Assembly: GCF_013403245.1 (NCBI RefSeq)
Contig: NZ_JACBNQ010000001.1
Span: 248,001 to 312,000 of the forward strand
Origin: Sedimentibacter hydroxybenzoicus DSM 7310
Lineage (GTDB): Bacteria; Bacillota; Clostridia; Tissierellales; Sedimentibacteraceae
DNA length: 64,000 nucleotides
Direction of reading: 5' to 3'
Made by a program: the position numbers and the translations under genes. The notes beneath the pieces were generated by a model. It saw only the letters and a list, made by a program, of their open reading frames with translations, was not told the origin of the DNA and did no database searches. This document shows positions 1-64,000 of the stretch, in pieces (the stretch's first letter is position 1; each line of letters opens with the position of its first letter).

Positions 1-1
1 A

Positions 2-121
2 GAAACTCTGACACAAATGAAAGAAATTGCAGCTCCTGTTTATAATAGTATAAAAGAAACTTGTGCACCATCTGTTTATGAAGCATTCTTTAATGCAGTT
101 GAAAAACATAAAGCTAATTAA
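2..121 (+). CDS. C-terminal end of a protein cut by the window edge
   Basis: An open frame enters from the left edge and ends at TAA 119-121, giving the last 39 residues of a protein. The tail is Ala/Tyr-rich with charged helices (it contains EIAAPVYNSIKE and ends KHKAN). It could be the end of a TRAP solute-binding protein, given the many TRAP genes nearby, but the piece is too short to assign. The next gene starts 38 bases later with its own ribosome site, so the two are probably co-transcribed. Confidence 0.5.
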   Translation, partial: ETLTQMKEIAAPVYNSIKETCAPSVYEAFFNAVEKHKAN

Positions 122-159
122 TAAATAAATAAATTATAATAAAAATCAGGAGGAGTATA

Positions 160-924
160 ATGGATATATTTTCTTTAAAAGGTAAAACAGCAATTGTTGT
201 TGGTGGAAGTAAAGGACTATGTAAAGGAATTGCAACCGGATTTTCACAAGCAGGTGCTGATGTAGTTCTTGTCAGCAGAAAGCAAAACGAGCTTGATGCA
301 GCAGCTATTGATATATCTAATAAGACAGGAGGAGTTGTTAAAGGTATATCTGCTGACATTACTTCCGTTGAAGGCTGCAAAGAACTTGTTGACAAGGTAG
401 CAGAAGAATTCGGACATGTTGATATCTTGCTTAACGGTGCGGGTTTAAATATTAGAAAGCCTATTATTGAATATTTAGAAGAGGATTGGGACAAGGTGAT
501 GGATGTCCAGCTTAAATATGTATTCTTTATGGGTCAGGCAGTTGCTAAACATATGATAGAAAAAAATATCAAAGGAAAAATTATCAACATCGGTTCTTTA
601 AATAGTGAATTGGGATTAAAGAATATGGTTGCATATGTAGCTGCTAAAGGCGGAATAAAGCAAATGACTAAAGCCATGGCTCATGAATTAGCACAATACG
701 GAATCAGTGTAAATGCTATAGGACCAGGTTATTTTGAAACAGAAATGACAAAACCTATATTTGAAAATCCTGATAATATAAGAAGATTTAAAGAGAGAAT
801 ACCGTTTGGAAGAACAGGATTTCCCGAAGATTTAATAGGTACTGCAGTATTTTTGGCATCAACGGCTTCTGATTATATAGTCGGACAAACAATTTATGTA
901 GATGGTGGATACTTAATAAATTAA
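160..924 (+). CDS. short-chain dehydrogenase/reductase (SDR)
   Basis: This 254-residue classical SDR is probably an NAD(P)-dependent oxidoreductase acting on a hydroxyl or keto group of a small acid or sugar acid; gluconate 5-dehydrogenase-like proteins are the closest type I recognise. Visible are the Rossmann start (residues 10-23), the NGAG motif near 92, and the catalytic Ser146, Tyr159 and Lys163 in YVAAK. One oddity is that the third glycine of the TGxxxGxG cofactor motif is a cysteine (Cys21). The ribosome site AGGAGG precedes the ATG. The gene follows the truncated upstream gene closely and is closed by a strong terminator, so it ends an operon. The substrate is not deducible from sequence. 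Confidence 0.85.
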   Translation: MDIFSLKGKTAIVVGGSKGLCKGIATGFSQAGADVVLVSRKQNELDAAAIDISNKTGGVVKGISADITSVEGCKELVDKVAEEFGHVDILLNGAGLNIRKPIIEYLEEDWDKVMDVQLKYVFFMGQAVAKHMIEKNIKGKIINIGSLNSELGLKNMVAYVAAKGGIKQMTKAMAHELAQYGISVNAIGPGYFETEMTKPIFENPDNIRRFKERIPFGRTGFPEDLIGTAVFLASTASDYIVGQTIYVDGGYLIN

Positions 925-953
925 TATTATGATAAAACAATATTAATAAATGT

Positions 954-984
954 GCTTATAGAGAGTTCTCTATAAGCTTTTTTT
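954..984 (+). terminator. rho-independent terminator
   Basis: A perfect 11-bp stem (954-964 with 967-977) is followed by seven T residues. It ends the operon of the SDR gene at 160-924. Confidence 0.9.
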
Positions 985-1031
985 ATGACAGGACTAAAAA
1001 ATCGCAATATTTCGTTTGTAAATTATGAATA

Positions 1032-1060
1032 TTGACTTTAGTATTTAAGGGCAATATAAT
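1032..1060 (+). promoter_or_regulatory. sigma-A promoter of the GntR gene
   Basis: TTGACT (1032-1037), a 17-base spacer and TATAAT (1055-1060) lie about 100 bases upstream of the GntR regulator start. Confidence 0.75.
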
Positions 1061-1156
1061 ATATATGGTGTATTGTTTTCTTTACGCATTGATACGGTAA
1101 ATATAGTTCATTTTGTGTATTTGATATTATAGAAATTAAGAAAGGGGTGATTTTAA

Positions 1157-1873
1157 TTGTATATAAATAAAAATTTACAAGAAATAGCATATAACTATTT
1201 AATGGAAAAAATAATGGAAGAAGTTTTCGATAATGATGAAATTTATTCAGAAGAAAAAATAGCTCAGGAACTGGGTATCTCAAGAACACCTGTCAGGGCT
1301 GCACTTCAAAGGCTTAATCATGATAATTACATAGATATTATTCCGTATAGAGGTTTTAAGCTTCATCAGACTACTATTAGTGATATAATTCAATCCTTTC
1401 AATTAAGATGTGCCATCGAAGGATATTGCTGCTCATACATAGCCAAAAAATACAATACAGAAAAAGCATCAAGAACATTAAATGAACTGACAGAAATATT
1501 AAACAAACAAAAAAATATATTAGAAAATAACAGAAGCTTGTATGAAAAGGATGGAGCGTATACCGGTAAAAGGGAAGATATTAATTTAAATGAATTCTTG
1601 GAATTTGATGTATTATTTCATAAAACTATAGTTGAATTTGCTGAAAATCAAGTGTTTAATTCAACATTTAACAGCTATGTAAGTACAATAAAATTTCTTG
1701 CTCGTTCGTATTATAAGTCAGTTATACCAATAACTATAGACGAGCATTACAATATTCTTTCATCAATGTTAAAGGGTGATGTTAATAATAGCTACAATTC
1801 CTTGGTAAACCATATGATTACACCTACAAAGTTATATTTAAAGAAGTTTAATGCGGATTTAGACTTTTTCTAA
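1157..1873 (+). CDS. GntR-family transcriptional regulator, FadR/FCD type
   Basis: This 238-residue DNA-binding regulator has an N-terminal winged helix (recognition region around residues 34-60, with ELGISRTPVRAALQRL) and an all-helical FCD-type ligand domain after about residue 75. A charged insertion lies near residues 115-135. The start is TTG at 1157, preceded by AAAGGGGTGA. FCD domains normally bind a small organic acid and release the repressor from its operator. It lies 340 bases upstream of the TRAP/dehydrogenase operon and is the likely reader of the TTGTATACAA palindromes found there, although the second GntR gene at 33008 is an equal candidate. No such palindrome was seen in its own promoter. 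Confidence 0.88.
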   Translation: MYINKNLQEIAYNYLMEKIMEEVFDNDEIYSEEKIAQELGISRTPVRAALQRLNHDNYIDIIPYRGFKLHQTTISDIIQSFQLRCAIEGYCCSYIAKKYNTEKASRTLNELTEILNKQKNILENNRSLYEKDGAYTGKREDINLNEFLEFDVLFHKTIVEFAENQVFNSTFNSYVSTIKFLARSYYKSVIPITIDEHYNILSSMLKGDVNNSYNSLVNHMITPTKLYLKKFNADLDFF

Positions 1874-1958
1874 TACTGCATAATTCATGTTATTTTCGTA
1901 CAAGCAGTATCACACTTTACTGCATAGCTTAGTTTTCGTAAGCAAAATTCAAAAATAC

Positions 1959-1999
1959 CAGTAAGGTCATGCAGTTGCAGGACTTCACTGGTTTATTAT
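1959..1999 (+). terminator. probable terminator after the GntR gene
   Basis: An imperfect inverted repeat (ACCAGTAAGGTC pairing with GACTTCACTGGT) is followed by TTTATTATTT. The remainder of the 340-base gap up to 2214 holds operators and a promoter. Confidence 0.55.
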
Positions 2000-2071
2000 T
2001 TCTCCTTAAACCACCCCTGCAAGGCTATATTTAAATAAGTTTATTAAGTATTTAGAACTTCACGAAACTAT

Positions 2072-2101
2072 TTGTATACAATTCACATCAATTGCATACG
2101 A
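2072..2101. promoter_or_regulatory. GntR-type operator pair
   Basis: A perfect palindrome TTGTATACAA (2072-2081) is followed ten bases later by the degenerate copy TTGCATACGA (2092-2101). They lie just upstream of the promoter of the first TRAP operon. TTGTATACAA is the core of the established B. subtilis gluconate-repressor operator ATACTTGTATACAAGTAT. Confidence 0.6.
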
Positions 2102-2134
2102 TTAGTTTTATTATGATTTTTAGCAAACGTATAC

Positions 2135-2165
2135 TTGATTTCCTAATGGTATTGTAGTATACTAC
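2135..2165 (+). promoter_or_regulatory. promoter with overlapping 12-bp palindrome, first TRAP operon
   Basis: TTGATT (2135-2140), 17 bases and TATACT (2158-2163) form a good sigma-A promoter. The -10 box is embedded in the perfect palindrome GTAGTATACTAC (2154-2165). The 16-mer GTATTGTAGTATACTA (2149-2164) recurs exactly at 6925-6940, in front of the 2-oxoacid dehydrogenase genes. Confidence 0.7.
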
Positions 2166-2213
2166 TACTCGTAATTAGTTTTATTAATTTTTATTTTAAG
2201 GAGGTTAATTATT

Positions 2214-2945
2214 TTGGACTTTAAAGGAAAAATAGCTGTTGTTACAGGAGGTGCTTCTGGTATCGGCAAATCATGTTGTTTAAGCTTAGCTGAAAAAGGA
2301 GCCACTGTAATTGCTGTTGACCGCAACGAAAATGGTGCAAAAGCTGTTGCGGATGAAATTAAGCAAAAAGGAGGTAATGCTGAAGGCCTAAGTTTAGATA
2401 TAGTTAATATTGCGCAAATTAAAGTGATTGTAGATTATATCGAAAATAAATATTCAAGAATAGATATCCTGATAAATTGCGCAGGTATTACAGATGTAAT
2501 AACAATTGAGGATATTACAGAAACGGAATGGGACAGAATGCTGGAAATTGACTTAAAAGGTCCATTCTTTGTAAGTCAGGCTGTTATTAATGTTATGAAG
2601 AAAAACAATTTTGGAAAAATTGTTAATTTAGGCTCGGTAGCGGGTGAGGTTGGAGGAATTGTAGTCGGAGCTAACTATGTAGCAGCTAAAGCGGGTATTA
2701 TCGGTCTGACCAAGTCTCTGGCAAAATCAGCAGCTAAATATGGTATAAATGTAAATACTGTATCTCCCGGCTTTATTGATACTGAAATGACAAAAGATTT
2801 AAATCAAGATGTCAGAATGGTTCCTTTGGGCAGAAAAGGTACTTCAGAGGAAGTATCAGATGTTATTTTATTCTTATGTTCTGATTATGCTCGATATTTA
2901 ACAGGCGTTAATCTTGATGTTAACGGCGGTCTTCACATGAATTAA
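2214..2945 (+). CDS. short-chain dehydrogenase/reductase (SDR)
   Basis: This 243-residue classical SDR has an intact TGGASGIG cofactor motif (11-18), NCAG near 88-91, and catalytic Ser141, Tyr155 and Lys159 (YVAAK). The start is TTG at 2214, supported by AAGGAGGT fifteen bases upstream. It is the first gene of the TRAP-1 operon, so it probably oxidises or reduces the imported substrate or its first product in the cytoplasm. The family includes acetoin/diacetyl reductases and 3-oxoacyl reductases, and the sequence does not decide between them. Its last codons (LDVNGGLHMN) are also present as a small remnant at 17917-17949, which marks the left end of a segmental duplication. Confidence 0.87.
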   Translation: MDFKGKIAVVTGGASGIGKSCCLSLAEKGATVIAVDRNENGAKAVADEIKQKGGNAEGLSLDIVNIAQIKVIVDYIENKYSRIDILINCAGITDVITIEDITETEWDRMLEIDLKGPFFVSQAVINVMKKNNFGKIVNLGSVAGEVGGIVVGANYVAAKAGIIGLTKSLAKSAAKYGINVNTVSPGFIDTEMTKDLNQDVRMVPLGRKGTSEEVSDVILFLCSDYARYLTGVNLDVNGGLHMN

Positions 2946-3007
2946 TAAGTTTAGGAAAACGTTAAGTATTAAAAAAATAAAAACGAGGATAGAAAAAGGA
3001 GATTAAA

Positions 3008-4018
3008 ATGAAAAAGAAATTAGCATTAATTTTAGCTGTTGCTTTATGTTTAGGTTTATTTGTTGGTTGTTCAAGTAAAGATGCGAATGCTCCTAAAGAA
3101 GAAGTTTTAGAAATTAAGGTAGGTCATGGTACGGCTGAAACTACAGCATTGCATCAAGGCTGGTTAAAATTTAAAGAGCTTGTTGAACAAAAATCTGACG
3201 GAAAGATGACAGTAAAAATATTCCCTAATCAGCAATTAGGCGGAGACAGAGAACTTATTGAAGCTGTTCAATTAGGCAATGTTACTATGACCAGTCCTTC
3301 TACAGCTCCTTTAGCAGCTTTTGACCCTGCATTTTTTGTATTAGATATTCCTTTCTTGTTTTCAGACAGAGATATGGTTTATGAGGTGCTTGACAGTCAA
3401 GTTGGAGAAAGCTTGCTAGATACTTTAAAAGAATACAATATAAAAGGTCTTGGTTATTGGGAAAATGGATTCAGAAACTTTACAAACAGTAAGCTTCCTG
3501 TAAGATCACCACAAGAATTATCAGGTATAAAAGTCAGAACAATGGAAAATGAAATACATATGAAAGCATGGTCGTTACTGGGTGCTAACCCTACTCCTAT
3601 GGCTTTCGGAGAACTTTATACAGCGCTTCAGCAAAAAACAGTTGATGCACAGGAAAATCCGTTTGAATTAATTTATGCAACAAAATTCCATGAAGTACAA
3701 AAATATATTACTAAAACTCAACATATATATTCAGCGTATATTCCCCTTATGAATAATGAATTTTTCAACAATTTATCCAGTGAATATCAACAAATCATAA
3801 TGGATTCAATTAAAGAAGCAACAGCAGAACAAAGACAAATAGCAGGTAAAAATGATGTAGAATTTGAAGAAAAAATGAGAAGCACTAATGAAGTTATCGA
3901 TTTATCCGGTGATGAGAAACAAGCTTTCAGAAATGAAATGGCACCTGTTCTTGATTTGGTTAAAACAAAAGCAGGAGAAGATATGGTTAGTGCTTTCACC
4001 GAGGCTACAGGTTATTAA
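3008..4018 (+). CDS. dctP: TRAP transporter solute-binding lipoprotein DctP, copy 1
   Basis: This 336-residue extracytoplasmic binding protein captures a carboxylate-type ligand and delivers it to the DctQM membrane unit. A lipoprotein signal peptide is visible (KKK, a hydrophobic stretch, lipobox LFVGC with Cys21). The mature part has the TRAP DctP fold signatures, including GGDRELIEAVQLGN and NPFELIYATKF; an Arg in the region GIKVRTMENEIH is expected to bind the carboxylate. AAAAGGAG precedes the ATG. It follows the SDR gene by 62 bases and is followed by a hairpin before dctQ. Compared with copy 2 it differs at about 13 positions, several near the N-terminus of the mature protein. The ligand is unknown. 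Confidence 0.93.
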   Translation: MKKKLALILAVALCLGLFVGCSSKDANAPKEEVLEIKVGHGTAETTALHQGWLKFKELVEQKSDGKMTVKIFPNQQLGGDRELIEAVQLGNVTMTSPSTAPLAAFDPAFFVLDIPFLFSDRDMVYEVLDSQVGESLLDTLKEYNIKGLGYWENGFRNFTNSKLPVRSPQELSGIKVRTMENEIHMKAWSLLGANPTPMAFGELYTALQQKTVDAQENPFELIYATKFHEVQKYITKTQHIYSAYIPLMNNEFFNNLSSEYQQIIMDSIKEATAEQRQIAGKNDVEFEEKMRSTNEVIDLSGDEKQAFRNEMAPVLDLVKTKAGEDMVSAFTEATGY

Positions 4019-4039
4019 GTGGGGGTTTACCCCACTTAA
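4015..4039 (+). promoter_or_regulatory. intercistronic hairpin between dctP1 and dctQ1
   Basis: A perfect stem TTAAGTGGGG/CCCCACTTAA with a five-base loop overlaps the dctP stop codon and has no T run. Such hairpins usually protect the upstream mRNA and give more binding protein than membrane protein. An identical element lies at 19023-19047. Confidence 0.7.
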
Positions 4040-4063
4040 AACATAGAGAAGGAGTTACACTGT

Positions 4064-4561
4064 ATGAAAATACTAAAATTTATAGATGATAATTTAGAAA
4101 AAATTATTTTAGTTATTTTGCTGGGTGCATCAAGTGTCATTATCGGTTTACAAGTATTTATGAGATACGTATTGCAATCATCATTATCATGGTCAGAGGA
4201 AATTGCAAGGTATATGTTTGTATGGTTAACGTATATAGGTATCAGTTATGGAGTAAAAGCCGACAGGCATATAAAGGTTGATGCAGCAATGTATATGTTT
4301 CCTAAAAAGATGAGAAAATACATATCTTTAATTGGTGATATTTTATTTTTAGCTTTCGCAGTAATAATTGTGGTTACCTCATATGGAGTAAGCGGTAAGA
4401 TTATTATGAGCGGACAAACTTCTCCGGCTGTAGGTTTACCTATGGGTCTTGTATATTTAGCACCATTTGTAGGATTTGCAATGGTTAGCTTAAGATTAGT
4501 ACAGAATATCATTAAACATATCAATTTATTGAAAGGAGAAGATATTCAATGTCATCATTAA
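4064..4561 (+). CDS. dctQ: TRAP transporter small membrane subunit DctQ, copy 1
   Basis: This 165-residue protein has four hydrophobic helices and the DctQ signature SLSWSEEIARYMFVW (around 43-57), followed by GISYGVKADRHIKVD. It pairs with DctM to form the sodium-driven TRAP membrane complex. AAGGAG precedes the ATG. The reading frame overlaps dctM by 13 bases, which implies translational coupling. The protein is identical to copy 2 at 19072-19569. Confidence 0.93.
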   Translation: MKILKFIDDNLEKIILVILLGASSVIIGLQVFMRYVLQSSLSWSEEIARYMFVWLTYIGISYGVKADRHIKVDAAMYMFPKKMRKYISLIGDILFLAFAVIIVVTSYGVSGKIIMSGQTSPAVGLPMGLVYLAPFVGFAMVSLRLVQNIIKHINLLKGEDIQCHH

Positions 4562-5832
4562 TTCTTTTTGGTTCGTTCGTTATATTTCTTATTTTAAATA
4601 CACCGGTGGGAATAGCTTTAGGGATTGCTTCAATATGCACCATACTTTACAGCGGTGACTTGTTAGTTTCTTATCTTTCCCAGAGCTTAGTTACAGCAAC
4701 AGATTCCTTTCCGTTAATGGCGATACCCTTTTTTATCTTAGCAGGAGATTTAATGGGTAAGGGGGGAATTTCAAAACGATTAATTGATGTTGCCAGTGTT
4801 TTCGTCGGAAGGTATACAGGCGGATTAGCAATAGTGACAATAATCGTATGTATGTTCTTTGCGGCTATTTCAGGCTCAGGTCCTGCAACTGTGGCGGCAA
4901 TAGGCGGCATTATGATACCTGCTATGATTAATAAGGGATATGATAAAAACTTTTCAAGCGGATTGAATGCTACGGCAGGAAGTATAGGAGTTATTATACC
5001 CCCTAGTATACCGATGGTAATGTATGGAGTATCTACAAGCGTGTCAATAAGCACGATGTTTCTTGCCGGTTTTGTTCCGGGAGCTTTAATAGGTACAATT
5101 CTTATAGCCTACAGTTATATTACATCAAAAAAGATGGGATATAAAGGAGATCAGGTTATATACAGTGCAAGAGAAAAATGGAATGCAGTTTACGAAGCAA
5201 AGTGGTCATTGTTAGTTCCTGTCATAATATTAGGAGGAATATACGGTGGGATATTTACTCCGACGGAGGCAGCAGCAGTAGCGGTAATATATGGTTTTGT
5301 TGTGGGAGTATTCGTACATAAAGATCTTAAGCTGTCAGAATTGCCTGAAGTTATAGCCAGTTCAGCTTTAACGACTGCAACGGTTATGATAATAGTGGGA
5401 ACAGCAACAACCTTCGGGAGAATATTAACACTTGAGCAAATTCCTATTATGATAGCAAATGCTATTTCTTCGTTCTCAAGCAATCCATATGTAGTACTGT
5501 TTCTGATAAACATATTACTTTTATTTGTAGGATGTTTTATGGATACGACTGCTGCAATTATTATACTATCACCGATATTGCTTCCTGTAGCTTTAGCTAT
5601 CGGAGTTGATCCAATACATTTTGGTATAATAATGGTTACAAATCTTGCAATAGGATTTATTACCCCTCCATTGGGAGTTAACTTATTTGTTGCATGCGGA
5701 GTTGCAAAGTCACCATTAGAGGATGTAGTAAAAGGCGTAATACCATTTTTCATCTGTATGCTTGTGGCATTAGCATTAATAACGGTTTTCCCTGAAATTT
5801 CTCTGACTTTACCGAGACTGTACGGTAAATAG
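4549..5832 (+). CDS. dctM: TRAP transporter large permease DctM, copy 1
   Basis: This 427-residue polytopic permease, with about a dozen hydrophobic segments, forms the transport channel of the TRAP system. Family landmarks are visible: FPLMAIPFFILAGDLM (near 54-69), ISGSGPATVAAIGG, IIPPSIPMVMYG and FITPPLGVNLFVACG. Its ATG lies inside the end of dctQ, preceded by AAAGGAG. It is identical to the second copy at 19557-20840, pointing to recent duplication or ongoing gene conversion. The next gene (a zinc alcohol dehydrogenase) starts 34 bases downstream. Confidence 0.94.
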   Translation: MSSLILFGSFVIFLILNTPVGIALGIASICTILYSGDLLVSYLSQSLVTATDSFPLMAIPFFILAGDLMGKGGISKRLIDVASVFVGRYTGGLAIVTIIVCMFFAAISGSGPATVAAIGGIMIPAMINKGYDKNFSSGLNATAGSIGVIIPPSIPMVMYGVSTSVSISTMFLAGFVPGALIGTILIAYSYITSKKMGYKGDQVIYSAREKWNAVYEAKWSLLVPVIILGGIYGGIFTPTEAAAVAVIYGFVVGVFVHKDLKLSELPEVIASSALTTATVMIIVGTATTFGRILTLEQIPIMIANAISSFSSNPYVVLFLINILLLFVGCFMDTTAAIIILSPILLPVALAIGVDPIHFGIIMVTNLAIGFITPPLGVNLFVACGVAKSPLEDVVKGVIPFFICMLVALALITVFPEISLTLPRLYGK

Positions 5833-5866
5833 TTTAGTTTTTAAAATAAGTTTAAGGAGTGTTTAA

Positions 5867-6901
5867 ATGAAAGCTGTTGTAAAGGTTAAACGCGGAAAAA
5901 ACAATATAGAAATTCATGAAGTAGAAAAACCTCTTTGCCAGGATAATGAGGTGTTAATTAATATTAAAGCTATAGGTGTATGTGGGACGGATTATCACAT
6001 TTATACGGATGAGTATGATACTGTGCCTCCTTTAATCATTGGTCATGAATTTAGCGGAGTTATTGCCGAAGTAGGTAAAAATGTCAAGGGTTTTAATGTC
6101 GGAGAACGGGTAATAAGTGAATTAAGCGTTCAAAGCTGTGGTGTTTGCAGGTATTGCAAAACAGGAAATCCGCAGATTTGCTTAGATAAAAAAGCACCGG
6201 GAACTCATATTAATGGTGTTTATACCGAATATATCAATATGCCTGCTGCACTTGTCCATAAAATATCTGATAACATATCTTTTGAAGAAGCTGCTGTGAT
6301 TGAACCGGCAGCTATAGTTGCCCATAGTTTATTGCAAAGAACTAAAATAGAGCCTGAAGATTTTGTAGTAGTTATAGGGCCGGGACCTATAGGATTATTA
6401 GCTATACAAATGGCAAAGATTCAAGGTGCAAGAAAGGTTGCAATAGTTGGAACGGATATAGATAAAGATTCAAGATTAAAGATAGCTGAGGGTTTAGGCT
6501 GTGATTATATAATCAATGCCTCTGCAGAAGATCCTGCGGATATAATTTATGAGCTGACTGAAGGACTCGGAGCAGATGTTGTTGTAGAGTGCTCAGGTTC
6601 TACACCGGGTATTAATTCAGGAATTAATATGCTCAGAAAGCAAGGAAGAATGTGTGTAATCGGAATACCCGGTCCTGAAAAAATACATATTGAATGGAAG
6701 AAGGCTGTGATAAAGGCTCTGAATATAGTATGTACATTCAGCTCTTCACCTCTTAGCTGGAATTGGGTCATATCAATGCTTGATAGGAAAGCATTGAATT
6801 TAGACAGCATTATAAGTCACAAAGAGCCTTTAGAAAGATATGAATATATTTTTGAAGAAATTTCTAAAGGTAATGTAATTAAAGCTGTACTTTTGCCTTA
6901 A
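5867..6901 (+). CDS. zinc-dependent medium-chain alcohol dehydrogenase
   Basis: This 344-residue MDR dehydrogenase is of the threonine/sorbitol/2,3-butanediol dehydrogenase type. Catalytic zinc ligands are visible in CGTD (Cys37-region) and GHEFSG, structural zinc cysteines in CGVCRYCKTGNPQIC, and the Rossmann motif GPGPIGLLA near 170. It probably oxidises a secondary alcohol with NAD(P). It is co-transcribed with dctPQM1 and lies 69 bases ahead of the acetoin-dehydrogenase-type complex, so oxidation of a 2,3-diol or hydroxy acid to the complex's keto substrate is plausible, but this is inference. Confidence 0.88.
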   Translation: MKAVVKVKRGKNNIEIHEVEKPLCQDNEVLINIKAIGVCGTDYHIYTDEYDTVPPLIIGHEFSGVIAEVGKNVKGFNVGERVISELSVQSCGVCRYCKTGNPQICLDKKAPGTHINGVYTEYINMPAALVHKISDNISFEEAAVIEPAAIVAHSLLQRTKIEPEDFVVVIGPGPIGLLAIQMAKIQGARKVAIVGTDIDKDSRLKIAEGLGCDYIINASAEDPADIIYELTEGLGADVVVECSGSTPGINSGINMLRKQGRMCVIGIPGPEKIHIEWKKAVIKALNIVCTFSSSPLSWNWVISMLDRKALNLDSIISHKEPLERYEYIFEEISKGNVIKAVLLP

Positions 6902-6924
6902 AATTTTATATAATATTTAAATTA

Positions 6925-6940
6925 GTATTGTAGTATACTA
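6925..6940. promoter_or_regulatory. 16-bp repeat with TAGTATACTA palindrome
   Basis: GTATTGTAGTATACTA is an exact copy of the sequence at 2149-2164, here in the 69-base gap before the E1 alpha gene. It contains a TATACT box but no good -35 box, so it may be an internal operator rather than a promoter. Confidence 0.5.
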
Positions 6941-6970
6941 AACCATAATTTAACATAAGGAGTGTAGAAA

Positions 6971-7930
6971 TTGGAAAAGGAAAGGTTAATATGGATTTAT
7001 AGAAAGATGCACGAAATAAGAAAGTTTGAAGAAAGAGCGTTGCAGTTATTTGAAAAAGACAAATTAAGAGGTTCAGTTCATTTGTATATAGGTGAGGAAG
7101 CAATTGCAGCAACGGTATGTTCGCTTCTGAGGGATTCCGATTATATAACAAGTACTCATAGAGGTCACGGGCATTGTATAGCGAAAGGTGCGGAACTTGC
7201 TCCTGCTTTAGCGGAACTCATGGGCAAATCTACCGGTTATTGTCAGGGAAGAGGCGGTTCTATGCATATAGCAGATGTAACGAAGGGAAACCTTGGAGCA
7301 AATGCTATAGTCGGAGCAGGCGTCCCAATAGCTGCAGGTGGTGCATTAGCTGCACAATTAAGGGGATCTGATCAGGTATCGGTTACATTTTTCGGTGACG
7401 GAGCATCTAATGAAGGTGTAGTACACGAAGCTATGAATTTAGCATCAGTATGGAAGCTTCCCGTTATATTCATATGTGAAAACAATGAATTTGGAATTTC
7501 AACACCGGTTAAGCAAAGTACGTCTGTTAAGGATATAAGTGTACGAAGTGCTGCGTACGATATGCCTGGCTATACAGTTGATGGAAATGATGTATTTGCT
7601 ATAGATGAAGTTGTCAGCAAGGCTATTGAAAGAGCAAAGGATGGGCAAGGTCCGACTTTTATAGAATGCAAGACGTATAGATGGCTGGGCCATTGGACAG
7701 GTGATCCGCAAATTTACAGAACTAAAGAAGAAGTTGAGGCATGGAAAGAAAAATGTCCTATAAAAAGATTAGAAAATTATTTGATAGAAAATAAAATTTC
7801 TACTGAAGAAGAGTTAAAAAAGATTGAAGCGGATGTTTTAGTTGCAGTGGACGAAGCAGAGAAATTCGCATTAGAGAGTCCTGAACCAGATCCCTCTAAA
7901 GCCTTAGAATATGTATATTTTGAGAATTAA
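6971..7930 (+). CDS. acoA: 2-oxoacid/acetoin dehydrogenase E1 component, alpha subunit
   Basis: This 319-residue thiamine-diphosphate enzyme subunit carries the TPP motif GDGASNEGVVHEAMNLA ... ENNEFG (near 141-176) and the substrate-channel sequence STHRGHGH. With the beta subunit it decarboxylates or cleaves a keto substrate and passes the acyl group to the lipoyl E2. The small size and four-gene order E1a-E1b-E2-E3 fit acetoin dehydrogenase, which splits acetoin into acetyl-CoA and acetaldehyde; pyruvate or branched-chain 2-oxoacid dehydrogenase cannot be excluded. The start is TTG at 6971 with AAGGAGTG upstream. Confidence 0.85.
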   Translation: MEKERLIWIYRKMHEIRKFEERALQLFEKDKLRGSVHLYIGEEAIAATVCSLLRDSDYITSTHRGHGHCIAKGAELAPALAELMGKSTGYCQGRGGSMHIADVTKGNLGANAIVGAGVPIAAGGALAAQLRGSDQVSVTFFGDGASNEGVVHEAMNLASVWKLPVIFICENNEFGISTPVKQSTSVKDISVRSAAYDMPGYTVDGNDVFAIDEVVSKAIERAKDGQGPTFIECKTYRWLGHWTGDPQIYRTKEEVEAWKEKCPIKRLENYLIENKISTEEELKKIEADVLVAVDEAEKFALESPEPDPSKALEYVYFEN

Positions 7931-7951
7931 TTTTGAAAGGAAGTATTTGAT

Positions 7952-8932
7952 ATGAGTAGAAAAGCATATGCAATTGCTATTAAAGATGTCTTAGCTGAGG
8001 AAATGAGACGCGATGATAGAATTTTTATAATGGGTGAAGATATAGCTGAACAAGGCGGTATCTTTGGTTGCACCAGAGGACTGCTGGAAGAGTTTGGAGA
8101 ATCGAGAGTAAGAAATACACCTATATCTGAAGCAGGATTTATGGGTGCAGGAGTCGGAGCTGCATTAGCAGGAATGAAACCGGTAGTGGAGTTAATGTAT
8201 ATGGATTTTTCTTTGGTAGCTGCCGATCAGATTTTAAATCAAGCAGCAAAGATTAGATATATGTATGGCGGAAAAGCTACTTTGCCTTTAGTAATAAGAG
8301 GGCAGCAAGGAATCGGCAGGGGAAATGCTGCAACTCACTCACAAAGTACGGAAGCGATTTTTATGCATATTCCGGGGCTTAAGGTTGCAATGCCTTCAAC
8401 TCCGGCTGATGCCGCAGGGTTATTGAGAACAGCTCTTCGTGATAATAATCCAATTATGTTTTTTGAACATAAGCTATTATATAGTGTTAAAGGTGAAGTT
8501 CCGGATGATCCTGATTTTGTGATTCCATTCGGAAAAGCAAATATAGTGAAAGAAGGTAATGATGTAACTATTATTGCAACCTCTCAATATGTCGGAAAAG
8601 CTTTAACGGTGGCAAATAAACTTGAATCTGAAGGTATATGTGCAGAAGTTATTGATCCCAGAACTTTGGTACCATTTGATACGGAAACTGTAGTAAACTC
8701 TGTTAAAAAGACAGGAAGAGCAATCGTAGTACATGAAGCTCATAAAAACGCAGGACCGGGAGCAGAAATTGCATCTTTAATTATGGAAGAAGCCTTTAAA
8801 TATTTAGATGCACCTGTTTTGAGACTAGGTGCGAAAGCTTGTCCGCTGCCATTTAATTTAGGTCTTGAAAATGCGGTGGTTCCACAAGAGGAAGATATAG
8901 AAAAAGCAGTTAAATCTGTACTTTACAAATAG
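7952..8932 (+). CDS. acoB: 2-oxoacid/acetoin dehydrogenase E1 component, beta subunit
   Basis: This 326-residue transketolase-like beta subunit of the E1 heterotetramer has the typical features FIMGEDIAEQGG near 26-37, TPISEAGFMGAGVGAA, and the C-terminal transketolase domain beginning about residue 195 (TIIATSQYVGKAL). It starts 21 bases after the alpha gene with GAAAGGAAG upstream and is followed 15 bases later by the E2 gene, giving one translational unit. Length and context match AcoB-type subunits. Confidence 0.87.
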   Translation: MSRKAYAIAIKDVLAEEMRRDDRIFIMGEDIAEQGGIFGCTRGLLEEFGESRVRNTPISEAGFMGAGVGAALAGMKPVVELMYMDFSLVAADQILNQAAKIRYMYGGKATLPLVIRGQQGIGRGNAATHSQSTEAIFMHIPGLKVAMPSTPADAAGLLRTALRDNNPIMFFEHKLLYSVKGEVPDDPDFVIPFGKANIVKEGNDVTIIATSQYVGKALTVANKLESEGICAEVIDPRTLVPFDTETVVNSVKKTGRAIVVHEAHKNAGPGAEIASLIMEEAFKYLDAPVLRLGAKACPLPFNLGLENAVVPQEEDIEKAVKSVLYK

Positions 8933-8947
8933 GGTAGGTGATTTAAA

Positions 8948-10273
8948 GTGGCAACAAAGGTTATAATGCCAAAACAAGGTCTGTTAATGACCGAAGGATA
9001 TATAACTAAATGGTTAATTTCCGAAGGCGAAAAAGTAGAAGAGAATCAACCGTTATTTGAAATGGAAACAGATAAATTATCAATAACAATTGAATCTCCG
9101 GCATCAGGAACATTATTGAAAATAATAAGGGGAGAAGATGAAACTGTTCCCATTACTGAAATAATTGCTGTTATAGGACAAGAAGGAGAAGATTTTTCTC
9201 ATTTGCTGACAGCAGACAGTCCGGCAGAAACAAAAATTGATGAGGTAAAAGCTGAAGCTGAATGTGCGGTAGTTGAATCTAATAGTATAAGCAATGAAAA
9301 AACAGATAGAGTATTTATAACTCCAAGAGCTAAAATGATAGCAGCCGATAAAAATATCGATTACAGTGATATTATCGGAAGTGGTCCGGAGGGACTTATT
9401 ATAGAAAAAGATATTTTATCTTGTGAAAAAGGATTAGTACAAAATAGAAATAAAGTTACACCTGTTGCTGAAAAAATGATTAAAGAAAACAACCTTAATG
9501 CAAACGAAGTAGTTGGAACGGGTATCAGCGGCAGGGTAATTAAGCAGGATGTATTAAATATTATAAAAAATGAACAAAGCAACCTAAACAATACAGATAC
9601 GCAAGAAAAGATTGTACCATTTAAAGGTATGAGGAAAGTAATATCAGACAGGATGATGGAAAGCCTTCACAATATGGCTCAGGCAAATCACAGAATGAAG
9701 GTTGATATGACTGAAGCTGTTAAGTTAAGAAAGAATATTAAGGAATCAGGAATTAATATTTCATACAATGATATTTTAATTAAAATAGTTTCTAAAGCAT
9801 TACTTGAATTTCCATATATGAATTCTTCTCTGACAGGTGAAGGTATACTTTTAAAGGATTATGTCAATATGGGATTAGCCGTTTCTGTTTCTAATGGTTT
9901 AATTGTACCTAATGTAAAAAATGCTCATAAGAAATCTTTAGAAGAAATTGCTGCAGAGTCAAGAGAATTAATTCAAAAAGCTTTAAATGGCAGTTTATCA
10001 CAGGAGGATTATTCCGGAGGGACATTTACTTTATCAAATCTTGGAATGTATGATATTGACGAATTCACAGCAATTATCAATCCGCCGGAAAGTGGAATTC
10101 TGGCAGTAGGCAAGGTGGAAAATACTCCTGTTGTTGAGAATGATACGATTGTAATTAAACCTATTATGACTTTAAGTTTAACGTATGATCATAGAATAAT
10201 TGATGGTGCATTAGCTGCACAATTCTTACAAAGAATAAAACAATTGCTCATGCATCCATATTTGTTATTATAA
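8948..10273 (+). CDS. acoC: dihydrolipoamide acyltransferase E2 component
   Basis: This 441-residue E2 begins with GTG (8948). One lipoyl domain is present at residues 1-80, with the lipoylated Lys43 in ETDKLS. Two peripheral-subunit-binding modules follow in tandem (about 122-158 and 170-205). The catalytic acyltransferase domain occupies about 215-441, with the active-site His415 and Asp419 in HRIIDG. It transfers the E1 product to CoA. Having two E3/E1-binding modules but only one lipoyl domain is a less common layout. It sits between acoB and lpd. Confidence 0.88.
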   Translation: MATKVIMPKQGLLMTEGYITKWLISEGEKVEENQPLFEMETDKLSITIESPASGTLLKIIRGEDETVPITEIIAVIGQEGEDFSHLLTADSPAETKIDEVKAEAECAVVESNSISNEKTDRVFITPRAKMIAADKNIDYSDIIGSGPEGLIIEKDILSCEKGLVQNRNKVTPVAEKMIKENNLNANEVVGTGISGRVIKQDVLNIIKNEQSNLNNTDTQEKIVPFKGMRKVISDRMMESLHNMAQANHRMKVDMTEAVKLRKNIKESGINISYNDILIKIVSKALLEFPYMNSSLTGEGILLKDYVNMGLAVSVSNGLIVPNVKNAHKKSLEEIAAESRELIQKALNGSLSQEDYSGGTFTLSNLGMYDIDEFTAIINPPESGILAVGKVENTPVVENDTIVIKPIMTLSLTYDHRIIDGALAAQFLQRIKQLLMHPYLLL

Positions 10274-10304
10274 AGATTAATAAAGACAAAGGTAGGGTGA
10301 TAAA

Positions 10305-11693
10305 GTGCCAACAAATTTTAAATATGACATTATTATTATAGGCGGAGGTCCAGGAGGATATCCGGCAGCAATATATGCTGCTAAAAATAATGCAAGGGTA
10401 GCAATAATTGAGAAAGAAGAATTAGGCGGTACTTGTTTAAACAAGGGCTGCATCCCGACAAAGACATTTATTAAAAGTGCCGGCTTATACAATGATATAA
10501 AGTCAAGTCAACAATTTGGCATTACGACAGAGGGTGTAAGCTTTAAATGGGATAAAATTCTTAATAATAAAAATAAGGTTGTCAGGGGCTTAACAAATGG
10601 TGTACAAACATTATTGAAAAGTAATGGAATTGATATCTATAAAGGTAAAGGCAAGCTTATTGATAACAACACAGTTAAAATAGAAGGAAACAATAATGAA
10701 ATAATTACAGGTGCAAATATAGTAATTGCTACAGGCTCAAAACCGGCAACCATTCCTGTAAAGGGATCAGATTTAGGCGGTGTTATAACCAGTGATGAAG
10801 CATTGGATTTAGAGAACTTACCGGAGTCACTGGCTATAATAGGCGGTGGAGTTATAGGAGTTGAGCTGGGCTATGTATTCAGAACATTTGGAGTAGATGT
10901 AACCATAATAGAGATGCTGCCTGAAATATTGCCAAGACAAGATGCAGATGCCATAAAGGTTGTAAAAGACTCACTACAAAAAATCGGCATAAAAATACTG
11001 ACAGAAACAAAATTGTTAGGTATAGAAAAGGCCGGTGAAATGTTGAAGGTCAATTTTGACACAAAAAATGGACAGGATAGCATAATTGCAGAAAATGTCC
11101 TGATTTCAGCCGGAAGAAAATCAGAAATTGATGTTATTAATGGATTATCCATAGTTACTGATAAACAAGGCATCGTTGTGGATGAATATATGAGAACAAA
11201 CATATCCAACATTTATGCCATAGGTGATGTTACAGGAAAAGTAATGCTGGCCCATGTAGCAACACACCAAGCATTAGTAGCAGTTAAAAATATATTAGGT
11301 AAAGAAATTAAAATGAATTATAATGTAATACCTTCATGTATTTACACAAATCCGGAGCTTGCATCAGTAGGCTTAACAGAGGAAGAGGCCAAAATTAATT
11401 ATAAGTCTGTTAAAGTAGGATTATTCCCCTTTGCCGCCAGCGGAAAGGCTAAAACCATTGGTGAAACAGATGGATTTGTGAAAATAATATGTGACGAAAA
11501 GTATAATGAAATACTAGGCGTTCATATAGTCGGAGATCATGCTACAGAGCTGATTGCAGAGGCTTGTCTTGCAATAAAGATGGAATGTACTGCTGAAGAG
11601 CTGGCAGATACAATACATGCACATCCAACATTATCAGAAGCTGTGATGGAAGCTTCGGAGGCAGTTACGGGATTTGCTATACATAATTTATAG
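10305..11693 (+). CDS. lpdA: dihydrolipoamide dehydrogenase E3
   Basis: This 462-residue FAD flavoprotein reoxidises the E2 dihydrolipoyl group with NAD. FAD motif GGGPGGYPAA (13-22), redox-active cysteines Cys44 and Cys49 in GGTCLNKGC, NAD motif GGGVIGVELG near 180, and the C-terminal HAHPTLSEA with catalytic His440/Glu445 are visible. The start is GTG at 10305. It is full length and lies 31 bases after E2, completing the complex. Confidence 0.93.
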   Translation: MPTNFKYDIIIIGGGPGGYPAAIYAAKNNARVAIIEKEELGGTCLNKGCIPTKTFIKSAGLYNDIKSSQQFGITTEGVSFKWDKILNNKNKVVRGLTNGVQTLLKSNGIDIYKGKGKLIDNNTVKIEGNNNEIITGANIVIATGSKPATIPVKGSDLGGVITSDEALDLENLPESLAIIGGGVIGVELGYVFRTFGVDVTIIEMLPEILPRQDADAIKVVKDSLQKIGIKILTETKLLGIEKAGEMLKVNFDTKNGQDSIIAENVLISAGRKSEIDVINGLSIVTDKQGIVVDEYMRTNISNIYAIGDVTGKVMLAHVATHQALVAVKNILGKEIKMNYNVIPSCIYTNPELASVGLTEEEAKINYKSVKVGLFPFAASGKAKTIGETDGFVKIICDEKYNEILGVHIVGDHATELIAEACLAIKMECTAEELADTIHAHPTLSEAVMEASEAVTGFAIHNL

Positions 11694-11720
11694 TAAAAAG
11701 ATTAAGAAAGGAAGACAATT

Positions 11721-13085
11721 ATGATTGACATATCTATATCAGAATTAGTTAATAATGCCAGATTAGCGCAAAAAGAAATTGAAAACTTTACACAGGAGCA
11801 AATTGATGCCGTTGTTAAAGTTGTTGCAAAAACAATATTTGATAATGCTGAAGCTTTAGCAAAAATGGCAGTAGAGGAAACCGGTATGGGAGTATATGAA
11901 CATAAGGTTGCAAAGAATACCGGCAAAGCAAGAATTATATGGAATAGTTTAAAAAGCAAAAAATCCGTAGGTGTAATTGAAGAAGATTTGGAAAGCGGTA
12001 TTATTAAAGTTGCAAAACCGATGGGGGTTATCGGAGCTTTAACACCTTGTACAAACCCTATAGTAACACCTATGTGTAATATAATGTTTGCTCTAAAGGG
12101 AAGAAACGCTATAATTATCGCCCCTCATCCAAGAGCGAAAAAATGCGCATCTTATACTCTTGAATTAATTAATGAGAATTTAAAAAAGTTTAACCTACCT
12201 AAAAATTTAATACAGACAATAAGTGAACCATCTGTTGAATTAACTAACGAACTTATGAAAAGTGTTGATGTTATAGTTGCTACAGGCGGCATGGGCATGG
12301 TAAAAGCCGCTTATTCAAGCGGAAAGCCGTCTTATGGAGTAGGCGCAGGTAACGTGCAGTGCATAATTGACAGGGATGTTAATTTTGCTGAAGCAGCACC
12401 TAAAATTATTACAGGAAGAGCTTTTGACAACGGAATTATATGTTCAGGGGAACAAATGGTAATCGTTCATAATGATGATTATGATAATGTTGTAAATGAA
12501 TTAGTGAAAAACAAGGCGTACTTTGTAAACAATGAGGATGATAAGAATAGGCTTAAAAAAGTATTGTTTGATAAAGACGGGGTTATGAATAGGGAAGCAG
12601 TAGGTAAAAGCGCAGCTGCCATCGGTAAATTAGCCGGTATCGGAGTTCCGGATGATGTTTCAGTAATATTGGTTCCTGTTGATGCAAGAGGCAAAGAGGA
12701 TGTTTTATGTAAAGAAAAGATGTGTCCGGTAATTGGAATAGTAAAATATAAAAGCTTCGAAGAGGCCCTTGATATAGCTGAAGCAAATTTAGAATATGAA
12801 GGTAAGGGTCATTCGGTAGCTATACATTCTAATAATAAAGACAACCTGATAAAGGCAGGAGAAAGATTACCTGTAAGCAGACTTTTAGTAAATCAAATAT
12901 GTGCAACAATGAACGGAGGCAGTTTTGTTAACGGATTAGCAGCCACAACTACATTAGGATGCGGATCATGGGGGAACAATAGCATATCTGAAAATTTAGA
13001 TTATAAACATTTTATAAATATAACAAGAATTGCATCAGTAATTGACGGAGCAACTCAACCTCCGGATGATGTGATTTGGGGGTAA
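11721..13085 (+). CDS. CoA-acylating aldehyde dehydrogenase
   Basis: This 454-residue enzyme belongs to the EutE / AdhE-N / succinate-semialdehyde (CoA-acylating) dehydrogenase group. It interconverts an aldehyde and acyl-CoA with NAD(P). Evident features are PMGVIGALTPCTNPI near 94-108, the catalytic Cys in GIICSGEQ near 241, and GVGAGNVQC. Directly downstream of an acetoin-dehydrogenase-type complex it could turn released acetaldehyde into acetyl-CoA, and the following CoA ligase would then make ATP. A role on succinate semialdehyde is also possible, since abfD lies in the same window. AAAGGAAG precedes the ATG. Confidence 0.85.
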   Translation: MIDISISELVNNARLAQKEIENFTQEQIDAVVKVVAKTIFDNAEALAKMAVEETGMGVYEHKVAKNTGKARIIWNSLKSKKSVGVIEEDLESGIIKVAKPMGVIGALTPCTNPIVTPMCNIMFALKGRNAIIIAPHPRAKKCASYTLELINENLKKFNLPKNLIQTISEPSVELTNELMKSVDVIVATGGMGMVKAAYSSGKPSYGVGAGNVQCIIDRDVNFAEAAPKIITGRAFDNGIICSGEQMVIVHNDDYDNVVNELVKNKAYFVNNEDDKNRLKKVLFDKDGVMNREAVGKSAAAIGKLAGIGVPDDVSVILVPVDARGKEDVLCKEKMCPVIGIVKYKSFEEALDIAEANLEYEGKGHSVAIHSNNKDNLIKAGERLPVSRLLVNQICATMNGGSFVNGLAATTTLGCGSWGNNSISENLDYKHFINITRIASVIDGATQPPDDVIWG

Positions 13086-13091
13086 TTAATT

Positions 13092-14237
13092 ATGAAGTTT
13101 ATGGAATATCAAGCCAGAGAAACATTTGCGAAATATAATATACCGGTAATGAATGGTGTGGTTATTGATTCAGTTTCTCAAGTAAAGGAAAAAATAAAAG
13201 ACTTAAAGTTTCCGTTGGTTGTTAAAGCCCAAGTTCAGGTTGGCGGCAGAGGAAAAGCCGGCGGGATACAATTTGCCGATAATGTCGATGATGTAATCAG
13301 AATTTCGGATAAACTTCTTTTTACAGAAATTAAGGGTCATAAAATTAATAAGTTGATGATAGTAGAAAAAGCTAATGGAATAAAGGAGTGTTATCTTTCT
13401 ATTATTCTTGACAGGCAAACCAAATGCCCTATGATCATCTTCAGCGCTGAAGGTGGAATAGACATTGAAGAGACAGCGGTTAAAAGCCCGGATTCAATAA
13501 TAAAGGTTAAAATAGATCCTGCCATCGGTGTGCAAGGGTATATGGTCCAATATATTATAAATAAATCCGGAATCAGTAAAAATATAGCTCCTTCTCTTTT
13601 AGAAGTTATTAAACAGTTATATAAACTGTTTTTAGATTATGATGCATTGCTGATGGAAATTAACCCATTATTAATATGCGAAGATAATACATTAATTGCT
13701 TTGGACGGTAAAATTGACATTGACGACAGCGCACTTTACAGACAGCCGATTGTTAAAGAATACAGAGATGAGCTGCAGGAAGAGGAATTGATACTTGAAG
13801 CCAGAAAATTCAGATTTCTTTATATACCGATTGAAGAAAAAGGAAATATAGCAGTTATAAGTAATGGTTCCGGTATGCTTATGTCAAGTATAGACTTAAT
13901 ATCAAAAGCAAACATGACGGTAGGCGCAGCTTTAGATTTAGGCGGCGGGGCAACTGCTGACAGAATTAAGGAAGCGGTCAGGATTGTGTTGTCAAATGAA
14001 GATATAAAATATTTGTATATTAACATTTTCGGCGGAATTACCAGATGTAATGAAGTTGCACAAGGTGTCAAAGAAGCAATGGAAATACAACCAAAAGGCA
14101 AATGTGTAGTGGTGCGGCTTGAAGGTACAAACAAAGAAGAGGGAGTTAATATACTGAATTCTTCAAATTTAGATATTGTATCTGTAGACGGACTTGTAGA
14201 TGGAGTTAAAGCTTTGGCGGAAAGGGGTGCTGTATAA
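13092..14237 (+). CDS. sucC: ADP-forming succinate/acyl-CoA ligase, beta subunit
   Basis: This 381-residue ATP-grasp subunit has nucleotide-binding features VVKAQVQVGGRGKAGG (about 43-58) and the C-terminal ligase domain with NIFGGITRCNEVA (about 314-326). With the alpha subunit it makes ATP from acyl-CoA, ADP and phosphate, or the reverse. It starts six bases after the aldehyde dehydrogenase, and its last base overlaps the ATG of the alpha gene (ATAATGA), so the pair is coupled. The aldehyde-dehydrogenase context suggests use for substrate-level phosphorylation rather than the citric-acid cycle. Malate-CoA ligases share the fold. Confidence 0.87.
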   Translation: MKFMEYQARETFAKYNIPVMNGVVIDSVSQVKEKIKDLKFPLVVKAQVQVGGRGKAGGIQFADNVDDVIRISDKLLFTEIKGHKINKLMIVEKANGIKECYLSIILDRQTKCPMIIFSAEGGIDIEETAVKSPDSIIKVKIDPAIGVQGYMVQYIINKSGISKNIAPSLLEVIKQLYKLFLDYDALLMEINPLLICEDNTLIALDGKIDIDDSALYRQPIVKEYRDELQEEELILEARKFRFLYIPIEEKGNIAVISNGSGMLMSSIDLISKANMTVGAALDLGGGATADRIKEAVRIVLSNEDIKYLYINIFGGITRCNEVAQGVKEAMEIQPKGKCVVVRLEGTNKEEGVNILNSSNLDIVSVDGLVDGVKALAERGAV

Positions 14238-15106
14238 TGAGTATATTGGTAAACGAGAATACAAAATTAATAATACAGGGGATTACCGGAAGAGAAGGTA
14301 CCTTTCATGCCGAACAAATGCTACAATACGGAACAAAAGTAGTTGCAGGTGTTTCACCCGGTAAAGGCGGTCAAACAATTTGCGGTATTCCTGTTTTTGA
14401 TACGGTAAGAGAAGCAAAAGAAGCTACAGATGCAGATGCAACAATTTTATTTGTACCTGCTAAGTATACTTCTGATGGTGTCAAGGAAGCAATAGATGCA
14501 GGGGTTGAGCTGATAATTACTATAGCCGAGCATGTTCCGGTAAAAGACATGATGGAGATATATCACTTGTCTAAGAGAAAAAACTGTAAGGTTATCGGAC
14601 CCAATTCATTTGGAATAATTTCTCCGGGAAAATCAAAAGCCGGATTTATGGCTCATAAAATATTTTCAGAGGGCTCAGTTGGAGTAATGTCAAGAAGTGC
14701 TACAAACTGTTACGAAACAGTATCAATGATGACAAAAAATAACATAGGACAATCAACTTGTATAGGAGTTGGCGGAGATATGATTCCCGGTTCAACATTT
14801 GTTGAATTGCTGCCATTGTTAGAAGCTGATCCACAGACGAAAGCGGTAGTAATTATAGGTGAAATCGGTGGAAATGAAGAAGAATTGGCAGCAGAATATA
14901 TCAAAAATAATATGACAAAGCCGGTTGTTGCATTAATAGCGGGTAAAAATGCTCCCAAAGGGAAAAGTATGGGTCATGCAGGTGCTATAGTATCTGCGGA
15001 TGGTACAGGAAGTGCAGAAAATAAGGAAATGCTGTTAAAACAAGCGGGTGTTCATATAGCTGAAAGCACCGAACATATTGTTTCAATATTAAAAGAAATA
15101 ATGTAA
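14237..15106 (+). CDS. sucD: ADP-forming succinate/acyl-CoA ligase, alpha subunit
   Basis: This 289-residue CoA-binding subunit has the N-terminal CoA domain [15 protein letters not shown] (13-27), [12 protein letters not shown] near 120, and the phosphorylated histidine in [10 protein letters not shown] (about residue 245). It overlaps sucC by one base. The family active-site context is intact, so the pair should be functional. The substrate (acetate, succinate, malate) is not readable from the sequence. A 70-base gap separates it from the malic enzyme. Confidence 0.88.
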
Positions 15107-15176
15107 AATTATAATTTATAGCATACCGTAATAATTATAAATATCAATATTCTCTTAATGAAAGGAAATGATTTAG

Positions 15177-16352
15177 ATGAATATAAAAGAAGAAGCCTTA
15201 AGGTTACATGAAATATGGAAAGGAAAAATTGAAGTTAACAGTAAGGTTCCTGTTAATACCACTCATGACTTATCTGTAGCATATACACCCGGAGTTGCCG
15301 AACCATGCAGAAAGATTCACGAGAATAAGGATGATGTATATAAGTACACCTCTAAAGGAAATATGGTAGCAATAGTAACTGATGGAAGTGCTGTACTCGG
15401 ACTGGGAGATATAGGACCGGAAGCAGGTCTTCCCGTAATGGAAGGAAAAGCTGTATTGTTTAAACAATTCGCCGGGGTCGATGCTTTTCCGTTATGTGTT
15501 GCTTCAAAGAATGTAGAAGATATAGTTCAAACTGTTAAAATGATAGAGCCTTCATTTGGAGGAATAAACCTTGAAGATATTTCATCACCCAGATGTGCTG
15601 AAATAGAAAGAAGATTAAAACAGGAGTTAAACATTCCGGTATTTCATGATGACCAGCACGGTACGGCAGTTGTAGTTATTGCAGCACTTATTAATGCATT
15701 GAAAATAGTTAATAAGGAATGGAAAGACATCAATGTAGTAGTTAGCGGTGCCGGTGCAGCCGGGTCGGCTATTATAAATATGCTGTTATCAGTCGGAGTT
15801 GAAAAGATTATTGCGTGCAACAGTAAAGGAATAATCAATTCCGAAGAAGAAAATAGTAATTGGGTACATCAAGAAATTGCATATAAAACAAATAAAGAAA
15901 ACAGAAAAGGCGATATTGCTGATGCTATGAAAGGCGCAGATGTTTTTATAGGCGTTTCAGCTAAAGGAATTGTTACTGAAGAAATGGTTAAATCAATGGC
16001 AGCTAATCCTATAGTATTAGCTATGGCTAATCCTGAACCTGAAATTATGCCGGAACTTGCATTGAGTGCCGGAGCCAGAATTGTAGGAACAGGCAGATCT
16101 GATTTCCCAAATCAAATTAACAATGTTCTGGCTTTTCCGGGCATATTCAGAGGAGCGCTGGATGCAAGGGCATCGGATATTAATGAAGAAATGAAAATAG
16201 CAGCTGCAAATGCTATTGCAGGTTTGGTAAATGAAAAAGAACTAAATGAAGAATATATCATTGTTCCTCCTTTTGACAGCAGGGTTGGAGAAGCCGTATC
16301 AAAAGCAGTATTTAATGCTGCGGTAGAATCAGGAGTATCAAGAATTAACTAA
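15177..16352 (+). CDS. malic enzyme (malate dehydrogenase, oxaloacetate-decarboxylating)
   Basis: This 391-residue short-type bacterial malic enzyme converts malate to pyruvate and CO2 with NAD(P). It shows THDLSVAYTPGVAEPC (28-43) with the catalytic Tyr, a Lys in VMEGKAVLFK, metal ligands in NLEDISSPRC and FHDDQHGTA, and the Rossmann motif GAGAAGSA. It ends the first large operon and is followed by a terminator. A LarA-type racemase lies immediately downstream, so a D-malate to L-malate to pyruvate route is possible. Confidence 0.92.
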   Translation: MNIKEEALRLHEIWKGKIEVNSKVPVNTTHDLSVAYTPGVAEPCRKIHENKDDVYKYTSKGNMVAIVTDGSAVLGLGDIGPEAGLPVMEGKAVLFKQFAGVDAFPLCVASKNVEDIVQTVKMIEPSFGGINLEDISSPRCAEIERRLKQELNIPVFHDDQHGTAVVVIAALINALKIVNKEWKDINVVVSGAGAAGSAIINMLLSVGVEKIIACNSKGIINSEEENSNWVHQEIAYKTNKENRKGDIADAMKGADVFIGVSAKGIVTEEMVKSMAANPIVLAMANPEPEIMPELALSAGARIVGTGRSDFPNQINNVLAFPGIFRGALDARASDINEEMKIAAANAIAGLVNEKELNEEYIIVPPFDSRVGEAVSKAVFNAAVESGVSRIN

Positions 16353-16359
16353 ATATATA

Positions 16360-16408
16360 GAAAGCGTTGATTATTAAGCATATCTTTAATATTGACGCTT
16401 TCTTTATA
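16360..16408 (+). terminator. terminator after malic enzyme
   Basis: GAAAGCGT (16360-16367) pairs with ACGCTTTC (16395-16402), with further partial pairing inside, followed by TTTAT. It separates the malic enzyme from the LarA gene. Confidence 0.7.
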
Positions 16409-16488
16409 AAATATTTTTTATAAAAGACAAAATCATCCATTAATAGAGACATTACATAAATTAGGTATATAAATATCAGGAGGTTATA

Positions 16489-17745
16489 TTGGAGATAAAA
16501 TTAAAGAAAGATAAAGAATATGTAAATGCCTGTATAGACGATAGGTATAATATTAATATTTTAACTTCCAATGAAGTTGGTACAGTACCTGCGGAAGATG
16601 AATTAATACAGAAAGCATTAAAATATCCAATTAATTCAAAACCGCTTAATAAGATAATTGAACCGGGTGACAAGGTAGTTATTATTACAAGTGATGTAAC
16701 AAGGCCTGTGAAAAGTTATGTAATATTACCGCATATAATTAATGAATTGGCAGCTTGCAATGTAAAATCAGAAAACATAACTATTGTATTAGCTCTGGGT
16801 AGCCATAGAAAGCATACGGAGGATGAAAAAAAGTATTTAGTTGGGGAAGAAGTCTACCGGAAAGTAAATATCATAGATAGCGATATGAATGATTGTATAA
16901 ACCTTGGTGTTTGTAAAAATGGTACTCCCGTAGATATATTTACCCCTGTAGCCAATGCTGACAGAATCATATGTATAGGAAATGTTGAGTATCATTACTT
17001 TGCAGGATATTCAGGTGGAGCAAAGGCAATTATGCCCGGAGTATCAAGCTATGCAGCTATACAGGCTAATCATTCCAATATGGTTAAAGAAGGTGCATAC
17101 GCAGGGAATTTAGACACAAATCCTGTTAGACAGGATATTGATGAAGTAGGAAAATATATTAAAATAGACTTTATATTAAATGTACTTCAAGCATCAGATA
17201 AAACAATTATCGGAGCATACGCCGGTCATTATATAGATGCTCACAGAGCAGCCTGTAATGCATTAGATAAAATGTATAAAATTAATATAAAGGAAAAAGC
17301 AGATATAGTTATTGTATCTTCCGGGGGATATCCAAAGGACATCAATATTTATCAGGCTCAAAAGTCATTAGATAATGCTAAGCATGCTGTTAAGGATGGG
17401 GGAATTATAATTCTTTGTGCATCATGTAAAGAGGGTTTTGAAAATGCTGTATTCGAAGACTGGATGATGAATAAAACAAAAGAGCAGATGATTAAAGAAA
17501 TAAAAGAAAACTTTAAACTTGGCGGCCATAAGGCAGCAGCTATCGCCTTGACTTTAATGAAATCAAAAATTTATATTGTGACAGATTACAACAAAGATAT
17601 TATTGAACGCATCGGATTTAATTATTTTGATTCTTTACAAGATGCAGTTGATAATGCTCTGAAGGAACTGAATCAAGTAGAAAATATAATAGTAATGCCT
17701 GCGGGTGGAAGCACTTTACCCAATTATATAAGCTTAAACAATTAG
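16489..17745 (+). CDS. larA: LarA-family nickel-pincer 2-hydroxyacid racemase/epimerase
   Basis: This 418-residue enzyme racemises a 2-hydroxy acid by hydride transfer on the nickel-pincer nucleotide cofactor. The metal and cofactor residues of L. plantarum LarA (His108, His174, Lys184, His200) have clear counterparts here: His106 in GSHRKHT, His169 in EYHYFAGY, Lys179 in SGGAKAIMPG and His195 in ANHSNM. The start is TTG at 16489, nine bases after AGGAGG. LarA homologues are known to act on lactate, malate and other hydroxy acids. The malic-enzyme neighbour favours malate, by inference only. No larB, larC or larE cofactor genes are in the window, so the cofactor must come from elsewhere in the genome. 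Confidence 0.9.
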   Translation: MEIKLKKDKEYVNACIDDRYNINILTSNEVGTVPAEDELIQKALKYPINSKPLNKIIEPGDKVVIITSDVTRPVKSYVILPHIINELAACNVKSENITIVLALGSHRKHTEDEKKYLVGEEVYRKVNIIDSDMNDCINLGVCKNGTPVDIFTPVANADRIICIGNVEYHYFAGYSGGAKAIMPGVSSYAAIQANHSNMVKEGAYAGNLDTNPVRQDIDEVGKYIKIDFILNVLQASDKTIIGAYAGHYIDAHRAACNALDKMYKINIKEKADIVIVSSGGYPKDINIYQAQKSLDNAKHAVKDGGIIILCASCKEGFENAVFEDWMMNKTKEQMIKEIKENFKLGGHKAAAIALTLMKSKIYIVTDYNKDIIERIGFNYFDSLQDAVDNALKELNQVENIIVMPAGGSTLPNYISLNN

Positions 17746-17805
17746 TTATTAATTTTTATTTTTCTTCTTCTATAAGTTTTATTTGTTATTTTTAGAACAA
17801 TTGCA

Positions 17806-17850
17806 TTGACACATTGTATACAATTTAGTATAATTTGTATACAATGTGTC
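17806..17850 (+). promoter_or_regulatory. consensus promoter with paired TTGTATACAA operators, second TRAP operon
   Basis: A perfect consensus promoter TTGACA (17806-17811), 17 bases, TATAAT (17829-17834) is interleaved with a 16-bp-arm inverted repeat (17808-17823 and 17835-17850). Each arm contains TTGTATACAA, one inside the spacer and one just after the -10 box. Binding of a repressor dimer pair here would block polymerase directly. About 160 bases of leader follow before dctP2. Confidence 0.85.
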
Positions 17851-17904
17851 ATGAAAAAAATATGTTACACAGCATTAATACTTAACTTGTTACAGGAGGT
17901 GATT

Positions 17905-17949
17905 ATGGTTAAAAAGCTTGATGTTAACAGTGGTCTTCACATGAATTAA
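17905..17949 (+). pseudogene. 14-codon remnant of the SDR C-terminus
   Basis: A mini-ORF with a near-perfect ribosome site (ACAGGAGGTGATT) reads MVKKLDVNSGLHMN. Its last ten codons match the end of the SDR at 2214-2945 (LDVNGGLHMN). It is the left edge of the duplicated TRAP segment, fused to new upstream DNA. The strong ribosome site might keep it translated as a short leader. Confidence 0.75.
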
Positions 17950-18015
17950 TATCAATTTTTAAGAAAAAACGTTAAGTATTAAAAAGAGGAAAGAGGACAG
18001 AAAAAGGAGATTAAA

Positions 18016-19026
18016 ATGAAAAAGAAATTAGCATTAATTTTAGTTATTGCTTTATGTTTAGGTTTATTTGTTGGTTGTTCAAGTAAAGGTGCGAATGCTC
18101 CTAAAGAAGAAGTTTTAGAAATTAAGGTAGGTCATGGTGTTGCTGAAACTACAGCGATGCATCAAGGTTGGTTAAAATTTAAAGAGCTTGTTGAACAAAA
18201 ATCTGACGGAAAGATAATAGTAAAGATATTCCCTAATCAGCAATTAGGCGGAGACAGAGAACTTGTTGAAGCTGTTCAATTAGGCAATGTTACTATGACC
18301 AGTCCTTCTACAGCTCCTTTAGCAGCTTTTGACCCTGCATTTTTTGTATTAGATATTCCTTTCTTGTTTTCAGACAGAGATATGGTTTATGAGGTGCTTG
18401 ACAGTCAAGTTGGACAAAGCTTGCTAGATACTTTAAAAGAATACAATATAAAAGGTCTTGGTTATTGGGAAAATGGATTCAGAAACTTTACAAACAGTAA
18501 GCTTCCTGTAAGATCACCACAAGAATTATCAGGTATAAAAGTCAGAACAATGGAAAATGAAATACATATGAAAGCATGGTCGTTACTGGGTGCTAACCCT
18601 ACTCCTATGGCTTTCGGAGAACTTTATACAGCGCTTCAGCAAAAAACAGTTGATGCACAGGAAAATCCGTTTGAATTAATTTATGCAACAAAATTCCAGG
18701 AAGTACAAAAATATATTACTAAAACTCAACACATATATTCAGCGTATATTCCCCTTATGAATAATGAATTTTTCAACAATTTATCTACGGAATATCAAGA
18801 AATCATAATGGATTCAATTAAAGAAGCAACAGCAGAACAAAGACAAATAGCAGGTAAAAATGATGTAGAATTTGAAGAAAAAATGAGAAGCACTAATGAA
18901 GTTATAGATTTATCCAGTGATGAGAAACAAGCTTTCAGAAATGAAATGGCACCTGTTCTTGATTTGGTTAAAACAAAAGCAGGAGAAGATATGGTTAGTG
19001 CTTTCACCGAGGCTACAGGTTATTAA
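18016..19026 (+). CDS. dctP: TRAP transporter solute-binding lipoprotein DctP, copy 2
   Basis: This 336-residue lipoprotein (lipobox LFVGC, Cys21) is about 96 percent identical to DctP1. Differences cluster in the signal peptide, around residues 42-48 and 67-68, and at a few later points such as GES to GQS, KFHE to KFQE and LSSEYQQ to LSTEYQE. It is expressed from its own operator-bearing promoter. Because the membrane subunits are identical between copies, either DctP could serve either DctQM. Changes in the first mature segment could tune ligand choice or simply be drift. Confidence 0.93.
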   Translation: MKKKLALILVIALCLGLFVGCSSKGANAPKEEVLEIKVGHGVAETTAMHQGWLKFKELVEQKSDGKIIVKIFPNQQLGGDRELVEAVQLGNVTMTSPSTAPLAAFDPAFFVLDIPFLFSDRDMVYEVLDSQVGQSLLDTLKEYNIKGLGYWENGFRNFTNSKLPVRSPQELSGIKVRTMENEIHMKAWSLLGANPTPMAFGELYTALQQKTVDAQENPFELIYATKFQEVQKYITKTQHIYSAYIPLMNNEFFNNLSTEYQEIIMDSIKEATAEQRQIAGKNDVEFEEKMRSTNEVIDLSSDEKQAFRNEMAPVLDLVKTKAGEDMVSAFTEATGY

Positions 19027-19047
19027 GTGGGGGTTTACCCCACTTAA
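19023..19047 (+). promoter_or_regulatory. intercistronic hairpin between dctP2 and dctQ2
   Basis: TTAAGTGGGG/CCCCACTTAA stem overlapping the dctP2 stop codon, identical to the element at 4015-4039. Confidence 0.7.
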
Positions 19048-19071
19048 AACATAGAGAAGGAGTTACACTGT

Positions 19072-19569
19072 ATGAAAATACTAAAATTTATAGATGATAA
19101 TTTAGAAAAAATTATTTTAGTTATTTTGCTGGGTGCATCAAGTGTCATTATCGGTTTACAAGTATTTATGAGATACGTATTGCAATCATCATTATCATGG
19201 TCAGAGGAAATTGCAAGGTATATGTTTGTATGGTTAACGTATATAGGTATCAGTTATGGAGTAAAAGCCGACAGGCATATAAAGGTTGATGCAGCAATGT
19301 ATATGTTTCCTAAAAAGATGAGAAAATACATATCTTTAATTGGTGATATTTTATTTTTAGCTTTCGCAGTAATAATTGTGGTTACCTCATATGGAGTAAG
19401 CGGTAAGATTATTATGAGCGGACAAACTTCTCCGGCTGTAGGTTTACCTATGGGTCTTGTATATTTAGCACCATTTGTAGGATTTGCAATGGTTAGCTTA
19501 AGATTAGTACAGAATATCATTAAACATATCAATTTATTGAAAGGAGAAGATATTCAATGTCATCATTAA
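19072..19569 (+). CDS. dctQ: TRAP transporter small membrane subunit DctQ, copy 2
   Basis: This 165-residue, four-helix subunit is identical in protein sequence to DctQ1. It overlaps dctM2 by 13 bases. It serves with DctM2 in sodium-coupled uptake of the ligand bound by DctP. Confidence 0.93.
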   Translation: MKILKFIDDNLEKIILVILLGASSVIIGLQVFMRYVLQSSLSWSEEIARYMFVWLTYIGISYGVKADRHIKVDAAMYMFPKKMRKYISLIGDILFLAFAVIIVVTSYGVSGKIIMSGQTSPAVGLPMGLVYLAPFVGFAMVSLRLVQNIIKHINLLKGEDIQCHH

Positions 19570-20840
19570 TTCTTTTTGGTTCGTTCGTTATATTTCTTAT
19601 TTTAAATACACCGGTGGGAATAGCTTTAGGGATTGCTTCAATATGCACCATACTTTACAGCGGTGACTTGTTAGTTTCTTATCTTTCCCAGAGCTTAGTT
19701 ACAGCAACAGATTCCTTTCCGTTAATGGCGATACCCTTTTTTATCTTAGCAGGAGATTTAATGGGTAAGGGGGGAATTTCAAAACGATTAATTGATGTTG
19801 CCAGTGTTTTCGTCGGAAGGTATACAGGCGGATTAGCAATAGTGACAATAATCGTATGTATGTTCTTTGCGGCTATTTCAGGCTCAGGTCCTGCAACTGT
19901 GGCGGCAATAGGCGGCATTATGATACCTGCTATGATTAATAAGGGATATGATAAAAACTTTTCAAGCGGATTGAATGCTACGGCAGGAAGTATAGGAGTT
20001 ATTATACCCCCTAGTATACCGATGGTAATGTATGGAGTATCTACAAGCGTGTCAATAAGCACGATGTTTCTTGCCGGTTTTGTTCCGGGAGCTTTAATAG
20101 GTACAATTCTTATAGCCTACAGTTATATTACATCAAAAAAGATGGGATATAAAGGAGATCAGGTTATATACAGTGCAAGAGAAAAATGGAATGCAGTTTA
20201 CGAAGCAAAGTGGTCATTGTTAGTTCCTGTCATAATATTAGGAGGAATATACGGTGGGATATTTACTCCGACGGAGGCAGCAGCAGTAGCGGTAATATAT
20301 GGTTTTGTTGTGGGAGTATTCGTACATAAAGATCTTAAGCTGTCAGAATTGCCTGAAGTTATAGCCAGTTCAGCTTTAACGACTGCAACGGTTATGATAA
20401 TAGTGGGAACAGCAACAACCTTCGGGAGAATATTAACACTTGAGCAAATTCCTATTATGATAGCAAATGCTATTTCTTCGTTCTCAAGCAATCCATATGT
20501 AGTACTGTTTCTGATAAACATATTACTTTTATTTGTAGGATGTTTTATGGATACGACTGCTGCAATTATTATACTATCACCGATATTGCTTCCTGTAGCT
20601 TTAGCTATCGGAGTTGATCCAATACATTTTGGTATAATAATGGTTACAAATCTTGCAATAGGATTTATTACCCCTCCATTGGGAGTTAACTTATTTGTTG
20701 CATGCGGAGTTGCAAAGTCACCATTAGAGGATGTAGTAAAAGGCGTAATACCATTTTTCATCTGTATGCTTGTGGCATTAGCATTAATAACGGTTTTCCC
20801 TGAAATTTCTCTGACTTTACCGAGACTGTACGGTAAATAG
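19557..20840 (+). CDS. dctM: TRAP transporter large permease DctM, copy 2
   Basis: This 427-residue permease is identical to DctM1. The sequence identity with copy 1 ends ten bases after the stop codon; beyond that the context changes from the alcohol dehydrogenase to a LarA-superfamily gene 53 bases downstream. Confidence 0.94.
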   Translation: MSSLILFGSFVIFLILNTPVGIALGIASICTILYSGDLLVSYLSQSLVTATDSFPLMAIPFFILAGDLMGKGGISKRLIDVASVFVGRYTGGLAIVTIIVCMFFAAISGSGPATVAAIGGIMIPAMINKGYDKNFSSGLNATAGSIGVIIPPSIPMVMYGVSTSVSISTMFLAGFVPGALIGTILIAYSYITSKKMGYKGDQVIYSAREKWNAVYEAKWSLLVPVIILGGIYGGIFTPTEAAAVAVIYGFVVGVFVHKDLKLSELPEVIASSALTTATVMIIVGTATTFGRILTLEQIPIMIANAISSFSSNPYVVLFLINILLLFVGCFMDTTAAIIILSPILLPVALAIGVDPIHFGIIMVTNLAIGFITPPLGVNLFVACGVAKSPLEDVVKGVIPFFICMLVALALITVFPEISLTLPRLYGK

Positions 20841-20893
20841 TTTAGTTTTTTTAGAAATATATGTATTAATAAAAATAAAGAAGGTGTTATACA

Positions 20894-22162
20894 ATGGATG
20901 TTATAGGAAGCATGCTTGATAATATTGAAGTTCCTAAATTTGCTCGCATTAAACAATTTTTTGATACAACTAAGATTGATGATGTTGAGAAACATATTAA
21001 CTTACAATTTCAAAGAGAAGACATAAAAAGAACGATAAAAGCAAATCAAACAATAGGTATAACCGTTGGCAGCCGAGGTCTTGCAAATCTCAAAGATATA
21101 GTGAAATTTTTATGCAGTAATATCAAAGATTTAGGTGCCACTCCAATTATACTTCCAAGTATGGGAAGCCATGGAGGTGCAATTGCAGAAGGACAGGCAG
21201 ATTTTATCAGAGGGCTGGGTATCACAGAAGAATACGTAGGAGCAGAAATAAAATCCAGCATGGAAGTTATTAACCTTGGAACTACTGAAACAGGTTTGGA
21301 GGTATATTATGATAAGATTGCCAGTGAACTTGATGGAGTTATAGTTTTAGGAAGAATAAAAGCACATACGGATATAGACGGAGAAATAGAAAGTGGTCTT
21401 CATAAAATGATAGCTGTAGGCTTGGGAAACCATCTGGGAGCACAGGTAGTACATGCTTTGGGGCTGGGAAAAGCGGCACCCAGAATAATATCTGTCGCAA
21501 GACATGCATTGAAACATGGAAATATAATATTTGGTGTAGGTCTTTTAGAGAATGCATATGACGAAACCAGTCATATTGAATTTATACCAACAGCAAAAAT
21601 TGCTGAATCCGAAGCTGAATTATTAATAAAATCCAAGAAACAGCTTCCTAAGTTTCTTTTTAACGATATTGATGTTTTAATTGTTGATGAAATAGGAAAA
21701 AACATAAGCGGTAACGGTATGGATCCAAACATAATAGGCAGGGGAATGATTGGTTACAAAAATAAAGAAATAAGAATTAATAAAATTGTTACCCTGGATA
21801 CAACGAAGGAATCAGGATCAAATGCTTTTGGTGTAGGACTTTCAGACGTAACTACAAAAAGAATTTTCGATAAGTTAAAGACAGATGCAATGTATGCAAA
21901 TGCTGTAACTGCTATAGCTATAATAGGTGCGAGAATTCCGATTGCTATGAGCAGCGATAAACGTGCAATACAGCTGGCTATCAGAGCAGTGTGTTCCGAA
22001 GAACCTGAAAACTTAAGAATTGTGAGAATTAAAGATACATTAAGCATGAGCGAAATGTTTGTTTCCGAGAGCTTGCTGAATGAAGTAAAGAACAATGAAA
22101 AAATAGAAATATTAAGTGATCTTGAATCTTTTGAATTTGATGAACAAGGAAACTTATTTTAA
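20894..22162 (+). CDS. LarA-superfamily (DUF2088) nickel-pincer isomerase, divergent
   Basis: This 422-residue protein carries the LarA-like signature GSHGGAIAEGQ (91-101, His93) and a second metal/cofactor region, GRIKAHTDIDGEIESGLHK (153-171; His158, His170, Lys171) with GNHLGA (His180). It is distant from the canonical LarA at 16489. The likely role is epimerisation or isomerisation of a hydroxy acid with the same nickel cofactor. It lies between dctM2 and a zinc alcohol dehydrogenase, in one operon, so it should act on the substrate of TRAP-2. AGAAGG precedes the ATG. Exact substrate unknown. Confidence 0.78.
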   Translation: MDVIGSMLDNIEVPKFARIKQFFDTTKIDDVEKHINLQFQREDIKRTIKANQTIGITVGSRGLANLKDIVKFLCSNIKDLGATPIILPSMGSHGGAIAEGQADFIRGLGITEEYVGAEIKSSMEVINLGTTETGLEVYYDKIASELDGVIVLGRIKAHTDIDGEIESGLHKMIAVGLGNHLGAQVVHALGLGKAAPRIISVARHALKHGNIIFGVGLLENAYDETSHIEFIPTAKIAESEAELLIKSKKQLPKFLFNDIDVLIVDEIGKNISGNGMDPNIIGRGMIGYKNKEIRINKIVTLDTTKESGSNAFGVGLSDVTTKRIFDKLKTDAMYANAVTAIAIIGARIPIAMSSDKRAIQLAIRAVCSEEPENLRIVRIKDTLSMSEMFVSESLLNEVKNNEKIEILSDLESFEFDEQGNLF

Positions 22163-22201
22163 GCAAAAATTAATTAATACATGACTAAGGGGGCGAGATA
22201 A

Positions 22202-23224
22202 ATGAAAGCTGTGATATATGAAGGACCTAATGTTCTGACTTATAAGGATGTAGATGATGTATCGCCAAAATATAATGAAGTAAAAATAAAGATTAGAGCA
22301 TGTGGTATTTGCGGAAGCGATATACATGGATATTTAGGGATTACAGGCAGAAGAATTCCGCCTGTAATTATGGGACATGAATTTGCCGGTGAAATAATAC
22401 AGCTTGGAGAAGGTGTAAACGACCTCAAAACAGGTGATAGAGTAGCAGTTTACCCTTTGGATTTTTGTGGTGAATGTGAAATGTGCAAAAAGAGAGATAT
22501 GCATTTGTGCCTTAACAAAAGGGCATTTGGCGTTTTAGATGTTGACGGTGCCTTTGCTGAGTATATTTGTGTACCATCTAAAGTATGTTTTAAGCTTAAT
22601 GATAATATTTCATATAAGGTAGGAAGCCTTATGGAGCCGTTGGCAGTTTCCTACAGGGCGGTAAGGCATCTTGGAGATTTAAGCGGAAAAGATGTTCTTA
22701 TAATAGGTGCAGGGACAATCGGGTTACTGGCTTTAGCTTGTGTAAAAATGCAAAATCCAAATAGAATCTTTGTTTCTGACTTGAGTGATTATCGGTTAAA
22801 AATTGCAAAACAGATGGGTGCAGATATTGTTATTAACTCTGCTGCAGACAATTTGCAAGAAATTATTATGGCTGCAACTAATAATAAGGGTGTCGAATCA
22901 GTAGCGGAAGCTGTCGGAATTACCGAAACCGTAAAACAAGGGATAGATGCAATGGCGTTTGGAGGCACGGCTGTCTGGATTGGAATCAGCTCTAAGCATA
23001 TAGATTTAGAAATGCAGCAAGTCGTAACAAGAGAACTAAAAGTTAAAGGTTCATTTTTATACGGATATGATGAATTTAAAGAAGTAGTTGGATATCTTAA
23101 CGATGGATTATTGAATGTAGAGCCTATTCTAAGTAAGGAAATTGCATTGAGAGACTTACCGGAAACCATGGCAAACCTAGCTGTAAACCCTGGCAACCTG
23201 ATAAAAGTAACGGTAGTAAATTAA
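22202..23224 (+). CDS. zinc-dependent medium-chain alcohol dehydrogenase
   Basis: This 340-residue MDR enzyme has zinc ligands in CGSDIHG (37-43 region), GHEFAGE and a structural zinc loop CGECEMCKKRDMHLC; the NAD motif GAGTIGLLA lies near 168. It is related to, but clearly different from, the enzyme at 5867-6901. As the last gene of the TRAP-2 operon it probably oxidises the product of the neighbouring isomerase. Ribosome site is AAGGGGGCG. It is followed by a 272-base regulatory gap. Confidence 0.88.
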   Translation: MKAVIYEGPNVLTYKDVDDVSPKYNEVKIKIRACGICGSDIHGYLGITGRRIPPVIMGHEFAGEIIQLGEGVNDLKTGDRVAVYPLDFCGECEMCKKRDMHLCLNKRAFGVLDVDGAFAEYICVPSKVCFKLNDNISYKVGSLMEPLAVSYRAVRHLGDLSGKDVLIIGAGTIGLLALACVKMQNPNRIFVSDLSDYRLKIAKQMGADIVINSAADNLQEIIMAATNNKGVESVAEAVGITETVKQGIDAMAFGGTAVWIGISSKHIDLEMQQVVTRELKVKGSFLYGYDEFKEVVGYLNDGLLNVEPILSKEIALRDLPETMANLAVNPGNLIKVTVVN

Positions 23225-23292
23225 TCTTTTAGCAAGACTTGTACAAGGTAATAGATGTTCGGTTTAAATCTTTATTCACAAAGGTAAATATC

Positions 23293-23330
23293 TTGACAAA
23301 TTGTATACAATTTTATATAATTATATACAA
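23293..23330 (+). promoter_or_regulatory. consensus promoter with TTGTATACAA operator, third TRAP operon
   Basis: TTGACA (23293-23298), 17 bases, TATAAT (23316-23321). A perfect TTGTATACAA (23301-23310) sits in the spacer, and the one-mismatch copy TTATATACAA (23321-23330) overlaps the end of the -10 box. The layout matches that at 17806-17850. A further 166 bases without a gene separate it from dctP3. Confidence 0.85.
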
Positions 23331-23496
23331 TTAAGAGTGAAATCAATCAATCAAAACAAGGCGTATATGGTTCATGCGTTGAATTATACGATAAATTATT
23401 GAATTTGCTAAAAGGAGGAGAAAGTGTAAAATTCGATTTGATATATTTTCTGTAATTAAAGCATTTATAACAAATAATTTAAAATGGGAGATTAGT

Positions 23497-24492
23497 ATGA
23501 AAAAGATTTTAAGTATTTTAATGGCAATAATGTTAGTCGCAACAATGCTTACAGGTTGTGGTGGATCAAAAGATGAGTATACAATTAAAGTAGCTAGCAT
23601 ATTAGCTGATAACGATCCCGAAACATTAGGTTTAAAAAAGTTTAAAGAACTGGTTGAAAGCAGATCAGACGGAAAAATAGTTGTAGAATTATATCCGAAC
23701 GCTCAATTAGGTTCTGCCGATACATATTTAGATACGTTAAGACAGGGTACTATTCAAATGGCTTCACCCGGAAGTGTTATGGCTCAGCTTCAACGCCTTG
23801 TAGGTGCGCCTGAAATGCCATTTTTATTTAGAGATTGGGATCATGCAAAGGCTGTATTAACGGATGAAAAAATGACAGATGTTCTTACTGAAGGAATGAT
23901 AGAAAATTTAGGTATAAGAACTCTTGGGTTTGCACCAAGAAGCTTCAGGGTTATATCTTCAAATAAAGAACTTAATAATATGAATGATTTAAAGGGATTG
24001 CGTATAAGAGTACCAAATATTCCATTTTATATTAAACTTGCAGAAGCAATTGGTACGAGCCCTGTAGCTCTTCCATTAACTGAGTTATTTAGTTCTCTGG
24101 AACAAGGTGTAGTTGAAGCTCAAGAAAATCCATATGCGACAATAGAAACAAGTAAATACTATGAAATTCAGGATTATATTCTTGAAACCAACCATATATT
24201 TACAACACATGGTTGGTACATGAATGAAAAATTCTTCCAAAGCTTACCTCAAGAATTACAGGAAGTAGTAATTAATGCAGCTAATGAAGCAATTTCATAC
24301 ACATTTGACATTAATATAGAGCAAGAAAACAATTCAGTTCAGATACTTAAAGATGCGGGAATAAAGATTGTAGTACCTGATGAAGCTTTTAAATCACAAC
24401 TTGTTGAAGCTGCTGAACCTTCAAGAGAGTTTTTCTATAATGAATATCCGGGAAGTAAGGAATGGGCAGAAATGGTTGAAGCTGTAAAATAA
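23497..24492 (+). CDS. dctP: TRAP transporter solute-binding lipoprotein DctP3
   Basis: This 331-residue binding protein has a lipoprotein signal (lipobox MLTGC, Cys21) and DctP-family landmarks such as VELYPNAQLGSADTYLD and the GLRIRVPN ligand-binding arginine region. It is only distantly related to DctP1/2, so it should recognise another ligand. It is the first gene of an operon that also carries the five unassigned genes 26401-29374; their product or substrate is probably what this transporter imports. Confidence 0.92.
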   Translation: MKKILSILMAIMLVATMLTGCGGSKDEYTIKVASILADNDPETLGLKKFKELVESRSDGKIVVELYPNAQLGSADTYLDTLRQGTIQMASPGSVMAQLQRLVGAPEMPFLFRDWDHAKAVLTDEKMTDVLTEGMIENLGIRTLGFAPRSFRVISSNKELNNMNDLKGLRIRVPNIPFYIKLAEAIGTSPVALPLTELFSSLEQGVVEAQENPYATIETSKYYEIQDYILETNHIFTTHGWYMNEKFFQSLPQELQEVVINAANEAISYTFDINIEQENNSVQILKDAGIKIVVPDEAFKSQLVEAAEPSREFFYNEYPGSKEWAEMVEAVK

Positions 24493-24504
24493 AATCTTTT
24501 AATC

Positions 24505-24544
24505 TTGGTATAAAGTTATTTAATATTAGATGACTTTATACCAA
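24505..24544 (+). promoter_or_regulatory. intercistronic hairpin between dctP3 and dctQ3
   Basis: A perfect 12-bp inverted repeat (TTGGTATAAAGT with ACTTTATACCAA) with a 16-base loop follows the dctP3 stop codon. There is no T run. It is likely an mRNA-stabilising or attenuating element that raises the DctP:DctQM ratio, unrelated in sequence to the hairpins of copies 1 and 2. Confidence 0.65.
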
Positions 24545-24583
24545 ATTCTTGATAATAAGTTTATACAAGGAGGAAATTGAACT

Positions 24584-25069
24584 TTGGTAAAGGATAAAGA
24601 GAAAAAGAGTACAATTATTAAAATATTTCAAGGCTCTATGATTTTGTTTTTGTCAGCAATGGTAGTATTGGTTTTTATAAATGCCATTATGCGCTATGTA
24701 TTTAAAGCTACAATTCCGGTATCAGAAGAATATGCAAGATTCTTTTTTATGTGGACTGTATTTTTTGGCGTAATAGCCGCTTTTCAGGACAAAGCTCATG
24801 TATCAGTAACCATTTTAACTGATAATCTAAAGGGCAAAGCTAAAATAGCAGTTTATGTTTTAGCACAATTAATAGTTTTAATAACAATGATTTTATTAAT
24901 AATCGGCGGAGTTAAATATACACTTTCCGCTTCTACTTATAAATCGGTAGCAACGGGTATTAATTTTGGAATTATAGTAAGTGGGTTTTTAATAATGATT
25001 ATCGGTTCAACTATAGTGATTATGCAAGATTTTGTTAAAAATTTAAAAGATATGAGAAAGGGGGAATAA
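24584..25069 (+). CDS. dctQ: TRAP transporter small membrane subunit DctQ3
   Basis: This 161-residue protein has four hydrophobic helices and the DctQ motif PVSEEYARFFFMW (near 45-57) followed by AFQDKAHVSV. TTG start at 24584 after AAGGAGG. It is separated from dctM3 by three bases. Confidence 0.9.
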   Translation: MVKDKEKKSTIIKIFQGSMILFLSAMVVLVFINAIMRYVFKATIPVSEEYARFFFMWTVFFGVIAAFQDKAHVSVTILTDNLKGKAKIAVYVLAQLIVLITMILLIIGGVKYTLSASTYKSVATGINFGIIVSGFLIMIIGSTIVIMQDFVKNLKDMRKGE

Positions 25070-25072
25070 TTA

Positions 25073-26356
25073 ATGGCATTAGGTGCTTTTTTAGTATCTT
25101 TATTTGGGTTTATGTCTTTGGGCATTCCTATAGCTTTGGTTTTAGTTATATGCTCAATTGTTTTAATGGTTTTGGTAGGACAGTTCGACCTTCTGTCAAT
25201 TGCTCAAGCAATGGTTTCTGGCACAAACAGCTTCCCTTTAATGGCAATTCCCTTTTTTATGCTGGCAGGAGAGATTATGTCTCAAGGAGGATTATCAGCC
25301 AGAATTGTTAATGCATCTAATTTGGCGGTAGGTAGGTATAAGGGTGGATTAGGATATGTTGCTATATTAGCAAGCATTGTGTTCTCCGGGCTTTCAGGAA
25401 GTGCGGTAGCCGATGCGGCGGCGCTTGGCGGTATATTGATTCCCATGATGAGAGAAAATGGTTATAAAATTGACAGAGCGACAGCGTTTATTTGCGCGGG
25501 TGCAGTAATTGCTCCAATTATTCCACCGAGTATTCCGATGATAGTGTTGGGTACAGCTACTAATCTTTCAGTTACAAGGCTTTTTATGTCAGGATTAATT
25601 CCAGGTGCAATTCTGGGTCTTGCTTTGATGGTTGTTTGGTTTTTCGTCGTAAGGAAAGATGGTTATACAGATACAATGACTTTTACAAAAGAGGAAAGGA
25701 ATGCAATTCTTAAAGATTCTATGCCTGCTTTAATGATGCCTGTATTAATAGTCGGAGGTATTAGGTTTGGTATTTTTACACCTACTGAAGCCGGAGCTTT
25801 TGCAGTTGTATATTCGTTAATAGTATGCAAGTTTGTTTATAAAGAATTAGATTTTCATAAATTTGGAGATATATTTTCAGCAGCATCAAAAAGTACAGCA
25901 ACAGTAATGTTGATAGTGGCTGCAGCCAACGCAGTAGGCTTCTATATTACAATGGCTCAGGTGCCTGCTCAAATGGTTACAACGTTAATGCCGTTTATAG
26001 ACAAACCAATGCTATTACTATTAATTATTAATATGTTTTTATTTGTACTTGGCATGGTAATGGATTTAACTCCAAATATCTTAATATTTGGACCTGTTCT
26101 TTTCCCGGTTATACAACAGGCAGGCATTGATCCGTATTTCTTTGCTTTAATTATGTGCTTAAATCTCTGCATAGGTTTAATTACACCGCCGGTAGGTACA
26201 GTTTTATACGTTGGATGTGGTGTTTCAAAGATAGATATTGTCAGATTATCTAAAGCAATTATCCCATTCTTGATAGTGGAAATAGTTATATTGTTACTAT
26301 TAACTTTCTTCCCATCTTTAGTAATGGCACCGCTTAATCTGATAATGGGTTCTTAA
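25073..26356 (+). CDS. dctM: TRAP transporter large permease DctM3
   Basis: This 427-residue permease has the family landmarks FPLMAIPFFMLAGEIM, LSGSAVADAAALGG, IIPPSIPMIVLG and LITPPVGTVLYVGCG. It is the same length as DctM1/2 but of divergent sequence. The ATG follows GGGGGAATAATT. A 44-base gap leads to the first of the unassigned genes. Confidence 0.92.
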   Translation: MALGAFLVSLFGFMSLGIPIALVLVICSIVLMVLVGQFDLLSIAQAMVSGTNSFPLMAIPFFMLAGEIMSQGGLSARIVNASNLAVGRYKGGLGYVAILASIVFSGLSGSAVADAAALGGILIPMMRENGYKIDRATAFICAGAVIAPIIPPSIPMIVLGTATNLSVTRLFMSGLIPGAILGLALMVVWFFVVRKDGYTDTMTFTKEERNAILKDSMPALMMPVLIVGGIRFGIFTPTEAGAFAVVYSLIVCKFVYKELDFHKFGDIFSAASKSTATVMLIVAAANAVGFYITMAQVPAQMVTTLMPFIDKPMLLLLIINMFLFVLGMVMDLTPNILIFGPVLFPVIQQAGIDPYFFALIMCLNLCIGLITPPVGTVLYVGCGVSKIDIVRLSKAIIPFLIVEIVILLLLTFFPSLVMAPLNLIMGS

Positions 26357-26400
26357 AACAGAAAGTTATTATAATTAAATATAAACTAGGAGGTTGTATT

Positions 26401-26784
26401 ATGAAATTAATGCACACAAAGTTACCAGAATTCATTCGTAAAATGAAGGCTGTAGCTGCAACGATGGGTTCAATTTATAAAGAATGCGATGTTGTAGGCT
26501 TGGAAAATTTAAAGACTGCTAAGATGCAATCTAACAGAACAGGCAGAATCGAACGTGCAGTGGAAGATTTAGCTAAGAAGGAAGATGTTTACAAAATCGA
26601 GGTCGCTGTTATTCCTCGTATTCCCGAGTCTATGCATAGCGCTGTAATCCGTGGCTTTGATAAAGATGGAAATCCTGTTCACGCTATACTTGAAACGATT
26701 AATATTTTGCACCCTACAGAAGATATTTTGATTCATGACTGTCCGGACATTATAGATAGAAGACCATCAATCGGAAAACATTAA
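26401..26784 (+). CDS. conserved-looking small protein of unknown function (127 aa)
   Basis: I do not recognise this 127-residue protein. It is soluble, without a signal peptide. It has a basic N-terminal helix, the repeated-acidic segment VEDLAKKEDVY (near 60-70), and a C-terminal part with several conserved-type residues: HSAVIRGFDKDGNPVHAI and HDCPDIIDRR (one Cys, several His/Asp). A perfect AGGAGG precedes the ATG. It leads a five-gene run after dctM3 and ends 21 bases before the next gene, with which it may form a two-subunit enzyme. Confidence 0.7.
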   Translation: MKLMHTKLPEFIRKMKAVAATMGSIYKECDVVGLENLKTAKMQSNRTGRIERAVEDLAKKEDVYKIEVAVIPRIPESMHSAVIRGFDKDGNPVHAILETINILHPTEDILIHDCPDIIDRRPSIGKH

Positions 26785-26805
26785 TAAATAGAATGGAGGT
26801 ATAAA

Positions 26806-27828
26806 ATGAGCAAATTAAAATATAAAATTATTCCCGAAGGAATGTTAAATGATATTTACATACCGGTAACGGCAGTTTTTATAGATTATGCAGACGTTAA
26901 AGCTTGTAATCTGACAATGTATGAAGCATGCGAAAAAATAGCTGCTACAATTCCGGGACCGGCTGGTTTAAATATGTTTGATATGACAGCTACAACAACA
27001 AACAGTAATGGTATCATGCTTGACGGTGCAATGGTTTGTATGGCAGCATCTGATTACGGCAAAATTAACAAAGATTTCGGTTATCTTGAAATGGTGGAAA
27101 TCCCATATTCAGAAGAGCTTATAAAAGAAGAGCCTCATTTAAAACAATGGAAAAAATTATTCCCTGACAGAAAATTATTTATGGGACCAAATCCTAACAC
27201 TAAATCGATTCCGATTCATAATGCAGTACTGACGGGAAGGGCCGGAAATAACAACTCAGGAACTGAAATGATGCATTATATTAATATGGAGGAATTACTT
27301 CTTCCTATTTCAGGCCAGGTTGAAATTATGAAAGATGGTAAAGTGGAAGTAGGAGGCACCGGCTGGACTATTTCTGTCGGCATAGGAATGGTTGTAGGAG
27401 AAGAATACGGACGTATAGTTCCCAGAAGACAGTGGAAATGCGGCAAAACGGCGCATAACTCAGGTGAATATGCTAAATTTTTAAAAAGTCATATTCCTGT
27501 AATTGCAGCTGATAAAAGCGAACTTGCAAAATCAATGATTAATGCATTGCAGGCAGGTGCTGTACCGGGCAGGGACATAGGAGCGTCTCCGTCAGTGTTA
27601 TCTATAGCCAGACATATGAAGATTAAACCGGATTATGAGAATATAGAAGAAAATGCTTATGCTGAATTAGCAAGCGTCGGATGTACCAAGGAATGGATTA
27701 AGGCAGATGTAGAAGAATTAACACCTGAGGAAATAATTGAAAGAGCACATGAAATTATTCCGGGAATTGACAATCCACGCAGGTTTAATGTTAGTGATAT
27801 AGTACAAGTTAACTATGTAGAAGTATAA
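26806..27828 (+). CDS. unassigned protein (340 aa), possible catalytic subunit
   Basis: This 340-residue soluble protein is not one I can place. It contains glycine- and asparagine-rich loops such as GRAGNNNSGTEMMHYINM and VEVGGTGWTISVGIGM, and a charged motif GRIVPRRQWKCGKTAHNSGE, which look like an enzyme active site rather than a structural protein. Five cysteines are present, none in an iron-sulfur spacing. The ribosome site is TGGAGG. It pairs with the 127-residue gene upstream and lies in the TRAP-3 operon, so it probably acts on the imported compound. A relationship to D-proline reductase-type proteins was considered but not supported. Confidence 0.7.
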   Translation: MSKLKYKIIPEGMLNDIYIPVTAVFIDYADVKACNLTMYEACEKIAATIPGPAGLNMFDMTATTTNSNGIMLDGAMVCMAASDYGKINKDFGYLEMVEIPYSEELIKEEPHLKQWKKLFPDRKLFMGPNPNTKSIPIHNAVLTGRAGNNNSGTEMMHYINMEELLLPISGQVEIMKDGKVEVGGTGWTISVGIGMVVGEEYGRIVPRRQWKCGKTAHNSGEYAKFLKSHIPVIAADKSELAKSMINALQAGAVPGRDIGASPSVLSIARHMKIKPDYENIEENAYAELASVGCTKEWIKADVEELTPEEIIERAHEIIPGIDNPRRFNVSDIVQVNYVEV

Positions 27829-27846
27829 AATAATGAAACTATACCG

Positions 27847-27866
27847 GCGAGAAGGAAACTTCTCGT
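27847..27866 (+). promoter_or_regulatory. short GNRA-type hairpin in the intergenic gap
   Basis: CGAGAAG, loop GAAA, CTTCTCG (27848-27865) closed by a G-T pair. It lies between the 340-residue gene and the next unassigned gene and lacks a T run. It probably acts as a processing or stability element. Confidence 0.5.
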
Positions 27867-27889
27867 CATGTAATTAATGGGGTGACTGT

Positions 27890-28252
27890 ATGCAGGAAGA
27901 TACTAAAATCATAGTACAGGTTGATAAAACTGTAGTTAAAATTACAGGGTTAGAGATCAAAGGGCTAAACATACAACAACTTGAAGAAATATTAAAAGAC
28001 AAACTAAAAAGTTTAATAAGAATTATCGGTGTGTCAGGGTCTTCAATAGAGATGGACATTTACGGAATTGAAGAAGAAGACATATTAAGAGAAGAAACCG
28101 GCTTAATTAAAGCCATAGCTTTAGCAGACGGCATAACCATATCTGATGTTACTTCCCTGTCCTCCGTAAAAAAAATTCAGAGTGTTGATATAGATTCTAT
28201 ACCGGAATATGCGGAAAGCGGATGTAAAGGAGAAAGGTGGCAGAATATTTGA
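27890..28252 (+). CDS. unassigned small protein (120 aa)
   Basis: This 120-residue acidic soluble protein has no family that I recognise. It begins with beta-prone sequence (TKIIVQVDKTVVKITGLEI), followed by a helix rich in Lys/Leu and a C-terminal tail with one Cys. GGGGTGA precedes the ATG. Its last 16 bases overlap the GTG start of the MoCF-fold gene, so the two are translationally coupled and their products may form a complex. Confidence 0.65.
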   Translation: MQEDTKIIVQVDKTVVKITGLEIKGLNIQQLEEILKDKLKSLIRIIGVSGSSIEMDIYGIEEEDILREETGLIKAIALADGITISDVTSLSSVKKIQSVDIDSIPEYAESGCKGERWQNI

Positions 28253-28764
28253 TTAACAAGGCTGTAATTATCCCAACCGGAGATGAACTTAGATCAGGTA
28301 TAATTTTAGACACTGACAGCCCCATGATAATGCAGGTTTTATTAAGCATTAACAACAAATGTTTAGTAATAAGAAATGAACCGATAGCTGACGTTGAAAA
28401 TATGATAACTGATTGTGTCAGGAGCTACATAAATAAAAATGTAGATTTGATTATATTAATAGGCGGATCAGGCGGGGGCCACAGATATAGTTCAACATTG
28501 TGTAAAGATTATACTCATACTTCGTTGGACTCCATATTAGACGAAAAATATTCAACTGAACTCTATGGAAAAAATGGTCACATGTGGAGTAAGTTAATTT
28601 GCGGAGAAGTAAATAAAACTATGATTATTAATGTTCCGGGACCATATCAGGAAGCCCGTGCTGCTATAGAAGCTTTTAAAAAGTCGTATGAAGAAAACAG
28701 CAGTGATTTAAAGCAAATTAACATAAACATGGCAAATGCGGTAAAGGCCCAATACTTTTTATAA
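28237..28764 (+). CDS. MoCF/MogA-like fold protein (molybdopterin-binding type)
   Basis: This 175-residue protein starts with GTG (28237) after AAGGAGAAAG. The N-terminal IIPTGDELRSGIILDTDSPM and the central LIILIGGSGGGHR are hallmarks of the MoaB/MogA/CinA molybdopterin-binding fold; the canonical GGTGxxxxD is altered, with His-Arg after the glycines instead of the usual Asp-containing loop. The C-terminal NVPGPYQEARAAIEAF resembles the end of the MoCF domain. Because it sits in a catabolic operon with no other molybdenum genes, it is more likely a repurposed nucleotide-binding or catalytic protein than a cofactor-synthesis enzyme. Confidence 0.65.
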   Translation: MAEYLINKAVIIPTGDELRSGIILDTDSPMIMQVLLSINNKCLVIRNEPIADVENMITDCVRSYINKNVDLIILIGGSGGGHRYSSTLCKDYTHTSLDSILDEKYSTELYGKNGHMWSKLICGEVNKTMIINVPGPYQEARAAIEAFKKSYEENSSDLKQININMANAVKAQYFL

Positions 28765-28789
28765 CTGAACTGACTATTATGGGAGTAAA

Positions 28790-29374
28790 ATGAAAAATAC
28801 AATTGCATATGAATCTTTTTTAATAAAAACACTTACTAAAGATAAATTTAGTATTATTGTTGGTGGGTTCTGCCCAAAAGGTAAAAAGCTTGAAGCAAGC
28901 AACACATATGAAAAGATAAGTAAGCTTATGTTAGGACAGTCGATTGATGAATATATTATTGATTACACATTGGCTGAAGCAATAAAAAAAATATCTCCTG
29001 AATGGGTACCGGTAGTTGGTGCTTCTATATCAATTGACAATATAAAAAATAAGACAGGCGGTATTATAGGAAGTCCATGGAAACAAAATGAATCAGCTCA
29101 AGAGGAAATTGAGCAGATAATAACGGACATATATTCAATATCATTCCCCGGGGGTCCGGGAGTTGCTTTTAAAGGCTCTTATTCTGATGGATTAAAGCTA
29201 AAGAATATATTAACAGAATATAAAAAAGAAAAACATAGTATTGATACAGTAATAAATAAACTTAGTGAAATTACCGATTTATATATCCTCGTGGAAGATG
29301 GAAGCGGTTATATGAGTCAGGGTGGTATATATGTGTCTGATAACAATGGTAAACACTATAAAACTTTCAACTAA
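28790..29374 (+). CDS. unassigned protein (194 aa)
   Basis: This 194-residue soluble protein is not one I recognise. It contains GGFCPKGKKLEAS near 23-35, a segment SFPGGPGVAFKGSYSDG in the middle and VEDGSGYMSQGGIYVSD near the end; the glycine-rich turns suggest a compact enzyme domain. GGGAG precedes the ATG. It is the last gene of the five-gene unassigned set and is followed 45 bases later by pyruvate:ferredoxin oxidoreductase, which suggests that the set's product feeds pyruvate or another 2-oxoacid into that enzyme. Confidence 0.65.
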   Translation: MKNTIAYESFLIKTLTKDKFSIIVGGFCPKGKKLEASNTYEKISKLMLGQSIDEYIIDYTLAEAIKKISPEWVPVVGASISIDNIKNKTGGIIGSPWKQNESAQEEIEQIITDIYSISFPGGPGVAFKGSYSDGLKLKNILTEYKKEKHSIDTVINKLSEITDLYILVEDGSGYMSQGGIYVSDNNGKHYKTFN

Positions 29375-29419
29375 ACAATATGAAATTTTAAAATTATAAA
29401 AAATGAAAGGAGCTAATTA

Positions 29420-32400
29420 ATGAGTAAGAGAAAAACTCAAACAATGGATGGGAACATGGCAGCGTCCTATGCATCCTATGCCTTTACAGATATGGCAGCG
29501 ATATTTCCAATCACGCCTTCCTCGTCAATGGCAGAGCATGTTGATGAATGGGCATCTGCCGGTGTAAAAAATATATTTGGTAACGAAGTAGTGGTAAAGG
29601 AAATGCAATCAGAAGGGGGTGCTGCCGGCGCTTTGCACGGATCATTACAAGGCGGAGCATTATCAACAACCTATACGGCTTCACAGGGATTGCTGTTAAT
29701 GATACCAAATATGTATAAAATAGCAGGAGAATTATTACCTGCAGTATTCCATGTAAGTGCGCGTTCATTGGCTTCAAATGCACTTAGTATTTTCGGAGAC
29801 CATCAGGATGTTATGTCAACGCGTCAGACAGGTTTTACCATGCTGGCATCAAGCAGTGTACAGCAATGTATGGACCTAGGTTCTATAGCTCATTTGGCAG
29901 CAATAAAAACAAGAATTCCTGTTCTTCATTTTTTTGACGGATTCAGGACATCCCATGAAATGCAAAAGATAGAAATATTAGAATATGATGAATTAGCTAA
30001 ATTAGTAGATATGGATGCTGTAAGAAGGTTTAGAAATAATTCTTTGAATTCTAACCGACCGGTTCTTCGCGGTACGACACAAAATCCTGATGTCTTCTTT
30101 CAAACAAGAGAGGCTATAAATAAATTCTACGAACCTGTTCCGGAAACTGTTCAATATTATATGGATGAAATTAACAAACTAACCGGCAGGGATTATAAAT
30201 TATTTAATTATTACGGTTCTTCAAAGGCAGAAAATATAATAATTGCCATGGGATCAGGCTGCGACACTATAAGGGAAACAATTGAATATTTCAATAAGAA
30301 CGGTTCAAATTACGGATTGTTGGAAGTTCATTTATTCAGGCCGTTTTCAATAAAACATATGTTAGAAGCAATACCGGATACGGTAAAGCGCATAGCTGTT
30401 TTAGATCGTACAAAAGAACCCGGAGCTTCGGGAGAGCCTCTTTTCTTAGATGTTAAAAATGCATTTTACGGAAAAGAAAATACTCCTTTAATTGTCGGAG
30501 GTCGTTATGGTCTTGGATCAAAAGAGTTTACACCTGCAAATGTTATGGAAGTTTTCACAAACCTGGAGAAGGAGATTCCTGTTGACGGTTTTACTGTGGG
30601 AATAGTAGATGATGTAACAAATAAATCCCTTGTTCCTTACGACAAAAAATTCAATCCGTCTCCTGCAGGTACAATTGCATGTAAATTCTGGGGACTAGGT
30701 TCGGACGGTACGGTAAGTGCTAATAAATCAGCTATAAAAATTATAGGTGATAACACTGATAAATATGTTCAGGCATATTTTGCATATGATTCTAAAAAAT
30801 CAGGCGGAGTTACAATTTCTCATTTAAGATTTGGTGATGATCAAATTCAATCTCCTTATGGAATCAATTCTGCTGATTTTATTGCCTGCCATAATCCTGC
30901 CTATGTAAATCAATATGATTTGGTAGATGATTTAAAAGAGGGCGGAGTATTCTTATTAAACTGCACTTGGGATAAAAAAGAGCTGGAAAAAGAATTGCCT
31001 TCTGCAATTAAGAGGAAGCTGGCAGATAAAAAAGCTGATTTTTATGTAATAAATGCAGTTGAAATTGCAAGAAATTTAGGACTTGGCAATAGAATTAACA
31101 TGATTATGCAAGCCGCATTTTTCAAATTATCAAATGTGATGTCTTTAGAAAATTCAGTTAAGCTTTTAAAAGAGGCAGTAATTGAAAGCTATGGAAGAAA
31201 AGGACAAGATGTTATTGATATGAACAATAGTGCAATTGATGCCGGAGTTAATGCAATTGTAAAGGTTGAAGTACCTGATAGCTGGAAAACATCAAAAGAT
31301 GAAGATAAAGATATTGTTCAGGAATTACCTGAATTTGTAAAAAACATCATGATTCCTATGAACAGGCAAAAAGGAGATTCATTACCGGTAAGTGCTTTTA
31401 ACGGAATAGAAGACGGTACTTATCCAACTGACGTAACTCAGTATGAAAAACGTGGAATAGCTGTGGATGTACCTTATTGGGATGCAGAAAAATGTATTCA
31501 ATGTAATCAATGTTCATTTGTTTGCCCCCATTCGGTGTTAAGACCAATGCTGTTATCTGCAGAGCAGGTTGAAGCATCACCTGCAGCAATTGAAACAAAG
31601 ACTGCTATAGGATATAAAGATAAACAGTTTTATATGGCAATGTCTGCTTTGGACTGCACCGGCTGCGGTAACTGTGCAGATGTTTGTCCCGCTAAGGAAA
31701 AAGCACTTGAAATGAGGAATTTGTCAGATAAAAAAGATGAATTTGTAAGCATGTGGAATTATGCAAAGGAACTAGAACTGACAGAAGTTACAGACAAGCA
31801 AAAATCTACGGTTAAGGGAAGTCAATTTGCAATGCCGTATTTTGAATTCTCCGGTGCATGTGCCGGTTGCGGTGAAACGCCATATGCCAAACTGGTAACT
31901 CAATTGTTTGGTGACAGAATGGTTATTTCAAATGCAGCAGGATGCACTACGGTATGGGGAGGATCAGCTCCATCTATTCCGTTTAAAAAGGACAAAAGAG
32001 GATATGGACCGGCTTGGGGATTCTCACTTTTCGAAGATAATGCCGAATATGGTTATGGAATGCATATAGGCACATTGACAATAAGAGATTCTGTTCTGAA
32101 GAAAGTAAAAGTTCTTCTTGAGAATGCAGCGGACGAAGAATTAAAAGAAGTAATGAAAGAATGGGTAGAGGGTTATGCCATATCGTCGGGAACTCGTGAA
32201 AGAGCGGAAAAGCTTGCTAATGCTCTCGAAAATTATAAAGAAATACCTGAATATGAAGAAATATATGAAAGACGAGATGTCTTTGTCAAACAATCTAACT
32301 GGATATTCGGCGGTGACGGTTGGGCCTATGACATAGGTTACGGCGGGTTAGACCATGTACTTGCAGCAGGTGAAGACATTAATGTATTGGTATTTGATAC

Positions 32401-32938
32401 CGAGGTTTATTCAAATACCGGGGGTCAGTCATCAAAATCAACTCCGACTGCTGCTATTGCTAAATTTGCCGCATCCGGTAAAAAAACAAAGAAAAAAGAC
32501 TTGGGTATGATGGTAATGAGCTATGGATATGTTTATGTTGCACAAGTAGCCATGGGTGCGAATCAAAACCAAACACTTAAGGCAATTTTAGAAGCGGAGG
32601 CATATCCGGGACCTTCTTTGATTATTGCTTATGCACCTTGTGTCAATCATGGAATCAAAGATGGAATGGGGAAAACACAAAATCAGGAAAAACGTGCAGT
32701 AGCAGCAGGATATTGGTCACTGTACAGATACAACCCAATGTTGAAAGAGCAAGGCAAAAATCCGTTTACTTTGGATAGCGGTGAACCAACGGCAAGTTTT
32801 GAGGAATTTTTATTGAGTGAGGTAAGATATTCTTCTTTGTTAAAGCAGTATCCTGAAAAAGCTAAAGAGTTGTTCGCGAAAGCCGAAATTGATGCCAATG
32901 AGAGGTTGAATAATTATAAGCGTTTGGCAGAGAGATAA
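29420..32938 (+). CDS. nifJ: pyruvate:ferredoxin (flavodoxin) oxidoreductase, single chain
   Basis: This 1172-residue fused enzyme oxidatively decarboxylates pyruvate to acetyl-CoA and CO2 with ferredoxin as acceptor. The order of domains is usual: N-terminal pyrimidine-binding domain (PITPSSSMAEHVDEW near 32-46), gamma domain, two-cluster ferredoxin domain (CIQCNQCSFVCP near 692 and CTGCGNCADVCP near 746), then the TPP domain with FSGACAGCGETPYAKL and GGDGWAYDIGYGG. Length is normal. AAAGGAG precedes the ATG. It is oxygen-sensitive chemistry, supporting an anaerobic host, and is the main acetyl-CoA source for the butyrate genes downstream. Confidence 0.97.
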   Translation: MSKRKTQTMDGNMAASYASYAFTDMAAIFPITPSSSMAEHVDEWASAGVKNIFGNEVVVKEMQSEGGAAGALHGSLQGGALSTTYTASQGLLLMIPNMYKIAGELLPAVFHVSARSLASNALSIFGDHQDVMSTRQTGFTMLASSSVQQCMDLGSIAHLAAIKTRIPVLHFFDGFRTSHEMQKIEILEYDELAKLVDMDAVRRFRNNSLNSNRPVLRGTTQNPDVFFQTREAINKFYEPVPETVQYYMDEINKLTGRDYKLFNYYGSSKAENIIIAMGSGCDTIRETIEYFNKNGSNYGLLEVHLFRPFSIKHMLEAIPDTVKRIAVLDRTKEPGASGEPLFLDVKNAFYGKENTPLIVGGRYGLGSKEFTPANVMEVFTNLEKEIPVDGFTVGIVDDVTNKSLVPYDKKFNPSPAGTIACKFWGLGSDGTVSANKSAIKIIGDNTDKYVQAYFAYDSKKSGGVTISHLRFGDDQIQSPYGINSADFIACHNPAYVNQYDLVDDLKEGGVFLLNCTWDKKELEKELPSAIKRKLADKKADFYVINAVEIARNLGLGNRINMIMQAAFFKLSNVMSLENSVKLLKEAVIESYGRKGQDVIDMNNSAIDAGVNAIVKVEVPDSWKTSKDEDKDIVQELPEFVKNIMIPMNRQKGDSLPVSAFNGIEDGTYPTDVTQYEKRGIAVDVPYWDAEKCIQCNQCSFVCPHSVLRPMLLSAEQVEASPAAIETKTAIGYKDKQFYMAMSALDCTGCGNCADVCPAKEKALEMRNLSDKKDEFVSMWNYAKELELTEVTDKQKSTVKGSQFAMPYFEFSGACAGCGETPYAKLVTQLFGDRMVISNAAGCTTVWGGSAPSIPFKKDKRGYGPAWGFSLFEDNAEYGYGMHIGTLTIRDSVLKKVKVLLENAADEELKEVMKEWVEGYAISSGTRERAEKLANALENYKEIPEYEEIYERRDVFVKQSNWIFGGDGWAYDIGYGGLDHVLAAGEDINVLVFDTEVYSNTGGQSSKSTPTAAIAKFAASGKKTKKKDLGMMVMSYGYVYVAQVAMGANQNQTLKAILEAEAYPGPSLIIAYAPCVNHGIKDGMGKTQNQEKRAVAAGYWSLYRYNPMLKEQGKNPFTLDSGEPTASFEEFLLSEVRYSSLLKQYPEKAKELFAKAEIDANERLNNYKRLAER

Positions 32939-33007
32939 TTTAAATATTGAAATATTTAGATAATTAATATATAATTATGTAAAAATTGGCAATGGGGGCA
33001 GATTGAC

Positions 33008-33676
33008 ATGGAAGCGAGCAATAAAATAATGAGCATAAGTACAAGCACAAGGGTATATGAAAAGATAAAAGATATGATTTTACATTTAGAAATTCGACCG
33101 GGTGAAAAAATACCCGAAGAGAAAATCACTGAGATTGTTAAATGCAGCAGAACACCTGTCAGAGAAGCTATCAGAAAGCTCAGTGAAGAGGGACTGGTTT
33201 CAATTTATCCTAATCGATATTCTGAAGTAAAACAATATAATGAGAATGACATAAAAAAAATTGGAGAACTGAGATTATCTCAAGATATCCTTTCGTGTCA
33301 ATTAGCTATAAGAAACGGTTCTAATTCTGACTTTTCTCAATTAAAGGAAATTGCGGAAAAGTGCAGGATCAGCGCTGAAAAGGGAGATATTTATGAACGA
33401 ATTTCCTTGGATTCACAATTTCATCTTGAGATTGCTAAAATAGGAAGAAATGATTTGTTAATTGAGAGCCAAGAGAAGTTATATATGAAAATTCACATTG
33501 TTCAGATATCAAAGTATACAAATATTGAGGACAGTATTAATCAAATCAGTAAACATAGTGAAATAGTTGATGCATTATTTGAACGTGACTATAAAAGAGT
33601 AAAAATTATATTGTGTCAACATTTAGAAGACTTTTTTAATATTGATCAAGAAATAATAAATATGTATTTAAATTGA
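33008..33676 (+). CDS. GntR-family transcriptional regulator, FadR/FCD type
   Basis: This 222-residue regulator has a winged-helix N-terminus (residues about 15-75, with VKCSRTPVREAIRKLSEEGLV) and a helical FCD ligand domain; the metal-binding-type histidines (SQFHLEIAKIG, and HSEIVDAL) are in place. AATGGGGGCA precedes the ATG. It lies between nifJ and the gamma-glutamyltransferase-family gene. It is the second candidate reader of the TTGTATACAA sites at 2072, 17814, 17835, 23301 and 50844. Confidence 0.9.
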   Translation: MEASNKIMSISTSTRVYEKIKDMILHLEIRPGEKIPEEKITEIVKCSRTPVREAIRKLSEEGLVSIYPNRYSEVKQYNENDIKKIGELRLSQDILSCQLAIRNGSNSDFSQLKEIAEKCRISAEKGDIYERISLDSQFHLEIAKIGRNDLLIESQEKLYMKIHIVQISKYTNIEDSINQISKHSEIVDALFERDYKRVKIILCQHLEDFFNIDQEIINMYLN

Positions 33677-33773
33677 ACAAACAAAGGGCAAAGTTGAGGC
33701 ATTTAGATTATATATATTAATTTTCCCTGATATTTGGGGAAATTCTTGAGCAATCAGAATACAGGAGGCATGC

Positions 33774-35378
33774 ATGAATTTTAAGCCGGAAGAATACAAG
33801 TATTCATCAAAACGTAATGTAGTATACGGACATAAAGGAATGGTTGCGACATCGCAGCCCTTAGCAGCACAAGCAGGTTTGGAAATATTAAAAAAGGGTG
33901 GAAATGCTGTAGATGCTGCGATTGCAACAGCTGCCTGCCTGACTGTAGTAGAACCTACTTCAAACGGATTAGGAAGCGATGCCTTTGCCATAGTATGGTT
34001 TAAGGATAAGATTTATGGCTTAAACGGCAGCGGATATTCACCCTATAGCATATCAATAGATAAGCTGAAAGAGAGAGGTTTAAAAGAGATACCTAAATAT
34101 GGAGTAATACCCGTTATGGTACCCGGTGCCCCTGCGGCGTGGTCAGAGCTATCTAAAAAGTTTGGGAAGCTGTCTCTTATTGAAGTGTTACAGCCGGCGA
34201 TAAACTATGCAAGATACGGTTTTACGGTTTCCGTAAATGTTAAGCAGGCATGGGATGAAGCATATCATATTTATAGAAGCGAGAAGGGTGAAGAGTTTAA
34301 GCATTGGTTCGATACGTTTACTAAAAACGGTACAACACCAAAATTCGGAGAACTTTGGAAGCTGCCGCATCATGCGGAAACCCTGAAATCAATAGGAGAA
34401 ACCTACGGTGAATCATATTATAAGGGGCACATTGCCGATAAATTTGATTCGTTCTTTAAACAATATAAAGGGTTTATAACTAAAGAAGATTTAATGGATT
34501 ATAAGCCTGAATGGGTAGAACCGATATCAATTAATTATAAAGGATATGATGTTTTAGAAATACCACCTAATGGACAAGGCTTAGTGGCTTTAATGGCACT
34601 AAATATTTTAAAAGATTTTGATTTTAAATATAAAGATGACAGTGATACGTACCATAAACAAATTGAAGCTATAAAACTTGCGTTTGCCGACGGACAAAAG
34701 TATATTACAGATGCTAACCATATGAAAGCAGATATTAAGAAAATATTATCTGACAGCTACGGCAGATTAAGAAAAGAATCTATAAAAAACACGGCTTTAA
34801 CACCGGAAGTAGGAGACCCGAACAGCGGCGGAACAGTTTATTTGTGTACGGCTGATGATGAAGGAAACATGGTTTCATATATTCAAAGCAATTATTCAGG
34901 CTTTGGTTCCGGCATGGTTATACCCGAAACCGGTATAGCACTGCAAAACAGAGGACATAATTTCAGCTTTGACGATTGTCATGATAACTGTCTGCTGCCG
35001 CATAAGAAAACATACCATACGATAATTCCGGGATTTCTGATGAAAGATGGAAAAGCAGTCGGACCATTCGGGGTAATGGGCGCTTTTATGCAACCACAAG
35101 GTCATGTGCAGGTAGTAACCAATCTTATAGACTTTAATATGAATCCACAGGAAGCTATTGATGCTCCGAGGTGGCAGTGGATAAAAGATAAGCAAATTCA
35201 GGTAGAGCAGGATGTTCCGAATCATATAATAAATGATTTAATCAGCAGAGGGCATGAAGTTAAAATTCAGCCGGAGGTATCAACCTTTGGCAGGGGTCAG
35301 ATGATTCTTAGAACCGAAGAAGGAACCTTATGCGGAGGAACAGAAAAAAGAACAGACGGTCATATTGCTGTTTGGTAG
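33774..35378 (+). CDS. ggt: gamma-glutamyltransferase-family (Ntn) hydrolase/transferase
   Basis: This 534-residue member of the Ntn-hydrolase GGT family matures by self-cleavage before a nucleophilic Thr, here probably Thr353 in NSGGTVYL, followed by the substrate-loop sequence NYSGFGSGM. The large-subunit signature GGNAVDAAIATAACLTVVEP (42-61) is intact. There is no signal peptide, so it should be cytoplasmic, unlike secreted glutathione hydrolases. The family also includes amide- and lactam-cleaving enzymes such as cephalosporin acylase, so the substrate is open. AGGAGGCATGC precedes the ATG. It is 28 bases upstream of abfD. Confidence 0.85.
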   Translation: MNFKPEEYKYSSKRNVVYGHKGMVATSQPLAAQAGLEILKKGGNAVDAAIATAACLTVVEPTSNGLGSDAFAIVWFKDKIYGLNGSGYSPYSISIDKLKERGLKEIPKYGVIPVMVPGAPAAWSELSKKFGKLSLIEVLQPAINYARYGFTVSVNVKQAWDEAYHIYRSEKGEEFKHWFDTFTKNGTTPKFGELWKLPHHAETLKSIGETYGESYYKGHIADKFDSFFKQYKGFITKEDLMDYKPEWVEPISINYKGYDVLEIPPNGQGLVALMALNILKDFDFKYKDDSDTYHKQIEAIKLAFADGQKYITDANHMKADIKKILSDSYGRLRKESIKNTALTPEVGDPNSGGTVYLCTADDEGNMVSYIQSNYSGFGSGMVIPETGIALQNRGHNFSFDDCHDNCLLPHKKTYHTIIPGFLMKDGKAVGPFGVMGAFMQPQGHVQVVTNLIDFNMNPQEAIDAPRWQWIKDKQIQVEQDVPNHIINDLISRGHEVKIQPEVSTFGRGQMILRTEEGTLCGGTEKRTDGHIAVW

Positions 35379-35406
35379 AAAAAAGCATATTATCAGGAGG
35401 TATATA

Positions 35407-36858
35407 ATGGCTTTAATGACAGGTGAACAATATATAGAAAGTATAAAAAAGATGAACATGCAAATTTACATGTTCGGTGAAAAAATAGAGAGTGCGGTTG
35501 ACAATCCTATATTAAGACCTTCTCTTAATTCGGTTAAGGCAACATATGATTTGGCGCAAATGCCGGAATATGAAGATTTAATGACAGCAACATCATCTTT
35601 GACAGGTGAAAAAATAAATCGCTTTACACATTTACATCAAAATTCCGATGATTTAATAAAGAAAGTGAAAATGCAGAGATTGTTAGGACAGAAAACTGCT
35701 TCGTGCTTTCAGAGATGCGTAGGAATGGACGCGTTCAATGCTGTTTACAGCACAACTTATGAAACAGATAAGAAATTCGGAACTAAATATTTTGAGAATT
35801 TTGTAAAGTATATGAAGTATGTACAGCAGAGTGATTTAACTGTTGACGGGGCAATGACCGATCCAAAGGGAGACAGGTCATTATCACCAAGCAAGCAATC
35901 TGATCCGGATATGTATTTGCGTGTAGTTGAAAGAAGAGAGGACGGAGTCGTTGTAAGAGGGGCAAAAGCTCATCAGACAGGTGCGTGCAATTCACATGAA
36001 GTTTTAGTAATGCCAACTATCGCATTAGGTCCGGACGATAAGGATTATGCAATTGCTTTTTCTGTTCCTATGGATGCAGAAGGAATCTTCATGATTATCG
36101 GAAGACAATCCTGCGATACAAGAAAATTAGAAGGTTCGAATTTAGATGTAGGTAATTGTGAATATGGCGGCATGGAAGCACTCATGGTTTTTGAAGATGT
36201 TTTTGTACCGAATGACAGATTGTTTTTAAACGGTGAAACTGAATTTGCAGGTATGATGGTAGAAAGATTTGCAGGTTACCACAGACAAAGCTACGGCGGC
36301 TGCAAGGTAGGAGTCGGCGATGTTTTAATCGGTGCGGCTGCTTTGATTGCAGATTACAACGGTGCTCAGAAAGCATCTCATGTAAAGGATAAGCTGATTG
36401 AAATGACTCATTTAAATGAAACATTGTACAGCTGCGGCATAGCTTGTTCTGCAGAAGGAAGCAAGACCGAATCAGGAAACTATATTATCGATTTGCTGCT
36501 TGCTAATGTGTGTAAGCAAAATATAACGAGATTCCCTTACGAAATAGCAAGACTGGCAGAAGATATCGCAGGCGGTTTAATGGTTACGGCGCCTTCGGAA
36601 AAAGATTTGAGGGACCCGAAATTAGGACCATATATAGAAAAATATCTAAAAGGCGTTGAAGGTGTTTCTGTAGAAGACAGATTGAAGATTTTAAGATTAA
36701 TCGAAAACATAACACTTGGAACGGCGGCTGTGGGATACAGAACAGAATCAATGCACGGAGCAGGTTCGCCTCAGGCACAGAGAATTATGATTTCAAGACA
36801 AGGAAACATTAACGGCAAAAAAGAATTGGCTAAAAAAATAGCAAAGATAGAAAATTAA
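35407..36858 (+). CDS. abfD: 4-hydroxybutyryl-CoA dehydratase / vinylacetyl-CoA isomerase
   Basis: This 483-residue flavin and [4Fe-4S] radical enzyme dehydrates 4-hydroxybutyryl-CoA to crotonyl-CoA. The cluster ligands known from the C. aminobutyricum enzyme (Cys99, Cys103, His292, Cys299) are recognisable in KTASCFQRCVGMDAF and YHRQSYGGCKVGVGD. I chose the ATG at 35407 because TATCAGGAGG lies just upstream; a longer frame from 35365 would overlap ggt and has no ribosome site. The crotonyl-CoA product can enter the crt/bcd/etf set at 50-54 kb, giving butyrate from 4-hydroxybutyrate. Confidence 0.96.
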   Translation: MALMTGEQYIESIKKMNMQIYMFGEKIESAVDNPILRPSLNSVKATYDLAQMPEYEDLMTATSSLTGEKINRFTHLHQNSDDLIKKVKMQRLLGQKTASCFQRCVGMDAFNAVYSTTYETDKKFGTKYFENFVKYMKYVQQSDLTVDGAMTDPKGDRSLSPSKQSDPDMYLRVVERREDGVVVRGAKAHQTGACNSHEVLVMPTIALGPDDKDYAIAFSVPMDAEGIFMIIGRQSCDTRKLEGSNLDVGNCEYGGMEALMVFEDVFVPNDRLFLNGETEFAGMMVERFAGYHRQSYGGCKVGVGDVLIGAAALIADYNGAQKASHVKDKLIEMTHLNETLYSCGIACSAEGSKTESGNYIIDLLLANVCKQNITRFPYEIARLAEDIAGGLMVTAPSEKDLRDPKLGPYIEKYLKGVEGVSVEDRLKILRLIENITLGTAAVGYRTESMHGAGSPQAQRIMISRQGNINGKKELAKKIAKIEN

Positions 36859-36890
36859 AATACAGGGGCTAAGCCCCTGTATTTTAATTT
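36852..36890. terminator. bidirectional terminator overlapping two stop codons
   Basis: An 18-bp perfect inverted repeat (36852-36869 with 36873-36890, three-base loop) has a GGGGC core and A/T outer arms. It contains the TAA of abfD (36856-36858) and, on the other strand, the TAA of the carboxyltransferase gene (36884-36886). It ends both convergent transcripts. Confidence 0.92.
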
Positions 36891-38215
36891 CTTTTTTCAA
36901 AATATGCTTTAGCAACCTGCGGGAATAGTGCATATGATAGAACATCTTGCTCTGATTTTGCTAAGTCACCTATTTCAGCTTTTAATTTATCATATTCGTC
37001 AGATAATAAGTCAGCCGGTCTGACGGTTATAACTTCTTCATTTCCGATTATCTTTTCTTTTATTTCTTCGTCGATAGGTGCTGCCGGTTTACCGTAAAGA
37101 CCCTTTACGTAATTTTTAATTTCAGTCGGAATAATATTATATCTTGCTCCTGAAATTACGTTGAAAACCGCCTGTGCACCAACCATTTGACTCATCGGAG
37201 TTACTAACGGAGGATAACCTAAGTCCTCTCTGACTTTAGGAACCTCAGCCAGTACGGCATCATACTTATCACTTGCATTTAATGATTTCATTTGATATAA
37301 GAGATTTGACAGCATTCCGCCGGGTATCTGGTATTGTAACGTATTTGGTTCGGTCATAAGAACCTTGATGTTGTACGTACCGTCCTCCTGATATTTTTTT
37401 ATAATATCTCTGAAATATTCTGCAGTATTGTTTAAGCTATCCACATTCAGTTTCGGATCATATTCTGTTCCCTGTAATGTAAATGCCAAGGATTCTGTAG
37501 CAGGCTGTGATGTACCGGAAGACAGCGGAGAAATTGCAGTATCCACAATGTCAATACCTGCTTCTATTGCTTTCATCATTGCCATTTGTGCTACACCGCT
37601 TGTACAGTGCGTGTGGAATTCTAAAGGAAGACCGGTAACCCCCTTGATTGCCTTAACTAAATTGTAAGCTTCATAAGGCAGCAGTATACCTGACATATCC
37701 TTTATACAAATAGAATCAGCACCTACATCTTCAAAATTTTTAATTAAGCTCAAATAATATTCTGTCGTATGAACCGGGCTTATGGTGTAAGAAATTGCAC
37801 ATTGGCAGTGCGCACCCTCTTTTTTTATAACTTCAATCGATTTTTTCAAGTTTCTGATGTCATTTAATGCATCGAATACTCTTACTATATCAATTCCTTC
37901 GAATATTGCATTCTTTAAAAATCTTTCAACTATGTCATCGGGATAATTCTTATATCCAAGGATGTTCTGACCTCTTGAAAGCATCTGAAGCTTAGTGTTT
38001 TTAACATTGGCTCTTATTTTTCTTAATCTTTCCCACGGATCTTCGTTTAAAAATCTGAGACAGGTATCAAATGTGGCACCTCCCCAGACCTCCATAGAAT
38101 GAAATCCGGCTTTATCCATTTCTGATAAAATGGGCAATATTTCGTCTGTTGTCAATCTCGTGGCAATTAGTGATTGGTGTCCGTCTCTCAAGGACGTTTC
38201 AGTAATTTTAATCAT
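36884..38215 (-). CDS. carboxyltransferase subunit (oxaloacetate decarboxylase alpha / pyruvate carboxylase B type)
   Basis: This 443-residue TIM-barrel carboxyltransferase carries ETSLRDGHQSLIATRL (6-21) and the metal-binding motifs of the family (THCTSG, IKDMSG), plus a PYC/OADA helical domain. It lacks a C-terminal biotin carrier domain, so biotin must be on a separate protein, as in two-subunit pyruvate carboxylase or sodium-pumping decarboxylases. It interconverts oxaloacetate and pyruvate via carboxybiotin. It is transcribed alone and convergent with abfD; GGAGGAGG precedes its ATG. No biotin-carrier or decarboxylase beta gene is present here. Confidence 0.88.
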   Translation of the reverse strand: MIKITETSLRDGHQSLIATRLTTDEILPILSEMDKAGFHSMEVWGGATFDTCLRFLNEDPWERLRKIRANVKNTKLQMLSRGQNILGYKNYPDDIVERFLKNAIFEGIDIVRVFDALNDIRNLKKSIEVIKKEGAHCQCAISYTISPVHTTEYYLSLIKNFEDVGADSICIKDMSGILLPYEAYNLVKAIKGVTGLPLEFHTHCTSGVAQMAMMKAIEAGIDIVDTAISPLSSGTSQPATESLAFTLQGTEYDPKLNVDSLNNTAEYFRDIIKKYQEDGTYNIKVLMTEPNTLQYQIPGGMLSNLLYQMKSLNASDKYDAVLAEVPKVREDLGYPPLVTPMSQMVGAQAVFNVISGARYNIIPTEIKNYVKGLYGKPAAPIDEEIKEKIIGNEEVITVRPADLLSDEYDKLKAEIGDLAKSEQDVLSYALFPQVAKAYFEKRN

Positions 38216-38320
38216 AGTACCTCCTCCATTATAATTTTTTAATTTATTATCATATTATAAAAAATTTATATTCTTTAATTGCTATTTTACATATTTATCC
38301 ATACTATATTAAGCTTTTTC

Positions 38321-38350
38321 TTGATATAAATAATATATGTGTGATATAAT
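38321..38350 (+). promoter_or_regulatory. promoter of the Lrp-family gene
   Basis: TTGATA (38321-38326), an 18-base spacer and the extended -10 TGATATAAT (TATAAT at 38345-38350). The 313-base gap 38216-38528 otherwise holds only A/T-rich sequence and the leader hairpin at 38365-38397. Confidence 0.65.
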
Positions 38351-38364
38351 AAATACAGTTAAAG

Positions 38365-38397
38365 ATACATAGACATAAGTCTTTTATGTATTTTTAA
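38365..38397 (+). terminator. terminator-like hairpin in the Lrp leader
   Basis: ATACATA pairs with TATGTAT around an inner GAC-ATAA-GTC stem, followed by TTTTT. It lies about 15 bases after the predicted promoter and 130 bases before the gene, so it could act as an attenuator or end a very short RNA. Confidence 0.45.
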
Positions 38398-38528
38398 CAT
38401 ATTTTTAATTATCAGTATAATATCATGAATATTAGTATAAGTACATAATTTAAATAATAAAGTTAAAGAAAATACTTATAGATAAAAAACAATTTGCAAA
38501 ATATAACTAATTAAATAAGGCGGTAATT

Positions 38529-38954
38529 ATGGATCAAACAGATTTGAAAATAATCAGCATATTGCAACATGACGGAAGAATATCTATGAAGGAATTAGGC
38601 AAGGAAGTATCTTTGAGCCCGCCTGCAGTTGCTGAAAGAGTTAAGAGATTAGAGGATGACGGAGTTATCGAAAGATATAAAGCGGTAGTAAACAATGAAA
38701 AGGTTGGGAAACCCATATGTGTCTTGATTAATGCTTCTATAAAGCCGGAAAAACAGGAAGGTTTTTTAGAGTTTGCTAAAAAATCGGAGGAAATTGTGGA
38801 GTGTTACCATGTTACAGGTCCCCACAGCATGATTATGAAAGCTTATTTAAGAGAAATGAATCACCTGGAGGAGCTTGTGGGAAAGGTTCAATTTTTTGGG
38901 AACACAGAAACATTCATAATAATGTCCAGCCCTATAGAAGGTAAAGAAATTTAA
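38529..38954 (+). CDS. Lrp/AsnC-family transcriptional regulator
   Basis: This 141-residue feast/famine regulator has the N-terminal helix-turn-helix (residues 5-50, MKELGKEVSLSPPAVAERVKRLE) and C-terminal RAM ligand domain (about 65-140), where amino acids usually bind. It is divergent from the carboxyltransferase gene at 38215 and may regulate it or amino-acid genes elsewhere. It is monocistronic, closed by a terminator. Confidence 0.93.
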   Translation: MDQTDLKIISILQHDGRISMKELGKEVSLSPPAVAERVKRLEDDGVIERYKAVVNNEKVGKPICVLINASIKPEKQEGFLEFAKKSEEIVECYHVTGPHSMIMKAYLREMNHLEELVGKVQFFGNTETFIIMSSPIEGKEI

Positions 38955-38994
38955 AGCAAGGATTATCGTTAATACAGGTAGGGAGATAAAACAT

Positions 38995-39020
38995 TAAAGC
39001 TGCAGCTTTATTGTTTTTTT
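38995..39020 (+). terminator. terminator after the Lrp gene
   Basis: The palindrome TAAAGCTGCAGCTTTA (38995-39010) is followed by TTGTTTTTTT. Confidence 0.75.
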
Positions 39021-39187
39021 ATGACCCAGCCGATTTGATTGATTCTCCGGGGCATAAATTTTGCCGTGAGTATCATAATATATTTAATGTGCTCAATTTT
39101 ACATAGATTATTTTTTAATTTATGGTATAATATTGAAGCGATAATTTAGTTAAGATGAGCAAGATTCAAACTTAAGAGGTGTAATTA

Positions 39188-40789
39188 ATGTTAAGAATAC
39201 AGCAAGTCAAGCTCCCGATAGACCATAATCAGGAAGATTTATATATAAAAGCAGCAGAAAGCTTAAAGGTTAAAAAGGAGGATATAAAGTCCTTATCAAT
39301 ATTTCGAAAATCCATAGATGCAAGAAAAAAGGATGAAATTTTATTTATTTATGCTTTGGATATCGAACTTTATAACGATATTAAAATTTCCAAAAGAAAC
39401 ACTAATGTTACGGTGGTTGAACCATTCATATATGAAGTTGAAGCAACGGGTGAGAAGCTGCTTAATAACAGACCTGTTGTTGTCGGAAGCGGTCCTGCGG
39501 GACTTTTTTGCGCTTTATTGCTTGCAGAAAAGGGTTACAGTCCGATTATTCTTGAAAGAGGAAAAAAAGTTAAAGAAAGAGTTAAAGATATAGATAAGTT
39601 TTGGAAGGACGGTACATTGAGCGAAAGGTCAAACATACAGTTCGGCGAAGGCGGTGCAGGTACCTTTTCAGACGGAAAGCTTAATACATTAATCAAGGAC
39701 AGATCTAAACGGGGAAAAAAGGTTTTAGAAGAATTCGTCGATGCAGGTGCACCTGATGAAATAACGTATTTAAACAAGCCCCACATAGGCACGGATTTAT
39801 TAAGAAACGTTCTGGTAAACATAAGAAAGAAAATAATAAGCTTAGGCGGAACCTTCAGATTTGAAGAACAGCTGACAGATATTAAAATCAAAGATAACAG
39901 TGTGTACCGTATTATAACGGAAAGTGATATAATTGATACTGATGTATTGGTGCTTGCAATAGGACACAGTGCAAGAGATACATTTGAAATGCTGAATGAC
40001 AAGGTTGAATTGAAAGCAAAACCGTTTGCGATAGGTGTAAGAATTGAACACCCGCAGAGGATGATAAGTGAATCACAGTATGGAAATCTTGCAGGTCATC
40101 CAAAATTAGGTCCCGCTGATTATAAATTTGTTCATAAAAGTAAAAACGGAAGAAGTGTATATACATTTTGTATGTGTCCGGGCGGGGTAGTTACCGCTTC
40201 TAGTTCTGAGAATAACCATGTTGTTACAAATGGCATGAGTTTTCATGACAGGGATTTAGAAAACGGAAATGCGGCAATTGTAGTTCAGATTAATCCGGAG
40301 GATTTTGGAGGAGAAGAAAATCCGTTGGCAGGAATCGAATTTCAAAGAGAATATGAAAGAAAAGCTTTTGAGTTAGGCGGAAGTAATTATCACGCTCCCG
40401 TGCAGCTGTTTAAGGACTTTAAGGAAAAACGGGTTTCTGCATCCTTCGGTGAAATTTATCCAACTTACAGACCCGGTGCGACATTTTCTAATCTGTGGGA
40501 TTGTTTGCCTGACTATGTGTGTGAAAGCCTGATTGAAGGAATAACCGCATTCGGAAAATGGCTCGAAAACTTTGACAGAGACGATGCTGTGCTGACAGGT
40601 GTTGAAACAAGAACATCGTCACCTCTGCGTATAAACAGAGATGATGATTTGCAAAGCAATATAAAAGGCATATATCCTTGCGGAGAGGGCTCCGGATATG
40701 CGGGAGGAATAATGTCTGCCGCAATAGATGGCCTAAAAGTAGCAGAACAAATTATAAAACTTTATAAACCAATGAATAAGAAGGAATGA
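39188..40789 (+). CDS. FAD-dependent oxidoreductase, uncharacterised (COG2509-like)
   Basis: This 533-residue flavoprotein has an N-terminal domain of about 90 residues, the FAD dinucleotide fold VVVGSGPAGLFCALLLAEKG near 98-117, a conserved QFGEGGAGTFSDGKLNT, and a C-terminal FAD-contact segment YPCGEGSGYAGGIMSAAIDG. These features match a widespread but biochemically poorly known family of dehydrogenases. AAGAGGTG precedes the ATG. It overlaps functionally with the next flavoprotein gene, five bases downstream. Confidence 0.85.
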   Translation: MLRIQQVKLPIDHNQEDLYIKAAESLKVKKEDIKSLSIFRKSIDARKKDEILFIYALDIELYNDIKISKRNTNVTVVEPFIYEVEATGEKLLNNRPVVVGSGPAGLFCALLLAEKGYSPIILERGKKVKERVKDIDKFWKDGTLSERSNIQFGEGGAGTFSDGKLNTLIKDRSKRGKKVLEEFVDAGAPDEITYLNKPHIGTDLLRNVLVNIRKKIISLGGTFRFEEQLTDIKIKDNSVYRIITESDIIDTDVLVLAIGHSARDTFEMLNDKVELKAKPFAIGVRIEHPQRMISESQYGNLAGHPKLGPADYKFVHKSKNGRSVYTFCMCPGGVVTASSSENNHVVTNGMSFHDRDLENGNAAIVVQINPEDFGGEENPLAGIEFQREYERKAFELGGSNYHAPVQLFKDFKEKRVSASFGEIYPTYRPGATFSNLWDCLPDYVCESLIEGITAFGKWLENFDRDDAVLTGVETRTSSPLRINRDDDLQSNIKGIYPCGEGSGYAGGIMSAAIDGLKVAEQIIKLYKPMNKKE

Positions 40790-40793
40790 TACC

Positions 40794-42011
40794 ATGAAAA
40801 TAGCCGTTATCGGCGGAGGTGCTTCAGGCCTTATTGCGGCAATTGCTGCAGCAAGAAACGGCGCCGAAGTTACGATTTACGAAAAATTGAATAGAGTCGG
40901 TAAAAAAATCTTAGCAACGGGTAATGGCAGATGCAATTATACTAATTTAAATATTAACATCGACAGGTATCACGGAAAAAATGTTAATCTGGCGAAAGCA
41001 TCGATGGAATTCTTTGATTTGAACGAGACAATCAGATTCTTTGAAAGCTTGGGAATTCATCCCTATGAAGGTGAATCCGGCAAAATATATCCCAGCTCCT
41101 TGCAGGCATCAAGCATATTGGACGTTTTAAGATATGAAATAAAGAGGTTGAAGGTTGCAGAGATTACGGATTGTGAAATAAAAGAATTAAGAAAAAGTAA
41201 AGACAAATTCAGTATTATTGGTAATGAAGACTATTCAGCCGATAAGGTAGTATTGGCAACGGGAGGTAAGGCAGCTCCGCAGCTGGGAAGTGACGGTAAA
41301 GGATATGAAATAGCGAAATCCTTCGGTCACAAAATAATTGAGCCGTTTCCGGCATTGGTTCAACTCAGATTAAAGAGCAAATACCTTAAAAGAATATCCG
41401 GGATAAGATTTGACGGAATCGTAAAAGGATTAACGGATAATAAACTAATACGGGAAGATGAGGGAGAAATACTGTTTACCGATTATGGGATTTCGGGACC
41501 GCCCGTCCTGCAAATAAGCAGAAAGGTAATTGAAGAAATAAATAAAGGAAACAATGTATATATATCGGTTGATATGTTTCCTGATAAAACAAAGCTTCAG
41601 CTTTATGAACTATTGCAGTCAAGGTTTGCGGACATAGGATATAAAACCCTTGAAGAAAGTCTGGTAGGATTTATAAATAAAAAATTGATACCCGTAATAT
41701 TAATGGAAGCCGGATTCGATGACTTGAATAAAAGATGCGGGAAATTAAACAAAAAAGAAATTTACAAAATTATAGATATTTTAAAAGAGTGGAAGTTTGA
41801 GGTGACGGGTCACAATACCTGGCAGCAGGCACAATCGACTGCAGGTGGTATAGATGTGTCGGAGATAAATCCGGTTACTCTTGAATCAACTAAGGTGAAG
41901 GGCTTGTATATATGCGGAGAAGTTCTTGATGTTGATGGAGACTGCGGAGGATTTAATCTGCAATGGGCATGGAGCTCAGGTTATACGGCAGGATATTACA
42001 GTTCAATATGA
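40794..42011 (+). CDS. NAD(P)/FAD-dependent oxidoreductase, HI0933/YhiN family
   Basis: This 405-residue flavoprotein has the N-terminal FAD motif VIGGGASGLIAAIAAARNG (4-22), the family motif GNGRCNYTN (43-51) and the C-terminal FAD segment LYICGEVLDVDGDCGGFNLQ. Members include BaiN, a bile-acid 7-dehydroxylation reductase, but most are of unknown substrate. It is co-transcribed with the preceding flavoprotein and ends 22 bases before secA. Confidence 0.87.
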   Translation: MKIAVIGGGASGLIAAIAAARNGAEVTIYEKLNRVGKKILATGNGRCNYTNLNINIDRYHGKNVNLAKASMEFFDLNETIRFFESLGIHPYEGESGKIYPSSLQASSILDVLRYEIKRLKVAEITDCEIKELRKSKDKFSIIGNEDYSADKVVLATGGKAAPQLGSDGKGYEIAKSFGHKIIEPFPALVQLRLKSKYLKRISGIRFDGIVKGLTDNKLIREDEGEILFTDYGISGPPVLQISRKVIEEINKGNNVYISVDMFPDKTKLQLYELLQSRFADIGYKTLEESLVGFINKKLIPVILMEAGFDDLNKRCGKLNKKEIYKIIDILKEWKFEVTGHNTWQQAQSTAGGIDVSEINPVTLESTKVKGLYICGEVLDVDGDCGGFNLQWAWSSGYTAGYYSSI

Positions 42012-42033
42012 GTATTGAAGAAAGGGAATAGAT

Positions 42034-44787
42034 ATGAAAAGATTTATAGAGAAAATTTTTGGCTCATACAGTGAAAAGGAAGTTAAAAGATTAGAACCGA
42101 CAGTTGATAAAATACTATCATTAGAAAGTGAAATGACTAAATTAAGCGACAGCCAGCTTAAAGCAAAGACTTCCGAATTTAGGGAAAGATTGAATAATGG
42201 TGAAACAAAGGATGATATATTGCCGGAAGCATTTGCGGTTGTGAGGGAAGCAGCATGGAGAGTTTTAGGACAAAAGCATTACCGTGTACAGTTAATAGGC
42301 GGTATGGTTCTCCATCAAGGAAGAATTTCGGAAATGAGAACAGGTGAAGGTAAGACATTGGTTTCCACATTGCCTGTATATTTAAATGCCCTTGAGGGAA
42401 ACGGCGTCCACGTAGTTACCGTAAACGACTATCTTGCAAAGCGTGACTGCGAGTGGATGGGTAAGGTTCATAATTTCTTGGGTTTATCGGTAGGCTGTAT
42501 AGTCCATGGTATAACCAAGGAAGAAAGAATAAGGTCATATCGGTGTGATATAACTTACGGAACAAACAATGAGTTTGGTTTTGATTACCTCAGAGACAAC
42601 ATGGTAATCAGAAAAGAAGAAATGGTTCAAAGAGATTTGAATTATTGCATCATAGACGAAGTCGACTCTATTTTGATAGATGAGGCAAGAACTCCTTTGA
42701 TAATTTCAGGAGAAGGAGAAAAATCCACAGATTTGTATGAGCTGGCAAACAGCTTTGTTTTGCCGCTGAAAGGAAAAATACAATCTCCCGAAGAAAAGAA
42801 ATCAAAAATGGATTATATAATGGGAGATGTGGAAGAGGATGACACTGTTGATTTCATAGTGGATGAAAAAGGTAAAAATGTTACTCTGACTGCCCGAGGT
42901 ATTACTAATGCAGAAAGATTTTTTAACATCGAAAATTTAGCTGAACAGGAAAATATGGAAATTTCGCACCATATCAATCAGGCATTAAAAGCTCATAATA
43001 CGATGAAGAAGGATATTGACTACATTGTTAATGACGGTGAGGTTTTAATTGTTGATGAGTTTACCGGACGTATAATGTACGGGAGAAGATATTCCAACGG
43101 ATTGCATCAGGCTATCGAGGCAAAAGAAAGAATTGAAGTCAGAAAAGAATCTAAAACATTGGCTACAATTACATTCCAGAACTATTTCAGAATGTATAAA
43201 AAGCTCTGCGGTATGACCGGTACTGCAAAGACCGAAGAGGATGAATTCAGAGAAATATATGGTGTGGATGTTATTGAAATACCAACAAATAAGGAAGTAA
43301 TAAGAAATGATCACGAAGATGTTATTTACAAGGGTGAGGCAGGGAAATACACTGCGGTTATAAACGAAATTATAGAAAAACATAAAACAGGTCAACCGAT
43401 TCTTGTAGGTACAATTTCCATAGAAAAGTCGGAATTGTTAAGTAAGCTTTTGAAGAAAGCAGGAGTTAAGCACGAGGTATTAAATGCCAAACACCATGCG
43501 AAAGAAGCAGAAATAGTTGCACAGGCAGGGCGTCTCGGTGCCGTTACGATTGCAACGAATATGGCAGGTAGAGGTACCGACATTGTACTTGGTGGTAATC
43601 CGGAGTTTCTTGCTAAGCATAAAATGAAATCAAAAGGTTTTACAGATGAATTGATTGCACAGGCAGACGGATTTAATGACACTGACGATGAAGAAGTATT
43701 AAATGCAAGAAAGACGTATAAGGAATACCTGGAACAGTCAAAAAGTGAACTTAAGGATGAACAGGATAAGGTCAGAGAAGCAGGCGGACTTCATATAATA
43801 GGTACCGAACGTCATGAATCAAGACGTATAGACAATCAGCTAAGAGGTCGTGCGGGAAGACAAGGGGACCCCGGTTCAACACGCTTCTATATATCTCTTG
43901 AAGATGATTTAATGAGATTGTTTGCCGGCGACAAAGTAAAAACCATAATAGAAACTCTGAAGATGCCTGAGGATGAGCCGTTAGAGGCAGGAATGCTAAC
44001 CAGAACAATCGAGACTGCACAAAGCAGAGTGGAAGGAAGAAACTTTGAAATAAGAAAGCACGTCCTTCAATATGACAATGTCATGAACAAGCAAAGAGAG
44101 GTTATCTATTCAGAAAGAAGAAAGGTTCTGTTGGGTGAAAATCTTAAAGAAGATATCCTTAGTATGATTGAACAGCTTGTAGACAGGGGTGTACAGATGT
44201 ATACTACAGACGAAAGGTTTACGGACAACTGGGACATTCAGGGATACTCTAAATATATAGCTGAAACCTTCTCGGTATTGATAAGCTTTGAAGGTGAGGA
44301 CAAGGAAAATCTAACAAGGGAAAAATTAAAGGAAAGAGCACAAAGTGCAGTAGAAAGACACTATAAGAGACAAGAAGAGGAATTCGGAGAAGATGTATTC
44401 AGAGAAGTGGAGAGAATAGTTCTTTTAAGAAGCGTTGACACGAAATGGATTGACCACATTGATGCCATGGATCAGTTAAGGCAGGGTATCGGACTTCGTG
44501 CTATAGGAAACGAGGATCCGGTCAGAGCATACCAGGTTGAAGGATATGATATGTTTGAGGAAATGACGGCATCTATTCAAGAGGATACAATTAAAATGTT
44601 GATGCGTGTAAGACCTCAGGAAAAAATGCAGCGTAAAGAGGTTGCTAAAATCACGGGAACAAGCGGCGGCGATTTAGGCGGCAAGCCTCAGCCGGTAGTA
44701 AATAAAGAAAAAAGAGTGGGCAGAAATGATCCATGCCCGTGCGGAAGCGGTAAGAAATATAAAAAGTGCTGCGGACAAGATCAATAG
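42034..44787 (+). CDS. secA: protein translocase ATPase SecA
   Basis: This 917-residue motor drives preproteins through SecYEG. Walker A is MRTGEGKTL (near 100), the DEAD-like box is [15 protein letters not shown] (near 207-221), the preprotein-binding and helical-scaffold domains follow, motif [21 protein letters not shown] is at about 589-609, and a C-terminal zinc-binding SEC-C motif [13 protein letters not shown] binds SecB or ribosomes. Length is at the upper range of the family. AAAGGGAATAG precedes the ATG. The secA-prfB order is typical of Firmicutes. Confidence 0.98.
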
Positions 44788-44801
44788 GAGAGGGTGATTA
44801 C

Positions 44802-45912
44802 TTGATAGATTTATACGAAATTAAAGAAAATTTAAAGAAGTTTAATAACATTTTAGTTGAGGTTGGTGGTTCCCTTTGACCTCTCCAAGTTAGAGGAAGA
44901 AAACATACTGTTAGAATCTGAAATGCAGGAGCCGGATTTTTGGAACAATCAGGAAAGGGCTCAAAAAGTTTCACAAAAATTAAAGCAAAATACAAACAGA
45001 ATAAACGAATACAAAAATTTAAAGCAACAGGTTGAAGATTTAGAAATTTTCGCCGACATGATTATAGAGGAAAATGATGAAAGTCATCTGGATGAGCTTA
45101 ATGAAACTATAAGTGATGTATCTGAGCTTCTTGATAATGCCCGTATTGTTGCCCTGCTGAGTAACGAATTTGATAAAAACAATGCAATATTATCCATTCA
45201 TGCCGGTGCGGGAGGAACGGAAGCTCAGGACTGGGCGGATATGCTGTATCGTATGTACACAAGGTGGATTGAAGCTCACGGCTACAATATGACTGTATTA
45301 GATATACTTCCTGATACTGAGGCAGGAATTAAAAGCGTTACTTTGTTAGTTGAAGGCGAAAATGCTTACGGATATTTGAAGTCCGAAAAGGGAGTTCATC
45401 GATTAGTGAGGATTTCACCTTTCGATGCTGCAAAAAAAAGGCATACCTCCTTTGCATCCATTGATGTTACACCTGAGATAGAAGACGATGTGGATATAGA
45501 AATAAATGAATCGGATATACGCGTAGATACCTACCGTTCCAGCGGTGCGGGAGGACAACATGTCAATACCACTGATTCGGCAATTCGTATCACCCATATA
45601 CCGACAGGTGTAGTTGTATCATGTCAGAATCAAAGGTCTCAGCACAGCAACAGAGAAACGGCATTGAAGATGCTTAAATCAAAGCTGTTGGAAATTAAGC
45701 AATTAGAAAACAAGGAAAAAATCGAGGATATTCAGGGTAAATATAATCAAATTGCATGGGGAAGCCAAATAAGGTCATATGTATTTCATCCATACAGCAT
45801 GGTAAAGGATCATCGTACCAATGCGGAAACCGGCAATGTTCAAGCCGTAATGGACGGCAGTTTAGATATGTTTATGAATGAATATTTAAAGATGAAATCA
45901 TTAGAACGATAG
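44802..45912 (+). CDS. prfB: peptide chain release factor 2, with programmed +1 frameshift
   Basis: RF2 (about 369 residues) recognises UAA and UGA stops. The gene begins with TTG at 44802 (AGGAGAGGG upstream), reads 25 codons to CTT, meets an in-frame TGA (44877-44879), and must slip +1 at CTTTGAC to continue from 44878 to 45912. The site is the classic autoregulatory one; a GGTGGT Shine-Dalgarno-like element lies three bases before the CTT. Downstream are the RF2 features HAGAGGTEAQDWADML and the GGQ loop SGAGGQHVNTTDSAIR. A single-frame reading from 44857 would lose the true N-terminus. Confidence 0.95.
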
Positions 45913-45973
45913 GAGAACAATGGCACAACATAGCAGAACAATTGTTGTGCTATCGTTCGGTAATTGTTCTGCT
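45904..45973 (+). repeat. nested inverted repeats between prfB and tex
   Basis: GAACGATAG (45904-45912) pairs with CTATCGTTC (45950-45958), enclosing GCACAACA (45923-45930) with TGTTGTGC (45943-45950). Alternatively AGCAGAACAATT (45932-45943) pairs with AATTGTTCTGCT (45962-45973). The two folds exclude each other. The first arm overlaps the prfB stop codon. Confidence 0.7.
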
Positions 45974-45994
45974 ATTGTTGAAAGGGAGAGATAA

Positions 45995-48292
45995 ATGGTA
46001 GATATTTTAAAAATTTTATGTGAAGAATTTAATATTAAGCCTTTCCAGGTGGAAAACACGGTTAATCTTATTGATGAAGGAAATACAATTCCTTTTATAG
46101 CCCGTTATCGTAAAGAGCAAACAGGTTCGTTAGACGATGTGGTATTGAGAGATTTATACGAAAGATTAACATACTTAAGAAATCTTGAAAGCCGTAAGGA
46201 AGAAGTTATCCGATTAATAGAAGAGCAGGGAAAGCTTACGGATGAATTAAAGAACGAAATTTTAAGCGCAGATGTTATGCAGCGCGTAGAAGATTTGTAC
46301 AGACCGTACAAACAGAAAAAGTCCACGCGAGCTTCTAAGGCCAAAGAGAAGGGACTGGAACCTCTTGCGGACATCATCTTGGCACAAAACATAACGGAAG
46401 GAAGTCTGGAAGAGCTTGCACTGCCTTTCGTAGATGAAGAAAAGGGTGTAAAAAACATTAAGGAAGCCTATGAAGGAGCTTGCGACATAATAGCAGAAAT
46501 GGTTTCTGACAACGCAGATTACAGAAAGCATATAAGAGAAATTTACATAGCTGACGGTATAATTACTTCTGAGGCAGCAGACGAAGAAGAAAAAACTGTT
46601 TATGAAATGTACTATAAATTTGAAGAAGCAGTAAATAAAATAGCAAATCACAGAATACTTGCCATAAACAGAGGCGAGAAGGAAAAGAAACTTAAAGTCA
46701 AGCTGAATACCCCTGATGAAAAAATAGTTAATTATTTAAAATCAAAAGAAATAAAGAATGAATCGGCAATAACTGCTGATTATTATTGTGCTGCAATTGA
46801 AGACGGCTATAAAAGATTGATAGCTCCTTCCATAGACAGAGAAGTAAGGAATATTTTGACCGAAAGAGCGGAAGATGAGGCAATTAAGGTATTCGGAAAA
46901 AATACTAAAAACCTGTTGATGGTTCCGCCTGTTAAGGATGTAAGAATACTTGCCGTAGACCCCGGCTACAGAACAGGATGCAAGTTAGCTGTATTAGATG
47001 GAACAGGTAAATTTTTAGAGGATGCGGTTATTTATCCAAGTGAACCAAGAAATGAAGTAGAAAAATCTCAAAAGGTAATGTCAGCATTAATAAATAAATA
47101 TGACATTAATGTAATAACTATAGGAAATGGTACTGCTTCAAGAGAAACTGAGCAGGTTGTTGCGGATATGCTGTCTAAAATTGATAAAGATGTTACGTAC
47201 ACCATAGTTTCAGAAGCAGGGGCTTCCGTATACTCTGCGTCAAAATTGGCTCAGGAAGAATATCCTGACCTGGATGTAACCGTAAGAGGCGCTATATCAA
47301 TAGGCAGAAGGTTGCAGGATCCGTTAGCTGAATTAGTTAAAATAGATCCGAAGAGTATAGGTGTCGGTCAATATCAGCATGATGTTAACCAGACAAAGCT
47401 GAGTCAGGAGCTTGACGGGGTTGTAGAGGACTGTGTAAACAGCGTTGGAGTTGATTTAAATACTGCCTCAACAGCACTGTTGCAATATGTATCCGGCATA
47501 ACAAAGACAATTGCTAAAAATATGGTTAAATACAGAGAAGACAACGGTAAATTTACAAACAGAAACGAGCTTATGAAGGTTAAGATGCTTGGAGACAAAG
47601 CATTCGAGCAATGTGCCGGCTTTTTAAGAATTTCCGACGGAGATTATCTGCTTGATAAGACCGCTGTCCATCCTGAATCCTATGAAATAGCGGTGAGCTT
47701 ATTAAATAAATTAGGATACGATATAAATGATTTAAAAAATACTAACTTAAATGATATAAATGAAAGAATAATGAAAATTAAAGTTAAGGAAGAAAAAAAG
47801 GTTCAAATGTCTTCAGGTAAAAACAGGTTAAAGGGACTTGAGGCACTTTCTCAAATTAACTTTAAGGAAGAAAAAAAGCCTGCAAGAGAAAAAATAAAAG
47901 AAAGAATAAAGGTGTTGGCAGAAGAACTGAACATCGGGGTTCCCACACTTACGGACATAATTGAAGAGCTTAAAAAACCGGGCAGAGATCCTAGAGACGA
48001 AATGCCTAAGGTGATTTTGAGAAGTGATGTCGTGAAGTTTGAAGACATGGAAGTAGGTATGAAGCTGAAGGGAACAGTAAGAAACGTGGTTGACTTCGGT
48101 GCTTTTGTGGACATAGGAGTAAAACAGGACGGACTTGTTCATCTTTCGGAAATGAGTGATAGATTTATTAAGAATCCTATGGAAGTTGTACAGGTAGGAG
48201 ACGTAGTAGATGTTACAATCATTAAACTTGATAAGGAAAGACAAAGAATAGGTCTCAGCATGAAAACAAATGGCATGAAAACAAAAAGATAA
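45995..48292 (+). CDS. tex: Tex-family RNA-binding protein
   Basis: This 765-residue protein combines an N-terminal helical region, a YqgF/RNase H-like domain (VDPGYRTGCKLAVLDGTG near 328-345), helix-hairpin-helix modules (SVGVDLNTASTALLQYVSG), and a C-terminal S1 RNA-binding domain (about 680-760, VRNVVDFGAFVDIGVKQDGL). Tex acts in transcription-associated RNA handling. Length and domain order are normal. AAAGGGAGAG precedes the ATG. It is 13 bases upstream of the HAD gene. Confidence 0.95.
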   Translation: MVDILKILCEEFNIKPFQVENTVNLIDEGNTIPFIARYRKEQTGSLDDVVLRDLYERLTYLRNLESRKEEVIRLIEEQGKLTDELKNEILSADVMQRVEDLYRPYKQKKSTRASKAKEKGLEPLADIILAQNITEGSLEELALPFVDEEKGVKNIKEAYEGACDIIAEMVSDNADYRKHIREIYIADGIITSEAADEEEKTVYEMYYKFEEAVNKIANHRILAINRGEKEKKLKVKLNTPDEKIVNYLKSKEIKNESAITADYYCAAIEDGYKRLIAPSIDREVRNILTERAEDEAIKVFGKNTKNLLMVPPVKDVRILAVDPGYRTGCKLAVLDGTGKFLEDAVIYPSEPRNEVEKSQKVMSALINKYDINVITIGNGTASRETEQVVADMLSKIDKDVTYTIVSEAGASVYSASKLAQEEYPDLDVTVRGAISIGRRLQDPLAELVKIDPKSIGVGQYQHDVNQTKLSQELDGVVEDCVNSVGVDLNTASTALLQYVSGITKTIAKNMVKYREDNGKFTNRNELMKVKMLGDKAFEQCAGFLRISDGDYLLDKTAVHPESYEIAVSLLNKLGYDINDLKNTNLNDINERIMKIKVKEEKKVQMSSGKNRLKGLEALSQINFKEEKKPAREKIKERIKVLAEELNIGVPTLTDIIEELKKPGRDPRDEMPKVILRSDVVKFEDMEVGMKLKGTVRNVVDFGAFVDIGVKQDGLVHLSEMSDRFIKNPMEVVQVGDVVDVTIIKLDKERQRIGLSMKTNGMKTKR

Positions 48293-48305
48293 GCAGGAGA
48301 TACAG

Positions 48306-48938
48306 ATGATTGATACGGTAATATTTGACTTTGACGGTACGCTTGCAGATACGAGTCAGGTGGTTATTAATTCATATAAACACATATATACGGTATTCGG
48401 CAAAGATGGCTTTGATGAAGATTACGTAATGAGTACGTTCGGAGAGCCTCTTGCCTTAACATTGCAAAGAGATTTTTCCGAGCATAGCTTTGAGGATGTT
48501 ATTGCCTGCTACAGAGAATACCAGGTAGAAAGATTCAATGATGAGGTAAGTCTCTACAAAACCGTTAAAGAAGCTTTAGATTATTTAAAGGGCAAAAATA
48601 TAAAGATGGGAATTGCTACTTCAAGGCTGAGAAATTCAACCCTGGCGGCTGTTGACAATTTAAATATAAAAAAATATTTTGATGTAATCATCACTGCAGA
48701 CGATGTAGAAAAACATAAGCCTGATAAAGAACCGCTGATTAAAACAATGGAGCTTTTAAACAGCAAAAAAGAAAATACATTGTATGTGGGTGATTCAAGA
48801 TTTGATATGGAATGCGCCATAAACTCCAATGTAATCCCGGTGTTGTGCGGATGGCATAAATTATCGGAAGAGCTTAAAAATCAATATAATGTAAAATATG
48901 TTCTGGATAAAATGATAGATATAAAAGAAATAGTGTAA
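48306..48938 (+). CDS. HAD-superfamily phosphatase, PpaX/Gph type
   Basis: This 210-residue hydrolase has HAD motif I DFDGTLAD (8-15) with nucleophile Asp8, motif II ATS near 100, the motif III lysine in KHKPDKEP, and motif IV GDSRFDMECA. It probably hydrolyses phosphoglycolate, pyrophosphate or a sugar phosphate. It follows tex closely (AGCAGGAG). No terminator is evident directly after it. Confidence 0.88.
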   Translation: MIDTVIFDFDGTLADTSQVVINSYKHIYTVFGKDGFDEDYVMSTFGEPLALTLQRDFSEHSFEDVIACYREYQVERFNDEVSLYKTVKEALDYLKGKNIKMGIATSRLRNSTLAAVDNLNIKKYFDVIITADDVEKHKPDKEPLIKTMELLNSKKENTLYVGDSRFDMECAINSNVIPVLCGWHKLSEELKNQYNVKYVLDKMIDIKEIV

Positions 48939-48985
48939 TTACGGGGACGGTTCTTGCGGCTGTGGGCTAAAAAATGGAAATTAAC

Positions 48986-49014
48986 TTGACCTTTGTAATA
49001 ATACATGATAAAAT
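48986..49014 (+). promoter_or_regulatory. promoter of the putative antitoxin RNA
   Basis: TTGACC (48986-48991), 17 bases and TAAAAT (49009-49014) read rightward into the sequence that converges on the holin-like toxin gene. Confidence 0.6.
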
Positions 49015-49020
49015 AATGAT

Positions 49021-49115
49021 AAATAAAAGGAACTGCCGAATAAACGGTCAGATCCCATGTATTTGGTTAAAAATAACCGCATAGTCTGGAAACTATATAA
49101 GGCGGTTATTTTTTT
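49021..49115 (+). ncRNA. putative type I antitoxin RNA
   Basis: Between the promoter at 48986-49014 and a terminator at 49074-49112 there is no ORF with a ribosome site. The predicted RNA of about 95 bases is convergent with the toxin message at 49147-49236 and would pair with its 3' untranslated end. This is the layout of RatA/TxpA-like and clostridial type I systems. Ends are estimated. Confidence 0.55.
49074..49112. terminator. bidirectional terminator shared by toxin and antitoxin RNAs
   Basis: AATAACCGC and GCGGTTATT form the stem, with A- and T-rich flanks on both sides, so it can end transcripts arriving from either direction. Confidence 0.75.
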
Positions 49116-49146
49116 ATACCCCAGGTTTCCCTTTTATGTATAAAAA

Positions 49147-49236
49147 CTACTTAAGCTTGTCTTTAGACAAGGCGATAATTGATACTATTAAAGTTCCGAA
49201 TGTAAACATACATAACAGAGCTTCATATGTAACCAT
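49147..49236 (-). CDS. holin-like type I toxin peptide (29 aa)
   Basis: A 29-residue peptide (MVTYEALLCMFTFGTLIV..., ending KDKLK) matches the pattern of the small holin-like toxins of Firmicutes: MxTYEAL start, FGTLI membrane core, charged tail. It is preceded by GAGGGAAG, and that ribosome site is sequestered in the stem TTCCC/GGGAA (49244-49258), as in other type I toxins. A promoter TTGGAA-N17-TATAAT with extended -10 lies at 49296-49324 on the minus strand. The peptide would insert into and damage the membrane when the antisense RNA is lacking. Confidence 0.8.
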   Translation of the reverse strand: MVTYEALLCMFTFGTLIVSIIALSKDKLK

Positions 49237-49295
49237 ATTACACTTCCCTCTTCGGGAACCCAACCACCTATCCGTTATGGCAATTCCTATAAAAT

Positions 49296-49324
49296 ATTAT
49301 ATCACAATCACGTGGAAGTTCCAA
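49296..49324 (-). promoter_or_regulatory. promoter of the holin-like toxin
   Basis: On the minus strand TTGGAA (49319-49324), 17 bases, TATAAT (49296-49301) with TGA just before the -10 box. The leader of about 50 bases contains the hairpin that hides the ribosome site. Confidence 0.65.
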
Positions 49325-49671
49325 GTTTTTCCAATATTTTAAATTTTGACCGTATAATGCGTAACGTCCCTTGATTTATTTCTTATCTTTCTGACCATAT
49401 CTTTCATAATAAGCCTATTAATTATTTAATATATGCTCAAAATTTTTTATATTTAAGGAGCTTTAAGCAGGTAATTTATTAAGGGACAGCTTTTATTTTC
49501 CTCATAACAATGATATAATGGTATCAGCTTCATACATTTCGGAGGAAATATTTCTATGATACAATACTTTGCTTTCAGCTTATTTTTTACAGCTATATTC
49601 TTAAAAATATTTATAGACAAGCTGTCTCGGACGAGGTTTTTCAAAAGAGCGGAAAATGTTGCGAGCAATAA

Positions 49672-49935
49672 GAAGTCTTATATCAAAAATATTATAATGG
49701 CAAGCCGTTTGTTCAAATATTGGATCCCGGCATGTATGTGGAGACAAAATGGGTCAGAAACTCAAACATGTGTCACATAAATTTTGAGGTGGATGAGCAG
49801 GACAATTCATTAATCGTATTTGCCGCAATTGATAATTTAATAAAGGGAGCAGCGGGACAGGCTGTACAAAATTTGAATATAATGAATGGTTTTCCTCAAA
49901 ACATGGCAATTAATTATGTTCCGGCTTGTATTTAA
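49672..49935 (+). pseudogene. argC: 3' remnant of argC (N-acetyl-gamma-glutamyl-phosphate reductase)
   Basis: The frame reads EVLYQKYYNGKPFVQILDPG and later VDEQDNSLIVFAAIDNLIKG and GQAVQNLNIMNGFP, which is the typical C-terminus of ArgC. An in-frame TAA at 49669-49671 blocks it upstream, and no catalytic or NADP domain precedes it, so only about 87 residues of a roughly 345-residue enzyme remain. No other arginine-biosynthesis gene is nearby. It is a decayed leftover. Confidence 0.8.
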
Positions 49936-49991
49936 GCTGCGTAACGTTAAGTTGTTAACAAATTTTAATCAATTATATATGTTTTTGAGAC

Positions 49992-50019
49992 TTGTTCATG
50001 GTATACTACATGGTATAAT
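49992..50019 (+). promoter_or_regulatory. promoter of crt
   Basis: TTGTTC (49992-49997), 16 bases, extended -10 TGGTATAAT (TATAAT at 50014-50019), about 35 bases before the crotonase start. Confidence 0.65.
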
Positions 50020-50044
50020 TAAATTGCAAAAAATTTAAGAAAGG

Positions 50045-50827
50045 GTGTTTTTTATGGAGGTAAAAAATTTAGTTATTGAAAAAGACAAAGGAATATGCAC
50101 GGTTAAATTAAACAGCCCTCAGACACTTAATTCGTTAAATGTTATCATGCTCGATGAGCTTGAATATGCATTTGACCAAATTAGTAATGACGATGAGGTT
50201 TCGGTTGTAGTTTTAACCGGAGAAGGAAAGGCATTTGTTGCCGGAGCCGATATTTCTTACATGAGTAACCTGAGCCCTTCAGAGGCAAAGAAATTTTCAG
50301 AAGCCGGCTCAAGATTGTTCAGAAAAATTGAAACAATGAACAAGGTAGTAATTGCAGCAGTAAACGGTTTTGCATTAGGCGGAGGATGTGAGCTGGCTAT
50401 GGCCTGCGATATCAGGATTGCTTCTGAAAAGGCTAAATTCGGGCAGCCGGAGGTAGGGCTCGGAATTATACCGGGATTCTCAGGAACACAAAGATTAGCA
50501 AGATTGGTTGGTTTAGGCAGAGCAAAGGAACTCATGTTTACGGGGTTGCATATAAATGCAGATGAAGCGTACAGAATAGGACTTGTTAATAAAATTACAG
50601 ACAAGGACAGCCTGATGGAAGAAACCTATAAGATGGCTGAAAAAATTGTATCAAACTCAGGCGTTGCAGTAAGATATGCAAAAGAAGCTGTGAACAGAGG
50701 TATTGAAACTGATATAGATACAGGGATTGCTTATGAATCCAATATATTTGGGTTATGCTTTGCTTCCGAAGATCAAAGAGAAGGCATGATTGCATTTTTG
50801 GAGAAAAGAAAACCGGAATTTAAATAA
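50045..50827 (+). CDS. crt: crotonase / enoyl-CoA hydratase
   Basis: This enzyme of up to 260 residues hydrates crotonyl-CoA to 3-hydroxybutyryl-CoA or the reverse. Oxyanion-hole sequence AFVAGADISYM and the catalytic glutamates in GGGCELAMACDIRIAS and GQPEVGLGIIPGFSGTQRL are present. The ribosome site AAAGGGTG lies only a few bases before the first ATG (50045), so the ATG at 50054 (codon 4) may be the real start. It belongs to the butyryl-CoA pathway with bcd and etfBA downstream, but bcd has its own promoter. Confidence 0.93.
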   Translation: MFFMEVKNLVIEKDKGICTVKLNSPQTLNSLNVIMLDELEYAFDQISNDDEVSVVVLTGEGKAFVAGADISYMSNLSPSEAKKFSEAGSRLFRKIETMNKVVIAAVNGFALGGGCELAMACDIRIASEKAKFGQPEVGLGIIPGFSGTQRLARLVGLGRAKELMFTGLHINADEAYRIGLVNKITDKDSLMEETYKMAEKIVSNSGVAVRYAKEAVNRGIETDIDTGIAYESNIFGLCFASEDQREGMIAFLEKRKPEFK

Positions 50828-50835
50828 TATATAAC

Positions 50836-50864
50836 TTGATATTTTATATACAATTTAGTATAAT
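50836..50864 (+). promoter_or_regulatory. promoter of bcd-etfBA with GntR-like half operator
   Basis: TTGATA (50836-50841), 17 bases, TATAAT (50859-50864). The spacer contains TTATATACAA (50844-50853), one mismatch from TTGTATACAA, and the 18-mer TATACAATTTAGTATAAT is exactly shared with the TRAP-2 promoter (17817-17834). Confidence 0.75.
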
Positions 50865-50955
50865 CTATTTGTTTGTGTAACTTTTTTTTTGACACGCAAG
50901 GTTAAAAAAGTAACAAACAAGGGTAGAAGGACAAAAAATTTAAGGGAGTGAAATA

Positions 50956-52092
50956 ATGAATTTTCAATTAAGTAAGGAACATGAAATGGCAAGGCAGCTT
51001 TTTAGAGAATTCGCTGTCAACGAGGTAGAACCGTTAGCTCAGGAAATTGACGAAGAGGAAAGATTTCCGCTTGAGACAGTTGAAAAGATGCAAAAATACG
51101 GTTTTATGGGCATTCCGTTTCCAAAGGAATACGGTGGACAAGGCTGTGATATTTTTACCTATATCATGGCAGTAGAAGAATTATCAAAGGTTTGCGGTAC
51201 TACAGGAGTTATACTTTCTGCGCATACATCATTGTGCGGATCACCTATCTATGAATTTGGATCAGAGGAACAAAAGAAAAAATATTTACCTATGATTTGT
51301 ACAAATTCAATAGGAGCTTTTGGTTTAACCGAGGCAGGAGCAGGTACGGATGCTGCGGGACAACAAACAAAGGCTGTTTTAAACGGAGATCACTATGTAT
51401 TGAACGGAAGTAAAATATTTATAACAAACGGATCCTATTCGGATGTTTATATAGTAATGGCAATGACCGACAAATCAGTAGGCACAAAAGGTATATCTGC
51501 TTTTATAGTTGAAAAAGACTTCCCGGGATTTTCAATAGGAAAGAAAGAATTAAAAATGGGTATCAGAGGTTCAGCTACATGTGAGTTGATATTTGAAGAC
51601 TGTATAGTACCAAAAGAAAATCTGATAGGCAAGGAAGGTCAGGGCTTTAAAATAGCCATGAAAACTCTTGACGGCGGCAGAATAGGTATTGCTGCTCAGG
51701 CTCTTGGAATTGCACAGGGTGCTATTGATCAGACTGTCAAATATGTACAGGAAAGAAAACAGTTCGGAAGAACTATTTCTAAATTCCAGAACACTCAATT
51801 CCAGTTAGCGGAAATGCAGACTGCAGTTGATGCAGCAAGATTATTGGTTTACAGAGCTGCTTTGAGTAAGGATGCGGGACAGCCATACGGAGTGGATGCA
51901 GCTATGGCTAAATTGTTTGCTTCTCAGACAGCAATGGATGTTACAACGAAGGCTGTTCAGCTGCACGGCGGATACGGATACACAAGAGATTATCCTGTTG
52001 AAAGAATGATGAGAGATGCTAAAATAACTGAAATCTACGAAGGAACCTCAGAGGTTCAAAGAATGGTTATCAGTGCAGGCATGTTAAAGTAG
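50956..52092 (+). CDS. bcd: butyryl-CoA (short-chain acyl-CoA) dehydrogenase
   Basis: This 378-residue flavoprotein reduces crotonyl-CoA to butyryl-CoA together with EtfAB in electron bifurcation, or works in reverse. Acyl-CoA dehydrogenase features are [16 protein letters not shown], the FAD-binding segment, and the catalytic glutamate in [14 protein letters not shown] near residue 367. AAGGGAGTG precedes the ATG. It is followed directly by etfB (13 bases), the standard clostridial order. Confidence 0.94.
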
Positions 52093-52104
52093 GGAGGTAG
52101 TAAA

Positions 52105-52887
52105 GTGAATATAGTAGTATGCATTAAACAAGTGCCGGATACAACAGAAGTAAGATTGGACCCAAAGACAAACACACTTATAAGAGATGGTGTTCCAAGC
52201 ATTATTAATCCTGACGATAAAGCAGGTTTAGAAGCAGCATTGAGATTGAAGGATGAAATCGGAGCACACGTAACAGTTGTGTCCATGGGACCGCCTCAGG
52301 CAGATGCAGCACTCCGAGAAGCATTGGCTATGGGAGCAGACGAAGCGGTACTTGTAACAGACAGAGCTTTCGGCGGTGCAGATACATGGGCAACCTCAAC
52401 TACATTGGCTGCAGCAATAAATAATCTGAAATACGATTTAATAATTACGGGAAGACAGGCGATAGACGGTGACACAGCTCAGGTTGGTCCGCAGATTGCA
52501 GAGCATCTGAAGCTGCCAAACATCAGCTATGCAGAAGATATAAAAATAGAAGGCGATTCTATAATAGTAAAGAGACAATATGAGGACAGACATCATTTAA
52601 TCAAGGCAAAGCTGCCTGTGTTGATAACAGCATTGACAGAACTTAACGATCCTCGATATATGACTCCGGGCGGAATATTCGATGCTTTCAGAGAAAAGAA
52701 AGTAGCAGTATGGACATTGAATGATTTAACCGTGGATACAAGTAACATCGGACTTAAGGGTTCTCCTACAAAGGTTAAGAAGTCATTTACCAAGGGTGCA
52801 AAATCCGCAGGTAAGCTATTTAATCTTGAACCACAGGAATCGGCTGAATTGATAGTTGATAAAATGAAAGAAAAGTTTATTATTTAG
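52105..52887 (+). CDS. etfB: electron transfer flavoprotein beta subunit
   Basis: This 260-residue subunit of the EtfAB flavoprotein contains CIKQVPDTTEVRLDPKTNTL (5-24) and the FAD/AMP segment GRQAIDGDTAQVGPQIAEHL near 120-139. With EtfA it accepts electrons from NADH and splits them between crotonyl-CoA (via Bcd) and ferredoxin in clostridia. The start codon ATG at 52105 follows GGGAGGTAG. Confidence 0.95.
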   Translation: MNIVVCIKQVPDTTEVRLDPKTNTLIRDGVPSIINPDDKAGLEAALRLKDEIGAHVTVVSMGPPQADAALREALAMGADEAVLVTDRAFGGADTWATSTTLAAAINNLKYDLIITGRQAIDGDTAQVGPQIAEHLKLPNISYAEDIKIEGDSIIVKRQYEDRHHLIKAKLPVLITALTELNDPRYMTPGGIFDAFREKKVAVWTLNDLTVDTSNIGLKGSPTKVKKSFTKGAKSAGKLFNLEPQESAELIVDKMKEKFII

Positions 52888-52900
52888 TAGGAGGCGGACA

Positions 52901-53926
52901 ATGAATAATACAGAATATAAAGGTGTATTTGTATTTGCGGAGCAAAGAGACCGCAAGGTACAAAAAGTTGCCATCGAATTGATAGGCAAGGGCAAGGAAT
53001 TAGCAAAAGAATTACAAACCACAGTAACGGCAGTTCTCTTGGGAACAGACATGGAAGACGAAGCTAAAAGATTGTGCTACTGCGGTGCTGACAATGTAAT
53101 ATATGTAAATGATGAAATGCTTGACGTATATATGACTGAACCATACGTATATGCTCTCAATCAAATCGTAATAGATAAGAAGCCTGAAATTATGCTGTTC
53201 GGTGCAACAGCAATCGGAAGAGATTTAGCCCCGAGAGTATCTGCAAGAGTTCATACAGGCTTGACAGCAGACTGTACAGGCTTGACAATAGAGCCTGACA
53301 GCGATGAGCCCGAAAAATTAAATCTTATGATGACCAGACCCGCATTCGGCGGTAACATAATGGCTACAATTGCATGCCCGAACCACAGGCCACAGATGGC
53401 TACCGTAAGACCGGGAGTTATGCAGGCAGCTAAATATTCGGAAGTAAATCCTGTAAATGTTGAAGAATACAAAATCAACATACCAAAGGAATGCAAAAAT
53501 GTTGAAATATTGGAAGTAACGAAAATAATTCAGCAAAGAATGAATATAGAAGATGCAAAGATATTGGTATCAGGCGGCAGAGGAATGCACGGATCAGAAA
53601 ATTATGCGGTTCTTGAAGAACTGGCTGATTTACTGGGCGGAACAATTTCCGCTTCAAGAGCGGCAGTTGATGCAGGCTGGGTTCCAAAGGACAGACAGGT
53701 TGGACAGACAGGAAAGACAGTAAGACCAAATCTGTACATTGCATGCGGTATATCCGGAGCAATCCAGCACTTGGCAGGTATGGAAGAATCCGAGTTCATC
53801 ATTGCAATCAACAAGGATGAAACAGCTCCTATATTTGATGTTGCCGATGTAGGAATAGTAGGCGATATATTCAAGGTAGTTCCTCTTTTAATAGAAGAAC
53901 TCAAAAAAGAAAAAGTAAGCAGATGA
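52901..53926 (+). CDS. etfA: electron transfer flavoprotein alpha subunit
   Basis: This 341-residue subunit binds the electron-shuttling FAD: SGGRGMHGSENYAVLEELAD near 226-245, GQTGKTVRPNLYIACGISGA near 268-287 and INKDETAPIFDVADVGIVGD near 307-326 are typical. It starts 13 bases after etfB (TAGGAGGCG). A dispersed repeat and a bidirectional terminator lie downstream. Confidence 0.95.
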   Translation: MNNTEYKGVFVFAEQRDRKVQKVAIELIGKGKELAKELQTTVTAVLLGTDMEDEAKRLCYCGADNVIYVNDEMLDVYMTEPYVYALNQIVIDKKPEIMLFGATAIGRDLAPRVSARVHTGLTADCTGLTIEPDSDEPEKLNLMMTRPAFGGNIMATIACPNHRPQMATVRPGVMQAAKYSEVNPVNVEEYKINIPKECKNVEILEVTKIIQQRMNIEDAKILVSGGRGMHGSENYAVLEELADLLGGTISASRAAVDAGWVPKDRQVGQTGKTVRPNLYIACGISGAIQHLAGMEESEFIIAINKDETAPIFDVADVGIVGDIFKVVPLLIEELKKEKVSR

Positions 53927-53946
53927 CCCAAATCTATGATTTGGTG

Positions 53947-54023
53947 TCAGTCGCTTATCCTGAGCGAAAGCGAAGGATCTTGTACGACAAAAGATGAGAT
54001 TCCTCACTAACGTTTGGAATGAC
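53947..54023. repeat. dispersed palindromic repeat (CCTGAGCG...GAAGGATCT family)
   Basis: The left arm TTATCCTGAGCGAAAGCGAAGGATCT-type sequence (53955-53980) and the right arm ending GGAATGACAC form a partly self-complementary element of about 77 bases. Related half-copies occur at 54890 and 54946. Such non-coding repeats are dispersed in many bacterial genomes and behave like small passive mobile elements. Confidence 0.7.
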
Positions 54024-54036
54024 ACAATCAAACATA

Positions 54037-54069
54037 AAATCGGTGAATAGCTGAGCTATTCACCGATTT
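54037..54069. terminator. bidirectional terminator between etfA and the spore-protein gene
   Basis: A 15-bp perfect inverted repeat (54037-54051 with 54055-54069) has A-rich and T-rich flanks and lies between two convergent genes. Confidence 0.85.
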
Positions 54070-54084
54070 ACATTTATATTGGCC

Positions 54085-54309
54085 TTATTTCATTCCGCCG
54101 CCGCTCATTTGTCTTTGAGCCATTTCAACTAATCTCTTAGTCATGTATCCACCTACATAACCATTTTGTCTAGCTGTAAGGTTTCCTTTATCAACTTGCT
54201 CATAGTTTGTTAATCCTAATTCGTTAGCTATTTCTGTCTTCATCTGATTCAATGCCTGTTTTGCTTCCGGAACAACGATGTTGTTGCTTCCACTATTGTT
54301 TGATGCCAT
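54085..54309 (-). CDS. small acid-soluble spore protein, alpha/beta type
   Basis: This 74-residue DNA-binding protein of the spore core contains the germination-protease site region NELGLTNYEQVDKGNLTARQ and the second family motif GYVGGYMTKRLVEMAQ. It saturates spore DNA and protects it against UV and heat. GAAAGGAG precedes the ATG. It is expected to be read by sigma-G late in sporulation; I could not place the promoter with confidence. Its presence shows that the host is, or recently was, an endospore former. Confidence 0.96.
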   Translation of the reverse strand: MASNNSGSNNIVVPEAKQALNQMKTEIANELGLTNYEQVDKGNLTARQNGYVGGYMTKRLVEMAQRQMSGGGMK

Positions 54310-54675
54310 TTTGTTTCTCCTTTCTTGAGATAAATATTATTTTGTCATTTAATTTAATCATGTATACACCTTGGGCCCAATCAACCTGTGTACGAATATG
54401 TAAACTACAGGTCAATTCAATTTACAAGATTAAATTTTGAAAGTTATAATGATTAACTTTCTAACATTATTATTAACCGCGTTTTCTTTATAATACATGG
54501 CAAATAATTCAACTAAAGGTTAAGATTTGCCATGTATACAAAATTAAAAAAGATATATACTAAATTCTTAATTTGTGTTAAAATATAAAACAAGTAACGA
54601 ATTTAAAAAAAATTCATAACTTAATAATATGATTTCATAAAAACAGATTATTATTATAAAAGGAAGGAGGTAAAA

Positions 54676-54845
54676 TAGGGGAAGTTCAAGAAAACTATTA
54701 TAGCGCCAGAACTTAATAAGTTGACGAGGACAGAGTTATCGAAAATTCGGCGGACGCTCTGCGGTGCAGCTTCATCGATATGGTTTTTATAAATACATCC
54801 GGCGACGGATGCGACAGAGGAAAACCAATAGCTTAAACATCTTAC
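54676..54845 (+). ncRNA. glmS ribozyme/riboswitch
   Basis: This is the glucosamine-6-phosphate-activated self-cleaving ribozyme. The conserved core AGCGCCAGAACT (cleavage expected between A54702 and G54703), GTTGACGAGGA, CGGCGGACGCTCTGCGGTGC, and the 3' element GACAGAGGAAAACCAATAGC are all present in order. Cleavage at high GlcN6P exposes the glmS message to decay. It lies upstream of glmS as expected, but about 230 bases of repeat-bearing DNA separate them. Confidence 0.95.
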
Positions 54846-54888
54846 TAAAATAATATTATTCTATATTATTCCCCAATCATATCATCAT

Positions 54889-54975
54889 TATCATCCTGAA
54901 CGCAGTGAAGAAATTTCATTTTTATTGTAATATCATACGGTACTGTCATCCTGAACGTGGTGAAGGATCTCATTG
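54889..54975. repeat. two half-copies of the dispersed CCTGAACG repeat between ribozyme and glmS
   Basis: TCATCCTGAACGCAGTGAAG (from 54890) and TCATCCTGAACGTGGTGAAG (from 54946, running into GATCT) are two direct copies about 56 bases apart, related to the element at 53947-54023. They lie within the glmS leader. Confidence 0.75.
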
Positions 54976-55075
54976 TTTTTGTGTCATCATATAATTGTTT
55001 TTCTTGAAAGATTAAAAAAATTAAATTTCAAGTGCTGTTTTTTATTGTGTAAAAAAATTAGATTGGAGAAGAAAT

Positions 55076-56866
55076 ATGTGTGGAATAGTCGGATATATAG
55101 GATTTGAAGACGTAAAAGAGATAATTTTAGGCGGTTTAGAAAAATTAGAATACAGGGGCTATGATTCTGCAGGAATTGCCATAGCTAACAACAATGTCGT
55201 AAATGTAATCAAAGAAAAAGGAAGAATCAACGAACTGAGGCAAAGCATAGATAAAAGCATAACAGGAAACTTAGGTATCGGTCATACAAGATGGGCAACT
55301 CATGGTGCTCCGAACCATATTAACTCTCATCCTCATCAGAGCAGTTCAAAAAGGTTCACCTTGGTACACAATGGTATCATAGAAAATGAAGATGAATTAA
55401 GACAGAAATATTTAAATGGAACAGTATTTACAAGCGATACCGATACAGAGGTTATAGTACAGCTCATCGAAAAATTTGTAAATGACGGAGAAGAAGTACC
55501 TCTTGCCATAAGACACACTATGAGTGAGTTAAAAGGTTCATATGCTCTTGCGATTCTTGATAATGAAGATATGAATACCTTGTATGCCGCAAAAAACAAA
55601 ACACCACTACTTGCAGGCAGGGGCAGTGGATTTAATATGCTTGGCAGCGATGCAATGGCAATGATTAATTACACGAATTCATTTTATGAAATAGAGGATA
55701 AGGAATTTCTCGTAATAACAAAGGATAGTATAGATATTTATTCTATTTACGGAAATAAGGTTGTGAGAGAACCATATAAAGCCGATATAGATGCATCCGA
55801 TATTGAAAAGGGAACGTATCCTCATTACATGATGAAAGAAATTGAAGAACAGCCCTTTGTAGTAAGAAAAATTATGTCGGAATACTCCGATGAGGACGGA
55901 AATATGTTCATGGATCCGGGAATTGTCCAAGAAGTTCGAGGCTGTGATAAATTATATATAATTGCCTGCGGCACAAGCTACCATGCGGGACTTATAGGAA
56001 AGCAATTCTTTGAAAAAATATCCGGAAAACCTACTGAGGTAATTATAGCAAGTGAATTTATATATAATATGCCTCTATTGACGAAAAAACCGCTGTTCAT
56101 GTTTATATCACAAAGCGGAGAAACGGCAGACTGCAGGGCAGTACTTGTAAAGGTTAAGGAAATGGGCCATAGAACCCTTACATTAACCAATGTAAAAGGC
56201 TCAACCTTATCAAGAGAAGCAGATAACACGCTGCTTCTGCATGCAGGTCCTGAAATAGCAGTTGCTTCAACAAAGGCATACACTGCACAAATAACGGTAT
56301 TATCGATACTTGCTGCTTTGGTAAACAACAACAAAAATATTAATATATTCAAAGAGTTAAGCAAGATTGCTTATATAATGGAAACCCTCTGTGATGATAA
56401 GGAAAAATATAAAGAGCTTGCTAATAAATACTTAGTAAATTCAAGGAACTGCTTCTATATAGGAAGAAGTATGGATTACTTCTTATGCCTGGAAGCATCC
56501 CTTAAGCTGAAAGAAATTTCCTACATCCAGACTGAGGGCTTTGCAGCGGGAGAATTAAAGCACGGAACAATTGCCTTAATAGAAAAAGGTACTCCCGTTA
56601 TAGCGGTTATTACCCAGGAAAACATCAATTTAAATACAAGAAGCAACATCAAGGAAGTAAAGGCAAGAGGTGCTGCCACTATGGTTATATCAATGCGCAA
56701 AATCAGCCAGGAAACAGACCAGATAATCATTGACGACGCGAACGAACTGCTGTCACCTCTGGCAACCATAATACCGGCTCAATATCTTGCTTATTATGCA
56801 GCACTGCTTAAAGGCTGTGATATCGATAAACCGCGTAATCTTGCAAAGTCGGTTACAGTGGAATAA
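55076..56866 (+). CDS. glmS: glutamine--fructose-6-phosphate aminotransferase
   Basis: This 596-residue enzyme makes glucosamine-6-phosphate from fructose-6-phosphate and glutamine, the first step to cell-wall amino sugars. The N-terminal glutaminase domain begins MCGIVGYIG with catalytic Cys2, and two SIS sugar-isomerase domains follow (ACGTSYHAG near 301; SQSGETADC near 347), with the C-terminal AKSVTVE. TTGGAGAAG precedes the ATG. It is controlled by the ribozyme 230 bases upstream and followed by a long hairpin at 56945. Confidence 0.98.
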   Translation: MCGIVGYIGFEDVKEIILGGLEKLEYRGYDSAGIAIANNNVVNVIKEKGRINELRQSIDKSITGNLGIGHTRWATHGAPNHINSHPHQSSSKRFTLVHNGIIENEDELRQKYLNGTVFTSDTDTEVIVQLIEKFVNDGEEVPLAIRHTMSELKGSYALAILDNEDMNTLYAAKNKTPLLAGRGSGFNMLGSDAMAMINYTNSFYEIEDKEFLVITKDSIDIYSIYGNKVVREPYKADIDASDIEKGTYPHYMMKEIEEQPFVVRKIMSEYSDEDGNMFMDPGIVQEVRGCDKLYIIACGTSYHAGLIGKQFFEKISGKPTEVIIASEFIYNMPLLTKKPLFMFISQSGETADCRAVLVKVKEMGHRTLTLTNVKGSTLSREADNTLLLHAGPEIAVASTKAYTAQITVLSILAALVNNNKNINIFKELSKIAYIMETLCDDKEKYKELANKYLVNSRNCFYIGRSMDYFLCLEASLKLKEISYIQTEGFAAGELKHGTIALIEKGTPVIAVITQENINLNTRSNIKEVKARGAATMVISMRKISQETDQIIIDDANELLSPLATIIPAQYLAYYAALLKGCDIDKPRNLAKSVTVE

Positions 56867-56944
56867 GGGATAAAAACTGATAGTAATAGGGGTAGTTCCG
56901 CTATAAAGTTATAAACTGAGAAATGAATGATTATTCATATAATA

Positions 56945-56989
56945 GTGCACACAAAAAATTAAAATTAATATTTAGTTTTCGGTGTGCAC
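56945..56989 (+). terminator. hairpin after glmS
   Basis: GTGCACAC (56945-56952) pairs perfectly with GTGTGCAC (56982-56989) around an A/T-rich 29-base loop. A short TTTAAT run follows. It is the probable terminator of glmS. Confidence 0.55.
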
Positions 56990-57630
56990 TTTAATAACTC
57001 TAACTGATTCCCGTTTATATAATATAAGTGTTTCTTAAAACCAAAGTCATTCAACTGAAAATAAAGTTTATCCCGATAAAAATAAAGTTATTCATAACCC
57101 ACGAGAAAAAATTGGAACTATTAATCTTGATTTTTTCTCTTTTTTATTGATAGGAAACATAAAAAAAAAAAGAAAAAAATGTTGATTAATAATTAAGAAA
57201 TATAGAAAAAGGAAAAGAAAAATATTGAGAAAAGGGATTGAAAAGTCAAAAGATTAGGGTTAATGATAGGGGAAAAAGATTGGGGGAAAGGGATAAAAAA
57301 ATTAAACAGAAAAATCCTAAATTATAATCCATAAATTCTACTTTCTGAACGACTTTTTTCATTTTTTTCTTGGAAAAAGGGATAAAGAGAAAAAAGGAAA
57401 GGGTGTTTTTCTGAATGACCTTCTTTCCATTGGGAGAAGGTGGGAAATGAATTTCAAGAAGTTGGGGGTATAATTTTGAATGAGTTTGTGGGAGTGAACA
57501 ATAAGTTGCGTGTAATAGTTTTGACAAAAATTGGAATATATCGTTTTTCAGATTGTAACCGCCCTATTATGTGCTTACAAAATACCAAATGATAAGTCTG
57601 TCGAAGTGGCAGTATCGAAAATAATAACAA
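56990..57630. other. gene-free A/G-rich tract
   Basis: No convincing gene lies here. From about 57160 to 57480 the plus strand is strongly purine-rich (runs of A and G such as GGGGGAAAGGGATAAAAA), with scattered short tracts. The only open frames are on the minus strand and lack ribosome sites and protein-like composition. Confidence 0.6.
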
Positions 57631-57631
57631 A

Positions 57632-57663
57632 AAATACACTGAAGAGTTACTACAGTGTATTTT
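57632..57663 (-). terminator. terminator after the pro-peptide gene
   Basis: AAATACACTG pairs with CAGTGTATTT around an 11-base loop. On the minus strand it follows the pro-peptide stop codon by a few bases and continues into a T run. Confidence 0.8.
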
Positions 57664-57667
57664 GTTA

Positions 57668-57814
57668 TTAAGCATGATGAACTAAAATAATGGTGCTGCC
57701 TGTTCCCGGTGGGTCATTACATGGATTAGGTGTTGGCGGATTAGTAATAATTGTACCAATCAAAAGAATGGTTAATAATGATCCAATAATTAGTTCTTTT
57801 AAGTGCATTTTCAT
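57668..57814 (-). CDS. small secreted pro-peptide, putative RRNPP signalling peptide (48 aa)
   Basis: This 48-codon ORF lies 96 bases downstream of, and on the same strand as, the HTH-TPR regulator. It encodes a Sec-type signal (positive MKMHLKE, hydrophobic core LIIGSLLTILLIGTIIT), then a Pro-rich linker (NPPTPNPCNDPPG) and a hydrophobic C-terminus ending STIILVHHA, the region from which short pheromones are usually cut. AAAGGATG lies upstream, and a weak own promoter (TTGTTT-N17-TATCAT, 57857-57885) is possible. The layout matches PlcR-PapR, Rap-Phr and clostridial Qsr-Qsp pairs. Confidence 0.72.
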   Translation of the reverse strand: MKMHLKELIIGSLLTILLIGTIITNPPTPNPCNDPPGTGSTIILVHHA

Positions 57815-57910
57815 AATTCATATCATCCTTTTATGTATTTTTTGCATCACATGTAAATGATAACATACTTGAGTTAAAAAAACAAGATATTTTCTTGGAA
57901 ATGTATCAAA

Positions 57911-59194
57911 TTATTTGTGTATTAGGTGACTATTTAAAAATTCTATAGCTTTATCTGTCATATCGTTGTTTAAATACATAAGACACAATTTATTATAAAT
58001 ATCTAATATTGCTTTATAGTCACTTTTTTCTTCTGCAATTTTGAGCGTCTTAATGTAAGCGGTCTCTAGTTCGGCTATTGTTCCAGTTTCAGAGTATATA
58101 TCAATAAGCATGTAATAGCCTTTTAGCACATATTCAATATTGCTGTACTTATTAGCGAGATCAATGCCCAAATTGATTAGTATCAATGCTTCGTTATATC
58201 TTCCAAGTTTTATTAGTATGCCTGCTTTACTTATAAGTGATGAGTCTAAATTTGCAATATCTACTTCAGTTCTGATCTTTTGAGAAAGCTCAAGGTACTC
58301 TATCGCTTTATCGTATTCTTCGACATCAGCATATAATAAGCCTAAATTATTATAGACATAAGCTAACGTAGGTTCTCTTGAACTGCTAAATTCTCCTAAA
58401 AGAGAAAGATATATTATTTCTGCATCTTCAAATTTTTTTAAATCGCGGTAGCAATTAGCTTTAACTATATTAGCATATACATAGTTTATAAAATCAGTGC
58501 TTTTCTCGCATAAAAACAAATATTTATCAGCATATTCAATAGACTCATCAAACTCATGAAGTTTTCTTTGGCATAAAGAAATATTGTAAACAGAATGTTT
58601 TTGTGTATATAAATCATTATTTATTTTGGACAAAAAATATGCTTTATTAAAAAAGAGCAACGCTTCTGCAAAAAATAATTCGTTTAATTTGCAAAGACCC
58701 AATTTGTTAAATAAGTAAGCATCAAATTTATTATTTTCAATTTCACTATATTTACTTAAAGAATCTATATAGTTAAATACTGCTTGAGAATATTTTCTTT
58801 CATCGTAATATATGTTTCCTTTTTTAAGAAGAGCTTCCCCTTCTATGTCACTTAAATCATAATTATGAGAAATCTCAATAACGCTATTAATTAGCTCTAT
58901 AGTAATATCACTATTTAACGCATCCATACAGTATTTAAGAGCTTCATCTTTAGGGGACATAAGTAAATAGGAACTATCAATATTTAAATTGATTCCCAAT
59001 TCATAAGCCTTATTATTGAACTTTTCGGCTAAATAATTTGCAGTATCCTTAGTTAATCCGCGTTCTCCGGTTTCTAACATACTTACATAGTTTCTTCTAA
59101 TTTTTTCGCCTTGCAAATCAAGTTGTTTCATCTTTAACATTTTTCTCGTTTTTTTAATTCTTTCACCAGGGGTTAAAAATTCCATCGCATTCAT
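57911..59194 (-). CDS. HTH-TPR regulator of the RRNPP quorum-sensing type
   Basis: This protein of up to 427 residues has an N-terminal XRE-type helix-turn-helix (about 10-60, with RIKKTRKMLKMKQLDLQGEKI and YVSMLETGERGLT) followed by eight or more TPR repeats (about 85-420). In RRNPP regulators the TPR solenoid binds a re-imported short peptide. The ribosome site AGGAG is only two bases from the first ATG, so the ATG at 59185 (codon 4) may be the real start. Promoter TTGACT-N16-TATAAT lies at 59233-59260. It is divergent from the RiPP cluster, which it probably controls. Confidence 0.85.
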   Translation of the reverse strand: MNAMEFLTPGERIKKTRKMLKMKQLDLQGEKIRRNYVSMLETGERGLTKDTANYLAEKFNNKAYELGINLNIDSSYLLMSPKDEALKYCMDALNSDITIELINSVIEISHNYDLSDIEGEALLKKGNIYYDERKYSQAVFNYIDSLSKYSEIENNKFDAYLFNKLGLCKLNELFFAEALLFFNKAYFLSKINNDLYTQKHSVYNISLCQRKLHEFDESIEYADKYLFLCEKSTDFINYVYANIVKANCYRDLKKFEDAEIIYLSLLGEFSSSREPTLAYVYNNLGLLYADVEEYDKAIEYLELSQKIRTEVDIANLDSSLISKAGILIKLGRYNEALILINLGIDLANKYSNIEYVLKGYYMLIDIYSETGTIAELETAYIKTLKIAEEKSDYKAILDIYNKLCLMYLNNDMTDKAIEFLNSHLIHK

Positions 59195-59232
59195 CTCTCC
59201 TAAAAAGTTTAGGTAATAACATACATTCTTAA

Positions 59233-59260
59233 ATTATATCATAATTTATTTTTTAGTCAA
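59233..59260 (-). promoter_or_regulatory. promoter of the HTH-TPR regulator
   Basis: On the minus strand TTGACT (59255-59260), 16 bases and TATAAT (59233-59238). Confidence 0.7.
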
Positions 59261-59426
59261 AAATTTTTGTTAAAAAGAAAAATTTAAACTCTTGTGTACA
59301 TTAAAAGTATAGATAATTAATCTGAATGGTAGTAATAGAATATAAATAAATGAAAGTATTAAATATCCAATTATTTAATTTAAAACATGCAAGAGTAAAA
59401 AAAGTAACAATAATAATAAAAAAATA

Positions 59427-59455
59427 GTGACAAAATATAAATTTTAAGATATACT
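59427..59455 (+). promoter_or_regulatory. candidate promoter of the RiPP operon
   Basis: GTGACA (59427-59432), 17 bases, TATACT (59450-59455) reads toward the precursor genes. A second weaker candidate is TTGACT (59498-59503) with GATAAC (59522-59527). The rest of the 400-base divergent gap is A/T-rich without other clear elements. Confidence 0.5.
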
Positions 59456-59593
59456 ATATGAAGATAATCAATTTATTGCTTTTACTAAATTAAATGTTTG
59501 ACTAATATGAAATAATTATAGGATAACATTTAATTATAAAAGTATGATATATGCTACTAATAAATGAACAATTTTATAGAAGGAGATGAGATA

Positions 59594-59689
59594 ATGAAAA
59601 AGCTTACAGTTAAAATTTGGAGTGCAAAATCAATAAAAGAGGCATTAAATCAGCAGGTAACAAATGCTTGTCAATATTGCATGAAATAA
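59594..59689 (+). CDS. RiPP precursor peptide 1 (31 aa, CxxC tail)
   Basis: This 31-codon gene is preceded by GAAGGAGATGAGATA. The peptide starts MKKLTVKIWSAKSIKE and ends QVTNACQYCMK, with two cysteines (26 and 29). It is 26/31 identical to the peptide at 59737, and the last 11 residues are identical. The leader contains a Trp (9) and basic residues; the tail is the likely modified core. Two radical SAM/SPASM genes follow, which commonly put thioether or carbon-carbon bonds into such cores. Confidence 0.85.
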   Translation: MKKLTVKIWSAKSIKEALNQQVTNACQYCMK

Positions 59690-59736
59690 GAAATTTATAA
59701 CTAATTTAAAGAAATAATATTAGGAGGTAAAAATAC

Positions 59737-59832
59737 ATGAAAAAGTTAACGACCAAGGTTTGGAGTGCAAAATCAATAAAAGAATCTTCAAATCTACAAG
59801 TAACAAATGCTTGCCAATATTGCATGAAGTAA
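59737..59832 (+). CDS. RiPP precursor peptide 2 (31 aa, CxxC tail)
   Basis: This second 31-codon precursor has a strong ribosome site TAGGAGG. It starts MKKLTTKVWSAKSIKE and ends QVTNACQYCMK. It differs from peptide 1 only at positions 6, 8, 17, 18 and 20, all in the leader, while the tail is unchanged at the protein level and altered at wobble bases (TGT/TGC, AAA/AAG). That pattern indicates selection on the core. It is 73 bases upstream of the first radical SAM gene. Confidence 0.85.
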   Translation: MKKLTTKVWSAKSIKESSNLQVTNACQYCMK

Positions 59833-59905
59833 TTAGACACATACACGAATAATTTTATTAGTAGCTTATATCAACAAATAAACTAAGGACAGAGGTATTA
59901 TAAAA

Positions 59906-61249
59906 ATGATACTAACTTCAAAGATGAGTTCTATAACTTTAAATGATAATGAAATTATAATAGTAAATCTCCTTTCTGGGGCTGTTAATATTTTGAATAA
60001 TGAGATTTATCAAGAACTAAATGATTTACAGAAACTAAGAAATGACTATCCAGAGGTATTTCAAGAGCTAGTAAATGATAAATTTTTATTTGAAAATAAT
60101 ATAGAAGAACAGAAATACTTTGTAGATTTAATAAGTTCAATTAATGAATTGGATATACACGAAGCACCAAATTTTGTAATTTTGCCAACGTATGACTGTA
60201 ACTTGCACTGTGTATATTGCTACGAAAGCACCACAGTTCAAAGGAATATTAAGGATATGTCTGAAGAACAAGCGGAAGCAGTAAAAAGGTTTATTGAATA
60301 CAAGGCTAAAAACTATGATTCTAGTCAAATTAGAATTACATTAATGGGAGGTGAACCTCTATTAATACGAAATAAACAAATAATTGAAGACTTTTTGAAT
60401 TGGGCAAATATATTGAAGTATAAAGTAGATATTGTTACTAATGGCACTACTATACATCAGTATGAAGATATATTGAAAAGGTATGACATTTCTTCATTAC
60501 AGATAACAGTTGATGGGCCAAAAAATATTAATGACAAAAGAAGGATATCAATTGATGAGAAAGGTTCATTTGATAATATCATTGAAGGGATTGACTTGGC
60601 AATAAAGAATAAAATAAAAACGTATATAAGAGTAAATATAGATGTACAAAATATATCTCATTTAAAAGATTTGGCTAAATTTTTAATAAATAGATATGGG
60701 AGCGAAAATAAGTATTTAAGACCTTACTTATACGTAATAAGTGATGGAGGCTGTTTAGGTGATAATTATTGTATACCTGAAGTTGAAGCTGTCAAGAAAA
60801 TAATTGATTTATCAAAAAATAATGAGTGCATGGATATTTATGACCTTGTTTTTCATGGCAGTAATTTTATTAAGGGCGTTCTAAATTCAGATGATTATTT
60901 TCCGCAAAATAGATTTTGTGCAGCTAATAAAAAGCAATATGTTTTGGGTGCGGAAGGAAATATATATAAATGTTGGTTTGGTGTTGGAGAACAAAAATTT
61001 GCATTAGGAACTTATTATCCAGATATTCAAATAAATGAATCGATAGAAAAACTATGGGAAAAACGATGTGTGGAAAATATTCCTAGATGTTATAATTGCA
61101 AGTTTTCTTTAATTTGCGGCGGAGGATGCAATAATAAAGCTATGTCTGCAAATCTTTCTATAATGACACCAAATTGTGCTGACTTTGATAGTCTTTTAAA
61201 GCTTGGATTTAGTTATTATATAGAACGCGGTGATATGCAACTATCATAG
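59906..61249 (+). CDS. radical SAM/SPASM peptide maturase 1
   Basis: This 447-residue enzyme has an N-terminal region of about 90 residues typical of precursor-binding parts, the radical SAM cluster motif C98-x3-C102-x2-C105 (CNLHCVYC), the glycine-rich SAM motif MGGEPLL, TNGTT and TVDGP motifs, and a C-terminal SPASM domain with auxiliary-cluster cysteines (RFCAANKK, YKCWFG, RCYNCKFSLICGGGCNNKA, NCADF). Such enzymes install Cys-based thioethers or other radical cross-links. The ribosome site (GGACAGAGG) is moderate. It is the first of two such enzymes for one short core. Confidence 0.9.
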   Translation: MILTSKMSSITLNDNEIIIVNLLSGAVNILNNEIYQELNDLQKLRNDYPEVFQELVNDKFLFENNIEEQKYFVDLISSINELDIHEAPNFVILPTYDCNLHCVYCYESTTVQRNIKDMSEEQAEAVKRFIEYKAKNYDSSQIRITLMGGEPLLIRNKQIIEDFLNWANILKYKVDIVTNGTTIHQYEDILKRYDISSLQITVDGPKNINDKRRISIDEKGSFDNIIEGIDLAIKNKIKTYIRVNIDVQNISHLKDLAKFLINRYGSENKYLRPYLYVISDGGCLGDNYCIPEVEAVKKIIDLSKNNECMDIYDLVFHGSNFIKGVLNSDDYFPQNRFCAANKKQYVLGAEGNIYKCWFGVGEQKFALGTYYPDIQINESIEKLWEKRCVENIPRCYNCKFSLICGGGCNNKAMSANLSIMTPNCADFDSLLKLGFSYYIERGDMQLS

Positions 61250-61265
61250 CAATAAGGAGATGTAA

Positions 61266-62618
61266 ATGTATTTCAGTAAATATGTATATTATAAAAAAAT
61301 TAATAATGATAAACATTTATTTTTTAATATGCTAAATAATGCGGTTGATTTAATAGAAAATAACAATATTAATTTATCGAACTTTAATGAAATAAATAAT
61401 TATGACCCCAAAACCATAGATTACTTGATGGAGAGAGGACATATATATAATAGTATAGATGAAGAAAATGAGTTAATTGATCAATTGCAACAAATTTCTA
61501 AAAAAATCACTTCAGAAGAGGAGTATTTGCACTTTTATTGTGGTGTGACAATGGAATGTAATTTAGCTTGTTCCTACTGTTTTGAAAAAGAAATTGGAAA
61601 ACAATCAGTTATGACTAAAGAGACAATTGATAAGATGTTTATGACGATAGATAAATTATGCAATCTTCACGAAAACATAAAAAAAAGAGAGTTAACTTTC
61701 TTCGGAGGGGAACCGCTACTAACGGATAACTTTATAACAGTAAATTACATAATGGATAATTTAGTGAGAAAAAATATGGAATCAAATTTTATTACAAACG
61801 GAGTGGATCTAAATCATTTTATAGAATTTTTTAGGATAAATGAAAATAATATTTCAACAATTAGCATTACTCTTGATGGACCAAACAACATTCACGATAA
61901 AAGACGAGTATTTCAATCTGGAGAAGGAAGTTTTGAAATCATTTCACGTAATATTGACTTGTTCCTATCGGAGAATTTATCTATTATGCTTATTATAAGA
62001 ATTAATATCGATTCAAAGAATTATTTGAGTATTAATGAATTAATTGACTACATGGTTAGAAAGGAGTGGTTTAAAAAACCAATTCAGTTACAATTTTGTA
62101 AGGTTGAAGACAATTCTGAAATTGGAGTTAATGATATTATTCCTAATGATCAGTTAATGTCTTTTTTAGGAGATATTTTCAATTTGTATGAAACAAATAT
62201 AGTAGAAAAAATGAAAATAAAAATTAAAGGAATTGAGAAACTTAATAGTATTTTCAATACTGATAAATTGACATTACCTATGTTTAATTATTGTAATACG
62301 TCAAATCTATATGTGTTTGATCCTAATGGAAATTTATATGTATGTCCACAATCAATAGGTGATTTAGACAATGCTGTAGGAGAGTATACTCCGTATTATG
62401 GTATAAACATAATAGAACTAATGAAATGGCAAAAATTTACTGTATTAGATAATAAGAATTGCTCCAAATGCATGTACTGGCCTGTTTGCGGTGGGGGATG
62501 CCGTTATTCGTCACTGAAAAATGGTGGGAAAAAGAATAAAAGTACTTGTAGAAATATTCATGCAGTTGTTGAAAAAAGTGTTAATGATTACATAAGCAGG
62601 ATTATAGTATCTAATTAA
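61266..62618 (+). CDS. radical SAM/SPASM peptide maturase 2
   Basis: This 450-residue homologue of maturase 1 has its cluster cysteines at the same residue numbers (98, 102, 105; CNLACSYC), followed by FGGEPLL, TNGVD, TLDGPNNIHDKRR, and a SPASM domain (FNYCNTS, YVCPQS, NCSKCMYWPVCGGGCRYSS, STCRN). Its N-terminal 90 residues differ strongly from those of maturase 1. Sixteen bases separate the genes (AAGGAGATG). The two may act in sequence on the two Cys of each precursor or form a heterodimer. Confidence 0.9.
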   Translation: MYFSKYVYYKKINNDKHLFFNMLNNAVDLIENNNINLSNFNEINNYDPKTIDYLMERGHIYNSIDEENELIDQLQQISKKITSEEEYLHFYCGVTMECNLACSYCFEKEIGKQSVMTKETIDKMFMTIDKLCNLHENIKKRELTFFGGEPLLTDNFITVNYIMDNLVRKNMESNFITNGVDLNHFIEFFRINENNISTISITLDGPNNIHDKRRVFQSGEGSFEIISRNIDLFLSENLSIMLIIRINIDSKNYLSINELIDYMVRKEWFKKPIQLQFCKVEDNSEIGVNDIIPNDQLMSFLGDIFNLYETNIVEKMKIKIKGIEKLNSIFNTDKLTLPMFNYCNTSNLYVFDPNGNLYVCPQSIGDLDNAVGEYTPYYGINIIELMKWQKFTVLDNKNCSKCMYWPVCGGGCRYSSLKNGGKKNKSTCRNIHAVVEKSVNDYISRIIVSN

Positions 62619-62637
62619 GTAGGGTAGAGGGACAAAG

Positions 62638-63807
62638 ATGTGGAATGTTTATTTAATTTTAATTGTTCAATTTTTTACGACATTCAATTTATATAAAATA
62701 ATATTAACATTATTTTATCAAAAAAGTGGTATGAATCTATTGGAGATAGGTACTATTTTAGCATTTTCATATGTGGCAAAAATAATTTTCGAAATTCCGT
62801 CTGGATATTTAGCAGATAATTTTGGCAGAAAAAAGATTGTTGGTATTGGTCTTTTTGTGTTTGTAATCTTTTTAGTTATGACATATTTTACAAGAAGTTT
62901 GTATAGTTTCATTATTGCATCATTTTTACAAGGTATATCTTTAACACTAACGTCAGGAGCTTTGGATGCCATGCAATATGATGCACTAGTTGATGCTGGC
63001 AAAAAAGATGATGTAGAAAGGTACCTGACTTATGAAAGATTACTAATATCAATAGCATTTGGATGTAGTAGTTTATTTGGAGGATTTCTATCAAATATTT
63101 CATATGACTTAGTTTTTATCCTAAGTATATGTTTTTCGCTTTTTACATCTGTAGTATTTTTATTTACCACAGATAATTTTAATAAGGCTGATCTATATCG
63201 TGAAAATCATAATAAAAAATTCATGAGCAGGTGTATTGCCAATATTTTTGATTCACCATATCTAATGAAATGCATGAATATTACAATTATAATTTCTTTT
63301 GTTATGATCCCAATAGATGATTATTATTCTTTAATTTTAAAGGGAGAAGGTCTAAATGAAAGCTTAATAGGAATTATTAGTTTTAGTCAATTTTTTATAA
63401 GTTCATTCTTTGGATTTTTTTGCAAATATTTGCAAGCAAGCTATGGAAGAAATAAATTGATAGATATATTGCCTTTTATTATATTTTTATTTTTACTAAT
63501 TTTCGCAATTTCAAAAGAAAGAATATTAATTTTTGTATCATATACGATGCTTTTAATTATTATTGCACTTTTAAATCCAATTAAATATTCTATTATGCAA
63601 GGGTTAATAGAAAGAGAGTATAGGAGTACCATAATTTCAATTCAAAGTTTGTTGATGGCTTTAACTGCAGTTATTAGTCAACCACTGTTTAGTTTTTTAA
63701 TGTTAACATTTGGCAAAAGTTTGACTATTATACTCTTTATTCTTATGTCTTCATTGCTGCTCGTTTTGAACATAGTTTTTTTTAAAAATAAACTTGTGGA
63801 GGTATAA
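62638..63807 (+). CDS. MFS transporter, probable RiPP exporter
   Basis: This 389-residue protein of the major facilitator superfamily has about 12 hydrophobic segments, with motif A GYLADNFGRKKIVG near 56-69. No peptidase or ABC domain is present. Its place inside the RiPP operon, 19 bases after maturase 2, suggests export of the finished product or self-protection. GTAGGGTAGAGGG precedes the ATG. Its stop codon is one base from the next ATG. Confidence 0.85.
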   Translation: MWNVYLILIVQFFTTFNLYKIILTLFYQKSGMNLLEIGTILAFSYVAKIIFEIPSGYLADNFGRKKIVGIGLFVFVIFLVMTYFTRSLYSFIIASFLQGISLTLTSGALDAMQYDALVDAGKKDDVERYLTYERLLISIAFGCSSLFGGFLSNISYDLVFILSICFSLFTSVVFLFTTDNFNKADLYRENHNKKFMSRCIANIFDSPYLMKCMNITIIISFVMIPIDDYYSLILKGEGLNESLIGIISFSQFFISSFFGFFCKYLQASYGRNKLIDILPFIIFLFLLIFAISKERILIFVSYTMLLIIIALLNPIKYSIMQGLIEREYRSTIISIQSLLMALTAVISQPLFSFLMLTFGKSLTIILFILMSSLLLVLNIVFFKNKLVEV

Positions 63808-63808
63808 A

Positions 63809-64000
63809 ATGCATATATTAGTGGTTGGTGGATATACAGAAATACATGAAAGATTACACCAATATGGAGCAAGAATTACCCATTTTACGGAGAAAGAGAT
63901 GTTAAATGTTAGCTGTAAAATATATTATAGGCAAATCGGTTTCAATTCTAACGAATCTCATGATAATTTTATTAAAATAGCAAGTGCCATAAATGAAATT
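63809..64000 (+). CDS. start of a probable ATP-grasp-type protein, cut by the window edge
   Basis: The first 64 codons of a gene run off the window. It opens MHILVVGGYTEIHERLHQYG, with a beta-strand/glycine turn typical of the pre-ATP-grasp domain of peptide and amino-acid ligases. GTGGAGG lies inside the end of the MFS gene, so the genes are coupled. If confirmed, an ATP-grasp ligase would add an amide or ester bond to the RiPP or its free C-terminus. The fragment is too short for a firm call. Confidence 0.45.
   Translation, partial: MHILVVGGYTEIHERLHQYGARITHFTEKEMLNVSCKIYYRQIGFNSNESHDNFIKIASAINEI

What the first reader, a model, noticed from the sequence alone, without database searches (positions are those of the whole stretch)
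57668..64000. Quorum-sensing RiPP locus: RRNPP regulator + pro-peptide divergent from a radical SAM cluster
Seen: an HTH-TPR gene and a following small secreted peptide gene on the minus strand face a rightward operon of two precursors, two radical SAM/SPASM enzymes, an MFS transporter and a probable ATP-grasp gene. Known: in streptococci, Rgg/SHP peptide signalling controls radical SAM RiPPs such as streptide. Inference: this is a clostridial counterpart that uses a TPR regulator, a different Cys-x-x-Cys product and two maturases. It is the best candidate in this window for an undescribed system.
Basis: partly seen in the sequence, partly recalled or inferred. Interest (0 to 1): 0.9.

Follow-up and report, generated by a model that had tools for sequence, protein, structure and literature searches.

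The report
Peptide-signal switch for two peptide-making operons
A bacterium of the clostridial kind carries what looks like a quorum-sensing switch (a secreted mini-peptide and its receptor) that, judging by a matching DNA site in front of each, controls two operons for making a modified peptide, and a related species seems to use the same switch for a chemically different peptide.

Summary
An HTH-TPR regulator (57911-59194, minus) is followed by a 48-residue secreted pro-peptide. Both face a rightward operon: two 31-residue precursors with an identical QVTNACQYCMK end, two radical SAM/SPASM enzymes, an MFS gene and an L-amino-acid-ligase-like ATP-grasp gene. Beyond the window lies a second operon (two FemAB-like genes, TIGR01210-like radical SAM, GNAT, MFS, ATC-hydrolase-like).

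Evidence beyond adjacency: a spaced dyad, GTMAC-N17/18-GTGACAAAA, lies at the promoters of both operons and nowhere else in the 3.8-Mb genome. A same-genus relative (G021, regulator 52% identical, pro-peptide with the same DPPGxG motif) has it twice too: at the pro-peptide promoter and before the adjacent RiPP cluster, which has a different chemistry (YcaO/SagB plus radical SAM). So the switch looks portable and its payload changes.

Against: the motif was fitted to these four sites and a backwards control is nearly as frequent across the order, so the weight rests on position; the third ortholog (G006, 74% complete) has neither dyad nor adjacent RiPP genes; the own pro-peptide promoter has no dyad; nothing is bench-tested. 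RRNPP control of RiPPs is known in streptococci and predicted in clostridia, so this is a new variant.

The parts
57630..57666 (-). stem-loop with T-run after the pro-peptide gene (terminator-like), conserved in G006
   Evidence: alignment of downstream sequence, own vs G006; read by eye, not listed by the consensus scan
57668..57814 (-). 48-aa secreted pro-peptide (predicted pheromone precursor), ...NPPTPNPCNDPPGTGSTIILVHHA
   Evidence: related peptides beside the orthologous regulators in G006 and G021; DPPGxG shared
57911..59194 (-). HTH-TPR regulator, RRNPP-like, nine TPR hairpins in the model
   Evidence: Pfam TPR and HTH_19; model pLDDT 83; NprR among sequence and fold matches
59233..59260 (-). 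sigma-A-like promoter of the regulator (TTGACT-16-TATAAT)
59404..59431 (+). predicted operator dyad GTAAC-N18-GTGAC of operon 1 (centre -44.5)
   Evidence: with the following AAAA, 2 sites in the own genome, at these two operons
59427..59455 (+). promoter of operon 1: GTGACA-17-TATACT; right half of the dyad is the -35
59594..59689 (+). precursor peptide 1, MKKLTVKIWSAKSIKEALNQQVTNACQYCMK
   Evidence: coding pattern of its end found only in the own genome among 391 class genomes
59737..59832 (+). precursor peptide 2, MKKLTTKVWSAKSIKESSNLQVTNACQYCMK
59906..61249 (+). radical SAM/SPASM maturase 1; model begins b-b-b-a-a-a (RRE-like)
   Evidence: fold matches 5why/5wgg, SuiB, TigE
61266..62618 (+). 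radical SAM/SPASM maturase 2
62638..63807 (+). MFS transporter (probable exporter or immunity)
63809..64000 (+). ATP-grasp, L-amino-acid-ligase-like (in-window part; gene ends at window-equivalent 64987)

Best explanation
This is an RRNPP-type peptide quorum-sensing switch wired to a radical SAM RiPP gene cluster. The 48-residue peptide is secreted by its signal sequence, cut to a short pheromone around the conserved DPPGTG stretch, and re-imported; it binds the TPR domain of the regulator. The regulator dimer binds the dyad GTMAC-N17/18-GTGAC through its two HTH domains. Because that dyad is centred near -44 at the RiPP operons and near -65.5 (two helical turns further) at the relative's pro-peptide promoter, it most likely acts as an activator. 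It switches on operon 1 (precursors, two maturases, MFS, amino-acid ligase) and operon 2 (FemAB-like x2, TIGR01210-like radical SAM, GNAT, MFS, ATC-hydrolase-like), which together make, extend and export a peptide built on the C-terminal NACQYCMK. Shown by sequence: gene content, the dyad, where it lies in G000 and G021. Inferred: binding, activation, the pheromone's sequence, and that both operons serve one product.
For: Dyad pattern TTTTGTCAC-N17/18-GTKAC (reverse complement of the site): 2 in G000, 0 in G006, 2 in G021; backwards control 1, 0, 0; order-1 expectation 0.05 per genome. The pattern was fitted to these four sites, so the evidence is that they are the only ones in G000 and G021, that all lie within about 7 kb of the regulator, and that each sits at a promoter. 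In the own genus (25 genomes) the only other matches, one each in G003 and G022, lie inside reading frames. Of 20 AGTGACAAAA sites in the three genomes, 6 lie outside reading frames by my caller; 3 of these (own op1, own op2, G021 RiPP operon) have a good -10 (TATACT, TATAAT, TACAAT) at 17 nt in front of an operon. Orthologous pro-peptides follow the regulator in G006 and G021. SPASM genes are few (3 in G000, 1 in G006, 3 in G021), so one beside the G021 regulator is unlikely by chance (about 2%, my estimate). Receptor resembles NprR by sequence (4gpk 1.2e-8) and fold (5e-7).
Against: Close orthologs: 3 of 249 order genomes, and one of them lacks dyad and adjacent RiPP genes; so linkage outside the own locus, which was the starting point, is 1 of 2. 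The motif is not rare in the order: 27 of 248 genomes, 31 matches, against 18 genomes and 21 matches for the backwards control; genomes with two or more matches are 3 for the pattern (G000, G021, G149) and 3 for the control (my count). The looser dyad GTNAC-N15-20-GTNAC occurs 4 times in the three regulator loci (simulation mean 0.8 but maximum 5 in 200 runs) and 5 times in six loci around distant regulators, 4 of them intergenic by my caller. The backwards form of AGTGACAAAA is commoner (51) than the pattern (20). Two further AGTGACAAAA sites have weaker -10-like hexamers at 17 nt: GATAAT inside a terminator-like stem in own contig C4, and TAAATT 135 nt before a dehydrogenase-like gene in G021 that has a better promoter nearer. 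The own pro-peptide promoter has no dyad. op1 and op2 share 27 of 28 bp and may not be independent. Fold matches are generic: eukaryotic LGN ranks above NprR. No binding or expression data.
Confidence: 0.68

Rival explanations
1. Same switch, opposite sign: the regulator without peptide represses both operons by covering the -35 hexamer, and the pheromone releases it.
For: In three of four sites GTGACA of the dyad is itself the -35 hexamer, a position where a bound protein can block RNA polymerase.
Against: In G021 the dyad at the pro-peptide promoter is centred at -65.5 for the nearer TATAAT (a second TATAAT would give -88.5), upstream of the -35 and two turns from -44, which suits an activator better.
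Confidence: 0.3
2. Chance neighbours: a Qsr-like regulator that governs something else (for example sporulation) happens to lie beside a RiPP island, and the dyad belongs to another regulator of RiPP operons.
For: More distant regulators of this family have no gene similar to the cluster's radical SAM genes in the stretches I fetched; G006 keeps regulator and pro-peptide without RiPP genes; the cluster is AT-rich and beside IS remnants, so probably imported. The published view links nine-TPR receptors mainly to dormancy (PMC12700828).
Against: In G000 and G021 the only dyads lie near the regulator, and in G021 one is at the pro-peptide itself; the two RiPP clusters share no chemistry beyond radical SAM.
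Confidence: 0.18
3. The cluster's product is not an antimicrobial but a signal or a small metabolite: the short precursors act as scaffolds that the ATP-grasp and FemAB-like enzymes extend with amino acids before release.
For: Precursors of only 31 aa with an invariant C-terminus; L-amino-acid-ligase-like ATP-grasp and two FemAB-like genes, one above the Pfam cut-off, under the same promoter element.
Against: No precedent in the one paper search made for it (none for radical SAM + FemAB + RiPP); operon 2 may make a separate product.
Confidence: 0.3

Closest known systems
Rgg/SHP-controlled RaS-RiPPs of streptococci (streptide, tryglysin)
   Same: Cytoplasmic peptide-sensing HTH-TPR regulator with a pheromone gene next to a short precursor and radical SAM maturase operon (PMC13361665, passages)
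   Different: Rgg is a five-TPR protein of a clade specific to Lactobacillales (PMC12700828, section 7); here nine TPR hairpins in the model, a signal-peptide pro-peptide of DPPG type, two maturases, an amino-acid ligase and a second operon
Qsr/Qsp (QssR) systems of solventogenic clostridia
   Same: Secreted pro-peptide encoded directly downstream of the receptor (PMC7376267, passages); QssR is a nine-TPR receptor (PMC12700828)
   Different: QspB active peptide is AEPTWGW and the system affects solvents and sporulation; here a DPPGxG peptide and linkage to RiPP operons with a shared dyad
AimR arbitrium receptor of SPbeta phages
   Same: Dyad operator with a long spacer and a very similar half-site: ATCACT-N25-AGTGAT (PMC6458997, passages) versus GTCACT-N15-AGTGAC in G021
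   Different: Spacer 9-10 bp (about one turn) shorter; chromosomal RiPP targets, not a phage; TPR motifs here are recognised by Pfam, not degenerate
RRNPP_detector candidate biosynthetic clusters
   Same: 196 clusters with an RRNPP system inside, including Clostridiaceae 7, Peptoniphilaceae 1, Tissierellaceae 1 (PMC10075063, section 12)
   Different: Those are adjacency predictions; individual loci were not listed in the text I read, so overlap with this one cannot be excluded
CefB- and CteB-like radical SAM/SPASM peptide maturases
   Same: Best NCBIfam match of both enzymes is NF038107 (CefB), 152 and 173 bits; best fold match of maturase 1 is 5why, 1.1e-18 (that this is CteB is recalled)
   Different: Far below the CefB cut-off of 600 bits; the precursor has no Cys-every-fifth pattern

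Membership tests
RRNPP(A) quorum-sensing system | N-terminal HTH plus C-terminal TPR domain (five or nine repeats) | tested here: met
   TPR hits above cut-off, HTH_19 just below it; model shows nine helical hairpins after the HTH by my reading
RRNPP(A) quorum-sensing system | Adjacent small gene for an exported pro-peptide | tested here: met
   48-, 48- and 51-aa peptides with a hydrophobic segment next to the three orthologs; read by eye, no signal-peptide program was run
RRNPP(A) quorum-sensing system | Mature peptide binds the TPR domain and changes DNA binding | not testable with these tools
   needs a binding assay
RRNPP(A) quorum-sensing system | Sequence/fold kinship with a validated member | tested here: inconclusive
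   NprR 1.2e-8 by profile and 5e-7 by fold, but generic TPR proteins score as well or better
Rgg/SHP-RaS-RiPP | Five-TPR Rgg receptor | tested here: not met
   nine TPR hairpins in the model
Rgg/SHP-RaS-RiPP | SHP exported by PptAB | not tested
   PptAB not searched
Radical SAM/SPASM RiPP maturase | CX3CX2C and SPASM cysteines | tested here: met
   both enzymes; both match TIGR04085
Radical SAM/SPASM RiPP maturase | Leader-binding RRE domain | tested here: inconclusive
   b-b-b-a-a-a N-terminus in the model of maturase 1, the RRE layout as recalled; no RRE profile among the Pfam hits; the N-terminus was not searched alone
Radical SAM/SPASM RiPP maturase | Acts on the adjacent precursor, forming cross-links | not testable with these tools
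   needs reconstitution and MS
CefB (NF038107) | Score above curated cut-off 600 | tested here: not met
   152 and 173 bits
AimR arbitrium | Encoded by a phage with AimX/lysogeny targets | tested here: not met
   dyads lie at RiPP operons and a pro-peptide gene; I recognised no phage genes in the translations listed; no phage search of the locus was run

The most novel reading that the evidence does not exclude
A mobile nine-TPR quorum-sensing cassette (receptor, DPPG pheromone, and a portable AimR-like dyad operator about one helical turn shorter) that is attached to interchangeable RiPP payloads: a CQYC radical SAM peptide with amino-acid-adding enzymes here, a YcaO/SagB/radical SAM hybrid in G021. 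It would show that nine-TPR receptors, so far tied mainly to dormancy, also run chemical warfare or chemical signalling, and it would give a DNA motif for finding silent clusters.
Probability: 0.42. Interest if true: 0.7.

Novelty: new variant of a known kind. Interest (0 to 1): 0.56.

Why it matters
RiPP clusters are often silent in the laboratory. Here a pheromone candidate, its receptor and a specific operator are all visible, so one synthetic peptide and one mobility-shift assay would test the whole circuit and might switch on production of an unknown compound (short CxxC precursor, two radical SAM enzymes, ligase and FemAB-like genes). The published contrast (nine-TPR receptors mainly for dormancy, five-TPR mostly for biosynthetic clusters; PMC12700828) makes a nine-TPR receptor wired to two different RiPP clusters a direct exception to examine.

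Tried and rejected
Rejected: membership in Rgg/SHP (TPR number), in CefB or in any other of the NCBIfam maturase families shown (below cut-off). Rejected: an Rfam element in the long 5' leaders (0 matches at gathering scores in L003, L043, L044). Rejected as weak: a GTGATGCAAAA stretch in the own and G006 pro-peptide leaders (read by eye); it lies downstream of the presumed -10 and is not a dyad.

Led nowhere: the regulator alignment in genome contigs found only one locus, which fits the G006 contig in length and identity (titled a Clostridiales bacterium); radical SAM 1 in viral contigs, none; radical SAM 1 in plasmids, 82 records, all under 60% identity (the best-placed row 31.6%), taken as generic; FemAB-like gene in plasmids none and, at E <= 1e-15, only the own copy in 391 class genomes; regulator in plasmids only a Nostoc TPR protein; the operon-2 gene of 202 aa has no Pfam family and no solved relative better than E 0.79. 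A Sarcina plasmid with radical SAM + MFS showed no comparable precursor by eye. Of 20 loci around radical SAM matches (L005-L024), besides the own precursors, L017 and L022 gave precursor-like MKPIIxxSW peptides; hits in L013, L018 and L020 were not convincing; not pursued. In G603 and G451 (regulators 25-37% identical) no small frame beside the regulators has DPPG and no gene resembles the cluster's other proteins by BLAST, though one regulator in each is followed by a small secreted-looking peptide.

Result that weakens the motif if read alone: in 248 order genomes it is present in 27 (31 matches; backwards control 18 genomes, 21 matches). Besides G000 and G021 there are 25: 15, all in family f4, carry a different, longer palindrome; of the other 10, 7 matches lie inside reading frames, 2 are intergenic by my simple caller and 1 was not resolved. 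None of the 25 has a close ortholog of the regulator; G043 has a distant relative (1.7e-24).

Papers: passages read in PMC10075063 (plus section 12), PMC13361665, PMC8102284, PMC7376267, PMC6458997, PMC9765709, PMC12700828 (plus section 7); all others seen only in listings. Searches listed no paper that, by title and start of abstract, describes this locus or operator; several lists were cut (for example 15 of 26, 10 of 14), and supplementary tables could not be read.
Full report
WHAT IS THERE. The window is positions 248001-312000 of contig C1 of a 3.81-Mb genome. On the minus strand lie a 427-aa HTH-TPR regulator (57911-59194) and, 96 bp behind its stop, a 48-aa peptide gene (57668-57814), followed by a stem-loop with a T-run conserved in G006. 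On the plus strand lie two 31-aa precursors (59594-59689, 59737-59832), radical SAM/SPASM genes (59906-61249, 61266-62618), an MFS gene (62638-63807) and an ATP-grasp gene cut by the window end. The contig beyond the window (L003; L003 position + 54999 = window position) shows the ATP-grasp gene whole (392 aa, to 64987) and a second operon: a 202-aa protein without family, a FemAB-like protein (1.7e-8), a second weaker one (0.0026, below cut-off), a TIGR01210-like radical SAM protein (139 bits, cut-off 212), a GNAT, a second MFS and an ATC_hydrolase-family protein, then IS remnants (my reading of the translations).

THE PRECURSORS. They differ at five residues, all before position 21, while QVTNACQYCMK is identical despite three silent codon differences, as expected for a conserved core. 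The coding pattern for NACQYCMK was found in 1 of 391 class genomes, the own one, twice. The radical SAM enzymes carry the motif cysteines. The model of the first (10-sequence alignment, pLDDT 77) begins with three strands and three helices, the layout of a leader-binding RRE as I recall it, and its best fold matches are 5why/5wgg (CteB, name recalled), with SuiB and TigE among the top ten. The best NCBIfam match is CefB at 152 and 173 bits, far below 600.

THE REGULATOR AND PEPTIDE. The model (3-sequence alignment, pLDDT 83) has an HTH followed by helices that I read as nine TPR hairpins. NprR and Rap proteins are among the matches by sequence and fold, though generic TPR proteins such as LGN rank first in the fold list. 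Close orthologs: 3 of 249 order genomes including the own one; in a class sample of 391 genomes, which includes some of the order, 2 others had a relative at E <= 1e-35, at 25-37% identity. In all three close cases the peptide gene follows the regulator; M1, K2, L5, L17, I22, I23, D34-P-P-G37 and G39 are invariant. Several other Qsr-like regulators of the order are also followed by secreted-looking peptides, with DPxPW-type ends in some.

THE OPERATOR. A 49-bp element recurs in front of both operons at 82% identity, with 27 of 28 positions of its first part the same (my count). TAGTGACAAAA-N4-AA occurs 2 times in the own genome, 0 in G006, 1 in G021; backwards control 0, 0, 1. Reading upstream revealed a partner half-site: own op1 GTAAC-N18-GTGAC, own op2 GTAAC-N17-GTGAC, G021 RiPP operon GTCAC-N17-GTGAC, G021 pro-peptide GTCAC-N18-GTGAC. 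With AAAA behind it this dyad occurs 2, 0 and 2 times in G000, G006 and G021 (control 1, 0, 0), against 0.05 expected per genome. The pattern was written after seeing these four sites, so what counts is that there are no others in G000 and G021 and that all four sit at promoters near the regulator. GTGACA is the -35 in three sites, 17 nt before TATACT, TATAAT and TACAAT; dyad centres are -44.5, -44.0 and -44.0, and -65.5 at the G021 pro-peptide promoter if its nearer TATAAT is used (start site assumed 7 nt after the -10). The two positions differ by two turns of DNA, which favours an activator. The half-site resembles that of phage AimR, ATCACT with a 25-bp spacer (PMC6458997).

THE RELATIVE. 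In G021 the regulator (52%) and pro-peptide are followed on the same strand by a Cys-rich 85-aa precursor, a PapB-like radical SAM/SPASM gene (252 bits, cut-off 340), a SagC/ThiF-like gene (below cut-off), a SagD YcaO gene (248.6, above cut-off) and a SagB gene (119.9, above cut-off). This is another class of RiPP. Flanking genes differ in the three loci by my reading and the own cluster is AT-rich (G+C 27-29% against 36% for window 1-55000), so regulator plus peptide seem to move. SPASM genes number 3 in G000 (two here), 1 in G006 and 3 in G021. The own locus is where the study began, so only the relatives test linkage: with three SPASM genes in 3.6 Mb, one within 10 kb of the G021 regulator has a chance of about 2% (my estimate), and linkage was found in 1 of 2 relatives.

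COUNTER-EVIDENCE. G006 (74% complete) has regulator and peptide without dyad or neighbouring RiPP genes. The own pro-peptide promoter lacks the dyad. In 248 order genomes 27 have the pattern (31 matches), the backwards control 18 (21 matches); genomes with two or more matches are 3 and 3 (my count). The 25 other pattern genomes are a distinct f4 palindrome (15) or mostly matches inside genes. The looser dyad also occurs 5 times around distant regulators in G603 and G451, among them one between tandem regulators and two just behind a regulator; whether these matter is open. The two own promoters may derive from one another. Nothing shows that operon 2 serves the same product.

JUDGEMENT. The kind is known: Rgg/SHP-controlled RaS-RiPPs (PMC13361665 passages) and 196 predicted RRNPP-linked clusters, some clostridial (PMC10075063 section 12). 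What is new here is a nine-TPR receptor, a concrete operator that can be tested, two operons under it, and a change of RiPP chemistry between species under the same switch.

Noticed in passing
54085-54309 (-): Small alpha/beta-type acid-soluble spore protein (by my reading of the translation), so the host is probably a spore former.
   Followed up: no
53888-54035 and 54866-54994: Repeat-like stretches whose frames read HPERGEGSH / SFAFAQD, resembling a dispersed palindromic repeat.
   Followed up: no
L003:16762-19000 (window-equivalent 71761-73999): IS256-like and IS21-like (istA/istB) fragments and an HTH-less TPR protein fragment flank the second operon (my reading).
   Followed up: partly
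order genomes: L124-L130, L132-L136, L139-L141: A different conserved intergenic palindrome, mostly TTTTGTCACGRATATGATACAATATCCGTGAC, in 15 genomes of family f4; function unknown.
   Followed up: partly
L107, L109, L112, L113: Full-length Qsr-like regulators followed by secreted-looking small peptides with DPEPW, DPCPW or HPWV near the end.
   Followed up: partly
L154:16388, L158:8396 and 8463: Looser GTNAC-N15-20-GTNAC dyads between tandem distant regulators and just behind one, possibly a wider operator type.
   Followed up: no
L045, L047, L048: Radical SAM clusters with MKSLNxxIWN precursors and an M55-like aminopeptidase gene (by my reading) in related genomes; the leader resembles the MKKLxxKIW start here.
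   Followed up: partly
L084 (Streptomyces plasmid pFRL5): TIGR01210-like radical SAM gene beside P450, serine hydroxymethyltransferase and sugar genes, a biosynthesis-like setting.
   Followed up: no
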